A stretch of DNA of 64,000 nt, taken from positions 222,265-286,264 of the forward strand of contig NZ_AOIS01000037.1 of NCBI RefSeq assembly GCF_000337495.1, written 5' to 3'. How positions within the stretch are numbered: position 1 is the stretch's first letter; each line of letters begins with the position of its first letter. The notes under the pieces are model-generated. The model was not told the origin of the DNA. It did not search any database and saw nothing but the letters and a program-made list of their open reading frames with translations. Below, piece by piece: positions 1 to 64,000 of the stretch. The DNA comes from Haloterrigena salina JCM 13891 (GTDB lineage Archaea > Halobacteriota > Halobacteria > Halobacteriales > Natrialbaceae). Both the position numbers and the translations under genes were made by a program.

Positions 1-363
1 GTCGTAGGCGTCGTCGGGAACCGGGAGCGCCTCGGCGTCGCCGAGACCGAAGTCGATCGACAGCCCCGCCTCCCCGGCCTTCGCTCGGGCGCGCTCGAGC
101 ATCTCTGGCGTGAGATCGATGCCCGAGACGTCGTGGCCCAACTCGGCCAGCAGCAGCGAGATCGTCCCCGTCCCGCAGCCGAGGTCGAGCACGCGTCGGG
201 GCGAGTCGCCGATCCACCGACGGAGCACTGCCAGCCACGCCTCGCGCTGCTCGTCGGCGCGGACGCCGGAGATCCCGTCGTCGTCGTACGAGTCGGCGCG
301 GCCGTTCCAGTACCGCCGGACGACCTCCTTGACGTCCTCGTCGCCGTTCGTCGAGCGCGTCAC
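1..363 (-). CDS. Class I SAM-dependent methyltransferase, N-terminal part (cut by the window edge)
   Basis: The visible 121 codons begin at a GTG whose last two bases form part of the TGA of the creatininase gene upstream (GTGA overlap), so the two genes are probably co-translated. Residues 58-66 read VLDLGCGTG, the glycine-rich motif I that binds S-adenosylmethionine. The acidic end of strand 2 (GIDLTPEML) follows about 15 residues later. This is the usual N-terminal half of a Methyltransf_11/25-type enzyme. The substrate cannot be told because the C-terminal half lies outside the window. Confidence 0.85.
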   Translation of the reverse strand, partial: MTRSTNGDEDVKEVVRRYWNGRADSYDDDGISGVRADEQREAWLAVLRRWIGDSPRRVLDLGCGTGTISLLLAELGHDVSGIDLTPEMLERARAKAGEAGLSIDFGLGDAEALPVPDDAYD

Positions 364-1097
364 GACTGGGCGCTCCCTCCCGGTTCTCTCCCCTCGTCTC
401 CGTCGGCGGATCGCACCTGCTCGAGGAACGAGACGAGCGCGTCGACGGCCGTCTCGAACACCCGTTTTCCCTGTTCGGAGGAGGCCTCGGTCGCGTCGCC
501 GACCGCACCGTTCTCGCTGAACTCGTCGGTGAACTGGTGGACGACCCCGCCGTCGACCGTATCCGCCCACGTCGCCGCGTCGCCGGCGACCGGGTCGCCG
601 ACATCGTCGGGACGCAGGTGGAGCAACACGGCCGTCTCGAGTTCGCCCGCGTGACCGACGTGCTCGTCGACGGCGCGCATCCACTCCCACAGGTACGCCT
701 CGCAGTCGATCTCGTCCCCCGCGGTCACCTCGCGGGCGAGGTGGGAGAGCGTCTCGCCGTTGCCGCCGTGGCCGTTGACGAAGACGACCGTCTCGACGCT
801 CGAGTCGGCGATCGACTCGACGACGTCGCGGACGTAGCGCCGGAACGTCTCCGCGGAGACGGAGCACGTCCCCGGAAAGTTGCCGTGGTAGGGGGCGATT
901 CCGACCGGGATCGTCGGTCCGACGATCGACTCGGCGTCGCTCGCTCGGTCGGCCGCGTCGGCGATCGCTCGAGCGACGAACGTATCGGTTCCGACGGGGG
1001 CGTGCGGGCCGTGTTGTTCCGTGCTGCCGACGGGGAGCAGCGCGGTCGTCGGTGACGCCTCGTCCACGTCGGTCCAGGAACTCGTCTCGAGTCGCAT
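360..1097 (-). CDS. Creatininase-family metal-dependent amidohydrolase
   Basis: A 245-residue protein with the metal-binding signatures of the creatininase fold: GSTEQHGPH near residue 24, GTDT near 36, GHGGN near 109, and HAGELETA near 149, where the Glu is a ligand. The family hydrolyses cyclic or linear amides. One archaeal member, ArfB, is the formamide hydrolase acting after GTP cyclohydrolase III in riboflavin and F420 synthesis, which is a plausible role here. Creatinine itself is an unlikely substrate. A run of acidic residues ends the protein. It is followed by an overlapping methyltransferase gene. Confidence 0.8.
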   Translation of the reverse strand: MRLETSSWTDVDEASPTTALLPVGSTEQHGPHAPVGTDTFVARAIADAADRASDAESIVGPTIPVGIAPYHGNFPGTCSVSAETFRRYVRDVVESIADSSVETVVFVNGHGGNGETLSHLAREVTAGDEIDCEAYLWEWMRAVDEHVGHAGELETAVLLHLRPDDVGDPVAGDAATWADTVDGGVVHQFTDEFSENGAVGDATEASSEQGKRVFETAVDALVSFLEQVRSADGDEGREPGGSAQS

Positions 1098-1235
1098 GCT
1101 CGGTCGCTACTCGCGGTCGCGCATAAGAAATATCGATCTTCGGTCGGAGCCAGCAGGGCTCGAGCCGAGATCGAGATCGGGACCTGGGCCGGGACCGGTA
1201 CCGGTGCCGGAACCGGAGCGACGGACCGTCGCTCG

Positions 1236-2240
1236 TTACTCGTTGACCAGCAGGAGCTTCCCGACGAAGTCACCGGACTCGGCGCGGCGGTGGGCCTCGG
1301 CGACGTCGTCGAACGAATAGCGCTCGTCGATGTGGGGTTCGACGGCGCCGTCGTCGACGAGATCGGCGATCTCTGCGAGCTCCTCCCCGATGCGCTCCTG
1401 TCGGTCACCGAGCAGCACTGGAAGGATGACCAGCACGACGCCGAGTTCCAGCGAGTTCTCGTGCATAGGTGCGAGGTCGACGTCCTGGGCCGCGCTCGAC
1501 TCGGTGGTAACGACGGAACCGTAGGGTCGGACCGCCTCGAAGGCCGTCTCGAGGTGGTCGTCGCCGATCGGGTCGAAGACGACGTCGAACCCCATCCCGT
1601 CGGCGTGTTCCGCGACGTACTCCTCGACGCCCGTCTCCGTGTAGTCGACGGTCGCGTCGGCGCCGAGCCGTTCGGCGAGCTCGCGCTTTGCCTCGCTCGA
1701 GCCGGTCGCCGTGACCGCGGCGCCGAAGCGGTCGGCGAGCTGGACGCCGACGTGACCGACGCCGCCGCTGGCGCCGTAGACGATCACGTCGTCGCCGTCG
1801 TCGACGGTCGTCTTGTCGGCCAACATCTCCCAGGCCGTGAGCGCGACGACCGGGAGCGCGGCGGCGTCGGAAAGCGGCAGCGACTCGGGCGCGCGGGCGA
1901 ACGTTCCCGCGTGGCCGACGACGTAGTCGGCCAGCGCGCCCTGTCGGCCGGCACCGCCGGGCATGCCGTAGACCTCGTCGCCGGTCTCGAAGGCGTCGAC
2001 GTCCTCGCCGACCGCGTCGACGACGCCGGCGACGTCGCAGTGAAGCCGCGCCGGGAGCTCGGGCGCGAAGTCCGGGATCGCTCCCTGTCGGATCTTGTAG
2101 TCGACTGGGTTGACGCTGCTCGCGACGACCTCGACGCGGATCTCGTCCGGTCCGGGTTCGGGGACGTCGACGGTCGTTCGCTCGAAGGCGTCCGGTTCGC
2201 CGAACTCCTCGATCACGTAGGCGGTCATCTCCGAAGACAT
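1236..2240 (-). CDS. NADPH:quinone reductase-like MDR-family oxidoreductase
   Basis: A 334-residue medium-chain dehydrogenase/reductase. The N-terminal GroES-like domain starts with the typical VIEEFGEPDAF segment. A Rossmann domain carries GASGGVGHVGVQLA near residue 150, the NADP(H)-binding turn of the zinc-less quinone reductase/zeta-crystallin branch. The cysteine and histidine ligands of zinc alcohol dehydrogenases are absent. The substrate is probably a quinone or an alpha,beta-unsaturated carbonyl compound. An alternative start at 2228 (MTAYVIEE) is possible. The gene stands alone, with 138 bases of G/C-rich repeats downstream. Confidence 0.85.
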   Translation of the reverse strand: MSSEMTAYVIEEFGEPDAFERTTVDVPEPGPDEIRVEVVASSVNPVDYKIRQGAIPDFAPELPARLHCDVAGVVDAVGEDVDAFETGDEVYGMPGGAGRQGALADYVVGHAGTFARAPESLPLSDAAALPVVALTAWEMLADKTTVDDGDDVIVYGASGGVGHVGVQLADRFGAAVTATGSSEAKRELAERLGADATVDYTETGVEEYVAEHADGMGFDVVFDPIGDDHLETAFEAVRPYGSVVTTESSAAQDVDLAPMHENSLELGVVLVILPVLLGDRQERIGEELAEIADLVDDGAVEPHIDERYSFDDVAEAHRRAESGDFVGKLLLVNE

Positions 2241-2323
2241 AGCGCTCGCCGATTGGGTCGTCCACCGGGAATACGCGACGCTTGCGGCAATCGAAAGCGG
2301 GTGTCTCAGCCGAGCGTCCCCGA

Positions 2324-2767
2324 CTAACGTTCCCGTTCCCGTTCGCGTTCACGATCTCGAGCGTGCTCGAGCGGCTCGGTCTCGGTCGCAGCGTCGGCCG
2401 TCCCGGTTCCGATTGCGCCGTCCGGAATCTCGTCGACAGCCACGAGCCGCTCGAGTCGGCGCTCGAACTCCGCGTCGTCGATCTCCCCCGCCGCGTAGCG
2501 GCGTTTGAGTTCCTCGAGCGGGTCCGATTCGGCGTCGGGGTCGCCGGTACGCGTCGCGTCCGTCGACTCGTCGGTCTCGAGCAACAGCGCGACCTCCTCG
2601 CCCCAGAACAGCAGGATCGGCGTCAGCACGAACCAGCCGACGATCGTGATCACGCCCGCGAGCGCCTCGAGGCCGGCGAGTCCGGCGAGACTCGTCAGCG
2701 CGAGCGTCAGGATCGCCACGAACAGCCATCCCTCGTCGGCGATGGCGTCTCTGATCCTCTCGTCCAT
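2324..2767 (-). CDS. SHOCT-domain small membrane protein
   Basis: The start at 2767 is chosen because GAGGGAGGG lies just upstream and the next 54 upstream codons look non-coding. The 147-residue protein has two hydrophobic segments (about residues 12-32 and 37-55). A SHOCT motif follows, DPLEELKRRYAAGEIDDAEFE near residue 85, and then a charged C-terminal tail rich in Arg/Glu pairs. SHOCT (short C-terminal) motifs are common in haloarchaeal membrane proteins and are thought to mediate oligomerisation. The exact role is unknown. Confidence 0.8.
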   Translation of the reverse strand: MDERIRDAIADEGWLFVAILTLALTSLAGLAGLEALAGVITIVGWFVLTPILLFWGEEVALLLETDESTDATRTGDPDAESDPLEELKRRYAAGEIDDAEFERRLERLVAVDEIPDGAIGTGTADAATETEPLEHARDRERERERER

Positions 2768-2852
2768 CCCTCCCTCGTTGTTTTCAACGGAGCTACAAAA
2801 AATCCCTCGGCGCTGGGCGGCGGTCGATCGGAGAACTGGGTGGACTGCAATT

Positions 2853-2884
2853 CTGCGGTGGCGCGCGCTGTCGATTCGACCGAA
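2853..2884 (-). repeat. Fragment of the haloarchaeal hairpin repeat element
   Basis: The stretch TGCGGTGGCGCGCGCTGTCG followed by a GACCGAAC-type end matches, almost base for base, the outer end of the repeat copies at 15.2-15.6 kb and 59.7 kb. It lies between the SHOCT gene and the Gfo/Idh gene. No central hairpin remains here, so this is a remnant. Confidence 0.55.
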
Positions 2885-2910
2885 CTCCTCCCGAACGCGG
2901 TGAGATCGCT

Positions 2911-4041
2911 CTACTCGAGTCCGATCCATTCGCCGCGCTCATCGCTCTCCTCGATCGCGGCGAGGACGCGCTGGGCCTCGAGGCCGGCGTCGAAACTCGG
3001 CTCGAACTCCCCGCCGCTCTCGACGGCGCTCAGGAACTCGTAGTTCTCGTGGACGAACGTGTGCTCCCAGCCCAGCACGTGGCCCGGCGGCCACCAGTGG
3101 TCGACGTAGGGATCGTCCTCGTCGGTCACCAGGATCGTCTCGTAGCCGCGATTCTCGTCTCGGCGCAGCAGTTCGAGTTCGTTCAGGCGCTCGAGGGAGA
3201 ACTTCAAGCTCCCCTCGGAGCCGTGGATCTCGATCGCGTGGTCGTTCTTGTGCCCGGTCGCGAACCGGGAGGCCTCGAGGGTGCCCATCGCGCCGTTTTC
3301 GAACTCGAGTTGCGCGGAGTAGGCGTCGTCGACGGTGACGGGTCGCGTCTCACCGTCCTCGCCCTCCACGGGACGTTCGTCCACGAACGTCCGCAGGTGA
3401 CCGCTGAGCCGGTCGATATTGCCCGCGAGGTCGTCGTCGCCGACTAGGAACCGAAGCAGGTCGACCGTGTGCGCACCGAGGTCGCCCAGCGCGCCCGAGC
3501 CAGCCAGCTCCTCGTCGTTGCGCCACGACCACGGCGCTTCGGGGTCGACCAGCCAGTCCTGGAGGTAGCGCCCGCGGACGTGGCGGATCTCGCCGAGTTC
3601 GCCGTCCTCGAGCAACCGCTTCGCGTACTGGATCGCGGGGACGAACCGGTAGTTGAAGGCGCAGCCGGCGGGCACGTCGTCGCCGGCCTCGCGGGCCGCG
3701 TCGGCCATCTCTCGGGCGTCCTCGAGCGTCGGGGCGAGAGGCTTCTCGCAGAAGACCGGCGTGCCGGCCTCGAGTGCCGCGATCGAGGGCTCGGCGTGGA
3801 CGTGGTTCGGACCGAGGTTGTAGAAGGCGTCTACCTCCTCGACGACCTCAGTCCAGTCCGTCGATACCGAGTCGAACCCGAGTCGATCGGCCGCGTCCTC
3901 GAGCGCGTCCTCGTCCCGGCCGACGAGTACGCTGCGCTCGACGTCGGGCGCCTCAGGGAAGAACATCGGCAGCCGCGCCATCGCGTTCGCGTGTGCTTTA
4001 CCCATGAATCGATAGCCGAGAACGCCGATCTCGAGGGACAT
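2911..4041 (-). CDS. Gfo/Idh/MocA-family NAD(P)-dependent sugar oxidoreductase
   Basis: A 376-residue protein starting MSLEIGVLGYRFMGKAHANAM. GVLGYRFMG is a variant of the dinucleotide-binding GxGxxG turn. CEKPLAPT near residue 100 carries the conserved Lys of the EKP motif. A GDLGAHTVDLLRFL segment near residue 210 holds the catalytic His region. The C-terminal alpha/beta domain is typical. Family members oxidise sugars, inositols or sugar acids. The gene sits directly downstream of a GH3 glucosidase on the same strand, which fits handling of released sugar, but that link is inference. Further upstream Met codons are rejected because the extension is low-complexity. Confidence 0.85.
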   Translation of the reverse strand: MSLEIGVLGYRFMGKAHANAMARLPMFFPEAPDVERSVLVGRDEDALEDAADRLGFDSVSTDWTEVVEEVDAFYNLGPNHVHAEPSIAALEAGTPVFCEKPLAPTLEDAREMADAAREAGDDVPAGCAFNYRFVPAIQYAKRLLEDGELGEIRHVRGRYLQDWLVDPEAPWSWRNDEELAGSGALGDLGAHTVDLLRFLVGDDDLAGNIDRLSGHLRTFVDERPVEGEDGETRPVTVDDAYSAQLEFENGAMGTLEASRFATGHKNDHAIEIHGSEGSLKFSLERLNELELLRRDENRGYETILVTDEDDPYVDHWWPPGHVLGWEHTFVHENYEFLSAVESGGEFEPSFDAGLEAQRVLAAIEESDERGEWIGLE

Positions 4042-4158
4042 GGACGCCCGTTCACCGAGCCGACAGTTAGTTGTTGTCGAAGCTGGTGCCGGAGTCGCGT
4101 CCACCCGCCCGCGACGGCCACAGCCGCGACGGTCACCGTCGCGGTGGGCCCCGTCACG

Positions 4159-6723
4159 TCACCGTCGCCGTCTTCGGTGTTTGAGCCGCCGGTGGAGCGC
4201 CATCACGTCCTCGAAGTCCTCGTCGCCGTCGCCGTCGATGTCGTAGCGGCCCGGCGTCGGCTCGGGGTCGGTGATGGAGGCCGTCTTCCCGACGGTCAAC
4301 GTCGCCGTCTCGCCGCCGTCCTCGTCGTCCGCGTTCACGCCCCAGTCGGTGCCGACCCAGAGTTCGTACTCACCGGCCTCGACGACCCGTGGCCCCCAGC
4401 CGGGGACGTCACCGGGGACGACCTCGAGCGTCGAGAGGTCGAGGTCGACGGCGACGGTCTCGCACTCGCCCGGCTCGAGGGCGACCCGTTCGAATCCCAT
4501 CAGGCGACGGTGGGGCTGGAGCACGGAGCCGTAGGACTCGGTGTTGTAGACCTCGACGACGTGCTCGCCGGCCGTTTCGCCGGCGTTCTCGACGGTGACG
4601 TGGGCCGTCACGGTCGGCGTCGACGCGGGGTTTTTCACCGAAGCGGTCGACAGCGACAGGTCCGCGTACTCCCAGTCGGTGTAGGAGAGACCGTGGCCGA
4701 ACTCGAACTGGACCATTTGATCGCCCGCCCCGTCGGGGTGACGCGGCGGATACTCGTCGTAGATCTGGGGGACGTGTCCAACGTGGGACTCCCACGTGAA
4801 CGGGAGCTTCCCCGAGGGGTTGTAGTCGCCGAAGAGCGTGTCGGCGATCGCGACGCCGGTATCGCTTCCCGGCTGGCCGGCGAAGAGCACGGCATCGAGG
4901 TGTTGGAACGTCTCCGCCGTGCCGCGCGGGCTCCCGGCGAGGATCACGCCGACGAGCGGGACGTCGTCGCCCGTCTCGCTATCGACGAGTTCGACGAGTT
5001 CCCGCTGGGCCTCGAGGAACCGCATCTTGTCCCGATCGCCGAAGCCCTCGTTGTGCGTTCCCTCGCCGAGGACGACGACGACGGCGTCGGAGCCCGGTGC
5101 GGCCTCACTGATCGCCGCCGCCTGCTCGTCGGTGACGTCGAAGAAGCCGTTGTCGAAGTTCTCGTAGAGGCTCTCGTAGGCGGCCGGCTCGTACTCCGTC
5201 GGCACGTGCGTGAGTCCGTCGCCGAGCCGGGCATCCAGTTCGCCCTCGATCGTGTTCTGGCGCGGCCGCGGGCCGTCCGGGGTCAGCTCGCCGTCCTCGA
5301 TCCCCTGCCAGCCGAGCGTCCAGCCGCCGTGTTGCATCAGGAACCGGTTTTCCATCCCCTCGTGGACGCCGGGGCCGGTCAGCAGGAGGTCGTCGACGCC
5401 CTCGAGCGGGAGCGCGTCGTCCTCGTTTTGCAGCAGGACGAGCGACTCCTTAGCGAGTCGCTCGGAGACGTCGGCGGCGCCGCCGACGATGTCGCCGATC
5501 TCGTCCTCCGGCGCGAGGGGATCCTCGAACAGCCCGATATCGGCCTTGAGATCGAGGATGCGACGGACCGACTCGTCGATGCGCTGCTCGGCGAGCTCGC
5601 CGCTCTCGACGAGGTCGATCACGGTGTCGATGAACTCGGTCGGCGCCGTCTCGCCGCCGCACATGTGCATGTCGATGCCGGCCTCGATGCCCTGTCGGAC
5701 CGACTCGCGCCAGCCCGCGTCGGTGTCGGGCAGGTACTCGTGGTTCGAGAGCATCCGCTCGAAGTCGTCCCAGTCGGTCAGCACCACGCCGTCGAAGCCG
5801 AACCGGCCTCGCAGTACCGTCGTCAGCAGCCACGGCGAAGCGTGGGCCGGCTTCCCGTTGACCGCGCCGCTGTTGACCATCACCGTCTTTGCCTCCTCGA
5901 GACCGCGCCGATAGGGCTCGAACTGGCGGGTCCGCAGGTCCCGCATCGAGGTCCGAGCGTGCGTCCGGTCGGAACCGGTATTCGGGGTGCCGTAGCCGGC
6001 GAAGTGCTTGACCGTCCCCGCGACCCGGCCGTTGGCTTGGAAGCCCCGGGCCCGCGCCTTCCCCATCTCGCCGAGCAACATTGCGTCCTCGCTGTGACCC
6101 TCGAAGTAGCGACCCCAGCGCATGTCACGCAGGACGTCCAGCGTCGGCCCGAAGGTCCAGTGGCCGCCGATCGCCGCGACGGAGTCGCCCGTATGGGTCG
6201 CTGCCGCCTCGACGAGGTCGACGTCGCGCGTCGCGCCCATGTTGAGTCGCTGCGGAAAGCTCGTACACCCCTCGAGCAGGCAGTTCCCGTGGAGGGCGTC
6301 ACAGCCCCAGACGAACGGGATCGAGGGCTCGTTGACCTCGAGGTTGTACTCCTGGAGGCCGTTGAGCCCCTCGACGAACTCCTCGCCGTCGTACGTCGGC
6401 CCCGTGGCGCCGCCGTTGAGGATCGATCCGACGTGGAGATCGGCGAACAGTTCGCCGAGCGTGTCCGCGTCGTCGTGATCGTTGAACGCGGTGTCGGGGC
6501 CGAACCCCTCGCCGAGGTCGTCGATCGCGACCTGCGTCATCTGGCCGACCTTCTGCTCTATGGTCATCGCCTCGATCAGGTCCTTGATGCGCTTCGATCG
6601 CGTCCCGTCGCCGGCCGCCGCACCGGTAGCTCCGAGTCCGGCCGCGGCCGTCGCTGCACCGGTCGCCTTCATGAACGTTCGGCGCGATTCGTCGACTCCA
6701 TCACCATTGTTATCAGCTGTCAT
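4159..6723 (-). CDS. Secreted GH3-family beta-glucosidase with C-terminal dockerin-like repeat
   Basis: A 854-residue protein. Its N terminus carries a Tat signal (SRRTFMKATGAA, then an Ala/Gly-rich segment), so folded export is expected. The GH3 N-terminal barrel includes VAGTVKHFAGYG near residue 235. VVLTDWDDF near residue 315 carries the nucleophile Asp. The GH3 C-terminal domain and a fibronectin-III-like domain (about 670-790) follow. The last 25 residues contain DIDGDGDEDFEDVMALHRRL, a single calcium-loop dockerin-type motif, and then a run of Arg. It probably cleaves beta-glucosides outside the cell, and a Gfo/Idh enzyme follows downstream. AATATTTATA at 6751-6760 is the likely TATA box, giving a very short leader. 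Confidence 0.88.
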   Translation of the reverse strand: MTADNNGDGVDESRRTFMKATGAATAAAGLGATGAAAGDGTRSKRIKDLIEAMTIEQKVGQMTQVAIDDLGEGFGPDTAFNDHDDADTLGELFADLHVGSILNGGATGPTYDGEEFVEGLNGLQEYNLEVNEPSIPFVWGCDALHGNCLLEGCTSFPQRLNMGATRDVDLVEAAATHTGDSVAAIGGHWTFGPTLDVLRDMRWGRYFEGHSEDAMLLGEMGKARARGFQANGRVAGTVKHFAGYGTPNTGSDRTHARTSMRDLRTRQFEPYRRGLEEAKTVMVNSGAVNGKPAHASPWLLTTVLRGRFGFDGVVLTDWDDFERMLSNHEYLPDTDAGWRESVRQGIEAGIDMHMCGGETAPTEFIDTVIDLVESGELAEQRIDESVRRILDLKADIGLFEDPLAPEDEIGDIVGGAADVSERLAKESLVLLQNEDDALPLEGVDDLLLTGPGVHEGMENRFLMQHGGWTLGWQGIEDGELTPDGPRPRQNTIEGELDARLGDGLTHVPTEYEPAAYESLYENFDNGFFDVTDEQAAAISEAAPGSDAVVVVLGEGTHNEGFGDRDKMRFLEAQRELVELVDSETGDDVPLVGVILAGSPRGTAETFQHLDAVLFAGQPGSDTGVAIADTLFGDYNPSGKLPFTWESHVGHVPQIYDEYPPRHPDGAGDQMVQFEFGHGLSYTDWEYADLSLSTASVKNPASTPTVTAHVTVENAGETAGEHVVEVYNTESYGSVLQPHRRLMGFERVALEPGECETVAVDLDLSTLEVVPGDVPGWGPRVVEAGEYELWVGTDWGVNADDEDGGETATLTVGKTASITDPEPTPGRYDIDGDGDEDFEDVMALHRRLKHRRRRR

Positions 6724-6750
6724 ACAGCCTATTCATATTACTCTATCTTG

Positions 6751-6760
6751 TATAAATATT
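6751..6760 (-). promoter_or_regulatory. TATA box of the GH3 gene
   Basis: On the minus strand this reads AATATTTATA. It is centred about 32 bases before the ATG at 6723, so transcription would start only a few bases before the start codon. Confidence 0.6.
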
Positions 6761-6911
6761 TCCTAGCTACACGCGAGGTAGCAGGTGGCTATGTCGCACG
6801 CGACTGCGGGTAGCGATCGGGTAGCGCTCGTGTGCGGAGGTGTACGCCGTACACGCCGATTCTCAGCGGTACCGTTTCCCTCGCTCGGACCGTACGCTCA
6901 CTGAGGGATCG

Positions 6912-7511
6912 ATGAACAACACAGTCCGATTCGACGACGCGAAGCGCATTCGACTGTCGGACGTCGTCGTGGAAACGCGACCGCCCGACGGGCTCGAATT
7001 CGCGGTTGAGGGCCATCTGAGAGTGTCCGAGGCGCTACTCGGCGAGTTCGCGGGAACGACGTTGAACCCGGTGCGCGTGACCGTGTCGGTCGGCGACGCG
7101 GATTCCATCGCGCTCGATCTGACCGGACCGGCGACTCTTCGACTCGAGACCGTCGACGTCGGCGTCGCGACGCCGGACCGGGAGGACCTCGCGGACGGAA
7201 TCGACGCGCTTCGGTCGTCCGCGAACGACGGTCCCGGGTCGGTCGACTCGCACCCCGATGTGCTCTCGTTCACCGTCGAGGGAGAGATCCGGGACGTGCC
7301 GTCGGAGACGATCGCGGCACTTTCGGCGGACGTATCGAGCCTCGAGTCAGTGACGTTCGCCGCCGACGAGTCGGTCCGGAGCGACGGCGGCGACGGCGGC
7401 GGTGACGACGTAATTCTCGAACTGTCCCTGCTCGGCTACGGGATCGTCGTTCGCCGGGACGGTTCGATCGTCGTAGTACCGGAAAGTCGGGGTAGTCTCG
7501 ATCCACTCTGA
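6912..7511 (+). CDS. Conserved-type haloarchaeal protein of unknown function
   Basis: A 199-residue acidic protein starting MNNTVRFDDAKRIRLSDVVV. I recognise no domain. Predicted beta-strand-rich segments (FAVEGHLRVSE, VRVTVSVGD, LRLETVDVGVA, FTVEGEIRDVP) suggest a repeated beta-sandwich, with the two halves faintly similar (EFAVEGHLRV versus SFTVEGEIRDV). A Gly/Asp linker GGDGGGDD precedes the C-terminal strand pair. There is no signal or membrane segment. Base composition and codon use match ordinary genes of the window. The upstream Met at 6840 is less likely because that extension is basic and low in acidic residues. Confidence 0.6.
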   Translation: MNNTVRFDDAKRIRLSDVVVETRPPDGLEFAVEGHLRVSEALLGEFAGTTLNPVRVTVSVGDADSIALDLTGPATLRLETVDVGVATPDREDLADGIDALRSSANDGPGSVDSHPDVLSFTVEGEIRDVPSETIAALSADVSSLESVTFAADESVRSDGGDGGGDDVILELSLLGYGIVVRRDGSIVVVPESRGSLDPL

Positions 7512-7563
7512 TACCGGTGAGATCGACCGATTCGACTGCGAGTCCGAGTCCGCCCATCGGTCG

Positions 7564-7599
7564 CTCTAGCAGTAGTTGGTAGCACGATTTCTTTATTCA
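7564..7599 (+). repeat. Left copy of TAGTTGGTA terminal repeat
   Basis: CTCTAGCAGTAGTTGGTA is followed by GCACGATTTCTTTATTCA. It is paired with the inverted copy at 9001-9034. A third, more divergent copy is at 56585-56610. Confidence 0.7.
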
Positions 7600-7650
7600 G
7601 TCTGCACTCCGGAACTGAAACGGGGCGATTCGTTAAGTACGAACGCGAAT

Positions 7651-8001
7651 CTACTGATTCCGGGATTGGCCGGGGACTATGAGTAAGGAATAGAGCAGGA
7701 CACAGAGACCGATAATCTCGCTGATTCTACTAATCAGCGGGAGAGAGAACGTATAGACGTGCGGTCGGAACCCGATCTCCTGACCGAGTGAGTTCACGGT
7801 GATTGACAGAACCATCGGGACGACGGTGACGAGGCAAAGTCCACTTGCAAGATACAACATTCGGACACTGTTGTTCCGCCGGTATCCCCGATAGGCGTGA
7901 AAGACAATAAACAGCGCCAGTCCGGTCGCGATAAGCGTCGCCGAGAACAGTAGAAGAAACTGGGACTGGGACTGTACACCAGTACTCTGTATCGCGGTCA
8001 T
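7651..8001 (-). CDS. Small four-helix membrane protein paired with HTH regulator (DUF7521-like)
   Basis: The start at 8001 overlaps the regulator's stop as TGATG, so translation is coupled. The 116 residues contain four hydrophobic stretches (about 14-36, 46-68, 72-82 and 90-110) separated by short charged loops such as HAYRGYRRNNS. Small membrane proteins of this type commonly follow ArsR-like winged-helix genes in haloarchaea. The DUF number is given from memory and is uncertain. The function is unknown. A role in signalling to the neighbouring regulator is inference. Confidence 0.65.
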   Translation of the reverse strand: MTAIQSTGVQSQSQFLLLFSATLIATGLALFIVFHAYRGYRRNNSVRMLYLASGLCLVTVVPMVLSITVNSLGQEIGFRPHVYTFSLPLISRISEIIGLCVLLYSLLIVPGQSRNQ

Positions 8002-8429
8002 CAGAGGCCCTCCCACATCTCAGTGAAGCGATCAGCGAGGTTTCCAGTTGCTCTCTCGGAGACCGTTACCTCAAACCCGTCATCGGTGAGTGTAACGGTG
8101 AGTTCGTCCAATCGAGTTTCATACATACTGTAGTGATTCCCATCGGGCTGTGGAATGCGTCGTTCCGAAAGGAGCCCACAGTCAACGAGACGCTCTACAC
8201 GGCGATACACCGTGGAAATCGAGATGTCGCAGGCCTCGCTAAGGTCTTTCGCGGACATCGGAGTATTTCTCGTCCGTCGAAGGATCTCCTGAGCGTAGCT
8301 GTCGTCGAGGAGAGCAAGTATCTCATCGCTGTCTGGTTCATCGGTCACGAGCATCCTCTCCTGTCCGAATCGTCGTCGTTCGCGACGAGCGTTCAAATCG
8401 GGAATCTCCGGTGTCGCGGATCGACTCAT
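8001..8429 (-). CDS. ArsR-type winged-helix transcriptional regulator
   Basis: A 142-residue protein. The segment about residues 28-95 contains ILALLDDSYAQEILRRTRN, then KDLSEACDISISTVYRRVERL, which is a recognition helix, and then a wing with GLLSERRI. This is the haloarchaeal ArsR/HTH_20-like pattern. The C terminus (LDELTVTLTDDGFEVTV) is a short beta hairpin. The start at 8429 is preferred over 8447 because GGAG lies about 9 bases upstream of it. The gene is co-transcribed with the four-helix membrane protein and sits inside the inverted-repeat-bounded unit. Confidence 0.78.
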   Translation of the reverse strand: MSRSATPEIPDLNARRERRRFGQERMLVTDEPDSDEILALLDDSYAQEILRRTRNTPMSAKDLSEACDISISTVYRRVERLVDCGLLSERRIPQPDGNHYSMYETRLDELTVTLTDDGFEVTVSERATGNLADRFTEMWEGL

Positions 8430-8475
8430 ATCGAGAACTCCAGGCACAGATCATTCATGCACCGTCGTACTGTGT

Positions 8476-8871
8476 TCACGAATGTTGGTAGACTCGCATG
8501 AATATCGCGGCGGTTCCATATTGGACGGCTACGGTCACGAGAAACGCAATTTCACCGTCGTATTGAACCGAGACAGAGGAACGGGCGAGCTGGTAGGTTC
8601 CGATGAAAATCCCCATCGTGATGAGAGCCGCTGAGACAGTCCAGACGACGGCAGCGCCACCGGTGTACGTGATTGGCCAGTACTGCTCGTAAGCGTACGG
8701 GATGAACACCGCGATAGCGAGTAAGAGTCCACCGGTTTCTGATACTGAAAGCTCAATTCTATACAAGGCGAGGAGGGCGAGAAGGGCCATAAGGACAGAG
8801 ACGGCACTGACCGTGAAGCTCTCTGTGAGGTCTTCTTTGAGGCGGATACCGATCGACGCGCCGTTGGACAT
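8476..8871 (-). CDS. Multi-pass membrane protein of unknown function
   Basis: The start at 8871 (MSNGASIGIRLKEDL) is chosen because TTTTTATA at 8891-8898 lies 22-25 bases upstream, giving a leaderless transcript. The 131-residue protein has four hydrophobic helices (about 16-36, 43-62, 68-92 and 108-128) with short loops and no recognised motif. Codon use is less GC-biased than in the flanking chromosome. It is the third gene of the inverted-repeat-bounded unit and has its own promoter. Confidence 0.6.
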   Translation of the reverse strand: MSNGASIGIRLKEDLTESFTVSAVSVLMALLALLALYRIELSVSETGGLLLAIAVFIPYAYEQYWPITYTGGAAVVWTVSAALITMGIFIGTYQLARSSVSVQYDGEIAFLVTVAVQYGTAAIFMRVYQHS

Positions 8872-8890
8872 ACTCACACCTATACAGGTG

Positions 8891-8898
8891 TATAAAAA
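8891..8898 (-). promoter_or_regulatory. TATA box for the four-helix protein gene
   Basis: It reads TTTTTATA on the minus strand. Its spacing to the ATG at 8871 is that of a leaderless haloarchaeal transcript. Confidence 0.6.
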
Positions 8899-9000
8899 GA
8901 CACTTCTGTGAATTTGCTGAGTCAGCGAATTCTCCTCGAACTCTAAGTGTAGGCTGGGAAGCGCATCGTCTGTACTCACTGTAAGTTTCGAAGGTAACTC

Positions 9001-9034
9001 TGAATAAAAACCGTATTACCAACTACTGCTAGAG
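9001..9034 (-). repeat. Right copy of TAGTTGGTA terminal repeat
   Basis: Read on the minus strand it starts CTCTAGCAGTAGTTGGTA and continues ATACGGTTTTTATTCA. The 18-base core is identical to the left copy at 7564. Confidence 0.7.
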
Positions 9035-9246
9035 ACCTTCCGAGGATCGTCGAGCACGGGCACTACAGGGATGGTTCGCTCTATTCGTCCCGATCGATCG
9101 TCTCGGTTCGTTCCGTGTAGCGGAGATGAACGGCTTGAGCGCAAGCGCTGCGCTGGTGCTCGCGACTCAGACGAGATTATCGACGCCGGGTGTCACGTTC
9201 GGAGCCGACTCCGCGGGAACGGGGGCCGAGTGAACGATCGGATCGA

Positions 9247-9864
9247 CTACTCGAAGCCGCCGCGGTGGACGATTTCCTCGAGAGGCTTCCGGTCGCTGGG
9301 CTGTTCGCGGTCCTGCAGTTCTTCGGGGAGCGTCTCGGGCGGGGCGCGCTCGCCGATCGCGACCATCGCCTCGACCGCGTACTCCTCGGGGACGTCCAAT
9401 TCTTCGGCCGCGCGCTCGTAGTCGAAGCCGGCCATTCCGTGGACGGCCAACCCTCGGCGCGCGCCCTCGAGCGCGAGGTTCTCCCAGGCCGCGCCGGTGT
9501 CGAAGGAGTGGACCGGCGCCGGTTCGCCGTTGTGGTCGAACGTCGTCTTCGAGACGATGACCGCGAGCACGGCGGCGTCGCTCGCCCACGCGCGATTGTT
9601 CTCGGAGAGTAGATCGAGGAAGGCGTCCCACTCCTCGTCCTCGCGGTCGGCGACGAGGAACCGCCAGTGCTGGTTGTTGAAGGCGGAGGGCGCCCAGCGG
9701 GCAGCTTCGAACAGGGGCAGGTACTCCTCCTCGTCGAGTGGGTCGCCGGTCATCGCGCGCGGCGACCAGCGGTTGACGAACAGCGGATCGATATCGTGAT
9801 CGGGATCGCGGTGTTCGGCAACTTCGTCACGCAGTTCGCGTCGGCTCTCGAGCGTATCTTGCAT
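9247..9864 (-). CDS. Nitroreductase-family FMN oxidoreductase
   Basis: A 205-residue protein. NRWSPRAMTG near residue 32 is the FMN-phosphate-binding RRS/R-type segment. AARWAPSAFNNQHWRF near residue 55 is the conserved P-S-x-x-N-Q-x-W motif. EEYAVEAMVAIGE near 165 is the family's C-terminal strand. Members reduce nitro compounds, quinones or flavins with NAD(P)H. It is monocistronic with its own TATA box (TAATATATAC at 9891-9900), and a dyad lies just upstream of that box. Confidence 0.85.
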   Translation of the reverse strand: MQDTLESRRELRDEVAEHRDPDHDIDPLFVNRWSPRAMTGDPLDEEEYLPLFEAARWAPSAFNNQHWRFLVADREDEEWDAFLDLLSENNRAWASDAAVLAVIVSKTTFDHNGEPAPVHSFDTGAAWENLALEGARRGLAVHGMAGFDYERAAEELDVPEEYAVEAMVAIGERAPPETLPEELQDREQPSDRKPLEEIVHRGGFE

Positions 9865-9890
9865 CGACGGTTTATTCGAACCGCCCCTAT

Positions 9891-9945
9891 GTATATATTA
9901 TCGGACACGAGGGTCACCAGGTAACACTCGTGTCGTGCTAGTGTC
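9891..9945 (-). promoter_or_regulatory. Nitroreductase promoter with upstream dyad
   Basis: TAATATATAC (9891-9900, minus strand) is the TATA box. Directly upstream are nested inverted repeats: GGACAC (9903-9908) with GTGTCC (9940-9945), and ACACGAG (9905-9911) with CTCGTGT (9927-9933). The position next to the TATA box suggests a regulator site; that function is inference. Confidence 0.4.
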
Positions 9946-10102
9946 CGTTGGTTCAACAATTCTCTGGAGAGAAATTTGTGTGTGAAGTTCACCCACGAAG
10001 AATGGTCACATGCAGCTCTCGAAGCTGGAACGGAGCGAAGAAAGTCGTGAGCGAAACCGCCGGCGGAAAACGAATCGCCGACGACTCACCGTGGAATCCG
10101 CG

Positions 10103-11179
10103 TCAGTCGTCGGCGGGCGTCGGCGTGCCGCGCTCGATGTCGATATTGCCCTCGTCTAAGTCCGCTTCAACGTTGCGGGCGGCCTTCACCATGTTCTCCA
10201 TCTTGCCGTAGGCGACCTCGCGGGGCAGCAGCTTCACGCCGCAGTCCGGCGAGACGACGAGTTGCTCCGGCGGGACGACCTCGAGGCCCTTCTTGATGTT
10301 CTCCTCGATCTGCTCGACCGATTCGACCTCGGCGACGTGGACGTCGGTGACGCCGAGCGCGAGGTCGGCGGTGAACTCGGGGTCCTTGAAGACGTCGAGC
10401 TGTTCGTAGTCGCCGTTGGCGAGCTCGAGGTCGAACTCGTCGACGGGGAACTCGAGGATCTCGGGGTAGATGCGGGAGTAGTCGCCGTAACAGACGTGCA
10501 GTCCGATACGGACGTCGTCGTCGATGTCGGCGACGATGTGCTCTAGGGCCTCGCCGACGATCGCGTGGTCGTCCGGCGTGGTCGCGAGCGCGGGCTCGTC
10601 GATCTGGATGTAGCGGGCGCCGGCGTCGACGAGCTTCTCGATCTCCTCGTTGACGAGGTCCGCGAGGGCGTAGGCGAGTTCCGCGTCGTCCTCGTAGGCC
10701 TCGTTGAACGCCCAGCTCGCGAGCGTGTACGGGCCCGTGATCGGGACCTTCACGGGGCGATCGGTGGCGCTGGCGGTAAATTTGTACTCGTCGACGAGCC
10801 AGCTCTCGTCGTACTCGACCTCGCTGACGACGCTCGGCTTGTCGAAGTAGTTGTGACCCCAGACCTTGACGGGACCGTTGAACTCGTAGCCCTCGATCCG
10901 GTGGGCGAAGAACTCGACCATCTCGTTGCGCCGCATCTCGCCGTCGACGACGACGTCGAGCCCCGCGCGCTCGTGTTCGTTCGTGATGAGGCGGGCGGCG
11001 TCGTCCTTGGCCTCCTGATAGTCGTCCTCGTCGAAGCCGTGATCCTCGTCCTGGTAGAGCTCCTTCGCGCGGTTGAGCCACTTGGGCTTCGGGTAGGAGC
11101 CGACGACGGTCGTCAGCAGGAAGTTGTCGTTCGCGTGGTCCTCGGGTCGGAACTGATCCTTGTTCTCGTTTGCGCTCAT
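10103..11179 (-). CDS. MetE-type methionine synthase, zinc-bearing catalytic protein
   Basis: A 358-residue protein corresponding to the C-terminal half of cobalamin-independent methionine synthase. TTVVGSYPKPKWL opens the barrel. IQIDEPAL near residue 195 binds substrate. GLHVCYGDY near residue 228 carries the His-x-Cys zinc ligands, and VVSPDCGVK near residue 310 the second Cys. It transfers a methyl group to homocysteine. The ATG overlaps the stop of the upstream MetE-like gene (ATGA), so the pair is a coupled operon. The methyl donor in archaea may not be polyglutamyl-methyl-THF. Confidence 0.85.
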   Translation of the reverse strand: MSANENKDQFRPEDHANDNFLLTTVVGSYPKPKWLNRAKELYQDEDHGFDEDDYQEAKDDAARLITNEHERAGLDVVVDGEMRRNEMVEFFAHRIEGYEFNGPVKVWGHNYFDKPSVVSEVEYDESWLVDEYKFTASATDRPVKVPITGPYTLASWAFNEAYEDDAELAYALADLVNEEIEKLVDAGARYIQIDEPALATTPDDHAIVGEALEHIVADIDDDVRIGLHVCYGDYSRIYPEILEFPVDEFDLELANGDYEQLDVFKDPEFTADLALGVTDVHVAEVESVEQIEENIKKGLEVVPPEQLVVSPDCGVKLLPREVAYGKMENMVKAARNVEADLDEGNIDIERGTPTPADD

Positions 11180-12177
11180 GCGGCGGTCACCTCCGCGAGA
11201 TCCGCGGCCTCGGCAAGGACGGCGAGTTTCTCCTGGTACTTGCTGTAGGGCAGGTAGAACGTCTCCGTGTTCGTCGTCAGGTACACCGTCTCGAACTCGG
11301 TGACGCCGAGTTGGCCCTCGACCCACTCGGTCCGGTCGCGGATCGCTTCGGGGTCCTCGACGAGCGTGTTCTGGCCGTCGGCGAGACCGAGCGCGACGTC
11401 GTCCGTGGCGCCGTACTCCTGGATGTTGTAGAGGTTGTCGTCCTGGTTCGCCACGAAGTCGAAGCCGACTGCGTCGATATCAGCGTCGAGCAGGTGCGCG
11501 TAGACCTTCTCCTCGAGTGCGCCCCAGTAGGGCTGGACGACGACGTCGGCGTCGGTCGCGCTGGCGACCTGATCGATCGCCTCGCTCGCGCGTTCGTCCT
11601 GCCCGTCCTCGGGAACGTTCTCGACCAGCGACGGCTCGAGCAGGAACAGCGTCTCGATCTCGGGGAAGGCGTCGACCTCGCCCTCGAGGAAGTCGGCGAT
11701 GGCGCCGAGGAACTCGGCCTCGTCACCGTACTGTTCGTCGGTGGCGAGATCGGAAAGCGAGTACGGACCGGGGAGGACGGCCTGCAGGTCGCCGTCGGTC
11801 AGTTCGGCCGTCGCCTCGAGTTCGTTCGCGACGTCGCCGGAAAAGCCGAGGTCGTCCTGGACGACCGGCTCTCGGTAGAAGTTATTGTTGTCGTAGTAGC
11901 GGACGATCCCGCGGGTCTCGACGGCGTCGTGGACGGCCAGCGGGTGGGCGAGCATGTCGTCCCAGCGCAGTTGGCCTTCAACGATGCGGTCGAGGCCGGC
12001 CTCCTCCTGGACGCCGATCACTTCCTCGCGGGCCTCCTCGTAGGCCGCGGTGATCTCCTCGCCCTCGTCGCCGCTGATGAGGTCGTGTTTCTGGTGGCCC
12101 TTCAGGTCCGAGAGGTCGTCTTTCGCCCAGTCCGGGAGCGGATAGAGCCCCGGCGTGGTCGAAACGTACTCAGTCAT
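11176..12177 (-). CDS. MetE-like partner protein without zinc ligands
   Basis: A 333-residue MetE-fold protein starting MTEYVSTTPGLYPLPDW. It keeps the GQLRWDDMLAHPLA and VLPGPYSLSDLA segments of the family. It contains no cysteine at all and no HxC motif, so it cannot hold the catalytic zinc. It precedes and overlaps the zinc-bearing gene. It may serve as the methyl-donor-binding or structural half of a two-subunit enzyme, as the N-terminal barrel does in bacterial MetE; that is inference. The TATA-like AATATTAAG at 12205-12213 leaves a leader of only a few bases. Confidence 0.75.
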   Translation of the reverse strand: MTEYVSTTPGLYPLPDWAKDDLSDLKGHQKHDLISGDEGEEITAAYEEAREEVIGVQEEAGLDRIVEGQLRWDDMLAHPLAVHDAVETRGIVRYYDNNNFYREPVVQDDLGFSGDVANELEATAELTDGDLQAVLPGPYSLSDLATDEQYGDEAEFLGAIADFLEGEVDAFPEIETLFLLEPSLVENVPEDGQDERASEAIDQVASATDADVVVQPYWGALEEKVYAHLLDADIDAVGFDFVANQDDNLYNIQEYGATDDVALGLADGQNTLVEDPEAIRDRTEWVEGQLGVTEFETVYLTTNTETFYLPYSKYQEKLAVLAEAADLAEVTAA

Positions 12178-12204
12178 CGTAGGAACGGCTAGGCTATACC
12201 GACG

Positions 12205-12213
12205 CTTAATATT
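12205..12213 (-). promoter_or_regulatory. TATA box of the methionine synthase pair
   Basis: AATATTAAG on the minus strand, about 32 bases before the ATG at 12177. Confidence 0.5.
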
Positions 12214-12362
12214 TTCCATCCTTGCTAATACACTGGAGTAATTCTTTCGGGTTTTCACCGCGATCCTCGATTCTTCTCGCGAACCGTGCGAATGGCTCTC
12301 GCAGGATTTCTCCGGACATCGCGCCGAGAATCAATCGCTTCCGAGACGCGACCGACTCGCGC

Positions 12363-12944
12363 TCAGCGGAACAACTCGAGGACCGTCAGCGTCTCGAAGG
12401 GGAACGACTCGTCGGCGACGGCGGCGGCGCTGAAGCCGTGCTCGCCGGCCTCTTCGACCACATCGTCGACCCCCGTGAGGCTGCTGACCAGCAGGTAGAC
12501 GCTGCCGTCGGGCGCGAGCACGCGGCCGACCTCCGCGAGGAAGGGATCGATGACCGCGCGGCCGTCCTCGCCGCCCGAGAGAGCCTGTTCCATCCAGTCG
12601 TCCCACTCGTTGTCGGGATCGGTCGGCAGGTACGGCGGGTTGAAGACGACCGCGTCGAGGGCGCCGTCGGCGAAGGGAGCGACCAGATCGGCCCGAACCG
12701 CCTCGAGGCCCGCCTCGCGGGCCTGCCGAACCGCGTGGGGGTTCAGATCCGCGGCGATCACGCGGGCGGGCGTCTCGTCGTCGATTCGGCCCGCGACGTA
12801 GCCCGAGCCGGTGCCGACCTCGAGGACAAGTGAGCCCTCGTCGGCGTCGGCGAGGTCGTCGCAGGCCGCGTCCGCGAGGAGGTGCGAGTCCTCTGCGGGC
12901 TGGTAGACGTCCGTTTCCACGTCGCGTTGATCCTCGAGTCCCAT
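12363..12944 (-). CDS. HemK2/PrmC-like protein glutamine N5-methyltransferase
   Basis: A 193-residue class I methyltransferase. VYQPAEDSHLLADA near residue 14 is characteristic of the archaeal/eukaryal HemK2 (Mtq2) group. VLEVGTGSGYVAG near 40 binds SAM. FNPPYLPTD near 108 is the NPPY catalytic motif that holds the glutamine amide. The likely target is the GGQ glutamine of release factor aRF1. The gene begins directly after the TAA of the mscS gene, without a gap. It ends the run of information-processing genes starting at rpl21e. Confidence 0.85.
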   Translation of the reverse strand: MGLEDQRDVETDVYQPAEDSHLLADAACDDLADADEGSLVLEVGTGSGYVAGRIDDETPARVIAADLNPHAVRQAREAGLEAVRADLVAPFADGALDAVVFNPPYLPTDPDNEWDDWMEQALSGGEDGRAVIDPFLAEVGRVLAPDGSVYLLVSSLTGVDDVVEEAGEHGFSAAAVADESFPFETLTVLELFR

Positions 12945-14147
12945 TTAATCGTCCTCCGTCGGCGGCATCCGTTTCGGTTCCCGCTCCGTGCCGTCGCCGT
13001 CGCGTGCGTCCGTTTCGTCACCGTCGCCCGCCTGTCCGGGATCGCTCGCTCGAGTTTCGCCGTCGTTGATCCGGAAGCCGTTCGTTTCGGCCCGGCCGGA
13101 CAGTTCGCGCTGCGGGTACGGGATCTTGATCTCCTCGTCCTCGAAGGCCGTCTTGACCTCGTTGATCGCGGTCGTGCGGGCCTGCCAGCGGCGTCTGGCG
13201 GAGGGGTTGTCGATCCAGAACCGCACGCCGAGGACGACCGCCGAATCGCCGAAGGACTTGCTGACGACCTGGGGTGACGGCGCCGTCAGCGATCGGTCGA
13301 GGTTCTCGACCGTCGTCCTGGCGATCTCGGCGGCCCGCTCGACGTCGCTCGCGTAGTCGACGCCGACGTCGATCTCGATGCGCAGCCGACCGCGCCGCGA
13401 GCGGTTCGTGACCGCGCTCGAGGAGATTACGTCGTTGGGGATCATGATGTACTCGCCGTCGAACGACTGGATGCGGGTGTTGACGATCGAGATGTCGGTG
13501 ACGATCCCCTCGTGGTCCTCGACCTCGACCCAGTCGCCGATCTCGAAGGGCCGATCGAACATCAGGACGAAGCCCGCGAGGACGGTGCCGAGCGTCTGGC
13601 GGGCAGCCATACCGACGACGATACCGAGGAACCCGGCCCCGACCAGCAGGCCGCCGAGGTCGTCGACCCAGATGCCGAGGATGACGACCAGCGACACCGA
13701 CCAGATGATCACTTGCGAGATCCGGTGGGTGACCTCGCGCTGGTGGTCCGTGACCGCCGACGCCGAACTCAGCACCTCCGCGATAACTCGCTTGACGAAC
13801 CGCCTGACGATCAGCGTCCCGATAACGAGAATGAACGTGACCGCCGCTCGGACGAAGATCGTCTCGTCGAGCCCCAGTCCTTCGGAGTAGAGCGTGTAGG
13901 CGTCGCCGGTGAGGTTCCACACCTCGAGGACGACGCTGAGGGTGATCACGCAGGTCGCGATGAGGACGGCCGTCGACGCGATGTCGGCGTACAGCGGCTT
14001 GGTCCGTTCGCAGAGCCAGTCCTGGAGCCGTCGATAGGACAGCATCACGGCCAGCAGCGCGGCGACCACCGCGATCGTCGCCGCGATCTGGAACTCGGTC
14101 CCGAACGCGTCCGACAACCGATTGAAAACGGTCAGTGGCACGGACAT
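12945..14147 (-). CDS. MscS-family mechanosensitive channel
   Basis: A 400-residue membrane protein. Five hydrophobic segments span roughly residues 20-40, 60-85, 100-125, 140-160 and 165-195. The last is a Gly/Ala-rich pore helix (GAGFLGIVVGMAARQTLG). A beta domain with the MscS signature FDRPFEIGDWVEV and VVSKSFGDSAV follows. The tail is long, acidic and disordered (about residues 355-400). Such channels relieve turgor on osmotic downshift, relevant for a halophile. It lies between ksgA and hemK2, where it is transcribed in the same direction. Confidence 0.87.
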   Translation of the reverse strand: MSVPLTVFNRLSDAFGTEFQIAATIAVVAALLAVMLSYRRLQDWLCERTKPLYADIASTAVLIATCVITLSVVLEVWNLTGDAYTLYSEGLGLDETIFVRAAVTFILVIGTLIVRRFVKRVIAEVLSSASAVTDHQREVTHRISQVIIWSVSLVVILGIWVDDLGGLLVGAGFLGIVVGMAARQTLGTVLAGFVLMFDRPFEIGDWVEVEDHEGIVTDISIVNTRIQSFDGEYIMIPNDVISSSAVTNRSRRGRLRIEIDVGVDYASDVERAAEIARTTVENLDRSLTAPSPQVVSKSFGDSAVVLGVRFWIDNPSARRRWQARTTAINEVKTAFEDEEIKIPYPQRELSGRAETNGFRINDGETRASDPGQAGDGDETDARDGDGTEREPKRMPPTEDD

Positions 14148-14249
14148 GGGATCACGCGTCTCTCGAGCGACTGGTTCGCGCAGGCTTGAGTATCCGTCGG
14201 TCGAGCGCGATCGGAACCGTGGCGAGCCGCTTTCCTCCCCCTGCAGCGT

Positions 14250-15107
14250 TCACTGCGCTCGGGCCTCGTTCGGCTCGCCCACCTCGGCCGCGAGTTCGGC
14301 CAGCGCCGCGAACTCCGCGGGCGCCATCGCGTCGGCCCGCTTCCGGAGGAGCTCCTCGCCGACCGCCTCGACGACCGCCTCGGGGGCCTCGAGGCCGGTG
14401 ATATGGGCCGTGTTGCGGATCGCGTTCCGGATCGTCTTCCGCCGCTGAGTGAACAGCGCCTTCACGAACCGCAGGAAAAAGGCCTCGTCGCCGACCTCGT
14501 AGTCGGGGTCGCGAGGCTCGAGTCTGACGACCGCGCTCTCGACGGCCGGCGGCGGCGAGAACGCCTCCTTGGGGATCGTTTCGACGATTTCGGGCGCCGC
14601 GTAGTGTTGAGTCGACACCGAGAGCCGGCCGTACTCGGAGGTGCCGGGTTCGGCAACCATCCGCTCGGCGAACTCTCGCTGGAACATGAGAACGAGGGGA
14701 CGCCCTTCGGGGAGTAAGCGGAAGGAAATCTCGCTCGAGACGCCGTAGGGGAGATTGGAAAGCGAGGCCGTGAACTCGGGCAGGTCGACCTCGAGGGCGT
14801 CGCCCTCGATCACGGTCAGGTCGCCGGCCGCGATCTCGTCGGCGAACTCCTCTCGCAGGAACGCGGCGAGTTCCCGGTCGCGCTCGACGACAGTGACTTC
14901 GTCGTCCCCGTCGCCCATCGCCAGCAGTCGGTCCGTCAGCGCGCCCGTCCCGCCGCCGATCTCGAGGACGTGACTCGTGTCGGCGTCGATCTCCTCGAGA
15001 TAGGTCGGCAGTCGGTCCAGCACCCGGTCGTCGACCAGAAAGTGCTGGTCCCGGTCGGGATCGCCGCGGACGCCCGCCCGCGCGATCAGTCCGTCTGGGT
15101 CTCTCAT
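14250..15107 (-). CDS. ksgA: KsgA/Dim1 16S rRNA adenine dimethyltransferase
   Basis: A 285-residue protein starting MRDPDGLIARAGVRGD. DQHFLVDDRVLDRL near residue 20 is the QNFL-type substrate entry. VLEIGGGTGALT near 47 binds SAM. SLSNLPYGVSSEI near 112 is the NLPY catalytic motif. SPPPAVESAVVRL near 180 is the conserved P-x-P-x-V-x-S-A segment. The enzyme dimethylates two adjacent adenines in the 3'-terminal helix of 16S rRNA. It belongs to the rpl21e-rpo4-DUF655-ksgA operon conserved in archaea, but here 580 bases holding two inverted repeat elements separate it from DUF655. Confidence 0.93.
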   Translation of the reverse strand: MRDPDGLIARAGVRGDPDRDQHFLVDDRVLDRLPTYLEEIDADTSHVLEIGGGTGALTDRLLAMGDGDDEVTVVERDRELAAFLREEFADEIAAGDLTVIEGDALEVDLPEFTASLSNLPYGVSSEISFRLLPEGRPLVLMFQREFAERMVAEPGTSEYGRLSVSTQHYAAPEIVETIPKEAFSPPPAVESAVVRLEPRDPDYEVGDEAFFLRFVKALFTQRRKTIRNAIRNTAHITGLEAPEAVVEAVGEELLRKRADAMAPAEFAALAELAAEVGEPNEARAQ

Positions 15108-15189
15108 TGCCAGTGGTTGCGCGGGGACGGGTGTAAACGCACCGTCTCGCGGTCGATGTACTCGCACCGATTCACGTCCGAAGCCCCCG

Positions 15190-15355
15190 CGAGTGGATTC
15201 TTGGAAGTGTGCTGTGGCGCACGCTGTCGATCGTGTCTGAACAACGTGAAGACCAATCGACGATATCGTGCGAGGGATGAGTGAGTGAACGAAGTGAACG
15301 AACGAATCGGCTGGGGAGGGTGTGGCAATTCATCGTTGCCACGATAGCAGGACGC
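15190..15355 (-). repeat. Hairpin repeat element, copy A (inverted)
   Basis: Runs from about 15190 to 15355. The core at 15305-15351 contains GTGGCAA (15322-15328) and TTGCCAC (15336-15342), a 7-bp stem with a 7-base loop. It is flanked by CGGCTGGGGAGGG and by a GTGCGAGGGATGAG-type outer segment. It is the mirror image of copy B at 15437-15605. Confidence 0.7.
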
Positions 15356-15436
15356 CTCGTTCCGTTTCACTTCCCTCCGAACGGGCCGTTCAGGTCGGTT
15401 GCATAGTAGACTCGAGAAGAAGTACGTCGAAAGCAG

Positions 15437-15605
15437 TGTTCTGCTATCGTGGCAACAGGGAGTCGCCACGCCCTCCCCAGCCGATTCGCTCACTCCCGAG
15501 TCGTTCGCTCATCCCTCGCACGATGTCGTCGGGTCGCCCTCACTCACGTTCGGTCGACCGACAGCGCGCGCCACCGCACACTGAGATCTCGGTCCAGTGG
15601 ATCGC
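15437..15605 (+). repeat. Hairpin repeat element, copy B
   Basis: Core CTATCGTGGCAACAGGGAG is followed by CCCTCCCCAGCCGATT, then CATCCCTCGCACGAT, and ends in GCGCGCGCCACCGCACACTG. Over nearly its whole length it can be aligned to the reverse complement of copy A. Together the two copies form a long imperfect inverted repeat with about 80 bases between the arms. Confidence 0.7.
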
Positions 15606-15686
15606 GGTTCCTCCATAGGTAGTCCCTGATAGACGGTTCGCGTTGCTCTCGAGGCACTCGCTGACGGTTCGCGGCGCGAAAACCAG

Positions 15687-16289
15687 CTACTGGTTCTGTT
15701 CCTGTTCGCGCCGACCAACGAACGTCTGGTACTTCAGGTCGTCGTCGCGCAGTTCCTCCAGGATGCGCTCGACGAGGATCTCGTCGGGATCGTGGAGCCC
15801 GGAGACGCGTTCGGAGAGCTCCTCGAAGCTCTCGAAGGGCTTTCGCTTGCGTTCGTCGAGGATGCCGTTGCGGAGCTTCTTCCCAATCCCCGGCAGCAGG
15901 TTCAACTGGTGGAGCCGCAGCGTGATCGGCTGGGCGTCGTTGTAGAAGTCGACGAACCGCTCCTCCTCGTCCTCGACGAGGTCCGCGACGACGTACTCGA
16001 GTTCCGACTGGGCGCCCGAGGAGAGGTCCTCGTACTCGACCCGCCGGGCTTCGGTGACGACGTCGCGTTCGCTGTCGGGCTCGATGACGACGTCGCTGCC
16101 GATCGTGAGTCGCTCGTCCTCGTCGAACGCGACCTGATAGAGCTCGAAGTTGTCGGTCTCGAGAGCGTAGCCAGCCGGCGATTTCTCGTACTGCGGACGG
16201 CTGTCGTCCGAGAGCCCGTGCGCGAGATAGTCCAATACGACTGCGCGACGGACGTCCGCCTCGCCGCTATCGGATTCGGTCATTGTCAT
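15687..16289 (-). CDS. DUF655-family protein with helix-hairpin-helix
   Basis: About 200 residues. The N-terminal half is a beta-rich OB-like segment (FELYQVAFDEDERLTIGSDV). The C-terminal half has LLPGIGKKLRNGILDERKR, a helix-hairpin-helix nucleic-acid-binding motif. This matches archaeal DUF655 proteins, which sit between rpoF and ksgA in many genomes and are presumed RNA- or DNA-binding. The start is uncertain among 16295, 16289 and 16283. TTTAAG near 16311-16316 suggests leaderless initiation at 16289 or 16283. Confidence 0.85.
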   Translation of the reverse strand: MTMTESDSGEADVRRAVVLDYLAHGLSDDSRPQYEKSPAGYALETDNFELYQVAFDEDERLTIGSDVVIEPDSERDVVTEARRVEYEDLSSGAQSELEYVVADLVEDEEERFVDFYNDAQPITLRLHQLNLLPGIGKKLRNGILDERKRKPFESFEELSERVSGLHDPDEILVERILEELRDDDLKYQTFVGRREQEQNQ

Positions 16290-16329
16290 AACCATACGGC
16301 GACGGCGTACTTAAAGAGTCGGCCCGCGG

Positions 16330-16686
16330 TCAGGCGTACTGGGCGACGACGTTAAGAATCTCGTCGAGTTCGTCGCCCGACAGCGAGTACCGTTGCTGTG
16401 CGTACACCGAGCGGAGTTCGTCGCGGTTGCGCGGCAGGAGGTTGGCGATCTTGTACGCCGTCGGTTCGTCGACCTTCTCTACCTCCTGGAGCTGGTCGAC
16501 GAGGTCCTGTGCCTCGGCGGGCTCGAGGACGGTAAACCGGTTGACGTGCTCGACTGCGCGTGCGAGCTCGTACGGCAGCTCCCGGTCCTCGTCTAACGCC
16601 CGTTCGGCTTCGATGTCGGCGAGCAGCTCCTTCGTTTCCGAGACCGTGAGGAACTCCTCGTCGACGATCTCCTTGAAGATCGTCAT
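16330..16686 (-). CDS. rpoF: RNA polymerase subunit Rpo4 (RpoF)
   Basis: A 118-residue Rpb4/RPC9-family protein. It starts MTIFKEIVDEEFLTVSE, with the helical core LAREVEH-like LARAVEHVNRFTVLEPAEA and the C-terminal HRDC-like part VDEPTAYKIANLLPRNRDEL. Rpo4 pairs with Rpo7 to form the polymerase stalk, which aids open-complex formation and termination. It lies 6 bases downstream of rpl21e and directly upstream of DUF655, the order conserved across archaea. Confidence 0.9.
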   Translation of the reverse strand: MTIFKEIVDEEFLTVSETKELLADIEAERALDEDRELPYELARAVEHVNRFTVLEPAEAQDLVDQLQEVEKVDEPTAYKIANLLPRNRDELRSVYAQQRYSLSGDELDEILNVVAQYA

Positions 16687-16692
16687 GCTCGC

Positions 16693-17001
16693 TCAGATCC
16701 GGGTCTTCTCTTGGTTCTGGGCGCGCATGTGCGCGGCGGTGACGATCAGCGTCTTCTCCTTGCCGCGGTCGCTGATCTGGACCTTGAAGGCGTCGCCCTG
16801 TTTGCCGACGACTTCGCCGGTCTGTCCGTCGAAGCGCGGGTGGAAGCGGCCGTTGGGGACGCTCGGGTCGATCTTGAGGTGGACCTTCTCGCCCTCCTCG
16901 TACTCCTGAATCGCGCGCTGTGGCGACGAGGTGCCGCGGTTTCGAGGTTCGTTCGAGAGTTTTCTACGGGATCCCTGACGAGGGCCATTAGAGTTCGGCA
17001 T
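16693..17001 (-). CDS. rpl21e: 50S ribosomal protein L21e
   Basis: The start at 17001 gives [20 protein letters not shown], the usual haloarchaeal L21e N terminus. The 102-residue protein continues with [20 protein letters not shown] and [17 protein letters not shown], the SH3-like KOW core. It is the first gene of the rpl21e-rpoF-DUF655-ksgA operon. Its upstream region is shared with the divergent HTH gene at 17224. Confidence 0.93.
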
Positions 17002-17223
17002 AGTCGTACGACGGTGTTGTCCGGTCGGCGTTATAAAACGCACGTATTCGTACGACCGTGGCGGCGACGAGCCGATCGGCCCGCCGTCGGGCGGTAGTGA
17101 CGGCGAAACCGGACGGCGCCGCGGGCGGATCGCTGGAGAGAGCGCGGTGGGTCGGCCGGTTCCCGCTCACTGGGAGCGTAGGGGGTGTTTATTGAAGCGG
17201 TCCTGTGGTATTCCTACGCATTG

Positions 17224-17913
17224 ATGCGTCAGTACGAACTTCGGCTCTCGCCGCAGGGAGGGTGGTTTCATCCGTTCGAAAAGCGGATCGATCGCCGCGA
17301 AGGGGTCGACCGCGTGGCGATCCACCGGATCCGTCTCCGTCCCGACGGGCTCGGGGTGATGGTCTACGAACTCGCGGGGGAGTTCGAACGCGTCGAGGCG
17401 CTCGTCGACGAGGAGCTCGGCGATCTCGGCTACTGGATCGAGGAGTTCGGCGACCGAATCTTCGTCTGTTCGCGGTTCGTTCCGAACGAGACCGTCAGCG
17501 AACTCCTGCGGGTGACGCGGGACTTCCAGGTGTTCCTCGACCCGCCACTGACGTACGTCCGCGGGGGCGATCTCAAGGTGTCGCTGTTCGCGACCGAGGA
17601 GTCGTTCCAGCGGGCGCGGTCGGTCGTGCCCGACACCGTCGATCTCACCCTCGAGACGAAGCAGCCGTTCGAACCCGAGGAGAACGTCTTCCTCGCGTCG
17701 CTCACGCCGAAACAGCGCCGGCTGTTCGAGACGGCGATCGAACTCGGCTACTACGGCTCGCCCCGGGAGACGACCTACGAGGAGATCGGCCGCGAGGTCG
17801 GCATCGCGGGCGGGACGGTCGGCGAACACCTCCGGAAGATCGAGGCGAAACTCGTCGATCACGTCGTCTCGGCCTCGGTCACGGAGTCGCCGAAGCGACG
17901 ACAGCTCCAGTGA
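17224..17913 (+). CDS. Bat-type HTH-10 transcriptional regulator
   Basis: A 229-residue protein starting MRQYELRLSPQGGWFHPF. The N-terminal two thirds is an alpha/beta sensor-like domain seen in small haloarchaeal Bat homologues. The C terminus LTPKQRRLFETAIELGYYGSPRETTYEEIGREVGI then GGTVGEHLRKIEAKL is the bacterio-opsin activator HTH_10. It is a one-component regulator without PAS or GAF domains. Targets are unknown. The cystathionine synthase gene 60 bases downstream on the same strand is one candidate. Confidence 0.87.
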   Translation: MRQYELRLSPQGGWFHPFEKRIDRREGVDRVAIHRIRLRPDGLGVMVYELAGEFERVEALVDEELGDLGYWIEEFGDRIFVCSRFVPNETVSELLRVTRDFQVFLDPPLTYVRGGDLKVSLFATEESFQRARSVVPDTVDLTLETKQPFEPEENVFLASLTPKQRRLFETAIELGYYGSPRETTYEEIGREVGIAGGTVGEHLRKIEAKLVDHVVSASVTESPKRRQLQ

Positions 17914-17973
17914 GTCGGTTTCCGGCCGCCCCGAAGGAGCAAGAGTCACCCGGCTCGAGGTCGTTGGGCCGGT

Positions 17974-19179
17974 ATGGACGACTCCGACAGCGACGGTGAC
18001 GGCGTCGACGAACGCGGCGAGCAGGAGCCGCACCGAATCGAAACCCGCTCGATCCACGCCGGGCAGGCGCCCGATCCCGAAACGGGCGCGCTGATGACGC
18101 CGATCCACGCGAACTCCACCTACAAACAGGACGCGCCGGGCGACCACCGCGGCTACGAGTACTCCCGGACCGGGAACCCGACCCGGACGGACTTAGAGGA
18201 AAACCTCGCGAGCCTCGAGAACGCCGACTACGGCCGTGCGTTCGCCAGCGGGATGGCCTCGATCAACACCGTGCTCAACCTCCTCGAGGCCGGCGATCAC
18301 GTCGTCACCGGCAACGACGTCTACGGCGGCACCCACCGCATCTTCACGCAGGTCTACGAGGAGTACGATATCGAGTTCTCGTTCGTCGATATGACCGACT
18401 TAGACGAGATCGAGGCGGCGTTCCGCGAGGAAACGGAACTGCTCTGGCTCGAGACGCCGACCAACCCGCTCATGTCGATCGTCGATATCGCGGGCGCGGC
18501 CGACATCGCCCACGACAACGACGCGCTGTGTGCGATCGACAACACCTTCGCGACGCCGTACCTCCAGCGCCCCCTCGATCTGGGCGCGGATATCGTCTCC
18601 CACTCCCTGACGAAGTATCTGGGCGGTCACTCGGACGTCGTCGGCGGCGCCCTGTTGACCAACGACGCCGACCTCGACGAGCGACTTGGCTTCTACCAGA
18701 ACTCCGTCGGCGCGACGCCGGGCCCCTTCGAGTCCTTCCTCGTCCTCCGGGGCACCAAGACGCTGCCAGTCCGCATGGACCGCCACTGCGAGAACGCCCG
18801 CGCGATCGCCGAGTGGCTCGACGACCACCCCGACGTCGATCGGGTCTACTACCCCGGCCTCGAGTCCCACCCGGGCCACGAGATCGCCGCCGAGCAGATG
18901 GACGACTTCGGCGGGATGCTGAGCTTCGAACTCGACGCGAGCTTAGAGGAGGCCAGCGAGGTCGTCTCGAACACCGAGGTCTTCACCCTCGCGGAGAGCC
19001 TCGGCGGCGTCGAGAGCCTGATCGAACAGCCTGCGCCGATGACCCACGCCGCCATTCCGCGCGAGGAACGGCTCGAGGCCGGCCTCTCGGACAGCCTCAT
19101 CCGCGCGAGCATCGGCATCGAACACGTCGACGACCTGATCGGCGACCTCGAGTGCGCGATCGAGACGGCACTCGAGTAA
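17974..19179 (+). CDS. Cystathionine gamma-synthase/lyase-family PLP enzyme
   Basis: A 401-residue fold-type I PLP enzyme. SIHAGQAPDPETGA opens the core. YEYSRTGNPTR near residue 65 binds the PLP phosphate across the dimer. FASGMASINTVL near 90 follows, then AIDNTFATPYLQRP near 188. SHSLTKYLGGHSD near 210 carries the Schiff-base Lys. Substrate could be O-acetylhomoserine, cystathionine or methionine. The acidic head of about 20 residues is a halophilic extension. Sulfur amino acid metabolism fits the methionine synthase genes earlier in the window. Confidence 0.88.
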   Translation: MDDSDSDGDGVDERGEQEPHRIETRSIHAGQAPDPETGALMTPIHANSTYKQDAPGDHRGYEYSRTGNPTRTDLEENLASLENADYGRAFASGMASINTVLNLLEAGDHVVTGNDVYGGTHRIFTQVYEEYDIEFSFVDMTDLDEIEAAFREETELLWLETPTNPLMSIVDIAGAADIAHDNDALCAIDNTFATPYLQRPLDLGADIVSHSLTKYLGGHSDVVGGALLTNDADLDERLGFYQNSVGATPGPFESFLVLRGTKTLPVRMDRHCENARAIAEWLDDHPDVDRVYYPGLESHPGHEIAAEQMDDFGGMLSFELDASLEEASEVVSNTEVFTLAESLGGVESLIEQPAPMTHAAIPREERLEAGLSDSLIRASIGIEHVDDLIGDLECAIETALE

Positions 19180-19229
19180 CCGCCCAGCACCGATGGGTCA
19201 CCTTCCGGGCTCCGTACCCGCGAAAGACG

Positions 19230-20225
19230 TCAGGCCCCGCCCCGACGGGCGAGTTGCGAGCGGAAGATCGGGACGAACCCGTCGAGGTACGCTCGAACGT
19301 CGACGGACGCGATCTCGCCGCAGTAGTCGGCGCCCCGCTCGTACTCGCGGCGCCACCGATCGACGAACGCGGCTTCGATGCCGGCGTCGCGGATCCGTTC
19401 GGCGATCACGCTGACCGCCTCCGCAGACGGCTCCCGTCGGAGCGCCCGGAGTTCGTCGATCGACACGACGCCGGACTCGAGGGCGCGGACCACGACACCG
19501 GAACTGTAGTCGCCCTCGGCGAGTTCGCGCTCCCAGGAGGCGATCCAGTTTCCGATTCGCGCCATCCGCTGGCCGCGGGCGACGACGTCCCGAACGGCCG
19601 AGAGGTCGCGTCGCTCGAACTCGGGCGCGTTGGCGAGATCGATGTCGGCGAACGGGAAGAGCATCATGTTGTAGACGTCGTAGGTCTGGAGTTCGCGCTC
19701 GCCGGCGAGGCCGGGATACCGGGCCAGCAGCGCCGAGTAGTCGACCGACTGGAGCGCCTGCCGCACGTCGAACCGGAACAGCGGCTCGAACTCCTCGGCC
19801 CGCGGGCCCTCCCGGAACTGCGACAGCAGCGCGTCCCAGAGCTCCTGCTGGAATCGAACGTACGCGCCGTCGACGCCGTCGCGCGTCGGATCGGCGGGCC
19901 GCGAGTCGAACGGGACGAGCAGCAGTTCCTCGAGGGTCGCCCGGTCGCCGTGTCGCTCTGCGACGTCGTCGATAACGGTGATGAACATCGTGGCGAGCAC
20001 CTTTGCGTCGCGAACGCACCGTCCGCGCTCGTCGTTGACACACGACAGGCGAAACTCGGGCTCGACCGCGTCGAACCACCGCCACGTGGATCGGTCCCGA
20101 TCGCCGATCCGGTCGTCGTAGGCGTCGGCCAGCGGCCGAACCGTTTCCGAGAGCGTCCGCGTCGGTGCGTTCGCAAACGGATCAATCTCGTCCTCGAGGC
20201 TGGGGAACTGCGACTCGGCTACCAT
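19230..20225 (-). CDS. Class I terpene-synthase-like protein
   Basis: A 331-residue, all-helical-looking protein with the two metal-binding motifs of class I terpene cyclases. ITVIDDVAERHGD puts a DDxxE at residues 86-90. GNWIASWERELAEGD puts an NxxxSxxxE at 226-234, followed by acidic GD as in microbial cyclases. The spacing of 140 residues and the overall length fit bacterial sesqui- or diterpene cyclases. It would ionise a prenyl diphosphate with three Mg ions. There is no signal or membrane segment. It is convergent with the cystathionine gene, with GGGTGA before the ATG and a TATA-like GATTTAAAC near 20272-20280. The product is unknown. Confidence 0.6.
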   Translation of the reverse strand: MVAESQFPSLEDEIDPFANAPTRTLSETVRPLADAYDDRIGDRDRSTWRWFDAVEPEFRLSCVNDERGRCVRDAKVLATMFITVIDDVAERHGDRATLEELLLVPFDSRPADPTRDGVDGAYVRFQQELWDALLSQFREGPRAEEFEPLFRFDVRQALQSVDYSALLARYPGLAGERELQTYDVYNMMLFPFADIDLANAPEFERRDLSAVRDVVARGQRMARIGNWIASWERELAEGDYSSGVVVRALESGVVSIDELRALRREPSAEAVSVIAERIRDAGIEAAFVDRWRREYERGADYCGEIASVDVRAYLDGFVPIFRSQLARRGGA

Positions 20226-20365
20226 CGTTCACCCAAAAGATAGCTGAAACTAAAAATGTTTTCTGCTAATTGTTTAAATCGTAATATGCCGTTGGCGCCC
20301 CACGGCGAACGACGCGAGGAAACCGGACGGACAGTCCTTTCGTGCTGGGAGCGAACGACTCGAGT

Positions 20366-21058
20366 ATGCCGGCAGACGAACGCGAGGCGGGCGTCCACAC
20401 GCTCCCGATCACGGTCGAGTACGGTAGTCGAACGATTACGCTCACCCCGACGCTGGTCGAGACCGAGCGCGGACCGGTCCTGATCGACGCCGGCCCGGAG
20501 GGCGCGCTCGAAGGTCTTCGAACGCACCTCCGGTCGCTCGGCTACGCCCTCGAGGACATCTGGCTCGTCGTTCTCACCCACCACGACGCCGATCACGCGG
20601 GCGGACTCGACGCGTTGCTCGAGGCCGTCGACGCGGTCGTTGCGACCCACCGCGAGGAGGCGCCGTACATCACCGGCGAGCGCGATCCGATCAAGGGCGA
20701 CGGCGATCGCTATCCCCCCGTCGACGTCGATCTGGAACTCGCCGGCGGCGTCCGGATTCCGACCCTCGCCGGCCCGATGGAGGTCCTCGAGACGCCGGGC
20801 CACGCGCCCGGACACGTTTCCCTGTACTTTCCGGAGGACGGCTTCTTGATCGCCGGGGACGCTCTCGTCGCTGACGGGGATGATGGCTCGCTGTCGGGCC
20901 CGAAGCCTGACTTCACGCCCGACATGGATCGCGCCCTCGAATCCGTCGAGAAACTGGTCGATCACGAGATCGAGCACGTCGTTTGCTACCACGGCGGCTA
21001 CGTCGACAGCGGGAGCGACCGGATTCGGGAACTCTTCGAGCGCGGACTCGAGGACTGA
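20366..21058 (+). CDS. MBL-fold metallo-hydrolase
   Basis: A 230-residue metallo-beta-lactamase fold protein starting MPADEREAGVHTLPI. THHDADHAGG near residue 73 is the HxHxDH zinc motif in its THHDADH form. ETPGHAPGHVSLYF near 140 holds the third His. IAGDALVADG near 160 supplies the bridging Asp. VVCYHGG near 210 holds the last His. Members cleave thioesters, lactones or other esters. The gene is divergent from the terpene-synthase-like gene and shares its promoter region. Confidence 0.87.
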   Translation: MPADEREAGVHTLPITVEYGSRTITLTPTLVETERGPVLIDAGPEGALEGLRTHLRSLGYALEDIWLVVLTHHDADHAGGLDALLEAVDAVVATHREEAPYITGERDPIKGDGDRYPPVDVDLELAGGVRIPTLAGPMEVLETPGHAPGHVSLYFPEDGFLIAGDALVADGDDGSLSGPKPDFTPDMDRALESVEKLVDHEIEHVVCYHGGYVDSGSDRIRELFERGLED

Positions 21059-21153
21059 CGAAACGAGCGCGGTCAGGCGAAGACGGCCGAGACGAACGCC
21101 TGCAGTTGCTACGAGTGAACCTAACCCGTTTGCGACCGCGTTTCGAACCGGCA

Positions 21154-21621
21154 ATGAGCATCCTCTCTCAATCCGAACAGCAGCGCGACAGCGCGGTCGG
21201 CCAGCGGAGCGGCGACGCCGAATCGGCGTCGGATAGAGACGTGACAGCACGACCGCTGTTCCGCCTCGGACGAGTCCTGTTCGGCGGCGTCCTCGCGTTC
21301 ACCGCCATTGACAACCTCCGGGATCTCGAGGGGCGGATCGACTACGCCGACGCCAAGGACGCGCCGCTGCCCGGCGTGGCGGTGCCCTCGGTCAGCGGGA
21401 GCCTCCTGCTGGGCGGTCTCAGCGTCGCCCTCTGGCGGGCCCCGGCGGCCGGCGCCGCGGCGATCGCCAGCTTCCTGATCGGAACGACGCCGATCATGCA
21501 CGACTTCTGGAACGAGGACGATCCCCAACAGCAACAACAGGAGCTGACCCACTTCCTGAAGAACACCGCCTTGCTGGGCGCGGCGCTGGCGTTCCTCGAG
21601 GTCGGCCAGCGAGATGCGTAG
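21154..21621 (+). CDS. DoxX-family membrane protein
   Basis: A 155-residue protein starting MSILSQSEQQ. The charged head is followed by FRLGRVLFGGVLAFTAIDNLRDL, the DoxX opening helix, then three further hydrophobic segments ending LLGAALAFLEVGQ. NEDDPQQQQQELTHFLKN lies before the last helix. DoxX proteins are integral membrane proteins linked to redox or thiol stress. The start is set at 21154 because the sequence before it is antiparallel to the end of the MBL gene and non-coding in style. Confidence 0.78.
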   Translation: MSILSQSEQQRDSAVGQRSGDAESASDRDVTARPLFRLGRVLFGGVLAFTAIDNLRDLEGRIDYADAKDAPLPGVAVPSVSGSLLLGGLSVALWRAPAAGAAAIASFLIGTTPIMHDFWNEDDPQQQQQELTHFLKNTALLGAALAFLEVGQRDA

Positions 21622-21745
21622 TCCGTCGCCCGCGGCATACGCGGGACACCTCGTGTATCCACCCTTTTTCACGTTGGGGAGGTGACGATACTCCATGAGC
21701 CGCACCGTCGATCGCGCGTCCCGCCCGTCGCAGCAGGAGTGATAG

Positions 21746-22261
21746 ATGTCCGCCCTCCGCGTTCGCCGATTCGAACCGGCGGACACCGATCGGATCCGGG
21801 AGCTACACGAAACTGCAATGCGAGACGTCGGGGCCTACGTCGCGGACGTTCCGGACGAGGACCTCGAGACCGTCACCGAGACGTACCTCGAGAGCGGCGG
21901 CGAGTTCCTCGTCGGCGAGCGCGAGGGGCGAATCGTCGCCATGGGTTCGTTCCGGCCGGTCGGCGGGACGGACTTCGTCGCGCAGGTCCTCTCCGACCTC
22001 CCGGAGTCGACGGTCGAACTAACCCGTATGCGCGTCGATCCGGACTATCAGCGCCGTGGCTACGGTCGGCGAATCGCGACGGAACTCGAACGACGCGCTC
22101 GCGAGCGGGGGGCGACGCGGATCGTCCTCGACACGAGGCCGACGCAGACCGCCGCCCGCGGGCTCTACGAGACGCTGGGGTACGAGGAAGCGGCGCGCGA
22201 GCGGATCGAGGGGTTCGGCGAGCCGTTCGAACTACTGTTTTATCGGAAGTTGCTGGTATAG
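21746..22261 (+). CDS. GNAT-family N-acetyltransferase
   Basis: A 171-residue GNAT protein. LTRMRVDPDYQRRGYGRRIATELERRARERG (about residues 92-122) is motif A, with the Q-x-x-G-x-G/A acetyl-CoA phosphate loop in the form QRRGYGR. RGLYETLGYEEAAR is motif B. The substrate cannot be predicted. It ends the GC-rich stretch before a lower-GC region. Confidence 0.85.
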   Translation: MSALRVRRFEPADTDRIRELHETAMRDVGAYVADVPDEDLETVTETYLESGGEFLVGEREGRIVAMGSFRPVGGTDFVAQVLSDLPESTVELTRMRVDPDYQRRGYGRRIATELERRARERGATRIVLDTRPTQTAARGLYETLGYEEAARERIEGFGEPFELLFYRKLLV

Positions 22262-22463
22262 GGAATTGTGTTAACCCACTGACGAATAGTCATTATTGAT
22301 GACATTACGGATAAAACAGTCTCAGGCGCCCGGATCCGATATTACAGCGATAGCCATCACTCTGTGGCGAATTAATGATTTAATTGTGTCTGCGTGTTAA
22401 TCAGCTACAGTGTGAGTGTGTGTATATTACATATTTAAGTTGTTATATCCCGATAGGGAGAGT

Positions 22464-23192
22464 ATGTCGACTGCACCCGAACCGCGAACGGCCTTCGATA
22501 TCGAGACGATCAACGCCGAGATACCGGACGATGAGGAGTTCGATATGAAGAACAGCGAACACGTCGAGATGTTCTGCATTTGTGCGGCATACCAGCCCGA
22601 ACCAGCGAAGCCGGTCGATTACGAGGTGTTCTTCCGAGAGGATTCGAGTCCTGAGGCCGAACTGGATGTGATCGAAGAGACTGTCCAGTGGCTCGAGTCC
22701 AAGCCCGGCCACACCTTACTGACCTACAACGGCAATTCGTTCGATATCCCGCATCTGGAAGAGCGTGCCCGGATCGCCGCCGAAACGATCGATCGCCGGT
22801 TCAATGTGCCCGAGCGCGTCGAGTCGTTCCTCAAGGGCACCGGCAGCGTCGATCTCTATCCGTGCGTAACCGACGCACTCGGCGAGAAGGTACAGTTCGA
22901 AGAAGCGTGCGAGCGCTTCGAGATTCGAGTTCCAGAGACGCCGCTCGACGAGTATGAGATGGGTATTGACCCGATCCCCCAGCGGCCGACGTACAAAGGT
23001 ATTGAACCGGTGTTCAAGGGCTGTGACGTGCCGGTCGTCGGCGAACGTTACCTAAAGCTGGCGGATGTCGGTGCGACTGACACCCTGGTATTTCAGGAGA
23101 TGCGCGCCGCCCTTGATCACTATGCGACTACAGACGTGACGCCGTTATTCGAACTCGCCGATCGCGTTCCGATCGTCGACGCGGCGAACTAG
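22464..23192 (+). CDS. PolB-like DEDD 3'-5' exonuclease
   Basis: A 242-residue protein starting MSTAPEPRTAFDIETINAEI. FDIETIN is the Exo I DxE motif. LTYNGNSFDIPHLEERA near residue 95 is Exo II (NxxxF/YD). HYATTDVTPLFEL near 220 is the Exo III YxxxD. It therefore has all four acidic residues of the DEDDy group found in family B polymerases but no polymerase domain. The upstream region has TATTTAAGT at about 22431-22439 and GGGAG before the ATG. Lower G+C than its neighbours suggests a different history. Confidence 0.8.
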   Translation: MSTAPEPRTAFDIETINAEIPDDEEFDMKNSEHVEMFCICAAYQPEPAKPVDYEVFFREDSSPEAELDVIEETVQWLESKPGHTLLTYNGNSFDIPHLEERARIAAETIDRRFNVPERVESFLKGTGSVDLYPCVTDALGEKVQFEEACERFEIRVPETPLDEYEMGIDPIPQRPTYKGIEPVFKGCDVPVVGERYLKLADVGATDTLVFQEMRAALDHYATTDVTPLFELADRVPIVDAAN

Positions 23193-23495
23193 CCGTTGAC
23201 GGTACCCGATCATTCGTCTTTGAAGTAGATGGCTGACTATCGAGTTGGATACGGCACGTACCGTCCAGTCGTACGTCTTGACAACGAACGACCGATGCTA
23301 GGTTGGTGTTTATCGATTCGCTTGTGCCTCCGTTCGTACTTGCGCTGGCACTGACGGCGTCGGCCAGATCCCGAGGTTACCTCTCACCTATCACACTCTC
23401 TCGAGAGTGGTTTGGAAGGAGATAGCCCACTACGTCGACTTTCTCGAGGAAATCCGAACATCGGATGGTGACTGATGACGCCCCCGAAACGCGAA
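23193..23495. other. Intergenic stretch with possible gene remnant
   Basis: About 300 bases without a complete ORF. Near its right end an open frame reads HYVDFLEEIRTSDGD before a TGA at 23475, which looks like the C-terminal tail of a protein with no matching upstream part. A remnant of a deleted gene is possible. I see no repeat or RNA. Confidence 0.3.
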
Positions 23496-26219
23496 TCAGT
23501 CCTCGACCAGTCGCTTCAGCCGATCCAGTTCCGTCAGCGCCTCGACGGGCGTGAGGTGCGCGAGGTCCAGCGCACGGAGTTCGGCGGCGACGTCGGTGGG
23601 AATGTCGCCTCCGTCTGCAGTGGCCGCAGCAGCCGCGTCGGCGGTCAGTTCGGCCGAGGCGTCCCCGTCGCTCGCGTCTTCACGTTCTTCGATCGGTTCA
23701 CCGTTGCCAACGTCGTCACCGGCCGCCTCCGCGACCAGTTCCCGCGAGCGCTCGACCACGGTCTCGGGGACGCCCGCGGCCGTCGCTACCTCAACGCCGT
23801 AGGAGCCCGTCGCCGCGCCGGGGGCGATCTCGTGGTGGAAGACGACCTCGCCGTCGTCCTCGTCGACCTCGAAGTGGAGCGTGAACGCGGCCGCGAGCTC
23901 GTCGGCGAGTTCGGTCAGCGGGTGGTGGTGGGTCGCGAACAGCGTCGTCGCGCCGACCCGGTCGTGGAGGTGTTCGGTGATCGCCTGCGCGATGGCCATC
24001 CCGTCGGCGGTCGAGGTGCCCCGGCCCACCTCGTCTAAGAGGACCAGCGAGCGCTCGTCGGCCTCGCGAAGAATAGTCGCGAGTTCGTCCATCTCGACCA
24101 TGAACGTCGAGCGCCCGCCCGCGATGTCGTCGCTGGCGCCGACGCGGGTGAAGATCCGATCGACGGGCGTCAGCCTGGCCGCGCGGGCCGGGACGAAGCT
24201 CCCAACCTGTGCGAGCAGGACGATCTGGGCGACCTGGCGCATGTAGGTCGACTTCCCCGACATGTTGGGGCCCGTGATCACGGCCAGCCGGTGGTCGTTC
24301 GTCAGCCGGGCGTCGTTGGGGACGAACGACTCCTGGGTGCGCTCGACGACCGGATGCCGGCCCCCCTCGATATCGATCTCGAGGCCGTCCCGACCGTCGC
24401 GCTCGAGCATTTCGGGGCGACAGTAGTCGTACTGGGCCGCGACGGTCGCGAGCGAGACGAGCGCGTCGAGGGCCGCAATCGCCTCTGCCAGTCCCTGCAC
24501 GCGTTCGACCTCGGCGGCGACGTCGCTGCGGACCTCGCAGAACAGTTCGTACTCGCGCTCGTCGGCCCGCTGCTGGGCGCCGACGATCTCGTCCTCGCGC
24601 TCCTTGAGCTTCGGCGTGACGAACCGCTCGGAGTTCTTCAGCGTCTGCCGGCGCTGGTAGTTCTCGGGGACGGCATCGAGGTTCGGGTTCGTCACCTCGA
24701 TATAGTAGCCGTGGACGGAGTTGTGACCGACCTTCAGCGAGTCGATGCCCGTTCGCTCGCGCTCGCGTTCCTCTAAGTCGTCGATCCACTGTTTGCCGTC
24801 TCGAGCGGTCCCCCTGAGGTCGTCCAGATTCTCGTCGTACCCCTCCGCGATGATCCCGCCTTCGGTGATCTCGATCGGCGGCTCCGCGACGACGGCGTCC
24901 TCGATCAACTCGCGGACGTCCGCCAGCGGATCGAGGTTCTCGCGGAGGCTCCGCAGGCGTTCGCAGTCCGTGTCGGCCAACTGCTCTCTGATCTCGGGGA
25001 CGACCGCGAGCGTATCGCGCAGCGAGCGCAGGTCCCGGGCGTTGGCTCGCTCGCGGGAGATACGCCCGATCAGCCGCTCTAAGTCGTAGACCTCCCGCAG
25101 TCGGTCGTGGAGCCGCTCGCGGGTCTGCACGGCCGATTTCAGCTCGGCGACCGCGTCGTGGCGGGCCTCGATCCGCGCGGGCTCGAGCAGCGGCCGACGG
25201 ATCCAGTCCCTGAGCTTGCGACCCCCGAGCGCGCTGGCGGTCTCGTCGAGCACGCCGACGAGCGTGGCGTCGTCCCGGCCGTGGACGGTTCGGGGCTCGA
25301 ACAGTTCGAGGCTGCGCAGGGCGACAGCATCGAGCAGTAGGTACTCACGGGGATCGTAGCGGGTGAGTTGGGTGATGTACTCGAGACGCTGTTCGGCGCC
25401 GCCCTCGAAGACCGCCTCGACGCGCTCCTCGTCGTCGACGTCGCCGCGTTCGCCCTCGTGTTCGCCGCCGCGGACGTACTCGGCGTACGCGAGCAAGGCG
25501 CCGCAGGCCCGTATCTCGGCGTCCGCCGCGAGCAGGGCGTCGGGGTTGCGAAAGTACGTCGCGAGCTTCTCCCCGGCCCGCTCGCGGTCGAAGGCGCGGG
25601 CGTCGAACGGCGTCACCATGCAGTCGTCGGGAACGGGGTCGGCGGGTGCATCGGGGCCGACGACGGCCTCCGAGGGAGCGAAGCGGCTCACCTCGTCGGC
25701 GATCGACTCGGGGGCGGTCGCGCTCGTCGCGTAGAAGTCGCCCGTCGAGACGTCGAGCAGGGCGAGCCCGAGCCGCTCGCCCTCCCGAGCGATCGCCGCG
25801 ACGAAGTTGTTGTCGTCGCTCGAGAGCAGTTCGTCCTCGGTGAGCGTCCCGGGCGTAATCACGCGGGTGACCGCCCGCTCGACCACGCCGGAGGTCTCGC
25901 CGGGCTCTTCGACCTGGTCCGCGACGGCGACGCGGTAGCCGGCCTCGAGCAGCTCCTCGATGTACGACTCGGCGTTGTCGATCGGGATGCCGGCCATCGG
26001 GTACTCGCCGGTGGAGTCCTCGCGGCTGGTCAGGGCAATCTCGAGCAGGCGAGCGGTGCGCTCGGCGGCGCCGCAGAAGGTCTCGTAGAAGTCCCCCACC
26101 TGAAAGAGCACGATGGCGTCGTCGTAGCGGGCACAGAGGTCGTGGTACTGCGCCATCATGGGCGTCAGCTCGTCGCGCTTCTCGGCCATCTGTACCGGAG
26201 GGCCAAGCGCCGGATCCAT
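23496..26219 (-). CDS. mutS: DNA mismatch repair protein MutS
   Basis: A 907-residue MutS of the bacterial MutS1 type. [29 protein letters not shown] near residue 18 contains the mismatch-reading F-x-E motif (GDFYETF). [16 protein letters not shown] near 645 is the Walker [18 protein letters not shown] a conserved ABC segment, and [16 protein letters not shown] the Walker B. A C-terminal dimerisation helix ends the protein. It recognises mispairs and recruits MutL. The start at 26219 ([18 protein letters not shown]) fits haloarchaeal homologues. The divergent HTH gene lies 140 bases away. Confidence 0.95.
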
Positions 26220-26359
26220 ACCCGAATACCGCCGTCGGACGCGGAAATAGCTTGCTGGATCGGCGCCGACGGTCCGATTCCGCGACAGGTCTAATCACAA
26301 GACTGTCAGGAAACGGAAAAGGTGTATTACGCTCGACCGCACAACCCCACACGAATAGC

Positions 26360-27802
26360 ATGACCATCCGTTCGTCGACCGCGAGTCGCGCCCTCGTCTG
26401 TCTCGTCACCCTCCTCGTCTGCGGCGCCGGGACGGTCGGGATCGCCGCCGCCGCGACCGGCGGCGCCGCGTCGCTGGGGACCGACGATTCGCTCGTCGAG
26501 TCCGTCGATGAGACGGACGACGCGTTCGAAAACGCGAGCGACGACCTCGAGAACGTCGGCGACGGGAACGCGACGAACGAGACCGTCGACGAGGACGACG
26601 GGACGACTGCCGAACGGGATTCCGGGACGGACGGGACATGGAACGCAACCGACGAGAGCGATGACTCCGCCGACAAACCCGAAGATATCCTCGAGAACGG
26701 GACCGAGACGGCGACAAACACCACTGACGAGACGAGGGACGCGGTCGACACCGTCACTAACGAGACGACCGAGACGGCCGACAGGCTGCTCGAGAACTCG
26801 AGCGGCGCGATCGACGGCGACGCCGAACTCGACGGACCGAACGGAACGGGGCCCGCCGACCTCGAGGTGTCGGCGTCCGCGTCGACCGATTCGAGCGGCG
26901 GCGCGGATGACGGCGATGATAACGCTGCAAGCGGGGGAAGTGCTGACGACGGGACCGGTGGCTCCCCGGTTCCGGACGGAACCTCGACGACGGCCGACGC
27001 CGTCCTCGTCGGCCTGCTCGGGACGATCACCGCCGCGGGGGCTGCAGCGGGGAGTGCCGGCGCCGCTGGTGGGGCAGCCAGCACCGGTGCCGGCGCGGGT
27101 GCCGCTGCCGGTTCGGCCGGCGGTGCCGGCAGCGCCGCAGGCGGCGCGACCGGCCTCGCAGCGAACTGGCTCGGCCAGTCCTCCGTCCTTCGGCACCTCC
27201 GCCGTCTCGGTTCGCTGCTCCCGGTGAAACTCCTCTCGATCCTCGGCTACAGCCGCTACGACGACTCCGACCCCCTCGAGAACGACCGGCGGCGGACGAT
27301 CTACGAGACCATCGCGTCCGGCCCCGGCTGCTACCTCTCGCAGGTCAGCGAGGAGAGCGGCGTCGCGCTCTCGACGGTCCGCCACCACGTCCGCATCCTC
27401 GAGGAGGAGGGGCTGGTCGCCGCGACCAAGGTTAACGGCAAGCGCCGGTACTTCCTCGCGGACGAGGCCGCGGTGGCGCCTGGCGACGGCGGGCCGACCG
27501 TCGAGGACGCCGAACTCCACGCCGCCCTCGCGGAGCCCGCCAAGCGGGCGGTGCTCGAGACGCTCGCGGACCTCGGTTCGGCGCCGAACGGTCGCCTCGC
27601 CGACGAACTCGAGCGTGACCCGAGTACCGTCTCCCACCACCTCTCGGCGCTCGAGGCGGACGGACTGGTCGTTCGGGAGAAAGAGGGTCGGTCGGTCGTC
27701 AACGAACTCGCCCCGACGGTCGAGGCGGCGCTGAGCGAGACGGAGCGGCCGCTCGAGGACGAAACGGTCGAACCATCGGCCTCGGTGCCTGCAGACGACT
27801 AA
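26360..27802 (+). CDS. Membrane-anchored double winged-helix regulator with extracellular sequon-rich domain
   Basis: A 480-residue protein. A signal or anchor helix spans about residues 8-32 (VCLVTLLVCGAGTVGIAAAA). A roughly 180-residue acidic, Thr-rich segment follows with many N-x-T/S sequons (NATNET, NETTET, NGTGP), which suggests an S-layer-side glycosylated region. A Gly/Ala-rich hydrophobic stretch (212-270) re-enters the membrane. Two winged helices are then in the cytoplasm: SQVSEESGVALSTVRHHVRIL near 325 and LADELERDPSTVSHHLSALE near 410. It looks like a one-component sensor that binds DNA from the membrane. The ligand and targets are unknown. Confidence 0.75.
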   Translation: MTIRSSTASRALVCLVTLLVCGAGTVGIAAAATGGAASLGTDDSLVESVDETDDAFENASDDLENVGDGNATNETVDEDDGTTAERDSGTDGTWNATDESDDSADKPEDILENGTETATNTTDETRDAVDTVTNETTETADRLLENSSGAIDGDAELDGPNGTGPADLEVSASASTDSSGGADDGDDNAASGGSADDGTGGSPVPDGTSTTADAVLVGLLGTITAAGAAAGSAGAAGGAASTGAGAGAAAGSAGGAGSAAGGATGLAANWLGQSSVLRHLRRLGSLLPVKLLSILGYSRYDDSDPLENDRRRTIYETIASGPGCYLSQVSEESGVALSTVRHHVRILEEEGLVAATKVNGKRRYFLADEAAVAPGDGGPTVEDAELHAALAEPAKRAVLETLADLGSAPNGRLADELERDPSTVSHHLSALEADGLVVREKEGRSVVNELAPTVEAALSETERPLEDETVEPSASVPADD

Positions 27803-28320
27803 CGGAGCGGATCAGCACCGTCGACGATCCGTCTCATTCACGCCCCTCTCGACTTCAGACGGTGTATTTCGTCCGACCACTGTCCTCGATAGACCGGCGT
27901 CGTCGGCCGATACGTCGTTCTCGCCCCCCTCGCTACTGCGAGAACCGCGTCGGAGCCCTCGCTGTTCCCCTCGAGTTCGATACGAACGCAGTCCTGCCGA
28001 TGGGTGGTGACTTACTTACCGTACATACCCAAAAGGATTTAATCTGACTATTGCTAATATCATCATGGATATCCGTCGTCGGGTTCCTGCCGGCGGTTCG
28101 CTACGCGCCTTCATCGGAGTCACCGACCGAAACGACGGAGTCAGTATCGGGTTCCGGTTCGGAGAGATGGAAGACGAACTCGACACGGAACGCCCGCGCG
28201 CTCGGAGGTACCGACGCTCGAGTGAACTATGGTCGGCCGATATCGACACCGTGACGGCTCGATGCGCGATCGAGACGCCCTCGAAGCGGACCGCACAGTA
28301 TGCACGGGATGTCTGGACGG
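27803..28320. promoter_or_regulatory. Long leader region before the DUF4129 operon
   Basis: 518 bases without a convincing gene. ACCCAAAAGGATTTAATC near 28027-28044 contains a TATA-like TTTAATC. An ORF opening at 28065 shows haloarchaeal-style codons only briefly and then runs antiparallel into the operon, so I do not call it. Either a long leader or a short unrecognised peptide gene lies here. Confidence 0.3.
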
Positions 28321-29040
28321 ATGAATACGGTTCGTGCGGCGGTGCGCCGAAACGGGACCGTCCTGATCGCGATCGCCCTCCTGTCGATTCTCACGCTCGG
28401 CGGTACGGCGGCGGTCCTCGAGTCGACACCGATACCGTCCTCGTACGACGCTCCCGCGGACGGGACCGGAGGGTCCGGTCTCTCTCTGATGGCCGTCCTG
28501 ATACTGCTCGTCGACGCGTTGCTTTCGCTGTTCGGCATCGAGGCCGATCCCGCCGCTCTTGCGGCCGGGACCGGTTCCCGGGCGGACGCGCTCGTCGCGG
28601 CCCTCGGCGTGCTCCGTTCGATCGCCCTTCCGCTTCTCGGTATCGGCGCGATCGCGACGATCGTCCTGCACGTTCGCCGTCGGCTCCCGACGTCGGTATC
28701 CGGATCGCTCGTCTTTCGTCCGGGCGCCCGACGGTCGTCGAACCGGACGTCGCGGTCGATCGCGACGGATCAGGGCTGGCCGCCCGCCGAGCCCAGGGAC
28801 GACGTGGCCGAGGCGTGGGTTTCGATGACCGAGCGGCTCGACGTGGAGCGCCCCCGCTCTCGAACGCCCGAAGAGTGGGCCGAGGCCGCCATCGACGCGG
28901 GATACGACGAGGAGGCGGTAACGGCGATAACGGAGCTGTTCAGGGAAACGCGATACGGAGACGCGACCGAACCGCTCGAGCGTCGCCGGGACGCGATCCG
29001 CGAACTCGAACGGCTCGAAGGAGAGGGTGATACCGAGTGA
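28321..29040 (+). CDS. DUF4129-domain membrane protein
   Basis: A 239-residue protein starting MNTVRAAVRRNGT. There are three hydrophobic segments (about residues 14-36, 62-80 and 95-118). The cytoplasmic C terminus AWVSMTERLDVERPRSRTPEEWAEAAIDAG is the DUF4129 signature. DUF4129 proteins accompany DUF58 and MoxR ATPase genes in membrane operons of unknown function, sometimes with transglutaminase domains. It is the first gene of a four-gene operon and overlaps the next by GTGA. Confidence 0.8.
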   Translation: MNTVRAAVRRNGTVLIAIALLSILTLGGTAAVLESTPIPSSYDAPADGTGGSGLSLMAVLILLVDALLSLFGIEADPAALAAGTGSRADALVAALGVLRSIALPLLGIGAIATIVLHVRRRLPTSVSGSLVFRPGARRSSNRTSRSIATDQGWPPAEPRDDVAEAWVSMTERLDVERPRSRTPEEWAEAAIDAGYDEEAVTAITELFRETRYGDATEPLERRRDAIRELERLEGEGDTE

Positions 29041-29636
29041 CGGAACCGATATCGGTCGCTCGGAGGTGCCTGGTGACGATCGGCGCGGTGTCGGTCTGCG
29101 CTGCAGCGGTCGTCTTGACCGTACCCGCAATCGAGGACTGGCTCCGTTGGCCGTGGGACGGCGAGCTGCTGCCGGTCGCGTTCTTCACGGTGGTGGTTAC
29201 GATCGCGAGCCTCCTCGGTCCGTTCGTTGCATTCGACGACGCCGAGCGCACGGGGTCGGACGGCCGGGCACCGGAGTCGCCCCCGCCGACGCCGACACCC
29301 GGGTCCGAGATCGACCGACTGTTGGACCGTCGGTGGCTGGTATTGCGCCCGTCGACTCGACACCGACGCGTTCGCTCTCGGTTCCGGGAGGCGGCGATTC
29401 GAACGATCGTCCGAACGACCGACTGCTCTACGGCGGCCGCCCGCGAGCGACTCGAGCGGGGGACGTGGACGGACGATCCGGTCGCCGCGGCGTTCGTCCG
29501 CGTCGAAGACGGTTCGGCATCGTCCCGGTTCCGATCGCTCGTGGACTACGTCTCCGTTCCGCGACGGGCTCGGCGGACGGCGCGAGCGATCCGAGTGCTC
29601 GCTGCGGAGGCGGAGGCCGAGGAGGAGCGGCGATGA
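29037..29636 (+). CDS. Two-helix membrane protein of the DUF4129/DUF58 operon (DUF7269-like)
   Basis: A 199-residue protein with a GTG start overlapping the upstream stop. Two membrane helices lie at about residues 10-30 and 42-62 (LLPVAFFTVVVTIASLLGPFVAF). A cytoplasmic domain follows with EIDRLLDRRWLVLRPSTRHRRVRSRFREAAI and ends in a charged helix. Haloarchaeal operons of this kind carry such a protein between DUF4129 and DUF58. The DUF number is from memory. Its stop overlaps the DUF58 start (ATGA). Confidence 0.65.
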   Translation: MTEPISVARRCLVTIGAVSVCAAAVVLTVPAIEDWLRWPWDGELLPVAFFTVVVTIASLLGPFVAFDDAERTGSDGRAPESPPPTPTPGSEIDRLLDRRWLVLRPSTRHRRVRSRFREAAIRTIVRTTDCSTAAARERLERGTWTDDPVAAAFVRVEDGSASSRFRSLVDYVSVPRRARRTARAIRVLAAEAEAEEERR

Positions 29637-30892
29637 CGACGCGACGAACGACGCGCTGGAACCTCTCGCTGGCCGCCGCCCTGCTCGCGAGCGGAACGGG
29701 CGTTCTGCTGGCGGAACCGACGCTCCTGCTCGTCTCGATTCCCGGTGTCGTCTTCGCGACCTATTCGCACGTCACGTCGGCTCCGGCTCCGACACTGGAG
29801 TTCGAGCGATCGCTGACCGATTCCGATCCGTCGCACGGTGATCCGGTCGAGGTCACGGTTACCCTCCGGAACGCGGGCGATCGGACGCTCCCCAGCGTCT
29901 GTCTCGTCGACGGCGTCCCGCCGATGCTCTCGGTTCGGAACGGGTCGGCACGGCACGCGGCAGCGCTCGATCCTGGCGACGAGACGACGTTCTCGTACAC
30001 GGTCACGGCGAAACACGGGGTTCACCGCTTCGGGCCGGCGAGCGCCGTCCTCGAGGACGTGAGCCGCAGTGTCGAAGTCGAGACGACCGTCGAGGAAGAG
30101 ACGGAACTCGCCTGTCGCTCCCCGGTCCGAACGGTTTCGCTCGGTCGAATAGCGCACCGACACGCGGGCGCGACCGTCACGACCGACGGCGAAAGCGGCA
30201 TCGAGTTTTCGACGGTCCGCTCCTACCGACCGGGCGATTCGCCCGCCAAGATCGACTGGAACCGGTACGCTCGAGACGGCGAACTGACGACCGTCAGTTT
30301 TCGCGAGAACCGCTCCCGGGCGACCGTCCTCTGTCTCGACGCTCGGAACCGTTGCTACCGCTCGACCGGCCGCGGCGAACCGCACGCCGTCCTCTACGAA
30401 CGCGCCGCGGCGCGCGAACTGCTCGCGGCCGTCTCCGAGTCGGACGGACCGATCGGGCTCGCGGTCTTCGGCGCCGAGTTCCACTGGGTCACTCCGAACA
30501 CCGGTTCCCGCCACGCGGCGACGCTGCGACGGACACTCGAGGACGGGGACGTCCTTCCGCTCGAACCGCCCGACGAACGGAACAGCGACGAACCCGTCGA
30601 CGGAGGGACCCGCGCGCTTCGAACACGGCTCGACCGGGGCACCGGCGTCGTCCTCTGCTCGCCGCTGCTCGACGATGGACCCCTCGAGATCGCTCGCGCG
30701 CTCCGGGCGGACGGACACCCGGTGACCGTTCTCTCTCCCGACGTGACGGCGGCGGAATCGCTCGGGACGGACCTCGCGCGGATCCGGCGAGACAACCGTA
30801 TCGACGCCCTTCGGCGAGCGAGCGCGTCGGTCGTCGACTGGGACCCGGCGACGCCGCTCGAGGCGGCGATACGAAACGAGGTGACCCGATGA
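29633..30892 (+). CDS. DUF58-domain protein (vWA-like)
   Basis: A 419-residue protein. Two hydrophobic helices lie near the N terminus (about 12-45). A CARDB-like beta domain follows (VEVTVTLRNAGDRTLPSVCLVDGVPP). The DUF58 core is FSTVRSYRPGDSPAKIDWNRYARDGELTTVSF near residue 190, with a vWA-like continuation. The pattern RxYxPGDxxxxIDWxxxAR is diagnostic. DUF58 proteins usually work with a MoxR AAA ATPase, but none is adjacent here. It overlaps both neighbours by four bases. Confidence 0.87.
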   Translation: MTTRRTTRWNLSLAAALLASGTGVLLAEPTLLLVSIPGVVFATYSHVTSAPAPTLEFERSLTDSDPSHGDPVEVTVTLRNAGDRTLPSVCLVDGVPPMLSVRNGSARHAAALDPGDETTFSYTVTAKHGVHRFGPASAVLEDVSRSVEVETTVEEETELACRSPVRTVSLGRIAHRHAGATVTTDGESGIEFSTVRSYRPGDSPAKIDWNRYARDGELTTVSFRENRSRATVLCLDARNRCYRSTGRGEPHAVLYERAAARELLAAVSESDGPIGLAVFGAEFHWVTPNTGSRHAATLRRTLEDGDVLPLEPPDERNSDEPVDGGTRALRTRLDRGTGVVLCSPLLDDGPLEIARALRADGHPVTVLSPDVTAAESLGTDLARIRRDNRIDALRRASASVVDWDPATPLEAAIRNEVTR

Positions 30893-31614
30893 CCGGTCTT
30901 CCGGGCGATCCGACGGACCCGTTTCCGACGACCGTGAGCGCCGGCGTTACGCTCGTCGCGATTTTCGGCGCGTGCCTCGTCGGTTCGACGGGAGCGATCC
31001 GGATCGCGCCGCTGCTCGTGGAAACGGCGGGACTGACGCTCTACGCCGTCGGGATGTGGTCCCGTCGACGCGGCCACCGACTCGCGGGGAGATCGGCTAC
31101 CGCGGTCGGCCTCCTGATCGCCGGCGGGGGCCTTCTCGGCGCCGTCGCTCTCGCTCCGCCGTTGCCGACGCTGTTGCCGCTCCTCGCGTGCGGGCTCGGA
31201 GCGCTCTCGGTGACCCTCGGCGTGTTTCCCGTCTCCGCGCGGGTCGCCCGACCGCTCTCGACCGTCGGTATCGCGCTCGTCTTCGTCGGCGTGACGGCGA
31301 CGACCGTCGTCGGAACGCCGTCGCTGTGGCGGTCGGCGGTCGCCGTCACTCTGGTGTTGCTCTCGTGGGACGCGTCGGAGCGGGCGATCGCGCTGGGTAA
31401 CCGAGTCGGCGGCACCGCCGAAACCGTCACCGTCGAGCTGACGGGACTCGCGGCGAGCGTCGTCGTCGCGGCGGTGGCGATCGCACTTACGCTCGCCGCC
31501 GCTCGCGTTCCGATTACCGGGCCCTCGATCATCGGACTGGCGTTCCTGTTGATCTCGAGCGTGTTCTGTCTGCTCGCGCTCACTCACGTCCCACAGTCGG
31601 TAGACGCCGACTAG
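30889..31614 (+). CDS. Polytopic membrane protein of the DUF58 operon (DUF7519-like)
   Basis: A 241-residue protein, nearly all hydrophobic, with about seven membrane helices (for example LVAIFGACLVGSTGAI, GLLIAGGGLLGAVALAPP, SVVVAAVAIALTLAAA). There are no charged catalytic motifs. It is the last gene of the coupled operon, its ATG overlapping the DUF58 stop. Homologues of this position in other haloarchaea are annotated only by DUF numbers, so no function can be assigned. Confidence 0.65.
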   Translation: MTGLPGDPTDPFPTTVSAGVTLVAIFGACLVGSTGAIRIAPLLVETAGLTLYAVGMWSRRRGHRLAGRSATAVGLLIAGGGLLGAVALAPPLPTLLPLLACGLGALSVTLGVFPVSARVARPLSTVGIALVFVGVTATTVVGTPSLWRSAVAVTLVLLSWDASERAIALGNRVGGTAETVTVELTGLAASVVVAAVAIALTLAAARVPITGPSIIGLAFLLISSVFCLLALTHVPQSVDAD

Positions 31615-31631
31615 CTCCGGAACGGTCCGGC

Positions 31632-31970
31632 TTACTCGACGGCGTCGTTCGCCTCGAAGTACCGATCGGCGTGCGCGCTACAGCCGGGATTGAACGGCGC
31701 GTCGCAGGACAGACACCGGTAGTCGGCCTCGAGGTACGCGGGAACCACGAGTTCGGTCTCGCAGACGCCACACAGTACCGAGGGCTCGTCGAACCGATCG
31801 CGGGGCCACGGGACGGCGTCGTGGTCTGTCGTCTCGGCGTGGCAGCGATAGCACGGATAGTAGCGCTCGCAACAGGCGAATTTGAAGGCGACGACGTCGC
31901 GCTCGGTGCGGTAGTGGGCACACCGGGTCTCGGAATCGACGTCGACGCCGCGAACGGGAGGTTCAGACAC
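31632..31970 (-). CDS. CHY zinc-finger protein
   Basis: A 112-residue protein starting MSEPPVRGVDVDSETRCAHY. CAHYRTERDVVAFKFACCERYYPCYRCH matches the CHY zinc finger, which binds up to three zinc ions. CGVCETEL and CLSCDAPFNPGCSAH supply further ligand pairs. Such proteins are widespread in halobacteria. It lies convergent to the DUF58 operon and about 125 bases beyond the end of gvpO, on the same strand as gvpO. There is no evidence that it takes part in gas vesicles. Confidence 0.83.
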   Translation of the reverse strand: MSEPPVRGVDVDSETRCAHYRTERDVVAFKFACCERYYPCYRCHAETTDHDAVPWPRDRFDEPSVLCGVCETELVVPAYLEADYRCLSCDAPFNPGCSAHADRYFEANDAVE

Positions 31971-32095
31971 GGATCGTCGGTCGAACCGACGGGCGCACGG
32001 GACTTCGAAGTTTCGACGGACGCGTTGGCGACAGCGGCGGCTCTCGGTGCCCGGCGAACCGGGCCAGCGTCGGACGGCTTCGACGCGGTGATCCG

Positions 32096-32665
32096 CTACT
32101 CGAACGACGTCGTGTCGCCGCGCCGGTAGCGGTCGAGACGACGGTAGCCGTGGACGGTCGCGCTCTCGTCGAGTTCGATCTCGTAGCGACCGACGATGTC
32201 CTGCGTGTCGGGGACGGCTCGGCGCTCGACGACTTCGACGATCGCGCGCCAGCCGTCGTCGGTCGGCGAGATCTCGCTGACGGCGTCGAACTCTCGACCG
32301 ATGAGTTCGCCCGCGGTCGACTGGACGGTCCGGCGAACCGCGAGGACGCCCGCGATCTCGTCGTGATCGGTGTCGACGTCGGCCTCGACGTCCTCGGGAT
32401 CGGTCTTCTCCTCGTCGGTCATGTCGACCGCGCCCAGTTCCTGACTCTGAGCCTGCGACTGCCGTTCGTCGTCCTGTGCCGCTTCGTCCTGTTCGTCTTC
32501 GACTGCTTGACTGTCGCTCACTGTTGGATCACTCTCGTCGTGCTGATAGCAGAAGCCGTCCTCCTGGGCCGGCCGCGAACAGCGCTCGCCGTCCTCGGTC
32601 AGCGCCCGACACTGGTCCCGCGCTTGCTCCGCTTCCGCTGATTGCTGGGTATCGGCTTCGGCCAT
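32096..32665 (-). CDS. gvpO: Gas vesicle protein GvpO with N-terminal zinc-binding-like motif
   Basis: A 189-residue protein. The C-terminal 95 residues (IAGVLAVRRTVQSTAGELIGREFDAVSEISPTDDGWRAIVEVVER then the RYEIELDESATVHGYRRLDRYRRG end) are GvpO. The N terminus adds C19, C29, C39 and H42 in a short knuckle (CRALTEDGERC, then GFCYQH), followed by an acidic linker. GvpO is needed for gas vesicle formation in Halobacterium. It follows gvpN on the minus strand, 92 bases downstream. Confidence 0.85.
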   Translation of the reverse strand: MAEADTQQSAEAEQARDQCRALTEDGERCSRPAQEDGFCYQHDESDPTVSDSQAVEDEQDEAAQDDERQSQAQSQELGAVDMTDEEKTDPEDVEADVDTDHDEIAGVLAVRRTVQSTAGELIGREFDAVSEISPTDDGWRAIVEVVERRAVPDTQDIVGRYEIELDESATVHGYRRLDRYRRGDTTSFE

Positions 32666-32756
32666 TGGCGTGTACTGAACCGTTCGTGTGTATTCGTCCG
32701 TGTCTGGATCTCCGTGATCCGCGTACCGTCGTTCTCCCTCGGAGACGGGTGCCGAG

Positions 32757-33812
32757 TCAGACGGACTCGGCGATCCGCGTCCGGAGCTGCGAGACGTCTT
32801 CCGGACCCTCGCCGGCGATCTTCGGGGCGAGCACGTCCATGAAGACGTCGGTCAACAACTCGTCATCGAACTCGCCGGCCTCGCCGTCGCCGTCACCGTT
32901 TCGCTGGCCGTCGAAGACCGCCAGCCCCTTCGCGGCCGTGATCGCCGCCCGCGTGCCGACGACGAGGTCGAGTTCGTCGCGCAGCGCCCGGGTCTTCGAG
33001 ACGATGGCCTCGATATCCTCCTCGGAGAGGTCGACGTGAGACTTGACGATCTCGCGTTCGGTCTCCGCGTCGTAGTAGTCGATGTGGACGCCGACGAACC
33101 GGTCGAGCAGCGCGTCCTGCTGGCGGTGGACGCCCGCGTACTCGACGTCGTTCGACGTGAAGATCGCCCGGAACTCGGGGTGGACGTCGATCGTCCGGTC
33201 CTCGCCGCGCTTGCCCGGTCGCTCGAGGACCCCTTCCTCGAACACCGAGAGCAAGACGTTGTGCGCCGAGGGATCGCTGCGCGAGAACTCGTTGTAGACG
33301 AGCGTCGCGCCCTCTCGGACGGCCACCGAGAGCGGGTTGTCGACCCACCGTTCGCGGACGACTTCGGTCTTCTTGCTGACGCCGCCGACGAACTGATCGG
33401 TCTCCTTGTACCGTTCGCCGCCGGCGTTCGCGCCGACGAGCGCGGCGGTGTCGACGGACTCGTCGCCGTTGATCCAGACGACCGGCCGACCGCGTTCGGC
33501 GGCGGCCGACAGCGCAAGCGCCGTTTTCCCGCAGCCCGTCGGACCGATCAGGTGGACGGGCTTCTCCGCCTCGAGCCAGCCGGTGATCCGGCTTCGCAGC
33601 GAGGCGACGGCGTCGGTCTCGATGAACGGGTCGGGAGCGACGGCTTCGGGCGCCGAGAGGGGTCCGTCCCCGCTCTGGGCGCTCGACGGCGACGTCCCGT
33701 TCGACGACTTCCGGGCGAGTTTCTTCTTCGCGTGTCGACTCTCCTTCCGGGAGCGGTCGCTCCTGATCTTTCGACCTCTGACCTTGCGCTTGCGCGACGA
33801 ATCGTCGGCCAT
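32757..33812 (-). CDS. gvpN: Gas vesicle AAA ATPase GvpN
   Basis: A 351-residue MoxR-related AAA+ protein. A basic head (RKRKVRGRKIRSDRSRKESRH) precedes the ATPase core. HLIGPTGCGKTALALSAA near residue 90 is Walker A, ATLVYNEFSRSDPSAHNVLL near 170 the Walker B/N-E-F region, and FRAIFTSNDVEYAG near 215 sensor 1. GvpN enlarges or matures vesicles and is part of the gvpA-N-O transcript. It starts only 6 bases after gvpA ends. It is the nearest MoxR-like ATPase to the DUF58 operon, though it clearly belongs here. Confidence 0.93.
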   Translation of the reverse strand: MADDSSRKRKVRGRKIRSDRSRKESRHAKKKLARKSSNGTSPSSAQSGDGPLSAPEAVAPDPFIETDAVASLRSRITGWLEAEKPVHLIGPTGCGKTALALSAAAERGRPVVWINGDESVDTAALVGANAGGERYKETDQFVGGVSKKTEVVRERWVDNPLSVAVREGATLVYNEFSRSDPSAHNVLLSVFEEGVLERPGKRGEDRTIDVHPEFRAIFTSNDVEYAGVHRQQDALLDRFVGVHIDYYDAETEREIVKSHVDLSEEDIEAIVSKTRALRDELDLVVGTRAAITAAKGLAVFDGQRNGDGDGEAGEFDDELLTDVFMDVLAPKIAGEGPEDVSQLRTRIAESV

Positions 33813-33818
33813 GGAGTG

Positions 33819-34109
33819 TTATTGAGTGGCGGATTCGGGTGACGATTCCGGACGCGGTTCGACCTCGAGCTCCTCTAACTCCTCGAGGTCGCCCTCCGCC
33901 GTCGCTTGCTCAATTTTGGCGATCTCCTCCGCGTAGTGCAGGAAGGTGTCGACGCTCGCGACGACGACGCGGGCCTCGATCGTCAGGAGTTCGATCCCGA
34001 CGACCGAGATCCGCGCCCAGACGTCGATGACGACGCCCTTGTCGAGGATGCGATCCAGTACCTCTGCGAGACTCGAGGAGTCGGGTCTCCGACCTGATGA
34101 TGCTGCCAT
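33819..34109 (-). CDS. gvpA: Major gas vesicle structural protein GvpA
   Basis: A 96-residue protein. Residues 10-70 ([20 protein letters not shown], then [20 protein letters not shown] and [16 protein letters not shown]) are almost the canonical GvpA sequence. An acidic tail rich in Glu/Pro follows, longer than in Halobacterium. GvpA subunits form the gas-permeable shell. The start at 34109 ([10 protein letters not shown]) has GGGGGAG about 13 bases upstream. It heads the gvpA-N-O unit and is divergent from gvpF. No gvpC follows. Confidence 0.95.
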
Positions 34110-34442
34110 ACGGATCCGGGTACTCCCCCTGCTCGTAACACGACTGGGACTGCGTCTGCAAGCCGGCGACGCCGGACCGCAACCGCTCCGACCCGTTCTG
34201 GTCGCCGTCGCGGGCTGCCATTGCAAGCACTACGATGACCCATCGCGGCGGTGAAATTCGCATGACGAGTTCCTCGAATACCCGCGGGTGAGCGCGGACG
34301 TAACGGAGTCCGGAGGCGCTTCCCCGGGTAGTCGACCCGTTCCCATGATTTCCCGATCGATCCCCTTCGAGGCCGTGGACGAATCGCGCCCGCGCTTGCG
34401 GGCACGAGCAGCGCCGTCGTTCGACGCCGGGGTGATCGATCG
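34110..34442. promoter_or_regulatory. Divergent gvpA/gvpF promoter region
   Basis: 333 bases separate the two gvp units. Toward gvpA there is GGGGGAG at 34125-34131 but only a weak AT stretch (TGTTACGA near 34134-34141, minus strand). Toward gvpF there is GGGGTGAT before the ATG and no clear TATA box. Both promoters are unusually GC-rich. I see no obvious GvpE-type activator site, consistent with the absence of gvpD and gvpE. Confidence 0.4.
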
Positions 34443-35066
34443 ATGACCCACCGGTACGTCTACGGCGTGATGAACGACGATCCCGTCGAGTTCGAGACCG
34501 ACGCCGTCGGCGACGCCGACCGCGTCTACACGGTTTCGCATCGACGGCTCAACGCCGTCGTCTCCGACATCGACACGACCGATCCCGAGGAGACCGACGA
34601 GGACGCCCAGCGACACGACGACGTCCTCCGGGAGATCATGGACCGCGACGGCGGCCGAACGATCGTGCCGATGCAGTTCGGGATGGCCTTCGAGAACGAC
34701 CGGGCGCTGAAGAACGTCCTCCGCGGCGCCAGACCGGCGTTCCGGCGCGCGATCAACGACATCGAGGGCCGCGAAGAACTCGGCCTCAAGATCGTCCGCG
34801 AGGAGGACGCCGAGGTCGACACCGATGCGCTCGAGGAAGCCATCGCAGACGAACTCGAGTCGATCGCCGCGCAGTCGGTTCCCAACGACCTGTTCAGCGA
34901 CCGACTCGTACTCAACCGCTCCTACCTCGTCGACCGCGACGAGCGCGAGCGGTTCGACGAGGCGGTCTCCGTCCTCGAGGACGAGTACGACGACCTCATG
35001 TTCCGCTACACGGGGCCGTTCGCACCGTACAGCTTCGTCGACGTTAGGATCGGTGCCCAACAGTAA
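34443..35066 (+). CDS. gvpF: Gas vesicle protein GvpF
   Basis: A 207-residue GvpL/GvpF-family protein. RYVYGVMNDDPVEFETD opens it, then VVSDIDTTDPEETDEDAQRHDDVLREIMD and RTIVPMQFGMAFEN. The end FRYTGPFAPYSFVDV is the family's C-terminal signature. GvpF is an accessory protein that binds GvpA and helps start assembly. It is the first gene of the rightward unit and is followed two bases later by gvpG. Confidence 0.93.
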   Translation: MTHRYVYGVMNDDPVEFETDAVGDADRVYTVSHRRLNAVVSDIDTTDPEETDEDAQRHDDVLREIMDRDGGRTIVPMQFGMAFENDRALKNVLRGARPAFRRAINDIEGREELGLKIVREEDAEVDTDALEEAIADELESIAAQSVPNDLFSDRLVLNRSYLVDRDERERFDEAVSVLEDEYDDLMFRYTGPFAPYSFVDVRIGAQQ

Positions 35067-35068
35067 CC

Positions 35069-35323
35069 ATGTTCATCCTCGACGACCTCCTGATTCGACC
35101 GTTCGTCGGAATCGTGGACACGCTGCACACGATGGCGCTGAGCGAGATGTACGACATCGAGGCGCTCGAGGCCGAACTCAAGGAGAATCAGTTGCTGTAC
35201 GAACTCGGCGAGCGTTCCGAGGAGGAGTATCGACAGCGCAAGGACGAACTCGAGGAGGAGATCGAGATCGCTCGCGACGTCCACGAGCGGCTCGCGAGCG
35301 GCCGCGTAGAGGTGAAACGCTGA
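35069..35323 (+). CDS. gvpG: Gas vesicle protein GvpG
   Basis: An 84-residue protein. FILDDLLIRPFVGIVDTLHTMALSEMYD is the conserved GvpG head. A helical, Glu-rich coiled-coil-like tail follows (EELYEL-type ENQLLYELGERSEEEYRQR). GvpG is one of the minimal set of accessory proteins. It is coupled to gvpH by TGATG. Confidence 0.92.
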   Translation: MFILDDLLIRPFVGIVDTLHTMALSEMYDIEALEAELKENQLLYELGERSEEEYRQRKDELEEEIEIARDVHERLASGRVEVKR

Positions 35324-35979
35324 TGTCACCGGACGACCACACACCCGAGGACCGACGCGACGAATCGAGCGACGATCAGGGCCACTGGCTCACCAGCCTG
35401 CTGTCGGCCCTCGAGTGGCTGGACGAGGCCTCCCGCTCCGGCCAGCATCGCGGCGACCGGACGACGATCGACTACGACGTCTCGATCCGGACCGGCGACG
35501 CGCTCGCCGATCGACCGGGGGACGACCGGAACCCGTTCGCCGGTGAGGACGATCGCGATCGGTTCGACCGCGATCGGGGCGTCGACCGGAACCGGCCGCG
35601 GACGCGCCGATACCGGCCCGATTCCTCGAGTTCGTCGCCCGCGCCCTCGAGCGACCACCACCTGACGACGCGGGAGAGCGAGGACGAACTGCTCGTCACC
35701 GCCGACGTGGCCGGCGCCGATCCGGACGACGTCACCGTCGGCTTCGACGGCGCGGCGCTCGTCGTCGGCGTCGAGGACCGCGAACTCGATCGGATCGACG
35801 TCCCGTGGGGTGAGCGAACGGCCGAGGCGACGATCAAAAACGGCGTGCTCACCGTTCTGATCGAACCGGACTCGACCTCCGAGGCGGACGAGAAAGCGTC
35901 GACGGAGACCGAGACCGGGACTGAAACGACCGAGTCGACGACGGACGCGGCGTCCGAGACGGAGGCCGACGATGAGTGA
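35323..35979 (+). CDS. gvpH: Gas vesicle protein GvpH (Hsp20-like)
   Basis: A 218-residue protein starting MSPDDHTPEDRRDE. The middle LTSLLSALEWLDEASRSGQHRGDRT is the GvpH head. An Arg/Asp-rich linker follows. An Hsp20-like beta domain (LLVTADVAGADPDDVTVGFDGAALVVGV and IDVPWGERTAEATIKNGVLTVLIE) is next, then a Thr/Glu tail. The I/V-x-I/V-type end fits the small heat-shock fold. GvpH interacts with GvpI and acts as a chaperone. It overlaps the next gene by eight bases. Confidence 0.9.
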   Translation: MSPDDHTPEDRRDESSDDQGHWLTSLLSALEWLDEASRSGQHRGDRTTIDYDVSIRTGDALADRPGDDRNPFAGEDDRDRFDRDRGVDRNRPRTRRYRPDSSSSSPAPSSDHHLTTRESEDELLVTADVAGADPDDVTVGFDGAALVVGVEDRELDRIDVPWGERTAEATIKNGVLTVLIEPDSTSEADEKASTETETGTETTESTTDAASETEADDE

Positions 35980-36958
35980 CGACGCGGCCGACGCCGGCGA
36001 GACCTTCGACGTCCTCCTCGACGAGGCGGAGGACTCACTCGAGAACCTCGATGAGTATCTCGGCGGTGTCGAGAACGTAGAGAACCTCGACGACAGCACG
36101 CTCGAGACGATCCTCGGCGACGTCGAGACGCTCGTGAACGTCGTCCGCGAGACCGAAGAGCTGCTCGAGGCGATCGATTTCAGCGAGCTTCCCGAGGCCG
36201 TCGACGGCGACGACCTCCTCGCGGCGATCGAGGTCGGGGACATTCCCGACGTGCTCGCCGACGACGAGCAGGGCGCGACCGACCTCGTAAACTTCACGCA
36301 GCTGTTCCGGGCGATCAACCTGCTGAACGCCTGGGACGCCACGGATCTCACCAACCTTTGGCGGGAGAAGCGCGAACTGCAGGACGCCGTCGACGAGCTC
36401 GAAGATGGCGAGGACGCCGGGATGGTCGAAGACGCCATCTCGGACGTCGCCGGCGGCGGTGACGACGAGGGCGGCCTGATCGGCGGCGACGACAAGGACC
36501 TGATCGAGATGGACGCCGGCGACGCGAAGCAGGCGTTAGGCGACATCGACGTCGCGTCGGATCCGGAGGCCTATCAGATCGCCATTCAAGAACAGGCGCT
36601 GAAGGGAATCGATGCCTTCCGGTCGGCGCTGCTCGAGACCCACGAGAAGTTCGAGCAGCTCTACGAGATGAACCGGGAGAAGATGCGCCGCAAGGACACC
36701 AGCACGAACTCCCGAAACCCGACCGCGGCGGCGACGATTCCGACCGAGCGCCGCGACCTCGGCGGCGGCGCCCGCTACTCGACGGTGCCACAGGACGTCA
36801 AGCTCTCGACGGCGCCCACCCGGAAACGGATCTACGGCCGCCGGTTCGAGATCGAACGGGAGAAACAGCGCCGGCGGGAGAACGGCGGACAGGCGGACCA
36901 GCAACGGCGCGAGAACGACGATTCGGAGACCCAACAGCAGCGAGCAACCAATGAGTGA
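35972..36958 (+). CDS. Long acidic protein at the gvpI position
   Basis: A 328-residue protein between gvpH and gvpJ, where gvpI (about 140 residues, basic) sits in Halobacterium. The first 140 residues are acidic and helical (LDEAEDSLENLDEYLGG, DLVNFTQLFRAINLLNAWDATDL, LWREKRELQDAVDEL). The last 100 are basic and Gln/Arg-rich (EQLYEMNREKMRRKD, RKRIYGRRFEIEREKQRRRE) and may correspond to a GvpI-like part. I do not recognise the N-terminal domain. It overlaps the short ORF at 36951 and is translated within the gvp unit. Confidence 0.6.
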   Translation: MSDDAADAGETFDVLLDEAEDSLENLDEYLGGVENVENLDDSTLETILGDVETLVNVVRETEELLEAIDFSELPEAVDGDDLLAAIEVGDIPDVLADDEQGATDLVNFTQLFRAINLLNAWDATDLTNLWREKRELQDAVDELEDGEDAGMVEDAISDVAGGGDDEGGLIGGDDKDLIEMDAGDAKQALGDIDVASDPEAYQIAIQEQALKGIDAFRSALLETHEKFEQLYEMNREKMRRKDTSTNSRNPTAAATIPTERRDLGGGARYSTVPQDVKLSTAPTRKRIYGRRFEIEREKQRRRENGGQADQQRRENDDSETQQQRATNE

Positions 36959-37115
36959 TACTATGTTACCGAAGGCGATTCGACGGCGACTCGAAGTACT
37001 GACGGCCGTCGGGCTGGCGACCGTCTCGCCGCCGACGGACCCGACCGGGCCGACGGCTGCGGACGTGATCGAATCGGGACCGCTCGACGACGGAGGTGAG
37101 AGCCGTGGTCGATGA
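36951..37115 (+). CDS. Small protein (54 residues) overlapping gvpJ
   Basis: Starts at an ATG inside the end of the preceding gene (ATGAGTGA overlap) and ends at TGA 37113-37115, overlapping gvpJ by 11 bases. The peptide begins MSDTMLPKAIRRRLEVLTAV and continues GLATVSPPTDPTGPTAADVI. It has one basic helix, then a Pro/Thr-rich tail. The double overlap and lack of any other coding use for these 140 bases support a real, coupled gene. No homologue is recognised. Confidence 0.5.
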   Translation: MSDTMLPKAIRRRLEVLTAVGLATVSPPTDPTGPTAADVIESGPLDDGGESRGR

Positions 37116-37716
37116 CTTCCAGCCGAGCCGTCAGAAGGCCGACCTCGCGGAGGTCGTCGAGATGCTGCTCGACAAGGGGATCGTCATCAACGCCGACATC
37201 GCCGTCTCGATCGGCGACACGCAACTGCTCGGCGTACAGCTCCGGGCCGCCATCGCCTCCTTCGAGACCGCGGCCAAGTACGGCCTCGAGTTCCCCGAGG
37301 GCACCGACATGCGCCGCGTCGCGGCGGCGGTCGACGACCCCGAACTCGCCGAAACGGAGCGGCCGAACCCGGTGATCGATCCCACGAGCGGCGTCAACGT
37401 CACGCCGGACGAGCGATACGAGGATACAGACGAGCGCGAGAAGACGGACACCGAAACGGAGCGCGGCGACTCGAGCGACGACGAGAGCGCGGAGAGCTAC
37501 GAGATGCCCGACCGCGGGGTCTCCCACCTCGGCGCGCGGCCGGATCCGAACCGGCCGACCCGCGGCGGGTTCGATCTGCTCAGCGACGATTCCGATTCCG
37601 ACGGCGACGGCGAGAACGAAACGGAATCCGGCGACGGCGAAGACACCGACTCGACCGAGAGCGGCGACGGCGAGGAAGTAGAGGCGGAAGCGACGAACGC
37701 GGAGGACGGATCATGA
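37105..37716 (+). CDS. gvpJ: Gas vesicle protein GvpJ (GvpA-like)
   Basis: A 203-residue protein. Residues 10-65 ([51 protein letters not shown]) are the GvpJ version of the GvpA fold. The remaining 130 residues are an acidic Asp/Ser/Glu-rich extension. GTG at 37105 is preferred because GGAGGTGA ends 5 bases before it. GTG 37096 would overlap that site. GvpJ is a minor shell or nucleation protein. It overlaps gvpK by ATGA. Confidence 0.92.
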
Positions 37717-38057
37717 CGCAGATCGACGTCGGCGACGGCGAGGACGCGCGCCAGGGGCTAGTCACGCTCGTCGTCACCGTCGTAGAGATCCTGATGGACG
37801 CCCTAGAGCGCGAGGCGGTTCGTCGCATGGAGTCGGGAGATCTCGCCGACGAGGAGATCGAACGGCTCGGCGAGCAGCTCGCGACGATCGAGGCGGAGCT
37901 CGAGCAGCTCAAGGAAGACGAGGGGATCGAGGACGGCGTCGACGACCTGCGCGGCGACTTAAACGGGCTAGTCAACGACGCGATCGAACAGCTGCACGGC
38001 GAGCCGCGGGCCACCAGCGAGCCCGGCTACTCCGTGCTCGGAGGTGAGGACGAATGA
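37713..38057 (+). CDS. gvpK: Gas vesicle protein GvpK
   Basis: A 114-residue protein. [42 protein letters not shown] is the GvpK family core, helical throughout, with a coiled-coil-like middle. GvpK is required for vesicle assembly. The start overlaps the gvpJ stop and the stop overlaps the gvpL start (both ATGA), so translation is coupled. Confidence 0.93.
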
Positions 38058-39004
38058 GTTCCGGACGATCTAACGACCGGCTCGAGGAGATCGCAGACGC
38101 CGAGCGCATCGACGATCTCGAGGGCGTCGACGATTTCGACGACCTCCAGGACGCCGTCGACGACGCGGTTCCCGAGATCGACGACGGGCGGTACCTCTAC
38201 TGTATCGTCCGGGCCGACGAGGGCGCGACGCTCGAGACGACCGGCGTCGACGGCGAACCCGTCTCGATCGTGGTCGCCGACGGCATCGGCGCGGTCGTCC
38301 ACGACACGGACGGGATCTACGATTCGGCCGACCTCGCGCAGGTTCGGCGCTGGCTCGTCCGCCACCAGACGGTCGTCGACGAGGCCGCCCAGGAGTTCGG
38401 CACGCCCGTGCCGTTCCAGTTCGACACGATCCTCCGGGGCGGCGACGAGGCCGTCCGCGAGTGGCTCCGCGAGGAGTCTGACACGCTCGACCGCGCGCTC
38501 TCGGGGCTGGCTGGCCACTGGGAGTACCGCGTCGAGGTCGTCGAGATCGATCCCGTCGACGACGAGGCGCTGATCGAACGGGACGACCGCCTACAGGAAC
38601 TCGCCGACCGGATCGACGACTCCGGCTCGGGGACGTCGTTCCTGCTCGAGAAGAAACTCGAGCAGCGCCTGACCGAACTGCGGGCGGCCCGCCGCGAGTC
38701 GATCACGGCCGATTTACGGGACCGACTCGCGGACGCCGCGCGGGAGGTCCACAGCCTCGAGCGGTCGCCGACGGCGTCGCTCTCCGACGATATCGCCGAC
38801 GAGGCCGACGGACGCGACGGCGAAACGCTCTGTCGACTGACGCTGCTCGCCCACGAGGACGAGGAGTCGGCGATCGGCTCGATCCTCGACGACGTGGCGG
38901 ACCACGACGGCTTCGAGGTCCGGTTTACGGGGCCGTGGCCGCCGTACACGTTCGCGCCGGAACTGGGCGGCGACGAATCGACCGATACCCAGCCACACGC
39001 ATGA
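38054..39004 (+). CDS. gvpL: Gas vesicle protein GvpL
   Basis: A 316-residue GvpL/GvpF-family protein. [31 protein letters not shown] opens the family domain after a 45-residue acidic head. [31 protein letters not shown] is the conserved middle. [18 protein letters not shown] closes it. GvpL is an accessory hub that contacts GvpF, G, H, J, K and M. It is related to GvpF earlier in the same operon. Confidence 0.93.
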
Positions 39005-39462
39005 GACCGCGAAAGGACGAAGAGACGCTCGTGGACGTGCTCGACGTGGTGCTCAGGGACGGCGCCGTCCTCCGGGCGGACGTCATCATCTCGGTCGCGG
39101 GGATCCCGCTGGTCGGGCTCAAGCTCACGGCCGCCCTGGCCGGGATGGAGACGATGACCGAGTACGGCTTCTTCGAGGAGTGGGACGTCGAACGCCGGCA
39201 GACGGCGATCACCCGTCGACAGCACAAGAAAAAGCGAAACCGAAAACGGAAGCGCGAGCGAGCGCCCGACGAACTCGAGCGGCTCACGGTCGGATCGACG
39301 CCGGAGGGCGAGCGCGAGCGCGATCGAGACCGCGACGACGAAGCGCCTCGAGACCGCGCCGAGGAACGGTCTCGCGGCGACGACGGAGAGCAGTCCCGAA
39401 CGGAGGACGACGAGCGATCGGACGACGATGCTACCGAGCGGTCCCGAGCGGACGACGAGTGA
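39001..39462 (+). CDS. gvpM: Gas vesicle protein GvpM (GvpA-like)
   Basis: A 153-residue protein. Residues 5-65 (DEETLVDVLDVVLRDGAVLRADVIISVAGIPLVGLKLTAALAGMETM) are the GvpA-like GvpM domain. The tail is unusually long, with a basic stretch (RRQHKKKRNRKRKRERA) and then alternating Arg/Asp/Glu. GvpM is a minor component. It is the last gvp gene, ending about 80 bases before the convergent zinc-ribbon gene. Confidence 0.92.
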   Translation: MRPRKDEETLVDVLDVVLRDGAVLRADVIISVAGIPLVGLKLTAALAGMETMTEYGFFEEWDVERRQTAITRRQHKKKRNRKRKRERAPDELERLTVGSTPEGERERDRDRDDEAPRDRAEERSRGDDGEQSRTEDDERSDDDATERSRADDE

Positions 39463-39543
39463 GACGCCTCGGGCGTCGGTTTCGGGAGCCGCAACCGTAT
39501 CAGTGGGCCGAACCGAACGGGATCGACGGCCGGTCGCCGTCGC

Positions 39544-39759
39544 TCAGGCGTGCTTCGGTCGTTCCGTGGTGAGCTCGACGTCGCCGGTGACGTCCTCCGT
39601 GTCGTGGTCTTCGTCGTAGATGTACTGACCGGTGGCCCCGCAGAGCGTACACTCGTACGTCTCGGAGATCTCGTTGATCATCTCCCCATCTTCGAAGTAG
39701 ACGCGGCTCTGCGTTATCTGCAGGAATTGGGCGGTCTCGCAGTTACTGCAGGTGATCAT
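39544..39759 (-). CDS. Small zinc-ribbon protein
   Basis: A 71-residue protein starting MITCSNCETAQFLQITQSRV. CSNC near residue 4 and CTLCGATGQY near 36 give a two-knuckle zinc ribbon. The tail is acidic and ends in a Lys-His-Ala. It is convergent with gvpM. The function is unknown, but proteins of this build often act as small regulators or translation-linked factors in haloarchaea. Confidence 0.7.
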   Translation of the reverse strand: MITCSNCETAQFLQITQSRVYFEDGEMINEISETYECTLCGATGQYIYDEDHDTEDVTGDVELTTERPKHA

Positions 39760-40068
39760 ATCCGATCGAAGGCCACGACCGGTTGTAGTTATCCGGCTTG
39801 TAACCGAAAGTGGAACCGATCTATGCGCTTCTTACCGACGATTTGACAGCCGACCTGGCGTCGGCCGAAGCGGTTCGACCGCCGATCCGAGAACCGGGAC
39901 GTTCCCAGCCGTAATAACTGCATAACCGACCGACTGCGCCGGGTTTCAGCGACTCGGTATAACGATATTAGCGACCGAAAAACTGCGTTCTATCGATCGT
40001 TCCACGGCGGAATGTCGTCACTTCCAGCTACGGCAACCGTTGGTCCGGCGGTTCGCTCGAGGCACGAC
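39760..40068. other. Intergenic region with two AT-rich blocks
   Basis: 309 bases. They include GTAGTTATCCGGCTTGTAAC near the zinc-ribbon promoter side and GGTATAACGATATTAGCG near 39956-39973. They serve as a promoter for the zinc-ribbon gene and as the 3' side of the Gfo/Idh gene. No gene is seen. Confidence 0.4.
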
Positions 40069-41085
40069 TCACTCCGCGGTCGGCACGTCGATCCGATCCC
40101 CGGTTCGGGCCGCCTCGTAGGCCGCTTCCGTCAGCGCGGTCACCCGGAGGGCGTCCCGGGCCGTCGCCGGCGGCTCGTCGCCGGTCCGGACGCTCTCGAG
40201 GAAGGCCTCGGCGCGGGTTTGCTCGGCCCGGGCGTCGATGTAGGGCTCGTACTCGCCCGCATCGCTGTCGATCTCGGTGACGGTTCGAGAGCCCCACTGG
40301 CGCCCCTCGAGGTAGATGGCGCCGTCGTCGTCCCAGACGTGGACGTGTTCGCGGACCGAGGGGGCGTCGCCGTGAAAGGAGAAGGTCCCCGTCGCGCCGT
40401 CGGCGAACCGGACGTCGAGGTGTGCCCGGCTATCGACCCGCTGCTCGTCGTCGTGGAAGTCCATACTCGCCGCGACGGACTCGGGTTCGAGGCCGGTCGT
40501 CCAGAGGACGCCGTCGAGGACGTGGCTCCCGGTGTCGTAGAGGAAGCCGCCTCCCGAGAGGTCGGGGTCGAGCCGCCACGTCCCCCGCGAATCCTCGATC
40601 CAGTCCTGGGTGATCGACGCGGTCAGCCAGTTCGGCGGCGCGCCCTCGAAGCGCTCTCTGGCGGTCCGGAACGCCGTCTGGAGGTGTCGCTGGTAGCCGA
40701 CCATCAGCGTCTCCGCGGACCGTTCGGCCCGCTCCGCGAGGTCGCGTGCGCGCTCGAGGTCCGTGGTGAGGGGTTTGTCGCAGTAGACGTGACAGCCGTT
40801 CTCGAGGGCCGCGACGACCTGCTCGTAGTGGAGCGTGTGGGGCGTGCCGACGAGGACGGCGTCCAGCGCGGCGTCCTCGAGCATCGTCGGGTAGTCGGCG
40901 TACCGCTCGGCGTCGGGAACGTCGAAGGCGTCGCCGATTTCCGCGAGCCGCTCCGTATCGAGGTCGCAGAGCGCCCGTACGGTCGCGTCGCCGCGTCGGT
41001 GAAACTGCCCGCCGACGGTCGTTCCGATGTATCCGAGCCCGACGATTCCGAGCCGAAGCGGCTCCTCGAAGCTGTCCTCGTGCAT
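40069..41085 (-). CDS. Gfo/Idh/MocA-family oxidoreductase
   Basis: A 338-residue protein starting MHEDSFEEPLRLGIVGLGYIGTTVGG. GIVGLGYIG is the NAD(P) turn. YCDKPLTTDLERARDL near residue 102 holds the conserved Lys. DLSGGGFLYDTGSHVLDGVLW near 180 carries the catalytic Asp/His region. It oxidises or reduces a sugar or polyol; the substrate is unknown. It differs in sequence from the other Gfo/Idh gene at 2911. It stands alone, followed upstream by a long non-coding stretch. Confidence 0.86.
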   Translation of the reverse strand: MHEDSFEEPLRLGIVGLGYIGTTVGGQFHRRGDATVRALCDLDTERLAEIGDAFDVPDAERYADYPTMLEDAALDAVLVGTPHTLHYEQVVAALENGCHVYCDKPLTTDLERARDLAERAERSAETLMVGYQRHLQTAFRTARERFEGAPPNWLTASITQDWIEDSRGTWRLDPDLSGGGFLYDTGSHVLDGVLWTTGLEPESVAASMDFHDDEQRVDSRAHLDVRFADGATGTFSFHGDAPSVREHVHVWDDDGAIYLEGRQWGSRTVTEIDSDAGEYEPYIDARAEQTRAEAFLESVRTGDEPPATARDALRVTALTEAAYEAARTGDRIDVPTAE

Positions 41086-41540
41086 GGACCGCTAGACGGG
41101 AAACGGGACCAATTATCTTCGCCCGTCGTGGGCCCCGCGACGCGCGTTGCGAGTCCGCCGAGGCGTGTCGCGGACGAACCGGGATCTGAGCGGCGATTTC
41201 GCCGCCGTTGTCGCGCGTAACGTCCGGGCTAGCCGACGCCTGTCAACTGTTTGGGGAGACTACTGCCGGCCAAGCGCCTGCATAACAATGGGTGACACTT
41301 GCATTGCACCGGGTGCGGGGAAATCAACCCCGCCGGGTACGCGCTCAACCGAGACGACGCGCTGACCAGTCGATTGCGTGCGTTCGTGCCCGGATCGCTC
41401 GGAAGTGGACTCGCCCCCGCTTCGAGTTAGCTCATGTCTCTCACGCCAGGGCGGGCTCCCGCCCCCGCCCGGGTTTCCGAAACCGATACCGGACCAGCAA
41501 CGGCTCCGTATCGATAGAGCGGTCGCCTTCTCCGAACCGC
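41086..41540. other. Intergenic region with a GC hairpin
   Basis: 455 bases without a credible gene. A perfect hairpin, GCGGGG (41315-41320), AAATCAA, CCCCGC (41328-41333), lies in it, preceded by CTGCATAACAATGGGTGACA. A small RNA or terminator is possible; no family is recognised. Pyrimidine-rich CCCGCCCCCGCCCGGG near 41459-41474 precedes the alcohol dehydrogenase stop. Confidence 0.35.
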
Positions 41541-42602
41541 TCAGAGCTCGGTGACGACCGGAATGCCGACCGTCTCGTAGTCGTCCATCGAGGCCAGCGT
41601 CTCCGGCAGGTCGTCGAGCGAGAGCCGCTCGCCGATGATCTCGCTCGGCTCGAGGGTGCCCTGCGCGATCAGCTTGAACAGCTCTTCGTAGCGGACCAGC
41701 GGCATGCCGAAGGAGCCGTGGAAGTCGATCTCCTGCATCGTCATGACGTCGACGGGCAGTTCGATCTGCCCCTCCTCCTCGCCGGTCGTCAGACCGACCT
41801 GGACGTGGCTGCCCCGCGTGCCGAGGCTGTTGACCGAGTTCGTGCAGGTCTCGGCGACGCCCAGCGCGTCGATGGAGACGTCTGCGCCGCCGTCGGTGAT
41901 CGCCTGGACCTCCCGGGCCGCGCTGTCGACCTCGGTCACGTTGATCGTCTCGCGCGCGCCGAGTTCCGCGGCGCGCTCGAGTTTGTCATCGACGAGGTCG
42001 ATCGCGATCGGGTGGGCACCCAGCGCGTCCGCGATGTGGATCGCGGAGAGCCCGACGCCGCCGCAGCCGTGGACGGCCACCCAGTCGCCGGGGCGGAGGT
42101 CGGCGCGGTCGGCCAGCGCGTGGTAGGCGGTCATAAAGCGGCAGCCGAGACCCGCCATCTCGTCGTACTCGACGGCTTCGGGCAGCTTGACGCAGTTGAA
42201 GTCGGCTTCCCGGACCGGGAACGCCTCCGCGAACGCGCCCTGGGAGTACTCCGACAGTCCGAGCGGAAGCACCGTCTCGCAGTTGTTCGCCCGCCCCTCG
42301 CGGCAGTGCGGACAGCTCCCGTCGCCGAGGTGGAACGGGACAGCGACCCGGTCGCCGACCGCGAGGGTCTCGACGTCGGACCCGATCTCGGAGACGATAC
42401 CGGCCGGTTCGTGGCCGAGGATCTGCCCCTCCGGGACCCCCGCACCGATCCAGCTCCAGTCGCCCTGCCAGGCGTGCCAGTCGCTGCGACAGACGCCGCA
42501 GGCCTCCGTCTCGACGATCACCTGATCCGGCTGCGGCTCCGGATACGATACGTCCTCGATCGCCAGCGGTTCCCCGTGTTCTTCGATGACGGCTGCTCGC
42601 AT
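41541..42602 (-). CDS. Zinc-dependent alcohol dehydrogenase
   Basis: A 353-residue MDR enzyme starting MRAAVIEEHGEPLAIEDV. CGVCRSDWHAWQGDW near residue 38 gives the catalytic Cys. GHEPAGIVSEIGSDVETLAVGDRVAVPF near 62 gives the His-Glu pair. CPHCREGRANNC near 96 is the structural zinc loop (three Cys). VHGCGGVGLSAIHIADALGA near 170 binds NAD(P). An AAACTTTTG-type AT block upstream at 42627-42641 is the likely promoter. It probably acts on small primary alcohols or aldehydes. Confidence 0.88.
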   Translation of the reverse strand: MRAAVIEEHGEPLAIEDVSYPEPQPDQVIVETEACGVCRSDWHAWQGDWSWIGAGVPEGQILGHEPAGIVSEIGSDVETLAVGDRVAVPFHLGDGSCPHCREGRANNCETVLPLGLSEYSQGAFAEAFPVREADFNCVKLPEAVEYDEMAGLGCRFMTAYHALADRADLRPGDWVAVHGCGGVGLSAIHIADALGAHPIAIDLVDDKLERAAELGARETINVTEVDSAAREVQAITDGGADVSIDALGVAETCTNSVNSLGTRGSHVQVGLTTGEEEGQIELPVDVMTMQEIDFHGSFGMPLVRYEELFKLIAQGTLEPSEIIGERLSLDDLPETLASMDDYETVGIPVVTEL

Positions 42603-42680
42603 GCCACCTAGTTCCGCCGGACACCACAAAAGTTTATGAGAAATACCCGGAACGGAAACGTGTAACCGGTTTATTCCGGC

Positions 42681-43073
42681 TCAGGCGAGCAGTTCCGCGC
42701 TCTCCGCGGAGAGTTCGACGGTGACGTCCTGTCGCGTCTGGTCGCTGATCTGATCGATGTTCCGCGTCAGCACCTCGAGGACGTCCTCCGGTTCGGGGTA
42801 GACCAGCAGGTTTCCGTCCCCGTCTTCCATCACCAGTTGCGTGTCCGCCAGCGTTACCTGATCGTTCTCGATGTGAGCGACGATGGCCGGCAGGGCCTCC
42901 GCGCCCCCGACGTCGCCCTCCTCGACCTTCGCGATGTACAGCGAGTCGAGTCCGATCAGGTCCTTGTACTCGCGGACGCGCTCGGCGCAGGCGACCATAT
43001 CGCGCGTGATCGCGGTCTTTCCCTCGTTGCCGTGGGTCCCCTCGTAGCAGTGTTTGCAGACGCGGAGTTCCAT
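42681..43073 (-). CDS. Conserved-type haloarchaeal protein of unknown function
   Basis: A 130-residue acidic protein starting MELRVCKHCYEGTHGNEGKT. CKHC near residue 6 could bind zinc with HG and HGNEG residues, though a second Cys pair is missing; only one more Cys (ACAERV) follows. The rest is a mixed alpha/beta domain (IVAHIENDQVTLADTQLVMEDGDGNLLVYPEPEDVLEVL). The start may be two codons upstream at 43079. No function is assigned. Confidence 0.65.
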   Translation of the reverse strand: MELRVCKHCYEGTHGNEGKTAITRDMVACAERVREYKDLIGLDSLYIAKVEEGDVGGAEALPAIVAHIENDQVTLADTQLVMEDGDGNLLVYPEPEDVLEVLTRNIDQISDQTRQDVTVELSAESAELLA

Positions 43074-43424
43074 GCGCATACGACGTCGTTCGATATCATC
43101 CCGCAAGGGGGTTTCGCAGGCGACGGCGTCAGTCACGCGCGATTTGATAAGTCGGTGAGATGCCCCGAACCGTAATCGACCGATACCGTTCCTCGCGGCC
43201 GACCGCTCGAGGCGAGTGAGAGCGTCCAACACGACATTGTTCCAGTATATTCCTCGTTTTGGGGACGGTATTGAAGTCCGTCCGCGCGTACGTTGTGACG
43301 ATGGTACGGGAGCATCCGGCGAGCGTCCTTCGGGTCGACCTCTCCGCGCGGGCCGTCGCCAGCGCCTACAGCGGACGGTCCAGTATCCGAGGGCGAATCG
43401 GAACCGCCCGCGGGGTGAGTGACA
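43074..43424. other. Divergent intergenic region
   Basis: 351 bases between two divergent genes. It contains an AT block CATTGTTCCAGTATATTCCTC near 43234-43253 and no credible ORF. It probably holds both promoters. Confidence 0.35.
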
Positions 43425-44228
43425 GTGACTGACCGGATCGATCTCGATGACCTCGAGACCGGTACCGAAGAAGAGGAGGAGTCGGGAAACCGGGGCGACT
43501 GGCTGTGGCGCGACGACGGGGCGACGGAGCCGGCGGACGAACCCGATTCGCCAGCGGCGGGGACGACGGAGGGGACGACAGACGCAGACCCGGCGACCGA
43601 GACCGGGGACGACGGCGCGGAGACGGACGGGCCGGACCGCACGCCCGCCCCGCACGTCCCCAAGACGGACGAGAGCACGCCCGTCGGGATTCCGACCGAG
43701 GGATCCGGATCGAGCGGCGGCGCCTCGAGCGGATCGACGGGGACGACGGCGGGAGCGAGCGACCGGGGAACCGAGTCGATGCGACCGATGGGTGCGTCGC
43801 CGTCGGAGGCGTCGAACGCGGCGGACGCCGCCGAGCCGGCGTCGGGACCCCACGGCGGCGGCGCCGACGAAATGACGACGGCGATCACCTACGGCGCGCT
43901 CCGGCGACTCGAGCACCCGGCCGCGGTCGTCGCGGACGCCACCGGCTGGAGCGACTGGGTCGGCATCGTCGGCGACGTTCCCGCCCACGTGATCCAGAAG
44001 TTCCAGCGCGACCGGGGGATCGACGTCGACTTCTTCAACGGCACCGGGACCGGTCCCGGCGAACGCCTCGCCGCGATCGACCGCAACTCGATGTTCTACG
44101 CCGATCGGATGGTCGTCGTCGGACTCGCGGGCGAGGACGAACCCATCGCGGAGGCGGCCGACTGGGAGTTCGTCCCCCTCGAGACGGCGGCCGAGAAGGC
44201 CGACTGGAAACTCGCGGACGCCGAGTGA
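43425..44228 (+). CDS. Acidic haloarchaeal protein with conserved C-terminal domain (DUF7124-like)
   Basis: About 267 residues, GTG start at 43425 following GGGGTGAG (43419 is the alternative). The first 150 residues are disordered and acidic, with Thr/Gly/Ser repeats. The C-terminal 115 (MTTAITYGALRRLEHPAAVVADATGWSDWVGIVGDVPAHVIQKFQRDRGIDVDFF) form a compact alpha/beta domain that looks like the conserved part. The DUF number is from memory. The function is unknown. Confidence 0.7.
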   Translation: MTDRIDLDDLETGTEEEEESGNRGDWLWRDDGATEPADEPDSPAAGTTEGTTDADPATETGDDGAETDGPDRTPAPHVPKTDESTPVGIPTEGSGSSGGASSGSTGTTAGASDRGTESMRPMGASPSEASNAADAAEPASGPHGGGADEMTTAITYGALRRLEHPAAVVADATGWSDWVGIVGDVPAHVIQKFQRDRGIDVDFFNGTGTGPGERLAAIDRNSMFYADRMVVVGLAGEDEPIAEAADWEFVPLETAAEKADWKLADAE

Positions 44229-44357
44229 GGCGTTTCCGCTCGGTCGCCTCGAGGCGGCCAGGTAAGCGGTTTCGGTCTACGGATCAGCGTCGACGACAGT
44301 TCGGCTCGAGAACCGGTGGCGCAGGGAATTTTTACCGTGGCCGTGGTGTCCGCTCAC

Positions 44358-44615
44358 ATGGGTATCCGTACTGCGATCGAACACAACCCGCTCGTCACGG
44401 CGGGGTTGTTGTTCGCCATCGGCTGGACCGTCGTAATCGGGGTCCGGATCGTCGACCAGATGGGACCGATCGTCGGCGGCAACTGGGTCGGCCAAAACGG
44501 ACTCGGCGGCCTGATGGGTCTGCTCGTCATCGTCGCCTTCCTCGGCCTGTTGATCGCCTCGTTCGGCGCGCTCGGCGAACCCGATCCCGCACCGGAGGAG
44601 TGGCCGCCCGAGTGA
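44358..44615 (+). CDS. Small two-helix membrane protein
   Basis: An 85-residue protein starting MGIRTAIEHNPLVTAGLLFA. There are two hydrophobic helices (about 12-32 and 50-72) with a Gly/Asn-rich loop between (GGNWVGQNGLGGLMG) and an acidic tail. Proteins of this type (haloarchaeal DUF7312-like small membrane proteins) are widespread. It ends one base before the next gene, so the two are probably co-transcribed. Confidence 0.65.
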   Translation: MGIRTAIEHNPLVTAGLLFAIGWTVVIGVRIVDQMGPIVGGNWVGQNGLGGLMGLLVIVAFLGLLIASFGALGEPDPAPEEWPPE

Positions 44616-44616
44616 G

Positions 44617-44973
44617 ATGACGGGCGATCGACTCACCGTTCCCGTCAGCGACCGGTTCCGCGAGGCCGCGACCGACTGGGGCGACAACCGGCTCATGGAC
44701 GCGGACGACGCCCTCGAGACCAAGGCCGAACAGGCGCTGCTCGAGATCGAACACCTCGTCGCCGACGCGACCGAGGTCGAGTTCACCGTCGAGGACGGCG
44801 CGATCCACCACCGGCCGAGCGACGATCTCGCGGCGTTTCTCGACCGACAGGCCGACCGCTACGGCCTCGAGCCCGCGGAGGTGCTCTCGATGCACGTCGA
44901 CCTGTTCGCGCGGGTGTTCCTCGAGGGCGAGGAGACGGAGCCCGCGGACCCGGACGATCCGCGCCCGCGGTGA
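44617..44973 (+). CDS. Small acidic protein of unknown function
   Basis: A 118-residue protein starting MTGDRLTVPVSDRFREAATDW. A helical N-terminal half includes DALETKAEQALLEIEHLVADATEVEFTVEDG. It ends in an ARVFLEGEE segment and a Pro/Asp tail. No motif is recognised. It starts directly after the small membrane protein gene and reads as an operon partner. Confidence 0.6.
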   Translation: MTGDRLTVPVSDRFREAATDWGDNRLMDADDALETKAEQALLEIEHLVADATEVEFTVEDGAIHHRPSDDLAAFLDRQADRYGLEPAEVLSMHVDLFARVFLEGEETEPADPDDPRPR

Positions 44974-45053
44974 TCGGCGACTCGACGCCGCGGGGCCGAC
45001 CTGTACGCGAATCGCGGGAAAGCTATAATCGTGTGGCTCGTGAACGCGTAGCT

Positions 45054-45215
45054 ATGACGCACACCGAGTGGAAACCGGAGCCGGCCCTCGAGTGCTCCTG
45101 TGGCAGAGAAGTGTGGGACCACGAGGCGCCACACCGCATCAACGACGGCGAGGTCGACGGGGATGTCTCGTTCAGCGACGAGGTCCTCGAGGGGTTCCGG
45201 GACGAAGACGACTGA
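45054..45215 (+). CDS. Very small Cys-containing protein
   Basis: A 53-residue ORF, ATG at 45054, starting MTHTEWKPEPALECSCGREV. CSCGREVWDHEAPH has two Cys and two His within 14 residues and may bind a metal. The tail is acidic. AAGCTATAATCGTGTG at 45020-45035 supplies a TATA-like element about 25 bases upstream, which supports a leaderless gene. Confidence 0.6.
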   Translation: MTHTEWKPEPALECSCGREVWDHEAPHRINDGEVDGDVSFSDEVLEGFRDEDD

Positions 45216-45548
45216 TCGGCGGTTCGATTCTGCGGTCCCGTCAGTAGCCGGAGACGTCGTCGAAACAGCTCCCGCATCGTTCGATCGCGGCCGACGTCCG
45301 GACCGTCTCGTCGGAGACGATACGCGTGCGGTCGTGGGTCGCGGTAACAAGCGATCCGCACGCCGTCGTGCGTACGCTTTCGTCGTCGCACGGTTTGTGC
45401 GCGGTGTTCGTCTGTGGGTTAAGAATTCGAGTCACGGCAGTAGCCACGCGAGAACTGTGCTTAGTCGTACTACCCACATAGTTGGTGTACGCCGATCCGA
45501 ACACTCAGCGCTCGCGACCCGTCTCGGAATCGCGACTCGCGGCGCGCA
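45216..45548. other. Intergenic region
   Basis: 333 bases without a credible gene. GGTTAAGAATTCGAG near 45418-45432 is a TATA-like block on the plus strand, but it is about 120 bases before the next start. I see no repeat or RNA here. Confidence 0.3.
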
Positions 45549-45926
45549 ATGATTATCATCGTCGCTATCTTTCAGACGGACGTGACTTCAAATATTCCGC
45601 ACACGTCAGGCGAATCGAATAGCCTCGTCGCCGCACTCTCGATCCTCATCGGAATACTGGTGGTCGGCTACGGGTTACTCGTCGCTTCGGCGTCGCCGCT
45701 CGGTGGCGCCTGGATCGCCGCGATCGGGATCGCCCTCCTCCTGTCGGGGCTGTTCGCAATCGACGCGGTCGGCGATCGTCTGGGACTCGCGCCGAATCGC
45801 CGACGCCGACTCTCGCTCGGCTGTGCCGGCCTCGCCGCGCTGCTGGCGGTCGCGTTCGTCGTCATCAACGGCGCGACCTTCGAGACCGAAGAACTCGAGA
45901 GCGCCGCGTCGGCACTCCGTCGGTAA
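45549..45926 (+). CDS. Three- or four-helix membrane protein of unknown function
   Basis: A 125-residue protein starting MIIIVAIFQTDVTSNIPHTS. Hydrophobic helices lie at about 26-47 (LVAALSILIGILVVGYGLLVA), 51-70 and 88-107, with a basic loop APNRRRRLSLG. There is no recognised domain. It is convergent with the TorD chaperone gene. Confidence 0.55.
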   Translation: MIIIVAIFQTDVTSNIPHTSGESNSLVAALSILIGILVVGYGLLVASASPLGGAWIAAIGIALLLSGLFAIDAVGDRLGLAPNRRRRLSLGCAGLAALLAVAFVVINGATFETEELESAASALRR

Positions 45927-45967
45927 CGCCGCCCGTTCTCCTCGCCGTCTTTCCGCCGTTTCTCCGC

Positions 45968-46600
45968 TCACGCCATGCTCGTCGCGATCTCCTCTTCGAA
46001 CGCGACGGTTCCCTCGAGGATCGAGGCGACGGCCTCGTAGAACCGCTCGTCGGTGGTTTCGCGAACGTCGTCGGCGAACGCGGGGATCCACTCGGAGAGG
46101 TGTTCCTCGTGGAAGACGCGCTGGTAGCCGACGGTCTCCTCGTAGCCGGCCCGCTGCTGGCGGATCAGATAGCGGAGGAAGGCGAGTTCGACGGCTATGT
46201 AGTCGTTTTCCTCGGGATACTCCTCCGGCGGCGACCAGCCCGCGGCGCCGTAGCTGGCCTCGACTTTCGCCAGTCCCGCGCCGCGGAAGTCCGTGTCCTC
46301 GCGGTAGTAGGTCTCGTGGGGGAGGATCGGCGGCCGCGGGCCGACGAACAGCCGGGTGAACTCGCGCTCGAGGTCGTCCCGCACGGCGTCGACCTCCTGG
46401 TCGCGGCTCGCCTCGATGAACGCCTCGAGCGTCGCGAACCCCTCGTCGAGTTTCTCGCCGGCGCCCTCGTCGGGCAACAGGACGTCCTCCGAGCAGATCG
46501 CCTCGACGAACGCCTCGCTGGGCACGTCCGCGAACGCGTCGATCAGGAAGTTCACCAGCTCGATCCGTGCTTCGTATAGCGCCTGTTGATTTACGCTCAT
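45968..46600 (-). CDS. TorD/DmsD-type molybdoenzyme chaperone
   Basis: A 210-residue all-helical protein starting MSVNQQALYEARIELVNFL. EREFTRLFVGPRPPILPHETYYRED near residue 80 is the TorD family signature (E-F-x-R-L-F-v-G-P, then P-P-x-E-S/T). VELAFLRYLIRQQRAG and HLSEWIPAFADDV follow. It should bind the Tat signal of the formate dehydrogenase catalytic subunit, which is encoded 2.4 kb away, and guard cofactor insertion. It is 32 bases downstream of the polyferredoxin gene. Confidence 0.85.
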   Translation of the reverse strand: MSVNQQALYEARIELVNFLIDAFADVPSEAFVEAICSEDVLLPDEGAGEKLDEGFATLEAFIEASRDQEVDAVRDDLEREFTRLFVGPRPPILPHETYYREDTDFRGAGLAKVEASYGAAGWSPPEEYPEENDYIAVELAFLRYLIRQQRAGYEETVGYQRVFHEEHLSEWIPAFADDVRETTDERFYEAVASILEGTVAFEEEIATSMA

Positions 46601-46632
46601 GACTGTCGGTGGATCGTGATCGTCCGTCTCGA

Positions 46633-48771
46633 TTAGCCGTTGCCGCGATCGTAGAGCAGTTGCGCGCGACAGTCGCCGCAGTACTCGAAGACGCTCCCCT
46701 GTGCACCCGGCACGAGTCCGGCGACGGCGTCGCCGACCTCCGACTGGATCTTCCGCGCGGTGCCCTCGCTCGCGAAGGGCTTCCCGCAGCGGTTGCACTC
46801 GCGCATCTCGCCGTCGTGGACCGCGACCCAGGCGGGATCGTCCGCGTCCGAGCGGTTCTCCGGCAGCAGCGTCAGGTCGAGGCCGTCGCGCATCGCGATG
46901 ACGTCCTCGACGCAACCCTCCTCGCAGGTCCCGCAGTTGACGCAGCGCTCGTGGTTGAACTCCAGCGTCGCCGTCTCCTCGTCGCGGCGGATCGCGTCGG
47001 TCGGACAGAGGTTCGAGCACGTGGGCGTGAGCGTACAGCCGTCGCCGACCGCCATCCGGCCGAAGTCCTTCAGCCCCCGAATCACCTCGCGGTCGGGGTC
47101 GACGTGCTCGAGGATCGCCCGGACGCTCTCTAACGTCCAGCCGTGGCTGTCGAACGGCGGACGCTCCCTCCCGTCGTCGATTCCGCCGGTGGCCTCGTGC
47201 TCGCCGGCCGAAACGGGCGAGGGCTCGAGGTCGACGGCGAAGGTCGAGATCGCTTCCACGAAGGCGCCCGGTTCGTCGGGGTCCGGCGCGAAGAACGCGA
47301 ACCGCTCGCCGAGCTCGAGATCGCGCCCGGCTCGGTTGAGCCGGTCGACCAGTTCGGCTTTCGGATCGGGACCCGAGTGCAGGCAGTCGCCACCGCAGCC
47401 GACGACGGCGACGCCGTCGGCGCCGCAGGCCAGCGCGTGCATCGCGTGGGCCTCGCCGACGGTATCGGTGCAGTTGACGCGCACGGGGAGGATCGGCGGG
47501 TACTTGACGTCGGCCTTGCCCGCGGCCGCGAGGCGGCCGTACTCGGCGAGCGCATCGTCGGCCTCTTCGGAGCAGACGAACGCGACGATGGGCGATTCGA
47601 CGTCCGAACCCGAGCGGTTCAGGAGCCAGCCCCCCTCCTCGTCGGTCGGCCGGAGCAGCGCCTCGATCTCGCGGGCGACGCGCTCGTTCGAGGGCTCGCG
47701 CAGCCGCGTCGCGCCCGTCGGACAGGCGCTGGTACAGGCCCCGCAGTTCTGGCAGGCCTCCTCGTGGAACGCGACCTCGTCGATCCTCGCCCGCTCGACC
47801 GCGTCGTGCGGGCAGGCCTCGACGCACTCGTTGCAGCCCGGCTGGCTCGAGTCACCGGCCGCGCAGACGTCCATCTCGAGATCGAGGTGGGCGGGCTTTT
47901 CGATGCCGCCGAGGTGCTTTCGCACCGCGGAGATCGTCGCCGCGTCGATCGGCGCGGTGTAGAAGCCGACGCGGCCGCCCCGCGTTCGCCGGTTCGCCGC
48001 GGGGTAGACGATCTGGTCGAACTCGAGCGTCCGCTGGACGCCGTCCATCTCGATCGCGTCGGTGGGACAGACGTCGGTCCACGCGCCGTCGGGCGCGTCG
48101 GGATCGATGTCGACCGGATAGCGCGTGACCGCGCCGTCGGGGCCCTCGCGGACGCACTTCATACAGGAGATACAGTCCTCGGTGACGCGGGACTCGAGTC
48201 GAACCTCGAACTCGCCGAAGCGGCCGTCGACATCGACGACGCGCCCGCGTTCGATCGTCACGCCGTCGAGATCGGCCGCCGCGTCGACGAATTCGTTCCC
48301 GTCGGCGATCAGGGTCACGTCGGCGTCGTCGGCCAGCGCGGCGGCGGTATCGGGATCGGCGACGACCGCGACGCTGTCGCCGGCCGCCGCCGTGAGCGTC
48401 TGCGGGCGGGACTCGGCCTCGAGGCCGGCCTGCCGGGCGTTGACCATGCGGGCGGTCTTCGCCGTCGCGCCGGCCTCGTCGTGGACCCAGCCCGCGCCCT
48501 CGCGCTGGTCGACGAACGAGACGGCGTCGGGGTGGACCCCCTGGGCTTCGGCGACGCGCTCGAGTTTTCGCTGGACTCGCCGCTCGGGGCAGGTGACGAT
48601 CACCTGATCGAGGTCGTACTCGTCGATCACCTGTTCCATCGCGGGCAGGCCGTCCTCGCAGAGCAGCCGCGAACTCGCCGCGACGTCGACGCCCTCGATC
48701 CCCTCTCGGGCCGCCTCGAGGTCGATGTCACACGTGTCGGCACAGGAACAGACGAAACTCCCGACCTTCAT
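46633..48771 (-). CDS. HdrA/MvhD-like polyferredoxin
   Basis: A 712-residue cytoplasmic iron-sulfur protein. The N terminus (GSFVCSCADTCDIDLEAA) and CPERRVQRKLERVAEAQG resemble heterodisulfide reductase A. CISCMKCVREGPDG begins a first cluster pair. Two ferredoxin motifs follow near residues 305 and 340 (CNECVEACPH, CQNCGACTSACP). An MvhD/FrhD-like domain lies at about 390-510 (VAFVCSEEADDALAE, VNCTDTVGEAHAMHAL, VVGCGGDCLHSGPD). Two C-terminal clusters (CSNLCPTDAI, CVNCGTCEEGC) and a zinc-ribbon end complete it. The FAD domain of HdrA is not evident. It is divergent from fdhA and probably passes electrons from or to the dehydrogenase. Confidence 0.8.
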   Translation of the reverse strand: MKVGSFVCSCADTCDIDLEAAREGIEGVDVAASSRLLCEDGLPAMEQVIDEYDLDQVIVTCPERRVQRKLERVAEAQGVHPDAVSFVDQREGAGWVHDEAGATAKTARMVNARQAGLEAESRPQTLTAAAGDSVAVVADPDTAAALADDADVTLIADGNEFVDAAADLDGVTIERGRVVDVDGRFGEFEVRLESRVTEDCISCMKCVREGPDGAVTRYPVDIDPDAPDGAWTDVCPTDAIEMDGVQRTLEFDQIVYPAANRRTRGGRVGFYTAPIDAATISAVRKHLGGIEKPAHLDLEMDVCAAGDSSQPGCNECVEACPHDAVERARIDEVAFHEEACQNCGACTSACPTGATRLREPSNERVAREIEALLRPTDEEGGWLLNRSGSDVESPIVAFVCSEEADDALAEYGRLAAAGKADVKYPPILPVRVNCTDTVGEAHAMHALACGADGVAVVGCGGDCLHSGPDPKAELVDRLNRAGRDLELGERFAFFAPDPDEPGAFVEAISTFAVDLEPSPVSAGEHEATGGIDDGRERPPFDSHGWTLESVRAILEHVDPDREVIRGLKDFGRMAVGDGCTLTPTCSNLCPTDAIRRDEETATLEFNHERCVNCGTCEEGCVEDVIAMRDGLDLTLLPENRSDADDPAWVAVHDGEMRECNRCGKPFASEGTARKIQSEVGDAVAGLVPGAQGSVFEYCGDCRAQLLYDRGNG

Positions 48772-48926
48772 CCTGTCGTGCTATCTCATGCCACGATATG
48801 AACGTTGCGCCGAGTAAGCCCGAACTTCTCCCGACTCGGCGGGATAAACGAGTCATATCTCGAGACCGTTCGAGTAATGCGCGGATAACCTAGTCGAACG
48901 CTACATTCCTCGCTACTGACTCAGGC

Positions 48927-48935
48927 AAATATTGA
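48927..48935 (+). promoter_or_regulatory. TATA box of the formate dehydrogenase operon
   Basis: AAATATTGA, centred about 31 bases before the ATG of the short upstream ORF at 48962, so that ORF would be translated leaderless. Confidence 0.5.
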
Positions 48936-48961
48936 TAGTGGGTACCGGGAAAGGCGTTATC

Positions 48962-49039
48962 ATGGGTGTACGTAGCACAGAGACGAATCGACGGGAAGGT
49001 ACACTCGCGGTCGTCGCGACAACGGGCGTGATGCCATGA
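48962..49039 (+). CDS. 25-residue upstream ORF coupled to fdhA
   Basis: ATG at 48962 opens a 25-codon frame, MGVRSTETNRREGTLAVVAT then TGVMP, ending in a TGA that overlaps the ATG of the catalytic subunit (ATGA at 49036-49039). It begins right at the transcription start predicted from AAATATTGA. It may be a leader peptide that feeds ribosomes to the catalytic gene. No other role is visible. Confidence 0.4.
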   Translation: MGVRSTETNRREGTLAVVATTGVMP

Positions 49040-52000
49040 GCGCGGCGGACGAGCCGGTCACGATCGACCTCGACAGGCGTTCGTTCATGAAGGCGAGCGC
49101 GCTCGCCGGAGGGGTCTTCCTCGGCGGCGGCGTGACGGGCCACGTCCTCGGCACCCAGGAGGAACAAGAGGACGACGGCGTTCCCGAGGGGGAAGAGACG
49201 GCGAAGGTGATCTGCAACTACTGCGCCGTCGGCTGCGGGTTCAAGGCCGTCAAGGACGGCAACTCCTTCGTCGGTCAGGAGCCGTGGTTCGAGAACCCGA
49301 TCAACAACGGCTCGCTCTGCTCGAAGGGTGCGGGTATCCTCGAGACCGAGCACTCGCCCAAGCGGCTGAAACACCCGATGCGAAAGGAAGACGGCGAGTG
49401 GCGGCAGGTGACGTGGGACGAGGCCTATCAGGAGATCGCCGACACCTGGGAGGAGACCGTCGAGGAGTACAGCCGCGAGAGCGTGATGCTCCTGGGCAGC
49501 GCCCACCACTCGAACGAGGCGGCCTACGCCAGCCGGAAGCTCGCGGCGTTCATGGGGACGAACAACGTCGACCACCAGGCGCGGATCTGCCACTCGCCGA
49601 CCGTCACCGGGCTCGCCAACACCTGGGGGTTCGGCGCGATGACGAACACGATCAACGACTACCGCAACTTCGACCTATTGATCATCCTCGGGCAGAACCC
49701 CGCCGAGTCCCACCCGATCGCGATGCAACACATCCTCGAGGGGCAGGCGCGGGGCGGCACGATCGTCTCGATCGACCCTCGGTACACGAAGACGTCGGCC
49801 CACGCCGACTACTTCCACCGACTCCGGCCTGGGACGGACGTCGCGCTGGTTTTCGGGCTGCTCAACTACGTCCGCGAGCAGGGAGAACTCGACGACGAGT
49901 TCCTCGGGGACCGCGTGATGGGCTGGCCCGACGTCGAGGCCGAACTCGACCAGTACGACCTCGAGACCGTCGCCGACATCACCTGGATCGACCAGGAGGA
50001 TCTCGAGCAGATCGGCGACCTGATCGTCGAGAACTCGCCGCACATCCAGGTCGAGTGGGCGATGGGCGGCACCCAGCACAACAACGGGACCCAGAACATC
50101 CGCGCGTACGCGCTCTTTAGCCTCGCGACCGGGAGCGCGGCCCGCTCCGGCGGCGGCCTCCAGGTCATGCGCGGCCACGCGAACGTACAGGGCGCGACAG
50201 ACCTCGGCGTCGACGCGAGCATCCTGCCGGGCTACTACGGCGTCGACGCGCCCGGCTCGTGGGAGCACTGGTCGTCGGTCTGGAACCGGAGCCCCTGGAC
50301 CAGCGGGAGCATCTCCTTCGAGGACCTCTACCGGAACTTCGAGCGGATGCCCGACGAGATGTGGGCGGGCCTCGAGGTCCCCGCCTCGGTCGAAGAGGGA
50401 GAGTCCGACTCGGAGGACGAGGGCGAATCGCCCAACGGCGAGGAGGACGGAAGCGGCGGCGACGAAGGCGGTGACAGCGAAGGCAGCGAGGACGAGGGGC
50501 TCCAGGAGGACGCTCCGCTCGAGGAGCCGGATCCCCAGTCGATGATGTTCCAGCGCGGGCTGACCGTCGCCCGCTGGTACGAGGCCGCGCTGGGCCAGGA
50601 GGACCGACTGCTCGACTCGAACCTCTATCAGCCGAACCCGCTGAAGATGGCCTTCTTCTGGGGGCACTCGGCGAACTCGATCAGCGAGATGGACAAGATG
50701 AAACGGGCCATGGAGGCGCTGGACCTGCTGGTCGTCGTCGACGTCTTCCCGGCGATCTCCAGTACGCTGCCCGACGACGCGGACGTCCTCCTGTTGCCGG
50801 CCTCGAGCCAGTACGAGCACGTCCGGTCGGTGACCAACTCCCACCGGTCGGTCCAGTGGAGCGAGGCCGTCGCGACGCCGGCGCACAACTCCAAGCCCGA
50901 CCTCCAGATCATGCAGGAGCTGGCCGACTACATGGGCTTCGGCGAGCACTTCGACTGGGGGTCGGGACCGGAACAACACAACGGCCGGAGCTCCTACGAG
51001 GACGCGCTCCGGGAGATCAACCTCGGAGTGCGCTCGATCGGCTACCAGCAGCCGCCGGAGAAACTCCAGCAACACCACGAGTACGACTGGGCGTTCAGCA
51101 CCGAGGACCTGCGGGCGGAGAACACCGGCACGCCCGTCGACGGCGACTACTGGTCGCTCCCCTGGCCCTACTGGGGCGACGACCACCCGGGATCGCCGAT
51201 CATCTGGACGAAGGAGGCCGACCCCCGCGACGGCGGCCACGACTTCCGGGTCAACTGGGGCCAGCAGGCCCCGACGCCCCAGGAGTGGACGGAGATGGAC
51301 GTCGACAAGGAGTACCCCTTACAGGAGACCGTCGACCAGCAGGGCGAGGACGGACTGGACCTCATCGCCGGCTCGTTCGAGGCGCCGTGGTGGGACGACC
51401 AGGAGATCCAGGGCGTGCCGTCGTATCCCGGCTACGCGACGATCCTGCCCGACGACCCCACCGAGGCCTCGAGCCAGACGCTGCCGGTGCAGGCGGCCCT
51501 CGACGAGGACGTCTCGGTGTACGAGGCGGCCCAGGCGGTCGACGAGCAGTACGGCGATCAGGTGGACGTCGATCCCGCGGAGTTCGAGGAGTACGACTAC
51601 GAACAGCCCGACCCGCCGACGGGGCGCGGAAAGGCCCGTGCGGTCGTCTGGAACTTCATCGACACGGTGCCGGTCCACCGCGAGCCCGTCGAGAGCCCGC
51701 GACCCGATCTGGTCGAGGAGTGGCCGGCCAACGGCGAGCAGACCAACTTCTGGCGACTCGATCAGAACAACGCGAGCGTACAGGAGCAGGCGACTGCAGC
51801 GGTCCACACGGAGCTCGGCAGCGACTTCGAGAGCGGCCGAACCGTGATCATGACGTCGGGCCGGCAGGTCGAACACCAGGGCGGCGGCGCCGAGACGCGG
51901 AACAACAAGTATACCGCCGACCGGCAGCCGCACATGTACGCGGAGATCAGCCCCAGTCTGGCCGAGGAACTCGACGTCGTCGGCGGCGACGATCACGTCG

Positions 52001-52380
52001 TCGTCACGTCGGCCGACAAGGGGTCGATCCTCGTGAAGGCCAACGTGACCAACCGCGTCAACGACGAGGAGGTCTTCCTGCCCTACCACTGGGGCGGGGT
52101 CTTCCACGGCGAGGACAGGACGCCGAACTGGCCCGACGGCACCGAACCGCTGGCGATCGGCGAGAGCGCGAACATCATCACGCCCAGCGGGTTCGACGCG
52201 GAGACGCAGATGCAGGAGACGAAGTCGGGCGTCGTCCACGTCCAGAAAGCGACCCAGAGCGTGGTCGACGACCTTGACATGGAGTTCATCGACTACCCGC
52301 AGGACGAGGGCGGCCTCGGAGCGCAGAAACAGTACGACGTCCGCGAGTGGGACATGGAGAACGGCGGTGAGCAACTATGA
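49036..52380 (+). CDS. fdhA: Formate dehydrogenase catalytic (molybdopterin) subunit
   Basis: A 1114-residue molybdoenzyme. The Tat signal DLDRRSFMKASALAGGVFLGG is at residues 13-34. The 4Fe-4S motif CNYCAVGCGFK starts at about residue 60, with its last Cys in LCSKG. HQARICHSPTVTGLANTWGFGAMTN near 180 carries the catalytic Cys185-His pair of formate dehydrogenases (Cys instead of Sec). An acidic insert of roughly 50 residues (about 452-500) is a halophilic feature. The C-terminal domain includes VIMTSGRQVEHQGGGAETRNN. It oxidises formate on the outer membrane face and passes electrons to the ferredoxin subunit. Confidence 0.9.
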   Translation: MSAADEPVTIDLDRRSFMKASALAGGVFLGGGVTGHVLGTQEEQEDDGVPEGEETAKVICNYCAVGCGFKAVKDGNSFVGQEPWFENPINNGSLCSKGAGILETEHSPKRLKHPMRKEDGEWRQVTWDEAYQEIADTWEETVEEYSRESVMLLGSAHHSNEAAYASRKLAAFMGTNNVDHQARICHSPTVTGLANTWGFGAMTNTINDYRNFDLLIILGQNPAESHPIAMQHILEGQARGGTIVSIDPRYTKTSAHADYFHRLRPGTDVALVFGLLNYVREQGELDDEFLGDRVMGWPDVEAELDQYDLETVADITWIDQEDLEQIGDLIVENSPHIQVEWAMGGTQHNNGTQNIRAYALFSLATGSAARSGGGLQVMRGHANVQGATDLGVDASILPGYYGVDAPGSWEHWSSVWNRSPWTSGSISFEDLYRNFERMPDEMWAGLEVPASVEEGESDSEDEGESPNGEEDGSGGDEGGDSEGSEDEGLQEDAPLEEPDPQSMMFQRGLTVARWYEAALGQEDRLLDSNLYQPNPLKMAFFWGHSANSISEMDKMKRAMEALDLLVVVDVFPAISSTLPDDADVLLLPASSQYEHVRSVTNSHRSVQWSEAVATPAHNSKPDLQIMQELADYMGFGEHFDWGSGPEQHNGRSSYEDALREINLGVRSIGYQQPPEKLQQHHEYDWAFSTEDLRAENTGTPVDGDYWSLPWPYWGDDHPGSPIIWTKEADPRDGGHDFRVNWGQQAPTPQEWTEMDVDKEYPLQETVDQQGEDGLDLIAGSFEAPWWDDQEIQGVPSYPGYATILPDDPTEASSQTLPVQAALDEDVSVYEAAQAVDEQYGDQVDVDPAEFEEYDYEQPDPPTGRGKARAVVWNFIDTVPVHREPVESPRPDLVEEWPANGEQTNFWRLDQNNASVQEQATAAVHTELGSDFESGRTVIMTSGRQVEHQGGGAETRNNKYTADRQPHMYAEISPSLAEELDVVGGDDHVVVTSADKGSILVKANVTNRVNDEEVFLPYHWGGVFHGEDRTPNWPDGTEPLAIGESANIITPSGFDAETQMQETKSGVVHVQKATQSVVDDLDMEFIDYPQDEGGLGAQKQYDVREWDMENGGEQL

Positions 52381-53051
52381 CACAGGACGAATCCTCCGGA
52401 CAGGTGATGAGCCAGGGCGTCATGAGCACCGGCGAGGGGATGCGGATCTTCCCCGACGTCGAGGCCTGTATCGACTGCGGCGGCTGCGTCGTCGCCTGCA
52501 AACGCACCTGGGACCGGGAGATCGACAACCAGCGCATCGACATCACGACCATGGCCGAGGGCGTCGCCGGCCCGCAGGGCGAGAACGCCGACAAGACCGG
52601 CCGGCTGGCCGCGGGGGAGAACCCCGGCGAGACCAGCCTGCCGATGCAGTGTTACCACTGCGAGAACGCGCCCTGCGTCTCGGTCTGCCCGACCAACGCC
52701 CTCCAGAAGGAAGACGACGGCTTCGTGTCGGTCCACGAGGACCTCTGCGTCGGTTGCCAGTACTGCCTGTCGGGCTGTCCGTTCGGTGCGCCGCAGTTCC
52801 CCGACAGCAACGACGGCGCGGCCCAGATCTTCGGCACCGGCGGCATCATGGACAAGTGCACCGGCTGTCGCGAACGCCAGGAGGTCCAGAAAGGGCCGGC
52901 CTGCGCCGAGGAGTGTGCGACCGACGCCATCCTCGTCGGCGGCGCCGGCGAGATCGCCGACGAACTCGAGGCCCGCGACAGCCAGCCGTTCTTCAACGAC
53001 GAGGCCATGGCGATCATCTTCGGCGAGGAGGACGCCCAACTCTTCCAGTGA
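52377..53051 (+). CDS. fdhB: Formate dehydrogenase ferredoxin subunit (four 4Fe-4S clusters)
   Basis: A 224-residue protein overlapping fdhA by ATGA. It has four cluster motifs in order: CIDCGGCVVACKRTWDR near residue 31, CYHCENAPCVSVCP near 92, CVGCQYCLSGCPFGAP near 124, and CTGCRERQEVQKGPACAEEC near 160. This is the FdnH/DmsB architecture. It relays electrons from the molybdenum site to the cytochrome b subunit. It has no signal of its own and probably travels with the Tat-exported FdhA. Confidence 0.9.
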   Translation: MTQDESSGQVMSQGVMSTGEGMRIFPDVEACIDCGGCVVACKRTWDREIDNQRIDITTMAEGVAGPQGENADKTGRLAAGENPGETSLPMQCYHCENAPCVSVCPTNALQKEDDGFVSVHEDLCVGCQYCLSGCPFGAPQFPDSNDGAAQIFGTGGIMDKCTGCRERQEVQKGPACAEECATDAILVGGAGEIADELEARDSQPFFNDEAMAIIFGEEDAQLFQ

Positions 53052-53053
53052 CC

Positions 53054-53791
53054 ATGAGCGACGACCGATCAGCGGACACGCACGACCACGCAGGCGACGA
53101 CGTCCGGGCCGCCAGCGAGCGCGAGCGGACGACCGACGCGGTCGATCGGGAGGCCGCCTCGAGCGCCCGGAAACGCGAGGCACAGGATGGAGTACCGTCC
53201 GACGAACAGCGAGCGGACGCCGGGCCCGGCCCGGCCACCGGCGAGGGGTCCGGCGGCGACGGGAGCGACGGGAGCGGCGACGACGGCGGCGGTTGGTCGG
53301 GCCGTCTCGCCTTCTTGTTCAGCGCCCTGTTCGGCCTCGGACTGGCGGTCGGCGCCGTCGCGCTCGTCACCGGGCGCGCCCCGTTCTTCGAGGACGTCAT
53401 GCGGGTCCGCCCGACTATCGAGGGCGGCGGCGTCGGCGCCGACTGGGTCGTCGGCAACACGGGCCCGATCCTCGAGGCCGCCATCACCCTGGTCCACCTG
53501 GCCGACGTCGTCATGGGGATCTTCATCCTCCTGATGGTGTTCATCCACTGGGCCGCGTTCCGCCGACTGGCGACCCGGATGCGGCCGCCCGCGGGCTCGA
53601 GTCGCGCCGGAGAGAGCGCGGCGGCGACGGACGGGGGTGAGCGGTCCGCAGGACCGCGATCCTCGTCAGACCGAAGATCTGACGGCGGCGTTCCGGAGAC
53701 GACCGACAACGGCTCGAGCGATCGAACGGCGGCCTCGAGGGACGGTTCGGCCGACGATTCAGCCGATCCCGACGGGGGTGATCGACGGTGA
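53054..53791 (+). CDS. Small membrane subunit of the formate dehydrogenase operon
   Basis: A 245-residue protein starting MSDDRSADTHDHAGDD. The first 80 and last 65 residues are acidic and disordered. Between them are two membrane helices (LAFLFSALFGLGLAVGAVALVTG near 85-107 and LVHLADVVMGIFILLMVFIHWAAF near 140-163), each with His residues near the second. It is coupled to the cytochrome b gene by GTGA and lies 3 bases after the ferredoxin gene, so it is probably an extra anchor or a quinone-site subunit. Not recognised as a known family. Confidence 0.65.
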   Translation: MSDDRSADTHDHAGDDVRAASERERTTDAVDREAASSARKREAQDGVPSDEQRADAGPGPATGEGSGGDGSDGSGDDGGGWSGRLAFLFSALFGLGLAVGAVALVTGRAPFFEDVMRVRPTIEGGGVGADWVVGNTGPILEAAITLVHLADVVMGIFILLMVFIHWAAFRRLATRMRPPAGSSRAGESAAATDGGERSAGPRSSSDRRSDGGVPETTDNGSSDRTAASRDGSADDSADPDGGDRR

Positions 53792-54828
53792 CGAACCTCG
53801 ATCACGGGAAGTTCTCGCGGGTGACGACGATGTTCCACTCGCTGCTGGCGCTGACGGTGTTCATCCTGTTCTTCACGGGGTACGCTATCGCCTTCAACAC
53901 GGAGCTGTGGTGGCTTGTCGAGCTGATGGGCGGCAACCAGGGCGTGCTCTCGATCCACCGGCTGGCCGGCTTCGCGCTGATCGCGCTGACCGGGTTCTGG
54001 GTGCCCTACATGCTGCTTCGGTCGGCCAGTCGGTCCAACTTCCGGTCGGTCTTGCCCGCTCCGTCCGACGTGACGGCCTTCGTTCAGGACGTCAAGTTCG
54101 CGCTGGGACGAGCCGACGAGCGCCATCCGGCGGCCCGCCAGTTCGCGGGCTACAAGGCCGACGAGGTGCCGCTGATCTCTTACATCGGCAAGGGCGTCAT
54201 CTGGATCTTCACCGTCGAACTCCTCCTGTTGATGCTCTCGGGGCTGCTCATCTGGCGCAAGACCTGGCTGATCGACTTCTACGACTCCCAGTCGGTCGTG
54301 ATGGCCTTCGTCGCCTTCCACGGCCTGCTCGGGGTCATCATGCTGATGGGCGTGATGTTCCACACCTTCGAGCACGGCTTCCACCCGGCGTTTTACCCCG
54401 TCGAGATGAAGGCGTTCCTGCCGAAAGAGCAGACGCCGAACTTCCACGGCGATCCGGACGAGCACGAGACGACCGGGATCGAACGCCTCCGGCGCAAGTC
54501 CTCCTGGCGGTGGGCGACGAACGTGATGGGCGTATTGGTCGTCGTCGGCATCGTCAGCGTGATGATGGCCAGCCTCGAGTACGGCGGCTACCCGGTGCCT
54601 GACTCGCTGGCGTTCGACGAGGGGAGCGCCCTCCGGACGATCGGCATCAACGCCGGAATCTTCGTGCTGCTCGTCGGGCTCGTCCTCTCGGTGTTCGGCA
54701 ACGTGCTCCGGGCACGGTACCTGCGCCAGCGCCGGGAACGGGCCCAGGAGCGACCGACCGAACGGGCGCCCGCAGCGGACGGCAGCGGACCGGCTCGCGA
54801 CGACGGCCCCAGCGAGGCCGACGACTGA
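53788..54828 (+). CDS. fdhC: Formate dehydrogenase cytochrome b subunit
   Basis: A 346-residue protein, GTG start overlapping the upstream stop. Four or five membrane helices: SLLALTVFILFFTGYAIAF, LIALTGFWVPYMLL, IWIFTVELLLLMLSGLLIW, FHGLLGVIMLMGVMFHTFEHGFHPAF and a last helix near 300. His residues in TTMFHSL, SIHRLAG, AFHGLL and FHTFEH fit two b hemes as in FdnI/thiosulfate reductase cytochromes. It transfers electrons to the quinone pool. The acidic tail is disordered. Confidence 0.85.
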   Translation: MTNLDHGKFSRVTTMFHSLLALTVFILFFTGYAIAFNTELWWLVELMGGNQGVLSIHRLAGFALIALTGFWVPYMLLRSASRSNFRSVLPAPSDVTAFVQDVKFALGRADERHPAARQFAGYKADEVPLISYIGKGVIWIFTVELLLLMLSGLLIWRKTWLIDFYDSQSVVMAFVAFHGLLGVIMLMGVMFHTFEHGFHPAFYPVEMKAFLPKEQTPNFHGDPDEHETTGIERLRRKSSWRWATNVMGVLVVVGIVSVMMASLEYGGYPVPDSLAFDEGSALRTIGINAGIFVLLVGLVLSVFGNVLRARYLRQRRERAQERPTERAPAADGSGPARDDGPSEADD

Positions 54829-54983
54829 CCGCCGCGGTCGGTTTTCCGCCCGCTCGAGTCGTCGCATTCGGGTACTCCGAGTCACGTCGTTAGTCGCCGA
54901 CTCGAGCCCGCCACCCGCTCGAGCCGTCGGGAATCCGACGCCTCCGCGGGGGATTTACGTCGCTTCGCAGCGTATGCTACTCT

Positions 54984-55163
54984 ATGGCAGACCTCCTGTA
55001 CTCGATCTACGCCGTGGCGGTGCTCGTCGTCGCGGTCGGCGGCCTGCTCGGGGTCGTCTTCGCGACGCCGGACGTGACCGACGAACGGGAGTACAAGTAC
55101 GAGGCGCTAGCCGTCGTCGCCGCCGTCTTCGTGCTGGCGATGGTCGGCGGGTTCCTGCTGTAG
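54984..55163 (+). CDS. Small two-helix membrane protein
   Basis: A 59-residue ORF starting MADLLYSIYAVAVLVVAVGG. Helix 1 spans 6-27. A charged loop TPDVTDEREYKYE follows, and helix 2 spans 42-58 (AVVAAVFVLAMVGGFLL). The strong hydrophobic pattern and clean codon use support a real gene. Two-helix proteins of this kind are frequent in haloarchaea. There is no known function. Confidence 0.6.
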   Translation: MADLLYSIYAVAVLVVAVGGLLGVVFATPDVTDEREYKYEALAVVAAVFVLAMVGGFLL

Positions 55164-55233
55164 CGACCGTCTCGACCGGCGGGACGATTCGCTCGAGTAG
55201 TCACTTCGACAGCATAGAGAGCACACCGTTGGA

Positions 55234-55286
55234 CTTTATTTCACAACGTTGTAGCTGACTACTTTGCTGCACATTTACAATGTTGT
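55234..55286 (+). promoter_or_regulatory. Promoter with paired ACAA-N2-TTGT palindromes
   Basis: A TATA-like CTTTATTT (55234-55241) is followed by the perfect palindrome ACAACGTTGT (55243-55252). Its near copy ACAATGTTGT (55277-55286) is centred 34 bases further on. The sites lie at and just after the expected start of transcription of the acyl-CoA dehydrogenase gene, suggesting a dimeric repressor binding two sites. The regulator is not in view. Confidence 0.5.
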
Positions 55287-55302
55287 GTGTTCATTCCCCG
55301 GT

Positions 55303-56553
55303 ATGGAGTACCACGACTCAGAGACGGCGACGGCGGTTGCGGGTCGCGTAGCGGACTTCATGGACGAGGTCGTCATCCCGCGCGAACGCGAGGCGCTCGC
55401 CACCGGCGAGCGGATTTCGATGGCCGAAATCGAGGACCTGTGGGAGCAGGCCAGAGAGCGCGACCTGTTCGCGCCGCAGGTCCCCGAGGAGTACGGCGGC
55501 CAGGGGCTGGACTTCAGCGATATGCTGCCCTCCTTCGAGCAGGTCGGCCGCTCGCTGATTGGCGCGCTCGCGATTCGGGCGAACGCGCCCCAGGAGGGCA
55601 ATATGCACACCTTAGAGATGGTCGGCACGGAAGACCAGAAGGAGGAGTACCTGCGCCCGCTCGTCCAGGGCGACATTTCGTCGGCGTTCGCGATGACCGA
55701 GCCCAAACAGGGCGGCGGCTCGGATCCGAAGATGCTCCAGAGCACGGCCGTCAAGGACGGCGACGAGTGGGTCATCAACGCCCACAAGTGGTGGACCTCC
55801 GACGGACTCGACGCCGACTTCTACCTGGTGATGGCTCGGACCGATCTGGACGCCCACCCCTACGACGGCACCTCGATCATCCTCGTTCCGCGGGACGCCG
55901 ACGGCGTCGAGGTCGTCCGGAACGTCCCCCACCTCGGCGGCCACGGCATCACCGAGCGCGAGGGCGGCCACGCCGAAGTGAAGTTCGACAACGTCCGGGT
56001 CCCCCTCGAGAACACGATCGGCGAGGAGAACGAGGGCTTTCGCATCGCCCAGATGCGACTCGGCGGCGGCCGACTCACCCACTGCATGCGCTACTCCGGG
56101 ATGGCCCAGCGATCCCTCGAGATCGCGAAGGCCTACCTGCAGGAGCGGGAGGCGTTCGGAACGAAACTCGAGGACAAACAGGCGCTGCGCCACCGGATCG
56201 CCGACGCCGAGACGCGGCTGCACGCCGCCCGCTGTATGGTCCGTCATGCCGCGCGCGAACTCGACCGAAGCGACGCCCGCATCGAGGTCGCCATGTCGAA
56301 GATGTTCACCGCGAACGTCACGCAGGACACCATCGATCTCGCCTTACAGTGTTGCGGGGGCAACGGGATCGGGAAGGACCTTCCGATCGCCCACTTCTAC
56401 GAGAACGTCCGCGCGTTCCGGATCGTCGACGGCGCCGACGAGGTCCACCGCCGCTCGATCGCCCGTTGGGCCTTCGACGACGTCGACGAGACCGAGATCG
56501 AGAACGCGCTGCAGTTCGACGAGGACCTACGCATCGACGCGCTCGACGAGTAA
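55303..56553 (+). CDS. Acyl-CoA dehydrogenase
   Basis: A 416-residue flavoenzyme starting MEYHDSETATAVAGRVADF. APQVPEEYGGQGLDFSDML near residue 60 is the N-terminal motif. SAFAMTEPKQGGGSDPKML near 127 is the FAD/substrate region (A-x-T-E-P). RLTHCMRYSGMAQRSLEIA precedes the FAD loop FGTKLEDKQALRHRIAD near 285. IVDGADEVHRRSIARWA near 385 closes the site. No Glu is seen in the usual C-terminal EGT-like motif. It resembles the longer ACAD10/11-type branch. It introduces the first double bond in fatty-acyl degradation. Confidence 0.87.
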   Translation: MEYHDSETATAVAGRVADFMDEVVIPREREALATGERISMAEIEDLWEQARERDLFAPQVPEEYGGQGLDFSDMLPSFEQVGRSLIGALAIRANAPQEGNMHTLEMVGTEDQKEEYLRPLVQGDISSAFAMTEPKQGGGSDPKMLQSTAVKDGDEWVINAHKWWTSDGLDADFYLVMARTDLDAHPYDGTSIILVPRDADGVEVVRNVPHLGGHGITEREGGHAEVKFDNVRVPLENTIGEENEGFRIAQMRLGGGRLTHCMRYSGMAQRSLEIAKAYLQEREAFGTKLEDKQALRHRIADAETRLHAARCMVRHAARELDRSDARIEVAMSKMFTANVTQDTIDLALQCCGGNGIGKDLPIAHFYENVRAFRIVDGADEVHRRSIARWAFDDVDETEIENALQFDEDLRIDALDE

Positions 56554-56584
56554 CGGACGCCGTCCGTCGGCGGCATTTTTGCGT

Positions 56585-56610
56585 CAGTAGTTGGTAAGAC
56601 GGCTTCTTTA
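56585..56610 (+). repeat. Third copy of TAGTTGGTA repeat
   Basis: CAGTAGTTGGTAAGACGGCT then TCTTTAA. The first 12 bases match the copies at 7570 and 9023 (minus), and TCTTTA is at the same spacing. It precedes another AT-rich gene for a small membrane protein. Confidence 0.55.
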
Positions 56611-56677
56611 ACAGAGTGTGAATCAGCGTTCAGTACAGGCGGAGGCGGTACTGGAGAGGCTGTCACTATCTCCGACA

Positions 56678-57116
56678 GATTTCAATAACTGCGTACTGAA
56701 TACAGAGCGTTTCTCCTGTTCATTCAAGAAGATATAGCTAATTGCTAGGAAGGTTTATTGTCATAAATGGTTTTGAAATAATTATGGACGAAGATGAAGG
56801 GAGTCTAAATGGGGATATTGAAGCTAGAATGGAGAACGCGGACGGAGATTCTGAAACTTCAGCCCTCCAGTCGATGGGCTACATAGATAATGGTACCGGA
56901 ATGGGTCGGCGGGAGGAAGATTCTACGGATTCTAGACAGTCAGTTCTCCAGATGGTCTTACTGATAACAGTGGCAGTGTTCTTCGGGGGTTCTCTCCTGT
57001 ACTTCCTCATAACGGGTCTCTTGGCTATATTCGGTGTCTCCCTGTGAGTCGTTCCCCCATAATAACTGTCTGAAGAATCCGCTTTTAACGCAATACTCCT
57101 GATTTCAATTACTGCG
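56678..57116 (+). repeat. Direct repeat pair flanking a small low-GC gene
   Basis: GATTTCAATAACTGCG at 56678-56693 and GATTTCAATTACTGCG at 57101-57116 differ by one base. They bracket the gene at 56784-57047, which has clearly lower G+C than its surroundings. The pair may mark the ends of an inserted segment. Confidence 0.4.
56784..57047 (+). CDS. Small AT-rich membrane protein
   Basis: An 87-residue protein starting MDEDEGSLNGDIEARMENAD. The first 60 residues are acidic and soluble. One membrane helix follows (VLQMVLLITVAVFFGGSLLYFLI) and then a hydrophobic end (TGLLAIFGVSL). Codon use is far less GC-biased than in the flanking beta-oxidation genes. This and the adjacent repeats suggest recent arrival. 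The function is unknown. Confidence 0.5.
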   Translation: MDEDEGSLNGDIEARMENADGDSETSALQSMGYIDNGTGMGRREEDSTDSRQSVLQMVLLITVAVFFGGSLLYFLITGLLAIFGVSL

Positions 57117-57131
57117 ACCCCACACCATTTC

Positions 57132-57172
57132 CGATGGAGGGTATGGCTTCCCATCGTTGTCACGGTAACAGC
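57132..57172 (-). repeat. Degenerate copy of the hairpin repeat element
   Basis: On the minus strand, GCTGTTACCGTGACAACGAT then GGGAAGCCATACCCTCCATC can be aligned to the core of copies A and B (GCTATCGTGGCAACGATG, CACACCCTCCCCAGC) with scattered changes. It lies 3' of the thiolase gene. Confidence 0.45.
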
Positions 57173-57209
57173 GTAGGTCGCCCGTCTAGGAACGGCAGCG
57201 ACAGACGGC

Positions 57210-58379
57210 TCAGACCCGCTCGATGATCGTCGCGATCCCCTGTCCAAAGCCGATACACATCGTCGAGAGCGCCCGCTCCCCGCCGGTGCGCTCGAGTTCG
57301 TGCACCAACTTCGTCAGCAGCGCCGCGCCGGTCGCCCCCAGCGGGTGGCCGTGGGCGATGGCGCCGCCGTTGACGTTCACGTCCTCCCAGGAGACGCCGG
57401 TTTCCTCGAGCCAGGCGGCGACGACCGAGGCGAAGGCCTCGTTGACCTCGAAGAGGTCGATGTCCTCGAGTTCGAGGTCGGTCTTCTCGAGGACGCCCTC
57501 GGTCGCCGGAATCGGGCCGGTGAGCATCGTCACGGGGTCGACGCCGACGACCTCGGTCGCGACGATGCGAGCCATCGGCTCCCACCCGTGGGCCTCGGCG
57601 GCTTCCTCGCTGGCGATCAGCAGCGCGCTCGAGCCGTCGATGATCCCCGAGGAGTTACCGGGATGGTGGACGCCCTCGCCTTCCTCGCGGAAGGAAAGCG
57701 GGAGGCTCGAGAGCGTCTCGAGGTCGGTCTCCGGCCGCGGGTGTTCGTCTTGCTCAACGACTACATCCTCTCCATCAAGTTCCGTCTCAACCGGCACGAT
57801 CTGGTCGTCGTACCGCCCCTCCTCCCAGGCCTCGCCCCAGCGCCGTTGGGAGTCGACGGCGAGTTCGTCGAGTTCCGCGCGGTCGAAGCCGTACTCCTCG
57901 GCGATCCGTTCGGCGCCCTCGCCCTGGTGGGTCAGTTCGTCGAAGTACTCGAAGTAGGTGTCCGTGACGGCGCCCTCGCCGGCCACGCCGTCGGCGCCGT
58001 CGGAACCGAGCGGGACGCGGGTCATGTGCTCGACGCCGCCGGCGACGAGAACGTCGTGCTGGCCGGCCATCACGTTCGTCGCCGCGAAGTTCACGGACTG
58101 CTGACCGGAGCCGCACATCCGGTTGAGCTGGACGCCGGGGACGCCGTCGCCCCAGCCGGCGACCATCGGTGCGATCCGGCCGATGTTGAGCCCCTGCTCG
58201 TCGACCGGCGTCACGCAGCCGTAGATCACGTCTTCGATCGCGTTGGGGTCGAAGCCGGTTCGCTCCTCGAGGGCCTCGAGCGGCGTCGCCGCCAGATCCT
58301 GCGGATGGGTGTCTCGAAGGGAGCCGTCCCGCTTACCGAACGGCGTCCGGACCGCGTCGACGATGACTGCGTCGTTCAT
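57210..58379 (-). CDS. Acetyl-CoA C-acyltransferase (thiolase)
   Basis: A 389-residue thiolase starting MNDAVIVDAVRTPFGKRDGS. LNRMCGSGQQSVNFA near residue 88 holds the acyl-carrying Cys. FEVNEAFA near 325 and GGAIAHGHPLGATGA near 350 give the Asn-Glu and His motifs. LSTMCIGFGQGIATI near 378 gives the second Cys. It cleaves 3-ketoacyl-CoA, or condenses acetyl-CoA in the other direction. It sits with acyl-CoA dehydrogenase and enoyl-CoA hydratase genes but on the opposite strand. Confidence 0.92.
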   Translation of the reverse strand: MNDAVIVDAVRTPFGKRDGSLRDTHPQDLAATPLEALEERTGFDPNAIEDVIYGCVTPVDEQGLNIGRIAPMVAGWGDGVPGVQLNRMCGSGQQSVNFAATNVMAGQHDVLVAGGVEHMTRVPLGSDGADGVAGEGAVTDTYFEYFDELTHQGEGAERIAEEYGFDRAELDELAVDSQRRWGEAWEEGRYDDQIVPVETELDGEDVVVEQDEHPRPETDLETLSSLPLSFREEGEGVHHPGNSSGIIDGSSALLIASEEAAEAHGWEPMARIVATEVVGVDPVTMLTGPIPATEGVLEKTDLELEDIDLFEVNEAFASVVAAWLEETGVSWEDVNVNGGAIAHGHPLGATGAALLTKLVHELERTGGERALSTMCIGFGQGIATIIERV

Positions 58380-58519
58380 GTGGGGCCATCACATGGCCAG
58401 CGAGATATTCGTTCCGCCCGAGTGGGGATCGTCGCCGTCGTTCGAGACGATTCCCGTCACTCAGACGCTCATCGAGCGACTCCGTGCACTTATTTGGGGC
58501 CCAGTAGCGATCATCGCGT

Positions 58520-59317
58520 ATGGACGACGATCTCGATGCAGTCCGAGTGGCGTTCGACGACGAGACCGGCGTCGGCACGATCACGATGGACCGGCCGGAC
58601 GCGCTCAACGCGCTGAACGGCCAGCTTCGGGCGGGCATCATCGCCGGCCTGCAGCGTCTCGAGGCCGAAAACGAGGACGCCGACGGCGTCGCCCTGCGGG
58701 CGGTCGTCCTCGAGGGCGCCGGCGAGAAGGCGTTCTGTGCCGGCGCGGACATCGGCGGCTTCTCCGAGGAGTCGGCCGGCGCCAGCTCCGAGCGGGACCA
58801 CTACGAGTACATCCGTGACTTCCCGGCGCCGGTGATCGCGAAGATCGACGGCTACTGTCTCGGCGGCGGGCTCGAGACCGCGCTCGCCTGCGATTTCCGG
58901 CTGGCGAGCGAGTCCAGTACGCTCGGCTTTCCCGAGGTCAACCTCGGGCTCCTCCCCGGCGCCGGCGGCGTCCAGTACGTGACGAAGCTGGCCGGCCCCG
59001 CGGTCGCGAAGGAACTGGCCATGACCGGCGAGTACATCTCCGCCCAGCGGGCCGCCGACGAGGGAATCGTCAACCGCGTCTACTCCGACGAGGGGTTCGA
59101 GGACGAGGTCGACGCGTTCGTCGCCGACCTCGCTGGGCAGGCGCCCCTGGCCGTCCAGGCGATCAAGGACTCGGCGCACATGGCCGTGCAGTCGGGCCTC
59201 GAGGAGGGCCTGCGTTACGACGCCAAACTCTTCGGGGAACTGCTCGAGACCGAAGACCACGCGAAGGGCGCGGCCGCGTTCAACGAGGACCGCGAGCCGG
59301 AGTTCGAGGGGAAGTAG
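58520..59317 (+). CDS. Enoyl-CoA hydratase/isomerase-family protein
   Basis: A 265-residue crotonase-fold protein. MDRPDALNALNGQLRAG near residue 20 is the entry motif. GAGEKAFCAGADIGGFSE near 68 forms the first oxyanion-hole part. IDGYCLGGGLETALACDFRLAS near 112 forms the second. FPEVNLGLLPGAGGVQYV near 140 carries the catalytic Glu144-type residue (E in FPEVNLG); the second Glu is replaced by Gly/Ala (GAGG). It hydrates enoyl-CoA. It is divergent from the thiolase gene. Confidence 0.88.
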   Translation: MDDDLDAVRVAFDDETGVGTITMDRPDALNALNGQLRAGIIAGLQRLEAENEDADGVALRAVVLEGAGEKAFCAGADIGGFSEESAGASSERDHYEYIRDFPAPVIAKIDGYCLGGGLETALACDFRLASESSTLGFPEVNLGLLPGAGGVQYVTKLAGPAVAKELAMTGEYISAQRAADEGIVNRVYSDEGFEDEVDAFVADLAGQAPLAVQAIKDSAHMAVQSGLEEGLRYDAKLFGELLETEDHAKGAAAFNEDREPEFEGK

Positions 59318-59460
59318 CCGCTGCATACCGTCTCTCTCGATATCACGAGCGGTCGATAGAATCGGTGTGTGGTGGTGCGCGCTAGCTCGCGGTGGAGCGA
59401 ATCGGCTGACGAGGGGGTAGAAATCCTGCCCGCCAGTGAGAGCGGAATACGACGGGACGA

Positions 59461-59720
59461 TTCACCTATCGTGGCAACAGGGAATTGCCACACCCTCCCC
59501 AGCCGATTTCTGCTCACGGGCGCAAAGCGCCCTCTGCTCACGGCCTCCGGCCGTTCGCACGGTATGCGAGACCTCTGGTCTCGCACTATTCGCACGGTTC
59601 GCGGAACCTTCGGTTCCGCGCTAACGTTCGCTCCCGTTGGTCGCTCACTCATCCCTCGCGCAATGTGGTCGGCCGCCCTCACGTTCGTTCGGCCGACCGC
59701 CAGCGCGCGCCACCGCAAAC
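59461..59720 (+). repeat. Hairpin repeat element, copy C, with four added triloop hairpins
   Basis: Starts with the element core: GTGGCAA CAGGGAA TTGCCAC, then CCCTCCCCAGCCGATT. It ends with CATCCCTCGCGCAATG and GCGCGCGCCACCGCA, as in copy B. Between them are four perfect hairpins with 3-base loops: 59518-59532 (6-bp stem), 59540-59554 (6 bp), 59566-59584 (8 bp) and 59601-59619 (8 bp). It lies upstream of the MaoC-type gene. Confidence 0.65.
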
Positions 59721-59998
59721 GGTCGAGCGATCCGCTCGAGGGACCGTTGCTGTCCTCCGGTCGCGCTCTCGATCCCGTTCTCCACCACTACGATACGACG
59801 AGAACGACCGACGGGAACGCGACCAGCGGGACGGTCTCATCGGGATGGCGCCGATCTACCGCGAGGAACACAGTTATGCGTTCAGTCACCGAACCGTCAC
59901 GAAAATGGTACACGGATCGCCCGACTCGAGTCGGTCGCCGATCGGCCGGAACCGCGCGCTCGAACCCGCCCACGAACGGATCGCTCGAGGTGGTCCCC

Positions 59999-61063
59999 GT
60001 GCCGACTAAGCCCCTCCCGGAACTCGAGGCGATGGTAGGTGACTCTCGGACAACCGTCGAGGAGTTCCGGATCGAGCGCGGCAAGGTCGAGGAGTTCGCG
60101 CGGGCGATCACGGAGCCCGACCCGCTCTTTCGCGACGAGGGCGTCGCTCGAGAACGGGGCTACGAGACCGTTCCGGCGCCGCTGACGTACGCTCGCGTGA
60201 GCCGGTTTCCGCGGTATCGCCCCGACGGCCTCGAGGGGTACGGCTTCGACCTCGGCTTCCGGCCCGAGTACGTCCTCCACGGCGAGCAGGCCTACGAGTA
60301 CGAGCGACCGCTGTTCGTCGGCGACGTCCTGACTGGGACGACCACGCTGACCGACGTCTACCAGCGCGACGGCGGACGAGCCGGGTCGATGACCTTCGCC
60401 GTCTACGAGACCGAGTACCGAGACGAGAACGGGGACCTCGTGCTCACTGACCGCGCGACTGCTATCGAGACAGCCGGCGCCGTGGATAGCGAGAGAGACG
60501 ACGCCAGCGGCGACGACGATGCCACCGATAGCGATGCGCAGGCGGACTCGAGCGGCAGCAACAGCGACAGCGACGCCGATACCGACGCGACCGTCGATCC
60601 GGAACCGACGGCCAACGGCGGACGAGTTCCGGCCGCCGAGCCGGTCGATACCGTTCGCTCGATCGACGGAGTCGACGTCGGCGACGGCGGTCCGACGGTG
60701 GTCGTCGACGACCTCGAGCGCAAACACTTCGTCAAGTACGCCGGCGCGAGCGGCGACTTCAACCCGATCCACTACGACGAGCCCTACGCCCGCACGGCGG
60801 GCAACGAGAGCGTCTTCGGCCAGGGGATGTTCACCGCCGGCGTCGCTTCCCGCGTCGTCACCGACTGGTTCGGCCTCGAGTCGATCACCGCCTTCGGCGT
60901 GCGCTTCCAGTCGCGGGTCTTCCCCGGGGACACGATCGTCGCGACCGGCGAACTCGAATCGGTCTGCGCCGAGGAGGGTGTCGTCGAAGTCGCCCTCGAG
61001 GCGACCACCCAGCACGGGGAGACGCTGCTGACGGGCTCGGCGACGGCGTCGCTCGAGGAGTGA
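59999..61063 (+). CDS. Double-hotdog MaoC-family dehydratase
   Basis: A 354-residue protein, GTG start at 59999 chosen because GAGGTG ends 6-7 bases before it. The N-terminal hotdog domain (FRIERGKVEEFARAITEPDPLFRD, then YERPLFVGDVLTG) is of the FAS1-dehydratase MaoC_N type. A 60-residue Asp/Ser linker follows. The C-terminal hotdog carries GASGDFNPIHYDEPYARTAG, the R-hydratase D-x-x-P-x-H motif, and VFGQGMFTAGVASRV. It probably hydrates (R)-specific enoyl-CoA. An alternative start is ATG 60032. Confidence 0.82.
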   Translation: MPTKPLPELEAMVGDSRTTVEEFRIERGKVEEFARAITEPDPLFRDEGVARERGYETVPAPLTYARVSRFPRYRPDGLEGYGFDLGFRPEYVLHGEQAYEYERPLFVGDVLTGTTTLTDVYQRDGGRAGSMTFAVYETEYRDENGDLVLTDRATAIETAGAVDSERDDASGDDDATDSDAQADSSGSNSDSDADTDATVDPEPTANGGRVPAAEPVDTVRSIDGVDVGDGGPTVVVDDLERKHFVKYAGASGDFNPIHYDEPYARTAGNESVFGQGMFTAGVASRVVTDWFGLESITAFGVRFQSRVFPGDTIVATGELESVCAEEGVVEVALEATTQHGETLLTGSATASLEE

Positions 61064-61296
61064 GCGGCCGCAGACTTCGGAGGCGCTCGTCTCGTACGGC
61101 GGACTCTCCTGGGTGGCGCGACGGCCGCCGCGAGACGACGACCGCGACGGGTCGACGCCCGCGTGGCGAGTGCCAACGTGTACTATTTTGGCGTCGGCGC
61201 AACGACTACCACGAGTATGCGACCACACCTACGCCGTCACCGATCGAGAGTCATCTCGCGCGTCCGATTCGAGACTGGGTACGGGGGCCCCAGTCG

Positions 61297-62231
61297 ATGA
61301 CCGTCGTCGTCCCGCCGAACGTGGTCAGCGGGGGCGGTCCGGAGCTGGTCAGTGAGATTCGCGACCGTCGACCCGAGATCGACCTCGAGCACGCCGACGA
61401 CGACGAGGTGCTCGAGGCGGTGGCCGACGCCGAAGTCCTCGTGACCAGCCGGCTCCCTGAGGACGTGCTGGACGCGGCCGAGAACCTGCGCTGGGTGCAG
61501 GCGCTCAGCGCGGGCACCGACGAGTACGAGTACGACGCCCTCGCCGCCCGGGACGTCGCCCTGACGTCGGTCTCGGGTATCCACGCGAAGCCGATCGGCC
61601 AGCAGGTACTGGGGTATCTGCTCCACTTCGAACGGCGGTTCGATCGGGCGATCGCCAAGCAGCGCCGACGCGAGTGGGAGCGCCACGGCGGCCGCGAGCT
61701 CGGTGATCGAACGATCGGTATCGTCGGCGTTGGTGCAATCGGCTCACAGGTGGCCGACTACTGCACGACCTTCGACGCTCGCGTCGTCGGGACGAAACGC
61801 GATCCGTCCGACGCGCCCGCGGCGCTGGACGCCGTCTACGGACCGGACGATCTCGAGTCCGTCCTCGCGGTCAGCGACTACCTCGTCCTCGCCTGCCCGC
61901 TGACCGACGAGACCCGCGGACTGATCGACGCCGACGCGCTGGCGGCGCTTCCCGACGACGCGGTGCTCGTCAACGTCGCCCGCGGCGAGGTCGTCGAGCA
62001 GTCGGCGCTCGTCGACGCGCTCGAGGCGGGCGAGCTCGGCGGCGCCGCGCTCGACGTCTTCGAGGAGGAGCCCCTTCCCGACTCGTCGCCGCTGTGGGAC
62101 CGCGACGACGTGCTCGTGACGCCCCACATGGCGGGCTCGACCCCCACTACTGGGAGCGGTGCGCCGACGTCTTCCTGCGAAACTTCGACCGGTTTCAGGC
62201 GGGCGAGCCCCTCGAGAACCGCGTCGTCTGA
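61297..62231 (+). pseudogene. D-2-hydroxyacid dehydrogenase with a late frameshift
   Basis: Starts MTVVVPPNVVSGGGPELVSEI. GIVGVGAIGSQVADYCTTFDARVVGTKRD near residue 145 binds NAD. LVNVARGEVVEQSALVDALEAGELGGAALDVF near 225 holds Arg and the structural motif. VTPHMAG near 280 holds the catalytic His. Just after, at 62138-62147, a run of five C appears where six would keep the frame. Adding one C gives HYWERCADVFLRNFDRFQAG and a normal end at 62231 (311 residues). As read, the frame runs on to 62406 in non-coding style. It is either a real -1 frameshift or a sequencing error. Confidence 0.8.
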
Positions 62232-62571
62232 ACGCCTTTTTGGCCGACCCGGGAATCGATGCGGTGTCGTTCACGATGACTCACGTCACACTCGAGTGGC
62301 ATCTGTATCGAATCGGTTCGATTTCACCAAATATGATTTTTCGTCCCGTAACGCGCCCGCCCGAACCGCGTCTCTCAGCGGCCGAATCGCTATTCGAACT
62401 CGATAACATCGCCTCGAGAATCCGCGCGAGTACCGCCGGTCGTTCCGGCGAGACGCGCGACCGCTGGGACTCCCACGAGATATTGACGCTCGTGACTGTT
62501 ATCGGACGTGACGCCTACAGAACAATGCTGGCCCGTTGATTAATGGTCGTCTCTCCCGAACGAGTGGGTGG
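62232..62571. other. Intergenic region
   Basis: 340 bases without a credible gene. It includes CACCAAATATGATTTTTCGTC near 62327-62347, an AT-rich block, and GTTGATTAATGGTC near 62535-62548, about 30 bases before the zinc-ribbon gene, which probably holds its promoter. Confidence 0.35.
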
Positions 62572-62715
62572 ATGGGGGTCGTTACGAAAATTAAGCAGTT
62601 CGTCGGCGACGAGGGAGAGCTCTACGAGTGCCGGAACTGCGGCGAGAAGTTCAACCACGAGCCCGAGGCGTGTTCGACCTGCGGCTCGACGGAAATCGCT
62701 CACTACGAGTTCTGA
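62572..62715 (+). CDS. Tiny rubredoxin-like zinc-ribbon protein
   Basis: A 47-residue ORF starting MGVVTKIKQFVGDEGELYEC. CRNCGEKFNHEPEACSTCGS has two CxxC knuckles 12 residues apart, the pattern of small haloarchaeal zinc-finger proteins. It ends AHYEF. It stands alone between the hydroxyacid dehydrogenase and msrA. Its roles in related species are described as regulatory but are not settled. Confidence 0.75.
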   Translation: MGVVTKIKQFVGDEGELYECRNCGEKFNHEPEACSTCGSTEIAHYEF

Positions 62716-62815
62716 GCGGGGCCGACGGTGGGCGGGCGGTTAGTCGACCAACGCACGGGCGCACAGCGACGGGTCCGGCGACGAACGCATCCGTCTCGAG
62801 CCCCTCGGTCCGAGT

Positions 62816-63490
62816 ATGGCCGATTCGAACGCGAGCCGGACGGCGTCGACGATCCAGTCCCTCGAGCGCGACGCCGGAACGGTGCCGCCGAGCGAGACGG
62901 AGACGGCGACGTTCGGCGCGGGCTGTTTCTGGGGTCCTGACGCGCGGTTCGGCGCGCTCGAGGGCGTCGTCCGAACGCGCGTCGGCTACGCCGGCGGCGC
63001 GACGCCGGAGCCCAGCTACTACGCGCTCGGCGACCACACCGAGGTCGTCCAGCTCGAGTACGACCCGGACGAACTGTCGTACGAGGACCTGCTCGAGACC
63101 TACTGGTCGACCCACGACTGGGCGTCGACGGCGCCGAAACGCCAGTATCGAAGCGTCGTCCTCGCAGGCGACGACGATCAGTACGAGACCGCCCTCGGTC
63201 AGCGGACCGCGCTCGAGGACCGGGCCGGACGGTCGGCCGCGATCGACGTCGAACGGCTCGAGTCGTTCACCCGGGCCGAGGAGTACCACCAGAAGTACGA
63301 ACTTCGCTCGACGCCGATCGTCGGCGACGAACTCGAGGCGCTGTACGGCGACGCGTTCGTCGACTCGACGGTCGTCGCCCGACTGAACGGGTTCGCCGCC
63401 GGACACGGCGATCCGGCCCAGCGGGACGAACTGCTGGCGGCGCTCGACCTCCCGCCGACGGTGCGGATGGAGCTCCGACGACGGTTCTGA
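62816..63490 (+). CDS. msrA: Peptide methionine (S)-S-oxide reductase MsrA
   Basis: A 224-residue protein. TATFGAGCFWGPDARFGALEGVVRTRVGYAGG near residue 30 is the MsrA signature with the catalytic Cys in GCFWG. HTEVVQLEYDP near 75 and AEEYHQKYEL near 152 complete the family. There are no C-terminal recycling cysteines, so thioredoxin-like reduction of a single-Cys type is likely. It repairs oxidised methionine. An acidic head precedes the core. Confidence 0.92.
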   Translation: MADSNASRTASTIQSLERDAGTVPPSETETATFGAGCFWGPDARFGALEGVVRTRVGYAGGATPEPSYYALGDHTEVVQLEYDPDELSYEDLLETYWSTHDWASTAPKRQYRSVVLAGDDDQYETALGQRTALEDRAGRSAAIDVERLESFTRAEEYHQKYELRSTPIVGDELEALYGDAFVDSTVVARLNGFAAGHGDPAQRDELLAALDLPPTVRMELRRRF

Positions 63491-63609
63491 CGGATAGACG
63501 ATTTCGGCAGCGCGTGCGATCGCGGTCGCGGCAGCTTCTCGTTGCGGCCCGCGGCCTCGAGTCGACCGTTAATCGTCCTTATTTGTATCTCGGGGCCGAA
63601 CGACCGGCT

Positions 63610-64000
63610 ATGACCGGCGACGACCGATACAAGGTGTTCGGAGTCTACCTCTCGGCGCCAGTGACCGACGCGCTCGAGGAGCATCTCTACGACGAAGCGG
63701 GCGTCCTCGACGTCGAGGCCTACTTCGAGGAGACCGCGGATTCGGTCCCCGTCGGCGATCCGGGCGCCGATGCGACCGACGACCTCGTCGCGGGCGTGCT
63801 GGACTCCTTTGCCGACCTCTACGACCGGGCGGATTTCGCGGCCGCCGAACGGACCGCTCCCGACGCGTTCGATCTCGTCCACCTCGCGGCCGACCCGACT
63901 CGAGTCGCCGACGTTCGCGAGCGGTTTCGGGCCGCCGCCACCATTCAGGACGCCGATCTGCGGACTGTTCAGACGGCGATTCTCGGCGCCCACCTCGAGG
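63610..64000 (+). CDS. Protein of unknown function, cut by the window end
   Basis: 130 codons are visible, starting MTGDDRYKVFGVYLSAPVTD. The segment is helical and acidic (DDLVAGVLDSFADLYDRADF, VADVRERFRAAATIQDADLR) with no recognised motif. Only the N-terminal part is seen, so neither family nor length can be given. GTTAATCGTCCTTATTTG at about 63570-63587 may supply its promoter. Confidence 0.6.
   Translation, partial: MTGDDRYKVFGVYLSAPVTDALEEHLYDEAGVLDVEAYFEETADSVPVGDPGADATDDLVAGVLDSFADLYDRADFAAAERTAPDAFDLVHLAADPTRVADVRERFRAAATIQDADLRTVQTAILGAHLE

Follow-up and report, generated by a model that had tools for sequence, protein, structure and literature searches.

A putative class I terpene synthase of Haloterrigena salina, from a divergent archaeal family

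Introduction

Most catalogued terpene synthases come from plants, fungi and bacteria. An open reading frame of the haloarchaeon Haloterrigena salina JCM 13891, located in a window of 64,000 nucleotides (the whole stretch of DNA analysed here; contig NZ_AOIS01000037.1, positions 222,265 to 286,264), raises the question of whether a soluble class I enzyme of this kind is also encoded in an archaeal genome. A preliminary description, made from the nucleotide sequence alone, proposed a class I terpene-synthase-like protein and remarked that little has been written on such enzymes in haloarchaea. This remark holds in part. The literature searched contained no paper on class I terpene synthases of haloarchaea, and relatives of the family carry the label hypothetical, but terpenoid biosynthesis in archaea is the subject of a preprint (Samusevich et al., bioRxiv 10.1101/2024.01.29.577750, cited in PMC12797696), whose general claim, as conveyed by the paper citing it, resembles the present one: archaea possess terpene synthases. 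The present work therefore lays no claim to priority on archaeal terpene synthases. MARTS-DB calls archaeal entries rare, and its archaeal reference is a prenyltransferase (PMC12797696). The contribution here is the definition of a family and of its spread, divergent second metal motif and gene-cluster context.

The Gene and Its Upstream Region

The coding sequence of the putative class I terpene synthase, assigned to an archaeal subfamily on the basis of its translation, a match to PF19086, a fold model and conservation, occupies positions 19230–20225 of the window. It is read from the minus strand, with the ATG at 20225 and the stop codon ending at 19230 in the ORF translation; the strand was absent from the preliminary description and is established here. 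The product of 331 residues is acidic (63 Asp plus Glu versus 43 Arg plus Lys) and, as had been proposed, is devoid of a membrane segment, the highest 19-residue Kyte-Doolittle mean being 1.06. The gene is under purifying selection, with pairwise dN/dS values of 0.15–0.30 against five relatives.

An AT-rich region of 116 bp (20226–20341; minus strand with respect to the synthase) precedes the gene and is shared with a divergent metallo-hydrolase gene. Its GC content is 47%, compared with 67% for the window. A TATA-like TTTAAA (20278–20273, minus strand) and a GGTGA (20233–20229, minus strand) are present by sight-reading, consistent with the ribosome-binding site and TATA element previously ascribed to the gene; the upstream block is kept within the genus and not outside it.

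Metal-Binding Motifs and Their Conservation

The translation contains the two motifs on which the initial assignment was built, DDxxE and, 140 residues further on, NxxxSxxxE. Translation and homologue alignment identify the first predicted metal-binding motif as DDVAE at residues 86–90 (19956–19970, minus strand) and the second as NWIASWERE at residues 226–234 (19524–19550, minus strand). By itself this pair is weak and needs independent support, because 1.1% of shuffles of the same protein carry such a pair at a spacing of 120–165 residues. The independent support comes from conservation. Both motifs are intact in 69 of 69 full-length homologues from haloarchaea, with identities as low as about 26%, which excludes a chance origin; homologues that have lost both motifs, which had been named as grounds for abandoning the assignment, were not seen in this set.

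The first motif takes the form [D/N]Dxx[D/E] in all 69 sequences: D87 is invariant, position 86 is Asp in 66 and Asn in 3, and position 90 is always Glu or Asp. In the second, N226, W227, W231 and E234 are invariant, and position 230 is always Thr or Ser. A basic residue precedes the final Glu in the usual motif NDxxSxx[RK]E, and R233, which corresponds to it, is found as Arg in 67 of the 69. When seven methanogen sequences were added to an alignment, both motifs remained intact in 38 of its 39 rows. A fast-evolving subgroup (L060, L057 and L062) has NDxxD as its first motif instead of DDxx[DE], together with a perfect second motif.

Distribution of the Family

About a third of the haloarchaeal genomes sampled carry a member of the family: homologues occur in 121 of 394 genomes of the order, in 108 of the 347 good assemblies and in 44 of 95 genera. 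Identity to the query in the same search ran from 96 down to 29%, with at most three copies per genome. With the family profile, members were also detected in eight genomes that contain methyl-coenzyme M reductase (mcrA), i.e., methanogens. One methanogen group branches with the haloarchaeal sequences in the tree; a second, to which a Methanosarcinaceae-like lineage is assigned by inference, lies far out. A pattern search for named relatives returned seven loci, mostly from Natrinema, and public plasmid records contain six relatives, all labelled 'hypothetical protein'.

Neighbours of the Window Copy

The synthase gene lies between two syntenic neighbours on the plus strand, a divergent gene for an MBL-fold metallo-hydrolase (20342–21058; PF00753, 1.9e-26) and a convergent gene of the cystathionine gamma-synthase type (17974–19179; PF01053, 1.4e-152). 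No terpene tailoring enzyme is found among the window neighbours of the synthase, which are the hydrolase, the cystathionine gamma-synthase-type gene and a regulator, so that the earlier remark on the lack of obvious adjoining pathway partners is accurate for this copy. The regulator, of the HVO_0513 type with an HTH_10 domain, is encoded at 17185–17913, two genes from the synthase; a link between the two is without evidence.

The MBL-fold hydrolase adjoins the synthase in most Natrialbaceae loci and was considered as a pathway partner. This was rejected, as the hydrolase is commoner than the synthase (96 versus 51 of 125 Natrialbaceae genomes) and stays in place in G305, a genome from the same genus that lacks the synthase. 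In the latter genome the two flanking genes are only 94 bp apart (L115, 4369–6339), and this empty site between the same flanking genes indicates that the synthase has been gained or lost cleanly at a fixed site.

Gene Context of the Relatives

Elsewhere in the family, 5 of 42 loci have a P450 gene within about 3 kb of the synthase, against an expectation of 0.31 calculated from genome sizes and the numbers of P450s (P about 1.5e-5; 2e-4 when two genomes belonging to the same genus are taken as one; tested after the pattern had been seen in part of the loci). These loci belong to distant relatives and not to the lineage of the window copy. Albaflavenone monooxygenase and pentalenene oxygenase are sesquiterpene oxidases, and these are the best NCBIfam matches of the linked P450s, with scores under the cut-offs of those models. 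A family of proteins of about 180 residues travels with the P450-linked synthases (L059, 6107–6646 and 8302–8916; L069, 4248–4874; L077, 5996–7112; L055, 6318–6908); these proteins have no Pfam or NCBIfam match.

In one genome, a second copy (G260; L103, 963–16821, at G260:C1:543000–562900; also L063) lies within a low-GC region (56%). Encoded alongside it are two P450s, two FAD enzymes that belong to the geranylgeranyl-reductase superfamily, a prenyltransferase of the UbiA type, a SnoaL-like protein and two methyltransferases, one an O-methyltransferase and the other closest to geranyl diphosphate 2-C-methyltransferase. Together these genes have the appearance of a full terpenoid gene cluster of an archaeon. 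By eye, it is flanked by two similar SdhC-like genes.

Regulatory genes are also found beside family members. A FilR1-type (HVO_A0261-like) HTH regulator adjoins the synthase in seven loci of several families (L038, L040, L041, L042, L046, L049 and L066), and in some loci it overlaps the synthase gene or lies within a few bases of it, which suggests that the two form an operon. A large regulator with response-regulator, PAS, GAF, BAT and HTH_10 domains is adjacent in six loci of three families (L047, L050, L052, L065, L068 and L070), in differing orientations.

Family Assignment and Predicted Fold

A search against profiles of terpene synthase families, as proposed in the preliminary description, places the protein in Terpene_syn_C_2 (PF19086), although marginally: residues 80–256 match at 23.8 bits, 0.1 bit above the curated cut-off of 23.7. 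No other Pfam family exceeds its cut-off for this protein, and in the whole genome the synthase is the sole match to Terpene_syn_C_2. The candidate assignment is shared by the relatives, since 38 of 48 diverse family members match the same profile individually at E ≤ 0.1, the best at 3e-7. NCBIfam models gave zero matches to the protein itself and, across the homologue family, one weak match only (isoafricanol synthase, E 0.075). Two other classes of isoprenoid enzymes were rejected: a membrane terpene synthase of the UbiA type, given the hydropathy profile and the lack of a UbiA match, and a squalene/phytoene synthase, as SQS_PSY has no match at E ≤ 10.

The AlphaFold2 model, obtained with an input of eight sequences (the query and seven relatives), is all-helical with a pLDDT of 83.4 and a pTM of 0.83, the other four of the five models being lower at 59–75. 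In the model, the first motif is at the end of helix 65–92 and the second is on helix 205–236, a placement that agrees with the fold. When this model was compared with the PDB by Foldseek, 43 matches reached E ≤ 1e-3, all of them class I isoprenoid synthases, at moderate similarity (TM 0.42–0.60, rmsd 6–12 Å). They comprise bacterial and fungal terpene synthases, including T-muurolol, epi-cubebol and epi-isozizaene synthases and a Streptomyces diterpene synthase, and also farnesyl and polyprenyl diphosphate synthases. The predicted fold is thus the class I isoprenoid-synthase alpha fold, and a fold of another kind, which would have spoken against the assignment, did not appear.

Among the fold matches is also 5nx5, a linalool/nerolidol synthase with a linear product, in line with the idea that an enzyme of terpene-synthase fold ionises a prenyl diphosphate and releases a linear alcohol or alkene, i.e., acts as a prenyl-diphosphate lyase or hydrolase. 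All that the sequence says about the metal site would hold for such an enzyme too, but most characterised enzymes bearing these motifs cyclise their substrates, and the P450s beside the relatives resemble oxidases of cyclic sesquiterpenes, so that a linear product appears rather unlikely.

The fold alone cannot separate a terpene synthase from a prenyl synthase, because prenyl diphosphate synthases are among the best matches. In addition, haloarchaea need several prenyl diphosphate synthases, and a divergent trans-prenyl diphosphate synthase performing chain elongation with IPP would fit both observations. The two types are told apart by the second motif and by the missing match to polyprenyl_synt (PF00348): the protein has no match to this profile at E ≤ 10, whereas the three trans-prenyl diphosphate synthases of the genome match it at 6e-55 or better, and at the second site all 69 homologues have N-xxx-[ST]-xxx-E rather than a second DDxxD. 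The motifs are of the terpene-synthase type and not of the chain-elongating type, and a presence in about a third of genomes ill suits a core lipid enzyme; chain elongation was rejected as a very improbable function. A protein that has lost catalysis and serves in binding or regulation with a terpene-synthase fold can practically be dismissed, for although neither the usual sensor Arg nor the RY pair can be recognised (see below) and many relatives adjoin the PAS/GAF/BAT/HTH_10 regulators or share an apparent operon with the FilR1-type HTH regulator, every haloarchaeal homologue retains the metal ligands and the gene is under purifying selection, whereas a non-catalytic protein should lose some of these ligands.

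Proposed Function

The product of the gene is very probably a soluble class I terpene synthase that depends on Mg2+, as judged from the sequence and the fold model. The initial proposal of a class I terpene-synthase-like protein is supported computationally by the presence and conservation of the motifs, by the fold and purifying selection, and by the terpene-type P450 oxidases beside relatives; from these we infer metal binding, ionisation, cyclisation, a substrate and a product. Metal binding and ionisation follow from terpene-synthase motifs. A prenyl diphosphate (C15, C20 or C25), supplied by one of the three trans-prenyl diphosphate synthases of the genome, would bind in the helical cavity, where three Mg2+ ions held by D86, D87 and E90 together with N226, S230 and E234 would pull off the diphosphate. 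The resulting allylic cation may then cyclise or rearrange in a hydrophobic pocket and be quenched through proton loss or water. As no tailoring gene is adjacent, the product of the window copy probably either stays unmodified after release or is modified by enzymes whose genes lie elsewhere.

If this reading is true, terpenoid chemistry would be ordinary in archaea and missed by annotation, the family being widespread, reaching into methanogens and labelled hypothetical. The relatives located beside genes for terpene-oxidising P450s point to a little-known natural-product chemistry of archaea, and the family supplies specific enzymes, and at least one specific gene cluster, for experimental work. 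Its divergent active site can reveal which of the known catalytic parts are indispensable.

Comparison with Known Systems

The bacterial PF19086 enzymes, such as T-muurolol, epi-isozizaene and epi-cubebol synthases, have the helical alpha fold in common with the predicted structure of the archaeal protein. In both, a single domain of about 330 residues carries DDxx[DE] followed about 140 residues later by NxxxSxxxE, with a basic residue before the last Glu. Sequence similarity between the two groups is nevertheless near the detection limit, and the second motif differs, being N-W-x-x-[ST]-W-x-R-E in the archaeal family and N-D-x-x-S-x-x-[RK]-E in the bacterial enzymes.

In the bacterial enzymes, a diphosphate-sensor Arg, a member of the effector triad, is located 46 residues before the second motif. 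The effector triad of class I terpene synthases has been discussed previously (PMC10563020). At the equivalent residue 180, no conserved Arg is present in the 69 homologues: the window copy has Gln, and Trp (28 of 69) and Arg (14 of 69) are accompanied by Leu and other residues; this comparison is by sequence position, and a structure could reveal another Arg in the role. Likewise, no C-terminal RY pair is conserved in the homologue alignment, in which residues 322–324 vary. The archaeal family instead has R43, W48, W50, D196, R212, R223 and D239 as additional invariant residues relative to the bacterial enzymes, and the three Arg residues are invariant throughout the haloarchaeal homologues. 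A tentative view is that the archaeal branch might sense and ionise its substrate via R43, R212, R223, D196 and W227/W231 rather than via the known effector triad, and that it might underlie a broad archaeal terpenoid chemistry, possibly fed by the C20 and C25 diphosphates used for archaeal lipids, with P450 clusters in some genera.

When the family profile is compared with PDB sequences, the natural matches are terpene synthases only (Sat1646, E 0.055; Stt4548, 0.78; and 9rrz), all weak and below significance. The closest of them, Sat1646 and Stt4548 (7e4n, 7e4m), are solved bacterial terpene synthases in which RLSNDLASYERDIRSGD aligns over the second motif, again below significance, with RIGNWxxTWERExxEGD of the family, so that ND stands where the archaeal family has NW. 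The trans-prenyl diphosphate synthases (PF00348) share the overall fold and the first Asp-rich motif with the putative archaeal synthase, and differ from its family in the second motif, in the profile match and in the patchy distribution of the family.
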